Below are positions 1 through 22,118 of a stretch of DNA of 22,118 nt, in pieces. The position numbers and the translations under genes were made by a program. The stretch is from a virus. The first letter of the stretch is position 1. Each line of letters begins with the position of its first letter. The stretch spans positions 1-22,118 of the IMG/VR virus record IMGVR_UViG_3300048928_000428, one strand, 5' to 3'. The notes below the pieces were generated by a model. The model ran no database searches. It saw only the letters and a list, made by a program, of their open reading frames with translations, and was not told where the DNA came from.

Positions 1-1
1 A

Positions 2-15
2 AGTCTGAACAGACT
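2..15 (+). terminator. Weak hairpin at window start, possible terminator
   Basis: AGTCTG and CAGACT form a perfect inverted repeat separated by AA (effectively a 5-bp stem with a 4-base loop), followed shortly by GATTTT. It could end the operon upstream of the window. The stem is short and the T run is poor, so this is a weak call. Confidence 0.25.
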
Positions 16-86
16 GATTTTGCCGGTACTACTCCGAATGCGACACGATGGTTCCCGCGCTCGGCCATCCGAGGCATCACGCGCTC

Positions 87-112
87 CATTTGGCTGGCTG
101 CCTGTCCAAATG
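87..112 (+). promoter_or_regulatory. Late-promoter dyad 1 (Ogr-type site) upstream of J
   Basis: CATTTGG (87-93), 12 bases, CCAAATG (106-112): perfect 7-bp arms. The same dyad with the same 12-base spacing recurs at 7799-7824 ahead of V, and the two 12-base spacers share eight consecutive identical positions or more (GCTGCC and GT are common). P2 Ogr sites are known to be TGT-N12-ACA centred near -55; here TGG-N12-CCA gives the same TG-N14-CA geometry. The centre lies about 57 bp before the preferred J start. An Ogr-family gene is present at 21973. Binding is inferred. An RNA hairpin role is the main alternative. Confidence 0.6.
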
Positions 113-156
113 CCGGGGCATGGCGCTCGCCCGCGTGCTGACCAGAGATGGCCGGC

Positions 157-1062
157 ATGGCCGATGTCACCTTCACCGCTGTCGATCTGTCGCGCCTGCC
201 CTCGCCCGACATCGTCGAGACGCTCGACTTCGAGACGATCTACGCCGACGCGGTCGCCCACTTCAAAGCCGAGCTGGCGGCACGCGGCATCACTTACGAG
301 GAACGCGATAGCGATCCCGTCGCCAAGCTGCTGCAGACCTTCGCCTACTTCGCCCAGCTCCTGCGCCAGCGCGTGAACGACGCAACGCGCGCCGTCATGC
401 CAGCCTACGCAGTCGGCGCCGACCTCGACAACATCGCCGCGCTGTTCGGCATCACGCGTCTGGTCATCACCCCGGCGGACCCGGAGCTTGGCACGCCTGC
501 CGTGATGGAGAGCGATACCGAATTCCGGCGCCGCATGGTACTAGCGCCCGAAGGCTACTCGGTCGCCGGCCCGATCGGCGCCTACGTCTTCCACGCCCTC
601 ACCTCGCACCCCGACGTGCTCGACGCCAGCGCCGAGAGCCCGACGCCGGGCCACGTCGTGGTGACGATCCTCTCGCGCAGCGGCAACGGCGCTGCGCCGC
701 ATTCTGTGGTCGACGCCGCAGCCACATACCTCAATGCCGACACGCGCCGCCCGCTGACCGACTACGTAACGGTGCAGCCGGCGCAGATCATCACCTATTC
801 CGTCGACTACGACCTGCGCACCTTCACCGGCCCCGATGCCGGCGTGGTGCGCGCCGCATCGCTGGCAAGGGTCAACGCCTATGTCGAGGAGAGCCACCGC
901 CTCGGCCGCGACGTCACCCGCTCGGCGCTGTTCGCCGCCGCGCACGTCGATGGCGTCCAGAACATCGTCCTCAACGCGCCGGCCGAGGACATCCCGGTAA
1001 GCCGCGCCCAGGCGCCTTACTGCATCGGCGTGACTGCGCGAACGCTGGGCACCGGCGAATGA
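157..1062 (+). CDS. J: Baseplate assembly protein J (P2 gpJ-like)
   Basis: This is a structural protein of the contractile-tail baseplate. In P2, gpJ forms the baseplate wedge together with W and I. The product is about 301 residues, the usual length for gpJ, and has the typical N-terminus (FTAVDLSRLPSP, then LDFETIYAD) and the central FRRRMVLAPEGYSVAGP segment seen in J-family wedge proteins. Two in-frame ATGs exist, at 148 and 157. I prefer 157 because the family usually begins MAD and because its spacing from the upstream dyad matches that of gene V. The stop overlaps the I start by ATGA, which indicates translational coupling. It is the first gene of the J-I-fibre operon. In P2 itself, V and W precede J; here they lie 7 kb downstream. 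Confidence 0.93.
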   Translation: MADVTFTAVDLSRLPSPDIVETLDFETIYADAVAHFKAELAARGITYEERDSDPVAKLLQTFAYFAQLLRQRVNDATRAVMPAYAVGADLDNIAALFGITRLVITPADPELGTPAVMESDTEFRRRMVLAPEGYSVAGPIGAYVFHALTSHPDVLDASAESPTPGHVVVTILSRSGNGAAPHSVVDAAATYLNADTRRPLTDYVTVQPAQIITYSVDYDLRTFTGPDAGVVRAASLARVNAYVEESHRLGRDVTRSALFAAAHVDGVQNIVLNAPAEDIPVSRAQAPYCIGVTARTLGTGE

Positions 1063-1700
1063 GCTACCCCACCGTCCTGCCTCCCGCGTCCACGCCGCTC
1101 GAACGCGCGCTCGAGCAGGCCGCCGCCGGCGTCCTCGATATGCCCACGCCCGTGCGCGACGTGTGGTCGGCCTGGAATTGTCCTGAAAGCCACCTGCCAT
1201 GGCTCGCCTGGGGCCTGGCGATCACGCACTGGCAGACAGGGTGGACGCTGCAGCGCAAGCGCGAGGCGGTCGCCGACGCGATCCCCTACCATCGTCGCAA
1301 GGGCACGCGCAGCTCGGTCGAAGAAATCCTGGGGCGGTATCATCCTGCCCTGCAACTCGTCGAATGGTGGCAAGCCACCCCATCCCGCCCGCCGCACACC
1401 TTCGAGGTACGCGCGCCCTACGCCATCGGCGCCGAGTTCCTGACCGTCGAGACCACGGACGCGATCGTCAGCGACATCGCCGCAGCCAAGCCGCTGCGCA
1501 GCCACTTCGATTTCGTGCTGGTCACCGAGGCGCTCGCCCAGGCGATGGTCCCTGCAGGCGCGCAGGTCGGCACGATGTGGCGCACGCGCCATGCCGCTAT
1601 CCACGACACGAGCCGCGACTGGTCGGCAGTGCTGCAGACCGAAAACGGCGAGCCGATCTACCTGCCTGACGGCACCGACGTGCTGGAGACCAGCCTGTGA
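1059..1700 (+). CDS. I: Tail protein I (P2 gpI-like)
   Basis: Baseplate wedge component, acting next to J and linking the baseplate to the fibre. The 213-residue product has the standard gpI features: an N-terminal stretch LPPASTPLERALEQA, the LPWLAWGLAITHW segment near residues 45-60, and RKGTRSSVEEIL near residue 80, typical of the phage tail protein I family (Tail_P2_I). The start codon overlaps the J stop (ATGA), and its own stop overlaps the GTG start of the fibre gene, so the three genes are translationally coupled. The length is normal for the family. The assignment is firm from position and sequence. Confidence 0.92.
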   Translation: MSYPTVLPPASTPLERALEQAAAGVLDMPTPVRDVWSAWNCPESHLPWLAWGLAITHWQTGWTLQRKREAVADAIPYHRRKGTRSSVEEILGRYHPALQLVEWWQATPSRPPHTFEVRAPYAIGAEFLTVETTDAIVSDIAAAKPLRSHFDFVLVTEALAQAMVPAGAQVGTMWRTRHAAIHDTSRDWSAVLQTENGEPIYLPDGTDVLETSL

Positions 1701-3280
1701 CCGACATCGTCCTGCAACTCACCGATGCCGGCCTTGCCGCGCTGCAGTCTGCCGGCGGCAGCGCCAACACCGTAATCGCGGAGCTTGGCTTCACCGCCAC
1801 ACCGTTCGATCCCGCGCCCACGCTCACCGCCCTGCCCGGCGAGTTCAAGCGCGTGGGCACCGCCGCCGGTGTCGCGCCGGCGCCGAACGTCGCTCATCTC
1901 ACCGCCTACGATACCTCCGCCGACATCTGGGAAGCATCTGGCCTCGGCCTCTATCTCGACGACGGCACCTTGTTCGCGGCGTACAGCGCGAGTGAGATCG
2001 TGCTGACCAAGGCCAGCTCCGCCTTCGCGCTGATCGCGGTCGACGTCGTCTTCAACGCCGACATCGCCGGCAGCATCACCTTCGGCAATCCGATCTTCGC
2101 CAATCCCCCCGCAACGACCGAGACCGCCGGGGCGGTCGAGCTGGCGACCGAGGCGGAGGCGCTGCTCGGCGAGGACGATGCCCGCGCGCTCACGCCGGCT
2201 ACCGGCAAACAGGCCGTCACCACCTGGCTCTTCCGCGAAGACATCATGCTCGGCGCGACCGACGTGATGACGCCAAACCTAGGGTCGACCGGCGGCATGC
2301 GCATCCGCGGCAATGCCGTGTCGGGCAAGGCGTACCTGCAGTTCACGAGTGACGATCTTGCCTCGGAGTGGGGCTTCGCCGTCGTCACGGCGACCGGCAA
2401 GTTCGACTGGCACGGTGCAGGCGGACTCTGCGCGGGCGGCAGCACCGCTTGGGTCGGCAACGAATTCACCGGTCCGATCGGCGTCGGCGGCGATCTCACG
2501 GTACGCGGCGGTGCCGACATCCTTCTCGAATCGCAGTTCCCAGGCTATCCGGTCAGCCTGATCTACAACGATCGCGGCACCCTCGCCTTCAACTCCAACG
2601 GTTGGGAGCGAGGCCTCTTCGACGAAGGCGGGGCGCTTCACCTCAAGGGGGCGCGCCAGTTCGCTAACCAGTCGACGATTGCCGGCAATGGTAACCTCAG
2701 GGTCTGGGCCGGCCTGCCAGGCGGGGTCGCCTACACCGCGATCGACACGAACGACTACACGCCCCTCCAGATCCTGCGGCAGATCAACGGCTCGATCACG
2801 ACGGTGGGTGCGATCACCAGCACCGACTTTGTCACCACCTACGGCACGTCTTGCGACTATCGCCTGAAGGAAGACCTGCGCGAGGTGACAGGTGCGCTGG
2901 ACATCATCATGCGCGCCAAGGTCTGGGACTATCGCTGGATCGGCACCGATCGGCGCAGCACCAACTTCATCGCGCACGAACTGGCCGAGATCGTCCCGGA
3001 CGCGGTGACGGGCCGGAAGGATGCAACCCGCGAACTCGAGATCCAGATCGATCCCGGCAGGCGACCGGTTCTCGGCGAGGATGGCACCGTCCTCGATGCC
3101 GGCGCCGATCCCGTCACCCGCGTCGAGACCGTCATGGATATCCAGACTGTCGATCCCGGCAAGATGGTGCCGTTCCTCACCGTGGCGCTTCAGGAGTTGG
3201 CGCGCATCGTGCTATCCCAGGGTGAGCAGCTCGCCGCCCTGCAAGCGGCTTCTCGCCGCAAGCGAGGGAGCGCCGCCTGA
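1697..3280 (+). CDS. H: Tail fibre protein with C-terminal S74-type chaperone domain
   Basis: Receptor-binding fibre at the position of P2 gene H; 527 residues from a GTG that overlaps the I stop. Residues 1-140 resemble the N-terminal attachment domain of tail-collar fibres. A short collagen-like fibre repeat segment (TAGAVELATEAEALLGEDD) follows near residues 140-175. The middle is poorly conserved and probably forms the trimeric shaft and receptor-binding part. From about residue 380 comes an intramolecular chaperone of the peptidase S74 type: CDYRLKED at 386-393, then VWDYRWIG and FIAHELAEIVPDAVTG. S74 domains fold the trimer and usually cleave themselves at a Ser-x4-Lys pair. Here Cys386 occupies the Ser position, with Ser385 just before it and Lys391 conserved. 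Cleavage is therefore uncertain. Confidence 0.85.
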   Translation: MTDIVLQLTDAGLAALQSAGGSANTVIAELGFTATPFDPAPTLTALPGEFKRVGTAAGVAPAPNVAHLTAYDTSADIWEASGLGLYLDDGTLFAAYSASEIVLTKASSAFALIAVDVVFNADIAGSITFGNPIFANPPATTETAGAVELATEAEALLGEDDARALTPATGKQAVTTWLFREDIMLGATDVMTPNLGSTGGMRIRGNAVSGKAYLQFTSDDLASEWGFAVVTATGKFDWHGAGGLCAGGSTAWVGNEFTGPIGVGGDLTVRGGADILLESQFPGYPVSLIYNDRGTLAFNSNGWERGLFDEGGALHLKGARQFANQSTIAGNGNLRVWAGLPGGVAYTAIDTNDYTPLQILRQINGSITTVGAITSTDFVTTYGTSCDYRLKEDLREVTGALDIIMRAKVWDYRWIGTDRRSTNFIAHELAEIVPDAVTGRKDATRELEIQIDPGRRPVLGEDGTVLDAGADPVTRVETVMDIQTVDPGKMVPFLTVALQELARIVLSQGEQLAALQAASRRKRGSAA

Positions 3281-4053
3281 TGGCCAAGGCAGACGCTCTC
3301 CCCGTGGCAGACGCCATTGCCGGCGCCGAGCTGCTGATCGTCGTGCAGGATGGCGAAGTGCGCAACGCCAGCGTGCTCGACATCCTGGCGGCTCCCGGCG
3401 CGGCCGAGGTCATCATGATCGGCGGTCGCAGCCTCGCCGAGATCATCTCTTCGATCGAGTACCCAGGCATGATGATTACGAGCCTGACCGTTGCACCCTC
3501 GCAGGCCGAGATCGGCGCGACCGTCACCGCAAACCTTGCCGTGGTCCTCACCCAAGACCCGACCGGCCAGACGGTGAACGGCACGCCTGTGCCCAATCCC
3601 GCGACGGCTCGCGCCTTCGCTGTCCCGAATGTGTCGGCGACGACGCAGTTCCAGTGGACGGTGACCGACGCCGCCGCGCCCGGCGGGCCGGCGACGGACA
3701 AAAGGGCGGTGACGATCACCTTCCTCCACAAGGGTCACGCCGGCTTCGTCGACAAGTCCGATGCGGCGACCCTGTCAGCGGCCGACGTGAACGGCATGGC
3801 CGCGAGCTGGTTTGCCAGCGGCGTTGCCCGCACGCTCAACCTGGTGGCGGGCGCGGACGGGTACCTCTGGTACTCGCAGCCCGCCAGCCTGCCCGATCCC
3901 TCGACCTTCAAGGCCAACGGCCTGCCGGTCGCCCCCGTGAAGACCACCCGGGATCACGCCAACGCCTTTGGCGTCGTTGCATCCTACAACCACTTCCGCC
4001 TCGGCGCCCGCCTCGCGGCCGGTGCCTCGGTCACTCTCGAGGTTCTCGCATGA
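3280..4053 (+). CDS. Tail-associated protein of unknown function
   Basis: A 257-residue product with no domain I can name. Residues 1-55 (LPVADAI, ELLIVVQDG, VRNASVLDILA) resemble the short N-terminal segment that begins many fibre-linked proteins of alphaproteobacterial phages. The rest is rich in Ala, Thr, Val and Gly and looks like beta-sandwich structure (VTANLAVVL, TTQFQWTVTDAA, VTITFLHKG, ASVTLEVLA at the end). The start overlaps the fibre stop by one base and its stop overlaps the next ATG (ATGA), so it belongs to the same coupled operon. Its place between the fibre and the esterase suggests a fibre-tip, adaptor or decoration role. This is inferred only from context and composition. 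Confidence 0.7.
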   Translation: MAKADALPVADAIAGAELLIVVQDGEVRNASVLDILAAPGAAEVIMIGGRSLAEIISSIEYPGMMITSLTVAPSQAEIGATVTANLAVVLTQDPTGQTVNGTPVPNPATARAFAVPNVSATTQFQWTVTDAAAPGGPATDKRAVTITFLHKGHAGFVDKSDAATLSAADVNGMAASWFASGVARTLNLVAGADGYLWYSQPASLPDPSTFKANGLPVAPVKTTRDHANAFGVVASYNHFRLGARLAAGASVTLEVLA

Positions 4054-5885
4054 CGATCGGTGCCGTCGACAAGATCAAGCCTCTGGGCAACTTTCCCGTC
4101 ATCGACGCCGCCGACGTGGAAACGGACGCTCTGCGCCGGTTTGTCACCGATGCTGAGCGCAATGCCCTCGCCGATTTGCAGGAGACGATCGAACCGCGAG
4201 GGGAGGATGATCGGCTTCGGCTGAAGGACGACAAGGGGTGCATCTTCCTGGAAGTCACTCCACAGGAACTGCGGCATGTCCTCATAGACCTGCTTGCCGC
4301 GCGCAGTGACGCGCTGGCGGACACGATGGCGCCCGCTTCTGCCTCTGATCGGTTCCGCCTCAAGGATCCTAACGACCTCATCTTTCTCGATGTCACGCCC
4401 AGCACAATCCGCCACGTCGACTTCGACGCGGTCAAGGCGATCGCGAACGCGCTCTCGGGCGTCCTCAAGCCACTCCAGCTCGATGGCCGCCTGCGGCTCA
4501 TGGACAGCATGCGGCGTAACTTCTTCGAGGTGACACCGAGCCGGCTCAAGCACGTCGAGATCGATGCCCTGAAAGCCGCGGACAAGACTGCGGCCGATGC
4601 GATCGCCAGCACCAGGACGAAGGTCACGCGACTGCAGCGCTCCGGCGCGTCGAGCCCGGCCCAAGCGGCCTACATGCTGCGCGCGCAGCTCGCGCACCTG
4701 GTCCTCTACGGCCAGTCGCTCTCGGTCGGCGTCAACGGCCGCCCCGCCATTTCGACCGCCGCCAACTTGCCTTGGGCCAAGATGTTCGAAGGCGGCTTGC
4801 GCTCCCGTGATGCCCAGGCGACCAGCGGCGCGTACAACGCGAACTTCTACGCATCGCTGGTCGGGCTCAAGGAAGCCGATCAAGCCAACAACGACGGCTA
4901 CGGCGAAACGGGCGCTTACGGCACCGCCGAGATGATCGCGCAGCTTCTGCTCGCGGAAGACGGCATCGATATCACCGCAACCGGGCAGCAGTTCCTGTTC
5001 TCGGCGCCTGGTGAGGGTTCGCAGCCGATCTCGGCGCTACAATCCGGCGGAACCTATTGGCCCCGTGTGCAGGCCGACGTGACCAACGGTCAGGCCCGCA
5101 GCTCGGCGCTCGTTGTGCCGTACCTGGTTCATGGCCTCACCTGGCGTCAGGGCGAGCGCGACACGGCACTCGGCACGGCACCCGCCGCCTACAAGGCGAC
5201 GCTCAAGGATCAGGTTCTTGGTGCCCTGCGGACGTACGCAGCCAGCGTCACCGGCGTCGATCAACCGATCCCTTGCGTCGTCTACCAGATGGCCAGCCAC
5301 CGTCGTTACAACGCCGACCCGTTCATCGCGATGGCCCTCGTCGAACTGGCCGAGAGCGAGGACAACTTCGCCCTCTCGGCGCCGCTGTACTTCATGCCGC
5401 ACTCCGACACGGCGCATCTCACCCCGGCGAGCTACCGCCGCCTTGGCGCCTACGAGGGGATCGCCTGGAAGCGGTGGCTGTTCGACGGTGTAAAGCCGCG
5501 CTGGCTGCGCCCGCTTGCGCCGACATGGTTGAACGGCGCGGTGATCGTGCCCTTCGACGTGCCCGAGGGGCCGCTGGTGTTTGACACGACCAGCGTCATG
5601 GACCCGGGCAACTATGGCTTCTCGCTTGTCGACAACACGGGGGCGGCCGTGGCGATCACCAGTGTCACCCTGGTCGGCACCGATCGAGTGCTCATCAAAC
5701 ACTCAGGCGGCGTTCTGCCGAGCGGGGCCGAGCTTCGCTACGCCTGGGGAACAGGGCTGGGCGACGTGGCCGGCCCGACCAACGGTCCGCGCGGCAACCT
5801 GCGCGACAGCCAGGGCAACAGCATCACGTTCAAGGGTCTCCGGATGGACAACTGGAGCCCGATCTTCCGCAAGATCAAAGGATAA
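4050..5885 (+). CDS. Tail-associated SGNH/SASA-type carbohydrate esterase with three N-terminal repeats
   Basis: A 611-residue product starting at the ATG that overlaps the preceding stop (ATGA). Residues 54-175 hold three copies of a motif about 45 residues apart (residues 54-82, 99-128, 145-175) of the form RLRLKD-x5-IFLEVTP-x3-LRHV-x-ID. Residues 210-470 form an SGNH-hydrolase-like domain: GQS at 221-223 (Ser223 the likely nucleophile), WRQGERD at 365-371, and D453-x2-H456 in a SDTAHL context, the usual Asp-x-x-His end of the triad. These blocks resemble the sialate O-acetylesterase (SASA) family. The C-terminal 120 residues look like a beta domain. As part of a fibre module, it probably deacetylates host capsule or LPS during adsorption; the substrate is unknown. 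The repeats may be the tail-docking part. Confidence 0.8.
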   Translation: MTIGAVDKIKPLGNFPVIDAADVETDALRRFVTDAERNALADLQETIEPRGEDDRLRLKDDKGCIFLEVTPQELRHVLIDLLAARSDALADTMAPASASDRFRLKDPNDLIFLDVTPSTIRHVDFDAVKAIANALSGVLKPLQLDGRLRLMDSMRRNFFEVTPSRLKHVEIDALKAADKTAADAIASTRTKVTRLQRSGASSPAQAAYMLRAQLAHLVLYGQSLSVGVNGRPAISTAANLPWAKMFEGGLRSRDAQATSGAYNANFYASLVGLKEADQANNDGYGETGAYGTAEMIAQLLLAEDGIDITATGQQFLFSAPGEGSQPISALQSGGTYWPRVQADVTNGQARSSALVVPYLVHGLTWRQGERDTALGTAPAAYKATLKDQVLGALRTYAASVTGVDQPIPCVVYQMASHRRYNADPFIAMALVELAESEDNFALSAPLYFMPHSDTAHLTPASYRRLGAYEGIAWKRWLFDGVKPRWLRPLAPTWLNGAVIVPFDVPEGPLVFDTTSVMDPGNYGFSLVDNTGAAVAITSVTLVGTDRVLIKHSGGVLPSGAELRYAWGTGLGDVAGPTNGPRGNLRDSQGNSITFKGLRMDNWSPIFRKIKG

Positions 5886-5890
5886 CCCCC

Positions 5891-6661
5891 ATGCCGGACA
5901 TCATCTGCAAGGACGCCGACGCGTCGGTCTACAACATCGGCTACGATCAGCCCTGGCTACCCGCACTCGATGGCACGCTCTTCGGCTTCTACATGCTCGG
6001 CACGTCCGCGCCTCTGGACGTGCTGAAGGACTATTCCGGACACAATCGCGATCTGATTAGAACAGGCGCGCCGGTCGAGAGCGAAGCCTCGAGTGCGGTG
6101 GGCGCGTTCCCCGCCGGCTACATCGCACCGTTCACCGGCGACGACTTGTTCACGGCGAGCAGCGGCACGGGCTTCAGCATCTTTGCCGCCATCAGGACCA
6201 CGGCCGATGCTCGAGCGACGGTAACGGGCTGCTCCGACGGCCTGGTGACGAAGCACGTCGGCTTCTTCTGCGACGAAGGGCAGGATGTCAGTCTTGCGGT
6301 CCGGAACGGCGGCGCCGGTTCTATCTTCACCGGCGTGGCGGAGACCCCCTATCGCGGCACGGGCTTCGTATTCGTCGGCGGACTGTGGGAGCCCGGCCGG
6401 ATACGCGCTTTCCGCAAGGTGCCTGCGGGTGCTTTGACCGGTAATCAGCTCATCTCGACCGTTCCAGCTATCGTTGGCGGTACGCTTCAATTCGGGATCG
6501 GTCGGTTCGGAGCGGGAGCCACAAGCGACGGTAGCTATGCCGATGCCGTCGATATCGCGGCGATCGCCTACTACTCGAAGTCTCCGAGCGATGCCGAAGT
6601 TCTCAGCATCCACGCTGGCATGCAGGCCGCCGTGCACGACTGCGGCGGGCTGACCATTTGA
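5891..6661 (+). CDS. Tail-associated protein, probably lectin-like (LamG/concanavalin fold)
   Basis: A 256-residue product five bases after the esterase, with an AAGGAT ribosome site 7 bases before the ATG. The pattern suits a concanavalin-like jelly roll: LFGFYMLG and DYSGHNRDL near the start, GFSIFAAIRTT in the middle, VFVGGLWEPGRIRAF, and the end AAIAYYSKSPSDAEVLSI, which is how LamG-like domains typically close (an aiy-x5-s-daEv turn). I recognise no catalytic motif. It is the last gene of the J-to-fibre operon and likely binds sugar on the cell surface next to the esterase. The fold is inferred from pattern only; a structural fibre-tip protein is the alternative. Confidence 0.6.
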   Translation: MPDIICKDADASVYNIGYDQPWLPALDGTLFGFYMLGTSAPLDVLKDYSGHNRDLIRTGAPVESEASSAVGAFPAGYIAPFTGDDLFTASSGTGFSIFAAIRTTADARATVTGCSDGLVTKHVGFFCDEGQDVSLAVRNGGAGSIFTGVAETPYRGTGFVFVGGLWEPGRIRAFRKVPAGALTGNQLISTVPAIVGGTLQFGIGRFGAGATSDGSYADAVDIAAIAYYSKSPSDAEVLSIHAGMQAAVHDCGGLTI

Positions 6662-7000
6662 GCGTCACTGTGACGGCGGGCTCTTCTCGCCGTCGCTTAC
6701 CCCCTGTAGGAACGGGGAGTGTGCGTAGGATATTCAGCCGCTTCAACATTGAAGCTATCAGAACAACATACACGGTCGGTTCGACTGCTCGTTCTGCGAA
6801 TGAAGTTCTCATCAGCAGCTGCCGGCTTCCCGACAAGGACAGCTAACGGACTCTGCTATCATGATTCGAAGATGCAACACCATTTGGGCCACGACTCTTT
6901 TGATCACCTGAGGTTACTCTTTCGCTGATCGGCGAATCGCCAAAGCCCGGCGCAGCAAATCGTCGAGACATCGTTGATCTCATTTATCCCAAGGATAGGC
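6662..7000. other. Intergenic stretch before the HEPN gene
   Basis: No convincing gene. It holds the hairpin at 6672-6694, then a second short CCCC/GGGG hairpin around 6700-6718. The rest is clearly more A/T-rich than the tail genes and leads into the HEPN gene. TATCAT near 6857 is a possible -10 box, but no paired -35 was found. Confidence 0.5.
6672..6694 (+). terminator. Hairpin after the fibre operon, possible terminator
   Basis: GACGGCG (6672-6678) and CGCCGTC (6688-6694) are perfect 7-bp arms with a 9-base loop, starting 11 bases after the last fibre-module stop. The T run behind it is poor (GCTTACC), so rho-independent termination would be weak. Position and stem strength are the only evidence. 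Confidence 0.4.
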
Positions 7001-7582
7001 ATGTCATCGCTTAAGCGCATTCCAGAAGCGAGTTTTTTCATCTTTCTGTCGGAGGCCGACAAAGACTATCTCCTAGCGAGGCATATCAATTTTCTCGGAA
7101 GCTCATTTGCTTCACGTGCTGGCTTTTTCGGCCAAGCGGCAGTTGAAAAGTTCATGAAGGCTCTGATGGTTCAGCGCGAGGGCTCCTACCTTGCGCATCA
7201 CTCACTCGTGGGGCTTGCGAAAGAATGCCTGCCATTCAGCGAATATTTTGCGCTCGCTGAAACCCTAGAGGGCTTGGAAACCTTCGAGCATTTTGAACAA
7301 ATTGGGCGATACGGCGCGGCGGCCAAGAAGGACAAGAACCGAGTAGACACACCCGAATTGCAAATCCGGGGGGCGTACGTTTGGGCGGATACCTACATTC
7401 ATGTCCTCGACGCGTTAGTGGCGGAAATCAGAGGTATGATTGTAATAGAGCCTACTTATGTCGATGCGCTACGAAAGATTATAGATGGAGGGGAAGGTCT
7501 AAGTTTGGTCGACCTGTGGCGTGGTACTGAGCAGATTCGTGACGTACTTTTGCGAGATAACTACTCGTTCGGGCAGGTATGA
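7001..7582 (+). CDS. HEPN-domain protein (phage cargo gene)
   Basis: A 193-residue product. The ATG at 7001 is preferred over an upstream TTG (6974) because AAGGA stands five bases before it. The sequence fits the HEPN fold: AGFFGQAAVEKFMKALMV (helix with the typical QAAEKxxKALL pattern) near residues 37-54, then LAHHSLVGLAKEC near 63-75 (the conserved His before a Leu-rich helix), and IRGAYVWADTYIHVLDALVAEI near 125-145. HEPN proteins are often RNases or RNA-binding partners in toxin-antitoxin and anti-phage systems. Arg and His lie seven positions apart in REGSYLAH, but whether this is the catalytic R-x4-6-H motif is unclear. No nucleotidyltransferase partner is adjacent. Base composition differs from the tail genes on both sides, so it is likely a transferred cargo gene. 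An abortive-infection or exclusion role is inference. Confidence 0.7.
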   Translation: MSSLKRIPEASFFIFLSEADKDYLLARHINFLGSSFASRAGFFGQAAVEKFMKALMVQREGSYLAHHSLVGLAKECLPFSEYFALAETLEGLETFEHFEQIGRYGAAAKKDKNRVDTPELQIRGAYVWADTYIHVLDALVAEIRGMIVIEPTYVDALRKIIDGGEGLSLVDLWRGTEQIRDVLLRDNYSFGQV

Positions 7583-7794
7583 AGCCGTTGCTGAGCACAC
7601 CCTTGGTCGTTCCCAGCCATCCCCACTAAGATGCGGACTTGGGACACTGCCCCGTGATGGCATCTATAAGTCAGGGGTGAATTTGAGGAACTCAAAGGCC
7701 TGAGATTTGACGCATGCTCCGTCACGCTTCCTAGTTCGGGTTGAAAAGCCTGCCGGTGATTATAGAGCAAACCATCGCGTCGACTGCCCCAAGT

Positions 7795-7828
7795 CCCGCA
7801 TTTGGATAGCTGCCCGTCCAAATGCGGG
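7795..7828 (+). promoter_or_regulatory. Late-promoter dyad 2 (Ogr-type site) upstream of V
   Basis: CCCGCATTTGGA (7795-7806) and its exact complement TCCAAATGCGGG (7817-7828) form a perfect 12-bp inverted repeat with a 10-base loop. Its core, CATTTGG-N12-CCAAATG, is identical to the site ahead of J. The centre is about 55 bp before the V start. The following bases also partly match those after dyad 1 (GGGGC, GCATG, GGCGC, then GCCG-CATGGC around the start codon), which argues for a shared promoter rather than a shared hairpin alone. Activation by the Ogr-like protein is inferred from geometry. Confidence 0.65.
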
Positions 7829-7866
7829 GCCGCGCATGCTGGCGCCTCTCGCGTCATGGTCGCCGC

Positions 7867-8400
7867 ATGGCGAAGACCGACCCCGAACAGATCACCGGCG
7901 AAGTGCTCCAACTCGGCACGATCGCATCGGTCGACTATGGCGAGGGCACTTGCACCGTCGAGATCGGCGATCTGGTCACCGGCGACCTGCACTGGCTCGC
8001 CCCCCGCGCCGGCGGCGTCCGCATCTGGTCGCCGCCGAGCGTCGACGAACAGTGCTTGGTCGCATGTCCCGAAGGTGACCTCGCCAACGGCCTGGTCCTG
8101 CCCGGCATCTGGTCCGACGCCAACCCGCCGCCCTCGACCGACCCCGATGTCGTGCACCTCGAGTTCCCCGATGGCGCGATCATCGCCTACAACCATGGCA
8201 CCCACGCGCTCACGCTGAGCCTGCCCGCCGGCGGCACCCTGGCGGTGGACGCGCCCGGCGGCACTGCCTGGAAGGGCGACATCGCCGTGACTGGAAAACT
8301 CACCGCGTCCGATGACGTGCTCGCCGGCGGCATCAGCCTCAAGGATCATAAGCATTCCGGCGTCCAGGACGGCGCTGCGCAGACCGGAAAGCCGGTCTGA
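7867..8400 (+). CDS. V: Baseplate spike protein V (P2 gpV-like)
   Basis: Central spike of the baseplate that pierces the outer membrane. The 177-residue product begins MAKTDPEQITGEVLQLGTIASVD, a gpV-type OB-fold start. It has GWSPP-like central turns (RIWSPPSVDEQCLV, residues 52-65), a beta-helix-like stretch with glycines (residues 95-150) and the apex motif HKH at 161-163. In P2 and Mu spikes an HxH motif binds iron at the tip. A little shorter than P2 V (about 211). The ATG at 7867 is chosen because family members begin there; no clear Shine-Dalgarno precedes it. The stop overlaps the W start (TGATG). First gene of the second late operon. Confidence 0.92.
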   Translation: MAKTDPEQITGEVLQLGTIASVDYGEGTCTVEIGDLVTGDLHWLAPRAGGVRIWSPPSVDEQCLVACPEGDLANGLVLPGIWSDANPPPSTDPDVVHLEFPDGAIIAYNHGTHALTLSLPAGGTLAVDAPGGTAWKGDIAVTGKLTASDDVLAGGISLKDHKHSGVQDGAAQTGKPV

Positions 8401-8750
8401 TGCCCGGCATGTCCCGCACCAGCGGCGCCGCGCTCGATGGCCTGGAGCACATCACGCAATCGGTGCGCGATATCCTCGGCACCATGATCGGCACGCGCGT
8501 CGGCCGGCGCGAGTATGGCTCGCTCCTGCCCGAGCTGATCGACCAGCCCATGACGCGCGCCAACATCCTGCGCGTCTACGCCGCCACCGCACTCGCGCTC
8601 TCCCGCTGGGAGAACCGCATTCGCCTGCGCCGCGTCGGCATCGCCGCCGGCGATCGGCCCGGGTCCGCCATGCTCTTGATCGATGCCGTTCGCACCGACG
8701 TCGCGCCGGTGAACGCCCGCACGCGCCTCGCCCTTCCTTTGCCTCTCTGA
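8400..8750 (+). CDS. W: Baseplate protein W (gp25-like)
   Basis: Wedge and sheath-initiator component of the GPW/gp25 family, related to T4 gp25 and the type VI secretion TssE. The 116-residue product shows the family core: GLEHITQSVRDILGTMIGTRVGRREYGSLLPELID (residues 14-50, given here as its landmarks HITQSVRDIL and RREYGS) and the following ALSRWENRIRLRRV segment. The start overlaps the V stop; a second in-frame ATG lies 9 bases later at 8409. The Arg-Glu-Tyr-Gly turn is the signature of the family. It is followed within 15 bp by the sheath gene. Confidence 0.92.
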   Translation: MPGMSRTSGAALDGLEHITQSVRDILGTMIGTRVGRREYGSLLPELIDQPMTRANILRVYAATALALSRWENRIRLRRVGIAAGDRPGSAMLLIDAVRTDVAPVNARTRLALPLPL

Positions 8751-8765
8751 CCTCAGGAGCCGCCC

Positions 8766-9941
8766 ATGGCCTTCAAGCACGGAATCACCATCACCGAGAT
8801 CACCGAGGGCGCGCGCACCCTGACGGCCGTCTCGACGGCCATCATCGGCCTGGTCGCCACCGCCGCCGATGCCGATGCCACCGCGTTCCCGCTCGATCGC
8901 CCCGCTCTGGTGACCGACGTGGAAGCGGCGATCGGCAAGGCCGGCGTCGAGGGCACCTTGGCCCGCTCGCTGCGCGCCATCGCCGACAAGACACGGCCGA
9001 TCATCGTCGTGGTCCGCGTCGACGAAGGTGACGATGCGGCCGAGCTTGCCGCCAACGTCATCGGCACCACCGGCGCGGACGGCATGAAGACCGGCATGCA
9101 GGCCCTGCTCGCCGCCCAGGCGCAGCTCGGCGTCAAGCCGAAGATCCTCGGCACCCCCGGTCTCGAAACGCAGGCGGTCACCACCGCGCTCGCCGTCGTC
9201 GCGGCCAAGCTGCGCGCCTTCGCCTACGCTCGCGCGATCGGCGACACCGCCGCCACGGCACAGGCCTACCGCGCCAACTTCGCGCAGCGCGAGCTGATGC
9301 TGCTCATGCCCGACTTCGTCGCCTTCGACATCGCGACGAAGGCGAACGTCACCAGCTACGCCGCGGCGCACGCCATGGGACTTCGCGCCTTGATCGACAC
9401 GCAAACCGGCCCGCACAAGACGCTGTCCAACATCCCGGTCGCCGGCGTCGTCGGTCTGACCAAGGACATCCACTGGGATCTCGAGGACCAGTCGAGCGAA
9501 GCCGCCGTGCTCAACGCGCATGAGATCACGGCGCTGGTCCGCACCGACAGCGGCTTCCGCTTCTGGGGCAACCGCACTTGCGCCGAGGCGGAGAGCGAGT
9601 TCGCCTTTGAAAGCACCGTGCGTGTGGGCCAGCTGATCGCCGACACCGTCGCGCAGGGCATGCTTTGGGCGATCGACAAGCCGCTGACGCCCGGCCTCGC
9701 CAAGGACATCATCGAGACCATCAACGGCCTGTTCCGCCAGCTCAAGGCCGGCGGCGTGATCCTGGGCGCCAACTGCTGGTTCGACGAAGCGAACAACAGC
9801 ACCGCCAGCCTCAAGGCCGGCAAGCTGCGCATCGACTACGATTACACCGTGCCGCCGCCGCTCGAAGACCTCGGCTTCAACCAGCGCATCACGGACAGCT
9901 ACTTCGCGGACTTCGCGAGCCAGCTAACCGAAACGGTCTGA
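8766..9941 (+). CDS. FI: Contractile tail sheath protein FI
   Basis: Major sheath subunit whose contraction drives the tube into the cell. 391 residues, matching P2 FI (396). Typical start MAFKHGITITEITEGARTL; sheath-family landmarks include VIGTTGADGMKTG, the Pro-rich TLSNIPVAGVVGLT near residue 220, LRTDSGFRFWGNRTC near 260, and the C-terminal LRIDYDYTVPPPLEDLGF that locks neighbouring subunits. AGGAG stands 8 bases before the ATG, giving a strong ribosome site suited to a highly made protein. Lies between W and the tube gene as in P2. Confidence 0.95.
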   Translation: MAFKHGITITEITEGARTLTAVSTAIIGLVATAADADATAFPLDRPALVTDVEAAIGKAGVEGTLARSLRAIADKTRPIIVVVRVDEGDDAAELAANVIGTTGADGMKTGMQALLAAQAQLGVKPKILGTPGLETQAVTTALAVVAAKLRAFAYARAIGDTAATAQAYRANFAQRELMLLMPDFVAFDIATKANVTSYAAAHAMGLRALIDTQTGPHKTLSNIPVAGVVGLTKDIHWDLEDQSSEAAVLNAHEITALVRTDSGFRFWGNRTCAEAESEFAFESTVRVGQLIADTVAQGMLWAIDKPLTPGLAKDIIETINGLFRQLKAGGVILGANCWFDEANNSTASLKAGKLRIDYDYTVPPPLEDLGFNQRITDSYFADFASQLTETV

Positions 9942-9995
9942 CGCAATCGAACGGCGCTGGCCGCGCACCCTTTCTCTCGATCCTAGGAGCCCGCC

Positions 9996-10508
9996 ATGGG
10001 AATGCCCCGCACCCTCAAGGACATGATGCTGTTCAACGAAGGCTTCGCCTACCTCGGCGATGCCAAGAAGGTCACCCTGCCCACTCTCTCGCGCAAGATG
10101 GAGGGCTATCGCGGCGCCGGCATGAGCGGCGAGGTGCAGATAGACATGGGCATGGAGGGCATCGAGCTGTCGTTCACGACCGGAGGCCCAATGCGCGACG
10201 TGCTGCGCCAGTGGGGCGAGCCTCGGGTTGACGGCATCTATGTCCGCTTCGTTGGCAACTACCAGGCCGACGATACTGCCGCGATCGACCATATCGAAGT
10301 GATCGCCCGCGGGCGCCACAAAGAGATCGAAATGGGCGACCAGGAGACTGGCGAACCGTCCGAGTTCAAGTCGACCATGCCGCTGGCCTACTACAAGCTG
10401 GTCTGGAACGGTCGCACTGAGATCGAAATCGACTTCCTCAACATGGTTGAGATCGTCGACGGCGTCGATCGCCTCGCCGAACGGCGCGCACTTCTCGGCC
10501 GTTTCTGA
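9996..10508 (+). CDS. FII: Tail tube protein FII
   Basis: Major subunit of the inner tail tube. 170 residues, the same as in P2-like phages, starting MGMPRTLKDMMLFNEGFAYLGDAKKVTLP, with the conserved KMEGYRGAGMSGEVQIDMGME block near residues 35-55 and the C-terminal EIDFLNMVEIVDGVDRLAERRALLG. A second ATG two codons later is possible. AGGAG lies 8 bases before the first ATG. It stands 54 bp after the sheath gene with no obvious promoter in the gap, so it is in the same operon. Confidence 0.95.
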   Translation: MGMPRTLKDMMLFNEGFAYLGDAKKVTLPTLSRKMEGYRGAGMSGEVQIDMGMEGIELSFTTGGPMRDVLRQWGEPRVDGIYVRFVGNYQADDTAAIDHIEVIARGRHKEIEMGDQETGEPSEFKSTMPLAYYKLVWNGRTEIEIDFLNMVEIVDGVDRLAERRALLGRF

Positions 10509-10565
10509 TCGCTCGCCCGGCCGCGCGCCGAGCCGCCACCTTTCTGACACCCGGAGACCATCACC

Positions 10566-10865
10566 ATGAGCGATCCCGCCACGCGTACCGTCACCCTCGA
10601 TGAACCCATTGTCCGCGGGGAAATGACGATCGAGAGCCTTGAGCTTCGGAAGCCCAAGGGCAAGGCGCTGAAGAACATCAACCTCGTCGACCTCGGGCAG
10701 CTGAAGTCCGATACCCTGCACACTATCCTGCCACGCATCACCACACCCACGATCACGTTCGCGGAGGCCGAAAATCTCGACCCGGCCGACCTGCTTGCCT
10801 GCGGGGCGGAGATCGGAAGTTTTTTGCTGCAGAAGTCGCAGCGCACGGCTGTCCTCGCTTCGTAG
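10566..10865 (+). CDS. E: Tail assembly chaperone E (P2 gpE-like)
   Basis: Small chaperone that coats the tape measure during tail assembly. 99 residues, close to P2 E (91), with the family pattern VTLDEPIVRGEMTIESLELRKPKGKALKNI and a C-terminal ENLDPADLLACGAEIGSFLL. GGAG stands 7-8 bases before the ATG. The zero-frame product ends at 10865. A slippery heptamer at 10820-10826 (codon 86-87) allows a -1 shift into E', giving a predicted 146-residue E+E' product. This two-product design is established for P2 and is analogous to lambda G/GT. Confidence 0.93.
   Translation: MSDPATRTVTLDEPIVRGEMTIESLELRKPKGKALKNINLVDLGQLKSDTLHTILPRITTPTITFAEAENLDPADLLACGAEIGSFLLQKSQRTAVLAS
10820..10826 (+). promoter_or_regulatory. 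Programmed -1 ribosomal frameshift site (T6G)
   Basis: T-TTT-TTG in zero frame (AGT TTT TTG) is a canonical X-XXY-YYZ slippery heptamer, the same one P2 uses between E and E'. After a -1 slip, reading continues through 16 sense codons straight into the ATG of E' at 10874 with no stop. GCTGC/GCAGC arms just behind it (10826-10830, 10837-10841) could form a small hairpin, but this is weak as a stimulator. Confidence 0.88.
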
Positions 10866-10873
10866 ACGACGCA

Positions 10874-11005
10874 ATGGCGGATATCGCGGTGGTATTCCAC
10901 TGGCAGCCCGCGGCGATGGACGGGATGGACCTCTCCGAACTCATGGGCTGGCGCGCGCAGGCAGCGCGCCGCTCGCAGCCACCTGAGAAGCAGGGCAAAC
11001 GCTGA
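10874..11005 (+). CDS. E': E' frame of the tail chaperone, GpE family (expressed by -1 frameshift)
   Basis: 43 codons beginning MADIAVVFHW, with DGMDLSELMGWRAQA, the signature of the short P2 GpE-family protein that is usually annotated on its own. No Shine-Dalgarno precedes the ATG, and the frame is open upstream to the slippery site at 10820, so it is most likely made as the C-terminal 59 residues of the E+E' fusion (87 residues of E, 16 linker residues, then these 43). The stop overlaps the tape-measure start (TGATG). The E' part is expected to recruit tail tube or tape-measure partners during assembly. Confidence 0.87.
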   Translation: MADIAVVFHWQPAAMDGMDLSELMGWRAQAARRSQPPEKQGKR

Positions 11006-13440
11006 TGGCGGACAAGAACCTTCGCCTGCAGATTATCCTGCAGGGCCTCGACAAGCTGACCGCACCCTTGAAGTCGATCACGGGCGCGTCTTCCGCCGCG
11101 CGCAAGGATCTGGCGAAGACGGGCGAGGAGCTGAAGCACCTCAACGCGCTGCAGAAACAGGTTGGCAGCTACAAGGCGAAGGAGTCCCGCTACGCCGCCG
11201 ACACTCGCGCCTACGAGCAGCAACAAGCACAGCTCGCCAAGCTGCGGGCCGATCTCGAGGCCACCGAAAAGCCGACCAAGAAGCTTCGCACTGAGTTCGA
11301 ACGTGCGGAACGGCAGGCGGCCATGCTCGGTGCCAAGCTCGACGCTGAGGGCGCCGATCTCCAGCAGCTCTCTGCCAGGCTCTCCGCCGCCGGCATCGAT
11401 GTCGCCGATCTCGCCCGCCATGAGGATCGCCTCACCGAGCGGGTAGGCCACGCCAACCAGGCACTGCGCCAGCAGACTGCACACCTTGAGAAGGTCAATC
11501 GCGCGAACGCCAACTCGCAGAAATTGTCCGACATCAGCGGCAAGGCAAGCAACGCCGGCCTCGGCATGATCGCCGCGGGAACCGCCGCCGGCGCGCCGAT
11601 CGCGCTCGCCACCAAGCAGGCCATGACGCTCGAGTCCGCCATGGCCGACGTGCGCAAAGTGGTGAACTTCGACACGCCCGAAGCCTTCCAGAAGATGTCC
11701 GACGATATCCTGGACATCAGCACCCGCGTGCCCATGGCCGCCGAGGGTATCGCCCAGATCGTCGCTGCCGCCGGCCGCGCCAACGTGCCCCGGCAGGAGC
11801 TGCTCCGGTTCGCCGAGGACGCGGCCAAGATGGGCGTTGCGTTCGATACCACCGCCGAAGACGCCGGCGAGATGATGGCCAAGTGGCGCACGGCCTTCGG
11901 CCTCGGCCAGAACGACGTCGTGGCGCTTGCTGACCAGGTCAACGCGCTCACCAATGCCTATGGCGGCAACGTCGCCGGCGTCTCGGAGATGGTCACGCGT
12001 ATCGGTCCGCTCGGCAAGGTGGGTGGTCTCGCCGCGTCCGAGATCGCGTCCATGGCGCAGGTGCTGTCCAGCGTCGGTGTGGAATCCGAGATCGGCGCCA
12101 CTGGCATCAAGAACATGATGCTCGCTTTGACGAAGGGCGAAGCCGCGACGAAGAGCCAGAGCGAAGCGTTCGGGAAGCTTGGCCTCGATGCCGTGCAGAT
12201 GTCGAAGGACATGCAGAAGGACGCCGGCGGCGCGATCCTCACCGTGATGGAGCGGCTCAAGGCCCTCCCCAAAGAGGCGCAGGCTGGCGTGCTGACCGAT
12301 CTCTTCGGGTCCGAGAGCGTGGCCGCCATCGCGCCGATGCTGACCAGCCTCGATCAACTCAAGAAGAACTTCGCACTGGTCGGCGATAGCAGCCAATACG
12401 CCGGCTCGATGCAGAAGGAGTATCTGGCGGCTACGGCGACCACCGAAGGTGCCACCGGTCTCGCCACGAACGGATTGTCCGCCCTGAATATCACGATGGG
12501 GCAGTTCCTGCTGCCTACGGTTGTCGCGGTGTCCGGCTACGTGAGAGAGGCGGCCGGCGCGATGCGTGGGTGGGCGCACGAACACCCTATGCTTGCCAAA
12601 GGGATCATGATCTTCCTCGCGGCCGGGTCGGCGCTTCTGATTCTGCTCGGCGGCATGGCGCTTGCTTTCGCGGCGCTAACAGCGGCGGCAGCGCCGCTCG
12701 GCATCGCGCTCGGCCCTCTTCTGCTCATCGTCGCGGCCATCGCAGCCGTCGCTGCTGCGGTGTACCTGATCTATGACAACTGGGGCGCGATCACCGCCTG
12801 GTTCAGCTCCTTGTGGGAGCAGATCAAGGCCGCGGTCGGCGCAGCCTTCGAGTGGATCAAGCAGGCCTTCCTCAATTTCACGCCGCTAGGCTTGCTCATC
12901 CAGGCGTTCGCGCCGGCGCTCGGCTACTTGCGCGGGCTTAACTTCGGCGAAATCGGCCGCAACCTCATCCAGGGCTTCATCAACGGCATCGTCGGCATGC
13001 TCGGCAAGCTGAAGTCGACCGTGGTCGGCGTGGCGAGTTCGGTCTCTAACTGGTTTCGCGAGAAGCTTGGCATCCACTCGCCATCGCGCGTGTTCGCCGG
13101 CTTGGGCGGGTATGTGATGGCCGGTCTCGACCAAGGCCTTGCGGCGAACACATCGGGACCGATTTCGCGCATCACGGACCTGTCGGCGCAGATGACCCGA
13201 GCCTTGGCAGTCGGCGCCGGTGCCGGAGCCGGAGCCATGGCCTCCGCGCTACCTGCTGCGGCCGCTCCCGGCTCGCCTGCTCCAAGCGGCGGCCAGGCGA
13301 GAACGGCCAACGTCTACAACATCACCATCAATGCCGCCTCGGGCGCTGCCGCCAGCGACATCGCGGAGGAAGTGCGCAAGGCACTCGAGCAGATCGAGCG
13401 CGAGAAGCGTGGGCGTGGATTCGGCGATGGCGAGGACTGA
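11005..13440 (+). CDS. T: Tail tape measure protein T
   Basis: Sets tail length and is ejected into the host envelope. 811 residues, similar to P2 T (815). The N-terminal 170 residues are charged and Ala/Gln/Lys-rich coiled coil. Residues about 200-430 form the conserved TP901-type tape-measure core (MTLESAMADVRKVV, then ALTNAYGGNVAGVSEM and VLSSVGVESEIGATG). Residues about 530-592 are strongly hydrophobic, with two or three membrane segments rich in Ala, Leu and Ile. Near residue 688 comes the common LGIHSPSRVFAGLG motif, then a Gly/Ala/Pro linker and a C-terminal helix. The start overlaps the E' stop, as in P2. Confidence 0.95.
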   Translation: MADKNLRLQIILQGLDKLTAPLKSITGASSAARKDLAKTGEELKHLNALQKQVGSYKAKESRYAADTRAYEQQQAQLAKLRADLEATEKPTKKLRTEFERAERQAAMLGAKLDAEGADLQQLSARLSAAGIDVADLARHEDRLTERVGHANQALRQQTAHLEKVNRANANSQKLSDISGKASNAGLGMIAAGTAAGAPIALATKQAMTLESAMADVRKVVNFDTPEAFQKMSDDILDISTRVPMAAEGIAQIVAAAGRANVPRQELLRFAEDAAKMGVAFDTTAEDAGEMMAKWRTAFGLGQNDVVALADQVNALTNAYGGNVAGVSEMVTRIGPLGKVGGLAASEIASMAQVLSSVGVESEIGATGIKNMMLALTKGEAATKSQSEAFGKLGLDAVQMSKDMQKDAGGAILTVMERLKALPKEAQAGVLTDLFGSESVAAIAPMLTSLDQLKKNFALVGDSSQYAGSMQKEYLAATATTEGATGLATNGLSALNITMGQFLLPTVVAVSGYVREAAGAMRGWAHEHPMLAKGIMIFLAAGSALLILLGGMALAFAALTAAAAPLGIALGPLLLIVAAIAAVAAAVYLIYDNWGAITAWFSSLWEQIKAAVGAAFEWIKQAFLNFTPLGLLIQAFAPALGYLRGLNFGEIGRNLIQGFINGIVGMLGKLKSTVVGVASSVSNWFREKLGIHSPSRVFAGLGGYVMAGLDQGLAANTSGPISRITDLSAQMTRALAVGAGAGAGAMASALPAAAAPGSPAPSGGQARTANVYNITINAASGAAASDIAEEVRKALEQIEREKRGRGFGDGED

Positions 13441-13443
13441 CCG

Positions 13444-13857
13444 ATGCACCTGATAGCCCTCGGCATGTTCCTCTTTGAGATCGGCACGCTTCCGTTCGAC
13501 GAGCTGCAGCGCAAGACCGACTGGCAGCATGCCCGCTCCGCGCGTGTCGGCGCCCGCGACGCGACGCAGTTTGTCGGCCCCGGCGACGAGACCGTCAGCC
13601 TCTCGGGCGCCGTCTATACCGAACTGACCGATGGCCGCGTCTCGATCGACGATCTGCGCGCCCTCGCCGATGCCGGCGAAGCGCTGCCGCTGGTCGATGG
13701 TTCGGGCACGGTCTACGGCAACTTCGTCATAACCGCGCTGGACGAACGCCACGCCTACCTCATGGCGGACGGCACGCCGCGCCGGATCGACTTTGGCCTG
13801 GATCTGCTGCGCGTCGACGACACCGCCGCCGCGAACGCGCCGCAGGCCTCCGCATGA
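13444..13857 (+). CDS. U: Tail protein U (P2 gpU-like)
   Basis: Tail completion or terminator protein that caps the tube. 137 residues beginning MHLIALGMFLFEIGTLPFDELQRKTDWQH, the standard gpU start, followed by GPGDETVSLSGAVYTEL and YGNFVITALDERH. Lies 3 bp after T and overlaps the D start (ATGA), so it is coupled to both. Length equals that of the family. Confidence 0.94.
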   Translation: MHLIALGMFLFEIGTLPFDELQRKTDWQHARSARVGARDATQFVGPGDETVSLSGAVYTELTDGRVSIDDLRALADAGEALPLVDGSGTVYGNFVITALDERHAYLMADGTPRRIDFGLDLLRVDDTAAANAPQASA

Positions 13858-14864
13858 GCGAGGCTATCAGCAACGTCCCCAACTGGCGCGTCACGCTCGA
13901 CGGCCAGGACCTGACCGACCGCCTGCGCCCGCTCCTGATCTCCCTTTCGATCTCGGAGAAGCGCGGCGACGAAGCCGACCAGCTCGACATCGTCTTGGAC
14001 GACAGCAAGGGCAACGTCGCCATTCCGCCCGAGGGCGCGGTGCTGCACGTCCAGCTGGGCTGGCTGCAGGGCCGCGATGTCACCGTCGGCCTGATCGACA
14101 AGGGCAGCTTCAAGGTCGACGACGTGTCGCACAGCGGCCCGCCCGATCAGATCACCATTCGCGCCCGCGCGACCGACTTCACCAGCGAGATCCGCAACCG
14201 CAAGTCGCACAGTTGGAAGAACACCACGCTGGGCGCCGTGCTGACCGAAGTCGCCGGCCGCAACGGCCTGACCGCGCGGATCGCGCCTGCGCTGGCGTCA
14301 GTCACGCTCACCTCGCTCGCGCAGAGCCGCGAAAGCGACATCGCCTTCATCCGCCGCCTCGGCCGTGAGCACGACGCCGTTGCCACGATCAAGGACAAGC
14401 ACTTGGTCTTCGCACCCAAGGGCGCCAGCCGGACGAGCACGGGCCAGCCCCTGCCCACGCTGGAGATACACCGGCGCGATGGCGATGGCCACCGATGGGA
14501 GCGCCAGAAGCGCGACGGCCAGGAAGGCGTCACCGTCACCTGGCACGACAAGAAGGCGGCGAAACGTAAGACGGTGACAGTGGGCAAGACCGACGGTGCC
14601 AAGAAGCTACGCAAGGTGCATCCCGACGAAGCATCGGCGAAGCGTGCCGCCGCCGCCGAGCGCGAACGCCTGAAGCGCGCACCGGCCACGTTCGACATGA
14701 AGTTGGCGTTGGGCCGCGCCGATCTCATCCCCGAGGCGCGCGCCAAGGTCATCGGCTTCAAGGATGTGATCGACGGCACCACCTGGCTGGTGTCCGAGGT
14801 GTCGCACCGGCTCGACAAGGGTGTTGGCTTTACCACCGATCTGAAGATGGAAACCGCACCCTAA
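13854..14864 (+). CDS. D: Late control protein D (P2 gpD-like, baseplate hub)
   Basis: Baseplate hub protein, related to T4 gp27 and the VgrG N-terminal fold; P2 D was named a late control gene for historical reasons. 336 residues. Landmarks: PNWRVTLDGQDLTDRL at the start, LDIVLDDSKGNVAIPPEGA near residue 45, RSHSWKNTTLG near 120 and SRESDIAFIRRLGREHDAVATIKD near 165. A Lys/Arg/Ala-rich stretch (residues 225-275) precedes the closing GTTWLVSEVSHRLDKGVGFTTDLKME, typical of the family. Last gene of the second late operon. In P2, ogr follows D; here cargo genes follow and the ogr-like gene lies 7 kb further on. Confidence 0.94.
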   Translation: MSEAISNVPNWRVTLDGQDLTDRLRPLLISLSISEKRGDEADQLDIVLDDSKGNVAIPPEGAVLHVQLGWLQGRDVTVGLIDKGSFKVDDVSHSGPPDQITIRARATDFTSEIRNRKSHSWKNTTLGAVLTEVAGRNGLTARIAPALASVTLTSLAQSRESDIAFIRRLGREHDAVATIKDKHLVFAPKGASRTSTGQPLPTLEIHRRDGDGHRWERQKRDGQEGVTVTWHDKKAAKRKTVTVGKTDGAKKLRKVHPDEASAKRAAAAERERLKRAPATFDMKLALGRADLIPEARAKVIGFKDVIDGTTWLVSEVSHRLDKGVGFTTDLKMETAP

Positions 14865-14894
14865 TCGCAATGGGCGTTGCCCCCTCCCCCCCTC

Positions 14895-14900
14895 TATGAT
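14895..14900 (+). promoter_or_regulatory. Possible -10 box for the DUF5131 gene
   Basis: TATGAT, 46 bp before the start codon, is one base from the consensus -10. TTGCCC lies upstream but only 12 bases away, so a proper -35 is not evident. GGGGA sits before the ATG as a ribosome site. Weak call. Confidence 0.25.
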
Positions 14901-14945
14901 TCAAGGGTGGGAGCGCGTAACGGCGCGCCTTTGCGGGGATAAGCG

Positions 14946-15701
14946 ATGGCCGAGAATTCACCAATCGAATGGACCGATGCGACTTGGAACCCTGTTGCGG
15001 GATGCAGTCTCGCGTCTGCTGGGTGCACCAACTGCTACGCCATGCGCATGGCTGCCAGGCTCGATGCTATGGGCGTCCCCAAGTACAAGGGGCTGACGCG
15101 CAAGAGTGGAGGCCGTGCGAAGTGGACAGGCACAGTCCGCTGCGATGAGAGTGCGCTAGCGGTGCCACACCGCTGGCGGCGGCCAAGGAAGGTCTTCGTC
15201 AACTCGATGTCGGACTTGTTCCACGCGGAAGTGCCGCTCGAGTTCATCCGAAAGGTATGGGACGTCATGGAGGCGACACCTCGGCACGACTACCAGCTGC
15301 TCACAAAGCGTCCGGATCGAATGCGGGAGGTACTCTCTACCGGAGGCTTCAAGGTGCTGCCGAACGCCTGGCTCGGCACGAGCGTCGAAGGTCCGGATGT
15401 GGTCGAGCGGATCGACGCTCTGCGCCAAACTCCAGCTGCCATTCGCTTCGTTTCGTTTGAACCGCTCATCGGCCGCATCGAACAAGTCGACCTCACTCAT
15501 ATCGCTTGGGCTATCGTGGGCGGCGAATCAGGTCCAGGCGCTCGCCCGATGGAAGAGACGTGGGTCTGGGATTTGAAACGTCTCTGCGATCGTGACGGCA
15601 CTGCGTTCTTCTTCAAGCAGTGGGGTGGCGTGAACAAGAAAGCTACCGGTAGGTCTCTTGGTGGAGAGACGTACGACGCGATGCCGGCCTGTATTTCTTA
15701 A
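14946..15701 (+). CDS. DUF5131 (phage Gp37/Gp68 family) three-Cys-motif protein
   Basis: A 251-residue product with the whole family pattern: IEWTDATWNP, then Cys20-x6-Cys27-x2-Cys30-Tyr-Ala, then KVFVNSMSDLFH, LLTKRPDRM, LGTSVE, RFVSFEPLIG and GGESGPGAR. The Cys triplet and the barrel-like order recall radical-SAM enzymes, but the reaction is not known to me. GGGGA stands 7 bases before the ATG. The family is known to travel with TcmP, and that partner is the next gene, in convergent orientation with a 59-bp overlap of the coding ends. It lies directly after the late genes, a classic cargo spot. No truncation seen. Confidence 0.88.
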   Translation: MAENSPIEWTDATWNPVAGCSLASAGCTNCYAMRMAARLDAMGVPKYKGLTRKSGGRAKWTGTVRCDESALAVPHRWRRPRKVFVNSMSDLFHAEVPLEFIRKVWDVMEATPRHDYQLLTKRPDRMREVLSTGGFKVLPNAWLGTSVEGPDVVERIDALRQTPAAIRFVSFEPLIGRIEQVDLTHIAWAIVGGESGPGARPMEETWVWDLKRLCDRDGTAFFFKQWGGVNKKATGRSLGGETYDAMPACIS

Positions 15702-16584
15702 CGACATGATCAACCCCACGCTTGATCAGATCGATCGCACCGCGATTGTTCGATAGGCAATACAGCTCAAAGTAGTCGTGGCCATTAATGATCAAAGGCA
15801 GCGGCGGCGAAACGTAGCAGAAGAGCTTGCCGAGACGCTTTCGCGCAAAAGCCGCGATGTCCTCTGGCGACGCATGTCGCCCTTTGCTCGAAGTGGCCGG
15901 ACCGCCAAACAGGTCAGCTTGTGCCGGCTTAGCACTGTAGAACTCGTCTTCCCAGTCGTCTCCGCCGAAGATGCGCGCTAGTGCCCTCCGCTTGCCGTCA
16001 TCGACGCCGGAGATGTCGTTTGCCAGTTGGTGGATGACTGCAGCGCGCGGAAACAGGTACCACACGTCTACGCGCTTGGTGTCAGCGAGCACCTGCAGCG
16101 TCTCCCAGTCTACACTCATGCCGTACGGATCGAGGAACACAACGCCGCGCTGCTTCCACGCGTCGCGTCCACCAGACCAAGGCGGTGACGCAAACAACGC
16201 GCGGAGCTCGCTGTTCGCCTCACCCCTGCGTACGACTATGTTTCGAGCGAATTCGGTCTTGAGCTGCTCGAGCTGGCGTGATCGCCCCAGCTGTTGCTCG
16301 GAAAACCAATAGTGCGCGAAGGGCGGATCGACCTTCAGCGCCTTGCGAGCGCTACCGTCGAGGATCAGTTGCACGTCCTCTAACGGCCGCCCCTCGAATA
16401 TGCCGCCTTGCCGAAGTTCCGCGTGGCGATCGCCAGTACCCGCGAACGCATCGATGTACCATCGTTCGAAGTCGCTATTCTTCAGGGCATTTTGATAGAA
16501 GCGAAGATACTCACTCAGGGCGCTGAGCTTGATTTCCGTCCAGACGCCTCCAAAACGGTGAGCTACTCGCGGTCGCTGCGCCAC
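15643..16584 (-). CDS. tcmP: Three-Cys-motif partner protein TcmP
   Basis: A 313-residue product from a GTG at 16584 with AGGAG six bases upstream. Family marks: WTEIKLSALSEYLRFYQNAL (residues 15-34), YIDAFAGTG at 43-51 (a Rossmann motif I as in SAM-dependent methyltransferases) and VFLDPYGMSVDW near residue 150 (a motif IV-like DPYG). It is known as the regular partner of DUF5131 proteins; the shared function is not established as far as I know. Its last 59 bp overlap the 3' end of the DUF5131 gene on the other strand. Upstream, 22 bp away, is a DUF6232 gene on the same strand, so the two may be one operon. Methyltransferase activity is inferred from motifs only. Confidence 0.85.
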   Translation of the reverse strand: MAQRPRVAHRFGGVWTEIKLSALSEYLRFYQNALKNSDFERWYIDAFAGTGDRHAELRQGGIFEGRPLEDVQLILDGSARKALKVDPPFAHYWFSEQQLGRSRQLEQLKTEFARNIVVRRGEANSELRALFASPPWSGGRDAWKQRGVVFLDPYGMSVDWETLQVLADTKRVDVWYLFPRAAVIHQLANDISGVDDGKRRALARIFGGDDWEDEFYSAKPAQADLFGGPATSSKGRHASPEDIAAFARKRLGKLFCYVSPPLPLIINGHDYFELYCLSNNRGAIDLIKRGVDHVVKKYRPASRRTSLHQETYR

Positions 16585-16606
16585 TCGCCTCTCCTCTCAA
16601 GTGCCG

Positions 16607-16999
16607 TTACGGCTTCTCCATCATGGCCGCTTCGATCGCTTCTCGAAGTTCAAGAACATCCGGGCGGCTCCCACTGTTGGTCGCCTGCACTTCACCAGAC
16701 GATGTGGCCAAGACGAGATGGTAAATAGGCTTTGGACGATTCTTGTAAAGCAAAGTCGCAATTCCGGCCACGACGGCAAATAGGATCAGCATACCGGCAC
16801 TATCGCTCGGGTTACTTGTCAGAGAGCCTATTGCTGCCAGGCCAAAAATTCCGGCTAGGATAGCAAAACCTACCCATAAGCATCCGCTCTTCTTTTCTTC
16901 ACGCACGTCAACGGAATTGATCTTATCGATTGCGTAGCTCTTCGATCCGAACCGCGCAAAGTGCCGGTCCACGCGAACGCTACCATTTTCATAAATCAT
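16607..16999 (-). CDS. DUF6232-family membrane protein
   Basis: A 130-residue product starting MIYENGSVRVDRHFARFGSKSYAIDKINSV, the DUF6232 pattern of a short beta domain. Two adjacent hydrophobic segments follow (VGFAILAGIFGLAAIGSL at about 43-60 and MLILFAVVAGIATLLY at about 69-84), then a cytoplasmic tail YHLVLATSSGEVQA and an amphipathic helix. A PH-like role at the inner membrane is suggested by the family layout, but function is unknown. It lies 22 bp upstream of tcmP on the same strand, and 84 bp downstream of the nuclease gene. DUF6232 genes occur in many bacterial genomes, so the link to TcmP may be incidental. Confidence 0.7.
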   Translation of the reverse strand: MIYENGSVRVDRHFARFGSKSYAIDKINSVDVREEKKSGCLWVGFAILAGIFGLAAIGSLTSNPSDSAGMLILFAVVAGIATLLYKNRPKPIYHLVLATSSGEVQATNSGSRPDVLELREAIEAAMMEKP

Positions 17000-17083
17000 G
17001 TCGGATCGCCCCCGTTCGACAATTCCGCACAGGTATGGGGTCGGTTAGGTATCTGTCCAGACGTATTTTTCGGGGTTAACCAA

Positions 17084-17452
17084 TCAGCGCCAACGGTGAG
17101 CGAGCCCCCTGCTGATCAGGTATTCTCCGGCATCCCGGTCGTTCACCCGCAAGCGAGCCAGCGTGCGTCCGTAGTCGTCGGCTCCGCTGCGCGCGATCGT
17201 CACCGTGCCGGAGCGCAGATACCTTGCCAGTGCATCGCGGCTCGCCTCTCCAGCTGCGAAGTCGCACCAAGGTGGGTTGCGAGAGCCGGCTCGGCGGCGG
17301 CGCTGCTTGGGCGAGCAGCGCGGCGAGTTAGGCAGCTCGGGCGCGTCGATGCCCAGCAGCCGCACGCGCTCGCCATCGCAGAGTCGAACGGTGTCTCCAT
17401 CGTGCACGTTTGCGATGCACACAGCGGCTGCGAGAATGATCGCGATCGGCAT
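17084..17452 (-). CDS. Small secreted thermonuclease-like protein (SNase family)
   Basis: A 122-residue product. Residues 1-14 are a short hydrophobic leader (MPIAIILAAAVCIA), so export is likely although the signal is unusually short. The SNase core follows: VHDGDTVRL (16-24), RVRLLGIDAPE (29-39, with the catalytic-type Arg and Glu), and DDYGRTLARLRV near 92-103 with the third active-site Arg. The C-terminus EYLISRGLAHRW is the usual end of bacterial members. These enzymes are Ca-dependent DNA/RNA nucleases. No clear ribosome site. First of three minus-strand cargo genes (nuclease, DUF6232, tcmP). A role in degrading incoming DNA in the periplasm is possible but unproven. Confidence 0.82.
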   Translation of the reverse strand: MPIAIILAAAVCIANVHDGDTVRLCDGERVRLLGIDAPELPNSPRCSPKQRRRRAGSRNPPWCDFAAGEASRDALARYLRSGTVTIARSGADDYGRTLARLRVNDRDAGEYLISRGLAHRWR

Positions 17453-17715
17453 CAGTGCGCGTTAGCGGCGCATTTTTCTGGCCGCCAATCAAGTCAGTGC
17501 GAGACTGGCTATAATCCGGCGCCTAGCCGCCTTTTTCCACAGGCCATCCACAACGCCGTCCACCGCGCCGAGCCAGCGAAGGCAAAAAACCGTTTTCCTA
17601 CAGCCGCCTCATTCATCCATTACGGAACATATGAGGAACGCGGAAGATGATCGATCGAGCCTTTCCACAACGCGCTTGTCCCCCGGCTGCGAATTCGCCT
17701 GCCCCTCGTGCAGCG

Positions 17716-17883
17716 TCAGGTGTGCGACGATGGTGCGGATGCGGGACGATCTCTGGCGGGAACTGGAGGAGCTTCACCGGCTGCAGGCGATGCAGCCGAG
17801 CCTGGATCGAGCGCAAGAGGTCCGATCGATGCAAGGTCAGCTGGAAGCCGCCGAGCGAGAATGGCGGCGGCTTCGTCCTTCGA
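17716..17883 (-). pseudogene. Orphan 3' end of a phage repressor gene
   Basis: Read on minus, 55 codons ending in a stop match the C-terminal part of the resident repressor: SKDEAAAILARRLPADLASI here against SKDEAADILARRLPAGLASI there, continuing GPLALDPGSAA. Then it diverges into its own Pro/Ala-rich tail (ending PSSHT). Of five base differences over the 94-bp match, three are silent, so the copy diverged while still coding. No start, no HTH part. It is a remnant of a related repressor left behind by recombination. Confidence 0.75.
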
Positions 17884-17884
17884 C
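17791..17884 (+). repeat. 94-bp direct repeat, copy A
   Basis: Aligns without gaps to 20133-20226 with five mismatches. Both copies lie in the same orientation and encode the same stretch of repressor C-terminus on minus. The repeats flank the MORN-protein gene. Confidence 0.9.
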
Positions 17885-18021
17885 AAGCTTCGACTGGGCT
17901 TCTAGATGGGGTCTGGACCGCACGGGCACCCGGGTCCATTAGTACCAAGTCGCGCCGGTCACCGTATTCGGCAGGAAGAACACATCCAGCCTCCTGCAAA
18001 GCGCCTGACCGGACGCCAGAT

Positions 18022-19917
18022 CTAGTTGGCCTGGAACGCGTTCGCGACCCAGCGTCCGCCGATCTGCTGGCCATCTGCATCGATCCGCACGGCTGTCGCG
18101 GGATCAAGGTCGGTGCCATTGTACGAGCCGTAGTAGCGACCACCATCGGCGTCTTCAAACAGGCCTGCGCCGGTTGGTTGCCCGTTGACTACCATGCCGC
18201 GAAACGCCTGACCGTTACGCCACTTCAATACGCCGGCGCCTGTCATGGCACCGTTTCGAAACTCCCCGGTATAGGATGTAAGATCGGTGTCAGCATCGTC
18301 TTTGGCGAAAGTCCTCACACCATGCCCATCGGCGACCGGGAGTGTGCCTTGCAACACCAGGTTGCCTTCGTATTTTTCTCCCGTAAATTCTTCTTTCGTG
18401 CCCTGCCAGCGCTTGCTTCGCAGCACGCCGCTGAACTGGCCGGAGGCTATCGCGGGTTCACCTCGATACTCCCACACCCCCTGCGCGTTCAGCAAGCGCC
18501 TCGGCCCTTCTCCGGTCGAGCCGCCAGGCTGGAAGGTTTTCTGAGCCGCCGCCGTTCCATCGCGATACGCGGCAGTTGCCAAATCCGCAGAATCGTTGGC
18601 GGACGATATCGCGGCCTCAGCCCTGGCGACCAGAGCGGACTCCGCCGCGGTCAAGGATCGCGGCTTCACTGGCGGTAGGCCCAGCTTGTACGCCTTCAAC
18701 CTGGCCTCTGAGTTGGCAAGAATCCAAGTCTTGCGCACTTCGGCGTCGCTGAGCAAAGGCGAATTCACGAGGAAGGCCCACTCCATCGCCGTCTGATCGC
18801 TAGCGTTCAGCGCAAGATCGCCGCTCTCGACGATACTCTTCATGGCCAGCGACGCGGCCTTGAACTTCTCCGCGTCCGACGAGGTTGTGAGATCCGCGAA
18901 GGTGAGCGGCATCCGCTCGGCCACATAGTCTCGCAGCGTCTTGCCATGCACGACCTTGTTGAGCAGGCCGTTCGCGATCTCGGCGCTGTAGGTCCCATCG
19001 CCGTACTCGAGCGGCTCTCCAGGCAGAGGCAGATCCGTGATGACGGTTGGCAGCCGAGCCATGCCCACGAACAGACGACCCGGGGTCCGGGCAGCCTCGT
19101 TGAAGCGGATCGATCTCTCGAGCGCATTCGATGACGCCGCATCGAATTGCAGTTGAAGGGGATTGGTGCTGTCTACACTTGCATCGAAGGTCGAAGCAAT
19201 CGCAGTCTCCACGTTCTTCATTGCCGCTTGTACGAAATCCGGTACTTGCAAGTTCCGCTTTAGCAACCCTGAGGCATTCGCTGCATCGACCCCCGCGTTT
19301 ATAACCGAGGTGATACGCGACTTATTTTTCTTCAGTGAAAGATACTGAATCTGAACATCGATGACGGCGCTTGCATCGTCCGGGAAAGTCGGGCCGACAA
19401 AACCATTGATAGTCTGCGAGTCCATCTTAAAGGTGAAGCCATCGCGACCGCCCGATCCCTGCTCATATCTCGCGAGTTCAAGGACGGCTATCGTCTGAAC
19501 CGGCAAACCTGTACGAGCGAGAGATATAGTAGCGACAAGCGATCCAGAGTTGGACCTGTTGACAAACAACGCCCCTAGCCGCTTCCCAAGCGATTTCCGT
19601 TCCGCTTTTCTAGTCGCATCTAAGTAATTTATTTCTAAGTCAGGCGCGAAGTAGTTAACCCAAATACGCCCATAGTAGCTTTTGCTGTTGGCAGCATTGC
19701 ACTGCTTGTAACTCCTCGTGTCCGCAAGATCGACGGAGCGATCGATTTGGCAGTGGGCGAAACGGTCTGGAAGCGGCGCTATGTCGGAGAGTGAGCGCCC
19801 TGGCTCGCTCGGCGGAGCCACTGATGTGGGCTGCGCCATCACAGGACACGCTCCTGCGAAGAACACAGCAGTCGCGAGAAGAACGGACGAATATCCTGAT
19901 TGTACTCGCATTTTCAT
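18022..19917 (-). CDS. Secreted MORN-repeat protein of unknown function
   Basis: A 631-residue product. A Sec signal peptide (about residues 1-29, MKMR charged start, VLLATAVFFAGA core, likely cut after VMA) sends it to the periplasm. Residues 30-480 match nothing I recognise; they include a small beta-type domain with two possible disulfide Cys and an Ala-rich helical part. The last 140 residues carry MORN-type repeats: GEKYEGNLVLQG, SYTGEFRNGAMTGAGVLKW, FRGMVVNGQPTGAGLF and RYYGSYNGTDL, a pattern of Gly, Tyr and Asn in short beta hairpins. A second ATG lies two codons in. No strong ribosome site. It is flanked by the two copies of the repressor-end repeat and is likely a lysogenic-conversion gene acting on the envelope; that role is inference. 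Confidence 0.7.
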   Translation of the reverse strand: MKMRVQSGYSSVLLATAVFFAGACPVMAQPTSVAPPSEPGRSLSDIAPLPDRFAHCQIDRSVDLADTRSYKQCNAANSKSYYGRIWVNYFAPDLEINYLDATRKAERKSLGKRLGALFVNRSNSGSLVATISLARTGLPVQTIAVLELARYEQGSGGRDGFTFKMDSQTINGFVGPTFPDDASAVIDVQIQYLSLKKNKSRITSVINAGVDAANASGLLKRNLQVPDFVQAAMKNVETAIASTFDASVDSTNPLQLQFDAASSNALERSIRFNEAARTPGRLFVGMARLPTVITDLPLPGEPLEYGDGTYSAEIANGLLNKVVHGKTLRDYVAERMPLTFADLTTSSDAEKFKAASLAMKSIVESGDLALNASDQTAMEWAFLVNSPLLSDAEVRKTWILANSEARLKAYKLGLPPVKPRSLTAAESALVARAEAAISSANDSADLATAAYRDGTAAAQKTFQPGGSTGEGPRRLLNAQGVWEYRGEPAIASGQFSGVLRSKRWQGTKEEFTGEKYEGNLVLQGTLPVADGHGVRTFAKDDADTDLTSYTGEFRNGAMTGAGVLKWRNGQAFRGMVVNGQPTGAGLFEDADGGRYYGSYNGTDLDPATAVRIDADGQQIGGRWVANAFQAN

Positions 19918-20066
19918 TGTTCGCTTTACCCCCCGGAAACGCGCAATGCAGCAATACTCTTAGGATTGACTTAGATTCTTCAAAAGTAAAGTGCCCTCAG
20001 ACAAGCGAGGCAGATCGACCGCACATTCCTTTACTGCCTCAGATCGGAAATGATCCCGAGCCCTAG

Positions 20067-20600
20067 TTAAGGTCTGACTTGAGCCTGCTGCGGGTCAAGG
20101 GGTGCTGGGCGAGCGTGGTCGGTTGAGACCAATGCGGCTGAGCCTGGATCGAGCGCGAGAGGTCCGATCGATGCAAGGCCAGCTGGAAGCCGCCGAGCGA
20201 GAATGTCGGCGGCTTCGTCCTTCGACGCACCTTCGGGAACAAGTACCAGGATGGAGCGGAACATATCGCGCAGCGCGGCTTCACTAGGGAGCGCTACCGG
20301 CATGCTGACGTGAATGATCTGTGGACGGGCAGCTTCTATTTCGCGCGCTTCAGGCTCGGCTTCCTCATCGGTAAGGCCTGCGAGCATCATCACTTCGGCG
20401 GGATCAACCTTGTGCTCCGCCAGCACCGCAGCGATCCGGCGGGTCAACTCTAGGGGCAGCGAACCCTTCTTGTATCGGGTCGATTCGTAATTGGCGTAGG
20501 TGCCGAACGGCATCGCCAGCGCCGCAGCCATCGCCCGGCCTGTAAGGCTCGGCTGCGCTTGCTGCCTCAGCTCTCGTAATCTGGCGCCTAGGTTCCTCAC
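20067..20600 (-). CDS. Phage repressor, XRE-type HTH (P2 C-like position)
   Basis: A 177-residue product. The GTG at 20600 is chosen: AAGG lies five bases upstream and the HTH domain begins right after, whereas any longer reading would run through the operators. Residues 5-75 form the HTH region (LGARLRELRQQAQ, TGRAMAAALAMPFGTYANYE, LTRRIAAVLAEHKVDPAEVMMLAGL). Residues 100-150 are a second domain (LPSEAALRDMFRSILVLVPEG, DILARRLPAGLASIG). There is no LexA/S24 Ser-Lys protease motif, so SOS self-cleavage is unlikely. The C-terminal 22 residues after the repeat boundary (ending QAQVRP) differ from the tail of the orphan copy at 17716. Divergent from the Cro/Cox-like gene across an 83-bp operator region. 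Confidence 0.82.
   Translation of the reverse strand: MRNLGARLRELRQQAQPSLTGRAMAAALAMPFGTYANYESTRYKKGSLPLELTRRIAAVLAEHKVDPAEVMMLAGLTDEEAEPEAREIEAARPQIIHVSMPVALPSEAALRDMFRSILVLVPEGASKDEAADILARRLPAGLASIGPLALDPGSAALVSTDHARPAPLDPQQAQVRP
20133..20226 (+). repeat. 94-bp direct repeat, copy B (inside repressor 3' end)
   Basis: Matches 17791-17884 with five mismatches and no gaps; covers roughly codons 125-156 of the repressor on minus. Confidence 0.9.
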
Positions 20601-20609
20601 ACAGGCCTT

Positions 20610-20626
20610 GTACGAAATTTCCGTAC
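20610..20626. promoter_or_regulatory. Candidate operator 1 next to repressor start
   Basis: GTACG and CGTAC arms enclose AAATTTC, an imperfect 17-bp palindrome (7 of 8 pairs match). It begins 10 bp upstream of the repressor start codon, where a protein could block repressor transcription or translation. The likely binder is the Cro/Cox-like protein or the repressor itself. Confidence 0.45.
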
Positions 20627-20653
20627 ACTTGCTCGTTTCATTTTGAGATTGAC

Positions 20654-20678
20654 TCCTGTCCGATAATCTAGGACAGGA
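20654..20678. promoter_or_regulatory. Candidate operator 2 / early promoter region
   Basis: TCCTGTCC (20654-20661) and GGACAGGA (20671-20678) are perfect 8-bp arms around a 9-base centre that contains GATAAT (20662-20667), a good -10 box for rightward early transcription. No strong -35 was found at standard spacing. Binding here would block the early promoter. Its sequence is unlike operator 1, so two different proteins may bind the two sites. Confidence 0.6.
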
Positions 20679-20683
20679 TGCGT

Positions 20684-20965
20684 ATGACGAAGCAAGCATC
20701 ACTCTTCGACCTGTTCGGCGGTATCCGCCCGATGGCCCGTGCGGTCGCGCGGCCTTCGTCCACAATCATGACTTGGAAGAGCGAGGGTCGCATTCCCTCG
20801 TCCGAGCAGCCGCACGTCCTTGCGGTGGGTCAGGCCAACGGCCTCCCGATCACTGCTGAAGATGTCGTGTTCCCCCTGGGCCGTCCTGCCGAAGACCTAC
20901 CCGCCCCCGCAGCCCCCGTCGCTTGCGATCCGCAGGCCGAAACGCAAGCGCGGGACGCCGCGTGA
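20684..20965 (+). CDS. Cro/Cox-like small HTH regulator
   Basis: A 93-residue product divergent from the repressor. Two ATGs exist (20678, 20684); I choose 20684, since AGGA lies five bases before it and the first overlaps the operator. Residues 5-45 form a short HTH (LFDLFGGIRPMARAVARP, then STIMTWKSEGRIPSSE), of the kind where a Trp-Lys-x-x-Gly-Arg-Ile-Pro turn follows the recognition helix, common in phage Cro-like proteins. The remainder is Pro/Ala-rich. Position and size match P2 Cox, which acts as counter-repressor and excisionase. First gene of the early operon. Confidence 0.72.
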   Translation: MTKQASLFDLFGGIRPMARAVARPSSTIMTWKSEGRIPSSEQPHVLAVGQANGLPITAEDVVFPLGRPAEDLPAPAAPVACDPQAETQARDAA

Positions 20966-21228
20966 TGGACGATCTTCGCCAAGGCGTGACGGGGGCCGGA
21001 CACGCAGTTCTGGATCTCCTGGAAGCGCAACAGGCCGAGTGGGGCGATCTGTACGGTGTGACCGGTCAGCTGCGGATGGCGCATGCCCGCACCCGCAACG
21101 CGCTCTACGCGTCCGACAACCCAGCAAAGCAACGGCAGTACGCTGTGGAAGCGGCCGCCCGCCTAATCGACGCTATCGGCGAAATGGACCGAGAACTCGC
21201 GATCGATGCTCAACGGGACGCGGCGTGA
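20965..21228 (+). CDS. Small helical early protein, unknown function
   Basis: An 87-residue product whose ATG overlaps the previous stop (TGATG). The sequence is almost wholly helical and rich in Ala, Gln, Arg and Leu (AGHAVLDLLEAQQAEWGDLYGVTGQLRMAHART, with AAARLIDAIGEMDREL near the end). I see no domain. Tight overlap with both neighbours shows it is part of the early operon; it may assist replication or regulation, but nothing in the sequence says which. Confidence 0.6.
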   Translation: MDDLRQGVTGAGHAVLDLLEAQQAEWGDLYGVTGQLRMAHARTRNALYASDNPAKQRQYAVEAAARLIDAIGEMDRELAIDAQRDAA

Positions 21229-21485
21229 TGGCGTGCGAACACGTCTCCTTACCCGATGGCGGCAACGCGATCGTCTGCGGCCCACGCCGCCCGCACCAAA
21301 AATGCCGGTGCGGCCGGCGCGCGACGCTGCTCTGCGACTGGAAGATGGTGGAAGGCACTGTGCATTCCTCGGGCACCTGCTCCGAGCCGATATGCGATCG
21401 GTGCACGACGTCGCCCGCACCAAACAAGGATCTGTGCCCGGCACACGCCGCGGCCTTCGCCGAGTGGAAGGCGCGGCGGCCATGA
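21228..21485 (+). CDS. Cys-rich putative zinc-binding early protein
   Basis: An 85-residue product coupled to its neighbours (TGATG before, ATGA after). It has repeated Cys and His: CEH near the start, CGPRRPHQKCRCGRRATLLCDW, then CSEPICDRC and DLCPAHAAAF at the end. The pattern CRCG-x4-LCDW ... CDRC ... DLCPAH is a common small phage protein in Proteobacteria with two likely Zn sites. Function unknown; nucleic-acid or protein binding is inferred from the fold type. Confidence 0.65.
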   Translation: MACEHVSLPDGGNAIVCGPRRPHQKCRCGRRATLLCDWKMVEGTVHSSGTCSEPICDRCTTSPAPNKDLCPAHAAAFAEWKARRP

Positions 21486-21973
21486 CGAAGCCGCGCGAAC
21501 CCATGACCTTCTCCACCGCGATCAAGGTCGTCGCCGACCTGATCGGCATCGAGCAGGTGCGCAAGATCACCGGCGTGAGCGTGCGAGAGGCACGCTACTA
21601 CACCGAGAGCGACAAGAGCCCGATCCCCACGATCGAGAAGTGCTTCGCGCTCGACACGGCCTTTCTTCAGGCCGGCGGCGGCTATGCGCCGATCTTCGAA
21701 AGCTACGAGCGGCAAATCCAGGCGGCCTGTTCCGAACCCGTCGCGTGCCGCGTCGAGCTGCTGAACCATCTGGCCACCATCGTGCGCGAATGCGGCGATG
21801 CCTGGGCCCACGTCTTACAAGCGGCACAGTCCGGCGCCACCCCGGCGCAGATCTACCGCGCCATGGTCGAGATAGAGGAGGCGGACGTCCTGTTCCCGCG
21901 CTTGCTCGGTCTCCTGAAAGCACTTCTGCCCGGTAATGGGATCAGGGCCGAAGCCACGGGGGATCACAACTGA
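21482..21973 (+). CDS. Early regulatory protein, possibly CII-like
   Basis: A 163-residue product starting at an ATG that overlaps the previous stop (ATGA). Residues 8-65 (MTFSTAIKVVADLIG, EQVRKITGVSVREARYYTESDKSPIPTIEKCFALDTAFL) look like an HTH with a DNA-binding turn near VSVREARYYTESD, as in the P2-type CII/CP76 regulators. The C-terminal half is helical. Its place between the Cys-rich gene and the ogr-like gene fits a regulator of early or replication genes. I am not sure of the family; a plain HTH protein of another kind is possible. Confidence 0.5.
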   Translation: MTKPREPMTFSTAIKVVADLIGIEQVRKITGVSVREARYYTESDKSPIPTIEKCFALDTAFLQAGGGYAPIFESYERQIQAACSEPVACRVELLNHLATIVRECGDAWAHVLQAAQSGATPAQIYRAMVEIEEADVLFPRLLGLLKALLPGNGIRAEATGDHN

Positions 21974-22118
21974 TGTCGGGCCGTCCGAACCAGCTGCCAC
22001 ACGTTACCTGCCCGGCCTGCGGGGGCCGCGCATTCTGCCGCTCGAACGGGAAGAGCAGCCCGCTCTTCCGCGAGCTCTACTACCACTGCCGCAATCCCGA
22101 TGCGTGCGGGCACACTTT
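21973..22118 (+). CDS. ogr: Ogr/Delta-family late transcription activator (partial, cut by window end)
   Basis: 49 residues visible from an ATG overlapping the previous stop (TGATG). Zn-finger of the Ogr/Delta type: Cys13-x2-Cys16-x22-Cys39-x5-Cys45, followed by GHTF. P2 Ogr has the same C-x2-C-x22-C spacing and the same closing aromatic-rich segment (YYHCRN here). Ogr binds a dyad near -55 of the late promoters and recruits RNA polymerase. The natural targets here are the dyads at 87-112 and 7799-7824. The gene lies in the early operon rather than after D as in P2, so late activation would be tied directly to early expression. Confidence 0.85.
   Translation, partial: MSGRPNQLPHVTCPACGGRAFCRSNGKSSPLFRELYYHCRNPDACGHT

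Follow-up and report, generated by a model that had tools for sequence, protein, structure and literature searches.

Gene content of the window

The window, meaning the whole stretch of DNA that was analyzed, is a 22,118-base contig from a virus record and is probably a fragment. It encodes P2-type tail genes, assigned with PHROGs, in the two blocks J-I-H and V-W-FI-FII-E-T-U-D, in that order. The first block is headed by the gene for the baseplate protein J (148..1062, plus strand; the conserved start is probably at 157) and the second by the gene for the baseplate spike/assembly protein V (7867..8400, plus strand). This P2-type set and order of tail genes, with ogr after D, identifies the source as a P2-like phage (Peduoviridae). 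The contig ends before the P and O genes, and its own P/O site lies outside it. No match among plasmids was found by nucleotide search.

The gene encoding the Ogr/Delta zinc-finger activator (21973..22118, plus strand) is cut by the contig end. Its presence had been pointed out in a preliminary description of the window, and even the truncated product scores 36.2 bits against the Ogr_Delta family PF04606 (cut-off 26.3); the homologs in relatives score 42-55 bits. Full-length, near-identical copies are found at two related loci (L202 and L203). The Ogr protein of P2 has the cysteine spacing CX2CX22CX4C (PMC3931495). This exact spacing is absent from the window clade, where the finger is CX2CX22CX5C or, in one subgroup, CX2CX23CX5C. 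Because all four cysteines are kept and other sphingomonad homologs have CX4C, the CX5C finger is best seen as a variant of the Ogr_Delta family. An AlphaFold model of Ogr shows three strands at low confidence (pLDDT 64), and a Foldseek search with this model returned nothing meaningful. Sequence searches of the PDB found no Ogr relative of solved structure beyond a weak match to NrdR (E=0.039).

Two identical dyads ahead of the tail operons

An exact inverted repeat, CATTTGG-N12-CCAAATG, stands ahead of each tail block. One copy lies before J (87..112; CATTTGGCTGGCTGCCTGTCCAAATG) and is a predicted Ogr site near position -55 of the J promoter. The other lies before V (7799..7824; CATTTGGATAGCTGCCCGTCCAAATG), where the arms reach 10 bp (CCGCATTTGG/CCAAATGCGG). 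Both copies had been correctly placed in the preliminary description, which found them nowhere else; the 22,118 bases indeed hold no further exact TTTGG-N12-CCAAA, and dyad matches with two mismatches occur at chance level.

Could such a pair be a chance product of GC-rich sequence? Among 1000 dinucleotide shuffles of the window, two yielded an identical pair in which 7-bp arms enclose 12 bp. When any spacer of 6-20 bp was allowed, a repeated pair with 7-bp arms arose in 4% of shuffles, a frequency that lends the chance explanation some weight. Judged from the window by itself the pair is suggestive, and it is the comparison with relatives that decides whether the dyad is real. Dozens of relatives keep dyads at the same places and add a third site, and the dyad is nearly absent elsewhere in host genomes. 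A chance origin is refuted by this conservation, and the probability left to it is negligible.

Copies in relatives and host genomes

Searches of IMG/VR yielded 32 loci with J, 6 with V and 52 with Ogr. The dyad precedes J at a conserved position in most of 28 relatives and is likewise conserved before V. Near-complete related contigs carry, as a rule, three copies: before J, before V and between the divergent genes P (terminase) and O (scaffold), the last being a single site common to both genes. The presence of the dyad ahead of other late operons had been proposed as a check, and the copy between the terminase and scaffold genes of relatives answers it. The operator is located before all late operons, namely J and V in the window and P/O in relatives. 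A reversed-pattern control gave 1 match in 50 contigs.

A further match beyond the three copies is present in a few related contigs. In G022, a fourth dyad (39298-39323) lies about 1 kb past ogr, before a 50-aa ORF at the contig end, and possibly marks a further Ogr-controlled gene. Nearly all contigs large enough to hold ogr do carry an Ogr gene. The 39.6-kb contig G006 has three intact operators and no recognizable ogr; it may be a truncated or incomplete contig, or it may rely on the Ogr protein of another phage.

The named hosts of the relatives are Novosphingobium. A scan of genome contigs returned only four loci, and family-wide genome searches were therefore used. The 4.5 Mb of Novosphingobium sp. 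Rr 2-17 hold three exact dyads, every one of them inside the prophage. Two whole Novosphingobium genomes (G065 and G067) have three exact dyads each, all clustered in a prophage. Across 398 genomes of Sphingomonadaceae, three copies were found in two genomes, each of which has a prophage of this kind together with an Ogr gene, and one copy in each of four others, which is about the chance expectation. An Ogr gene above the cut-off is present in 37 of the 398. The dyad is nearly absent from host genomes outside these prophages.

Comparison with known late operators

In the P2 record (AF063097), one activator site (3057-3087) is common to pO and pP, with starts at 3127 and 3016. The pV site (10239-10266) is followed by a start at 10308, the first base of V, and a third activator site lies at 17555-17583. 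The distance from site center to start is 55-56 bp for pO, pP and pV. The Ogr site is usually quoted as TGT-N12-ACA (PMC3931495), and the dyad had been compared with that form in the preliminary description. As read from the sequence, the P2 sites are TGT-N12-CCA at pO/pP and pF and TGT-N11-ACA at pV, and both annotated B-protein sites of phage 186 (U32222) are TGT-N12-CCA. The proposed TG-N14-CA frame stands, whereas the strict ACA half does not. The core of both window sites, TGG-N12-CCA, falls within the pattern TG(T/G)-N12-(A/C)CA. Since TGG is already one half-site in P2 and 186, the variant is nearer to known sites than had been assumed. On this reading of the letters, TGG is a normal half-site of the Ogr family, and the window operator is its symmetric version, with two TGG in longer arms.

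P2 shares with the window group a single site serving divergent P and O, an ATRGC in the -35 region and the TG-N14-CA frame. Its dyad center lies 55-56 bp from the annotated transcription start, which for V is the start codon; the same positions are predicted for the window group. It differs in its asymmetric TGT-N12-CCA sites (TGT-N11-ACA at pV), as against TGG in both halves within CATTTGG arms, and in having J inside the V operon, whereas J opens its own operon in the window group. Phage 186 also has one B-protein site shared between divergent promoters, but only one of its half-sites is TGG, its host is enterobacterial and its finger is CX4C.

The late-promoter motif of the Ralstonia phages RSY1/RSA1, TGTTGT-N13-ACAACA (PMC5694545), lies 50-90 bp before late genes in phages that have an ogr homolog, as in the window group. 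It has TGT half-sites and a 13-bp spacer, compared with TGG and 12 in the window clade, and belongs to the same class as the TTGT-N13-ACAA sites of other sphingomonad prophages. The Stenotrophomonas phage Smp131 (PMC3931495) resembles the window in its tail gene order (J-I-H, then V to D), in ogr after D and in the proposal of Ogr-type late promoters. At least two of its published TGT-N12-ACA-like sites look doubtful: those at 4381-4398 and 10964-10981 lie within the annotated genes P (2789-4630) and J (from 10963), and are therefore probably not real operators.

Predicted promoter elements and probably leaderless transcripts

The preliminary description had placed the dyads about 55-57 bp ahead of the first start codon of each block. 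From the dyad center to the V start codon (7867) the distance is 55.5 bp, identical to that in P2, and to the J start it is 57.5 bp (start at 157) or 48.5 bp (in-frame ATG at 148). The suspicion that the -55 geometry of P2 had been mixed up with a start-codon distance was dropped, since transcription of V in P2 is annotated to begin at the start codon itself, which makes the two distances equal for this gene.

Aligned promoters suggest further elements downstream of the dyad. In the J promoter, a putative -35-region element, ATGGC (120..124, plus strand), matches the ATAGC/ATGGC found at a similar place in P2 pV, pF and pO. When the V promoters of relatives are aligned on the dyad center, two elements are conserved: CGCGaAAg, around +20 to +25, and CGCCATGGTC, around +41 to +50. 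By position, the corresponding elements of the V promoter in the window would be CGCGCA in the -35 region (7831..7836, plus strand) and a predicted -10 element, CATGGTC (7855..7861, plus strand), conserved in both the V and P promoters of relatives. The P promoters of relatives have conserved ggTGAT and GCATGGTC at positions as in the V promoters; in the O promoters, CTTGAG and CCTTT are conserved. Since the ATG within CATGGTC is not in the reading frame of V, what is conserved here is DNA. Taken as a -10 element, with A at -11 and T at -7, CATGGTC would make transcription begin at the V start codon, and the predicted transcription start is the A at 7867.

A Shine-Dalgarno match of at least 4 is found ahead of 4% of V, 0% of J and 0% of P genes, compared with a background of 23%; the figures for FI and FII are 100% and for O 67%. 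Since V, J and P lack Shine-Dalgarno sequences, their mRNAs are probably leaderless. These data also bear on the idea that the dyad works in RNA, as a hairpin in the 5' leader or an attenuator. Its arms are able to pair, over up to 13 bp in the CATTTGTAGAGG type. Yet the first genes lack a Shine-Dalgarno sequence and start at the expected transcription start, so the dyad would sit upstream of the RNA; it is not followed by a T-run; and its arm letters are nearly fixed across the sites of one phage while the spacer varies, so what is kept is a sequence and not pairing alone. A function in RNA is therefore highly improbable.

Operator alleles and covariation with the Ogr finger

Dimeric regulators in general bind symmetric palindromes, and the dyad might be the operator of another DNA-binding protein of phage or host, a repressor or second activator, to which Ogr is merely linked. 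Such a regulator would have to act at sites found only at late promoters, at the position of P2 Ogr sites, with one site shared by P and O as in P2 and 186 and with a core that matches known Ogr half-sites. It is made improbable by these features and by the divergence of the operator, which tracks the Ogr finger even after V, F and J are accounted for.

The operator arms are common to the late promoters of one phage and differ between phages. Most of the window clade has CATTTGG-N12 (allele A). The other alleles are CATTTCG-N12 (B; G003, G008, G015, G042), CATTTGT-N13 (C; G009, G061, G063) and CATCGGG or CAGCGGG-N12 (D; G033, G034, G194), and the operator of G076a is CATTGGG (TTGGG with N12). 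Among the remaining Ogr-bearing prophages of sphingomonads, the majority have TTGT-N13-ACAA before V and J, at a similar distance. The fingers differ accordingly. Canonical CX2CX22CX4C fingers, mostly with RTS or RSS, are paired with TGT, and CX2CX22CX5C fingers with FARS, FART or HSRA are paired with TGG. FAQT fingers are paired with TCG (TTTCG operators) and CPACAG fingers with CGGG (TCGGG operators). In the C group (TTTGT-N13), the Ogr finger is one residue longer. A rule of one extra finger residue per extra base pair fits this subgroup but is not general, since N13 is also found with canonical X22/X4 fingers.

Covariation was assessed on non-redundant phages, with operators hand-curated from de novo palindromes and with V, sheath (F) and J as the compared proteins. 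Operator distance correlated with Ogr finger distance after removal of V and sheath (partial Mantel r 0.48, p=0.0005, n=42) and after removal of V and J (r 0.56, p=0.0005, n=34); V and J themselves had no residual correlation with the operator. Within the CX5C clade the correlation with Ogr was weaker and of borderline significance (0.41-0.47, p 0.04-0.06), and sheath also had a residual of 0.32. Because the operators were hand-curated and the covariation comes from few independent switches, each probably single, it favors Ogr as the protein that reads the site, short of proof.

Proposed late regulation

The geometry, the co-occurrence with ogr, the absence from host chromosomes and the covariation with the finger all support the variant Ogr recognition sequence put forward in the preliminary description, with binding by Ogr as the expected activity. 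The dyad is very probably the Ogr-type late operator of P2-like phages from Novosphingobium and other sphingomonads. Its sequence is a previously undescribed variant, and one whose spelling shifts between phages together with the Ogr protein. In the proposed mechanism, the phage-encoded Ogr zinc-finger protein would bind two half-sites centered some 55 bp ahead of the transcription start and, by analogy with P2 and 186, bring RNA polymerase to a promoter whose -35 box is weak. In this way the operons of J, V, P and O would be switched on, with the single P/O palindrome acting in both directions. For V, J and P, transcription would begin on the start codon or beside it, an arrangement annotated for V in P2.

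With this reading, many uncharacterized P2-like prophages of sphingomonads would gain a defined late regulon. About 48 natural Ogr-operator pairs with at least five operator spellings are available, and they make the reading of bases by residues directly testable. Do the alleles form a natural code for the C4 finger? Tentatively, an Arg or Lys seven residues past the second cysteine may read the conserved central guanine of the half-site (TGT, TGG, GGG), its change to Gln going with the change of G to C (TCG), and the residue after the second cysteine and the finger length may be linked to the outer bases and the spacer. Late regulons might thereby be insulated from co-resident P2-like prophages. 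Such a code is less likely than not.

Accessory genes in the window

Several genes lie among those of the tail and ogr. A HEPN-domain protein (PF05168) is encoded at 6974-7582, inserted between the tail-fiber genes and the V operator, and is possibly a toxin or defense gene. Between D and ogr, a gene for a DUF5131 protein (14946-15701, plus strand) is convergent with a second gene (15643-16584, minus strand), the product of which matches the PADLOC candidate defense models PDC-M41B and PDC-M41A; the pair is a possible cargo defense system. Finally, near-identical 31-base inverted-repeat elements (17844-17874 and 20186-20216) flank a minus-strand ORF of 631 aa with MORN repeats.
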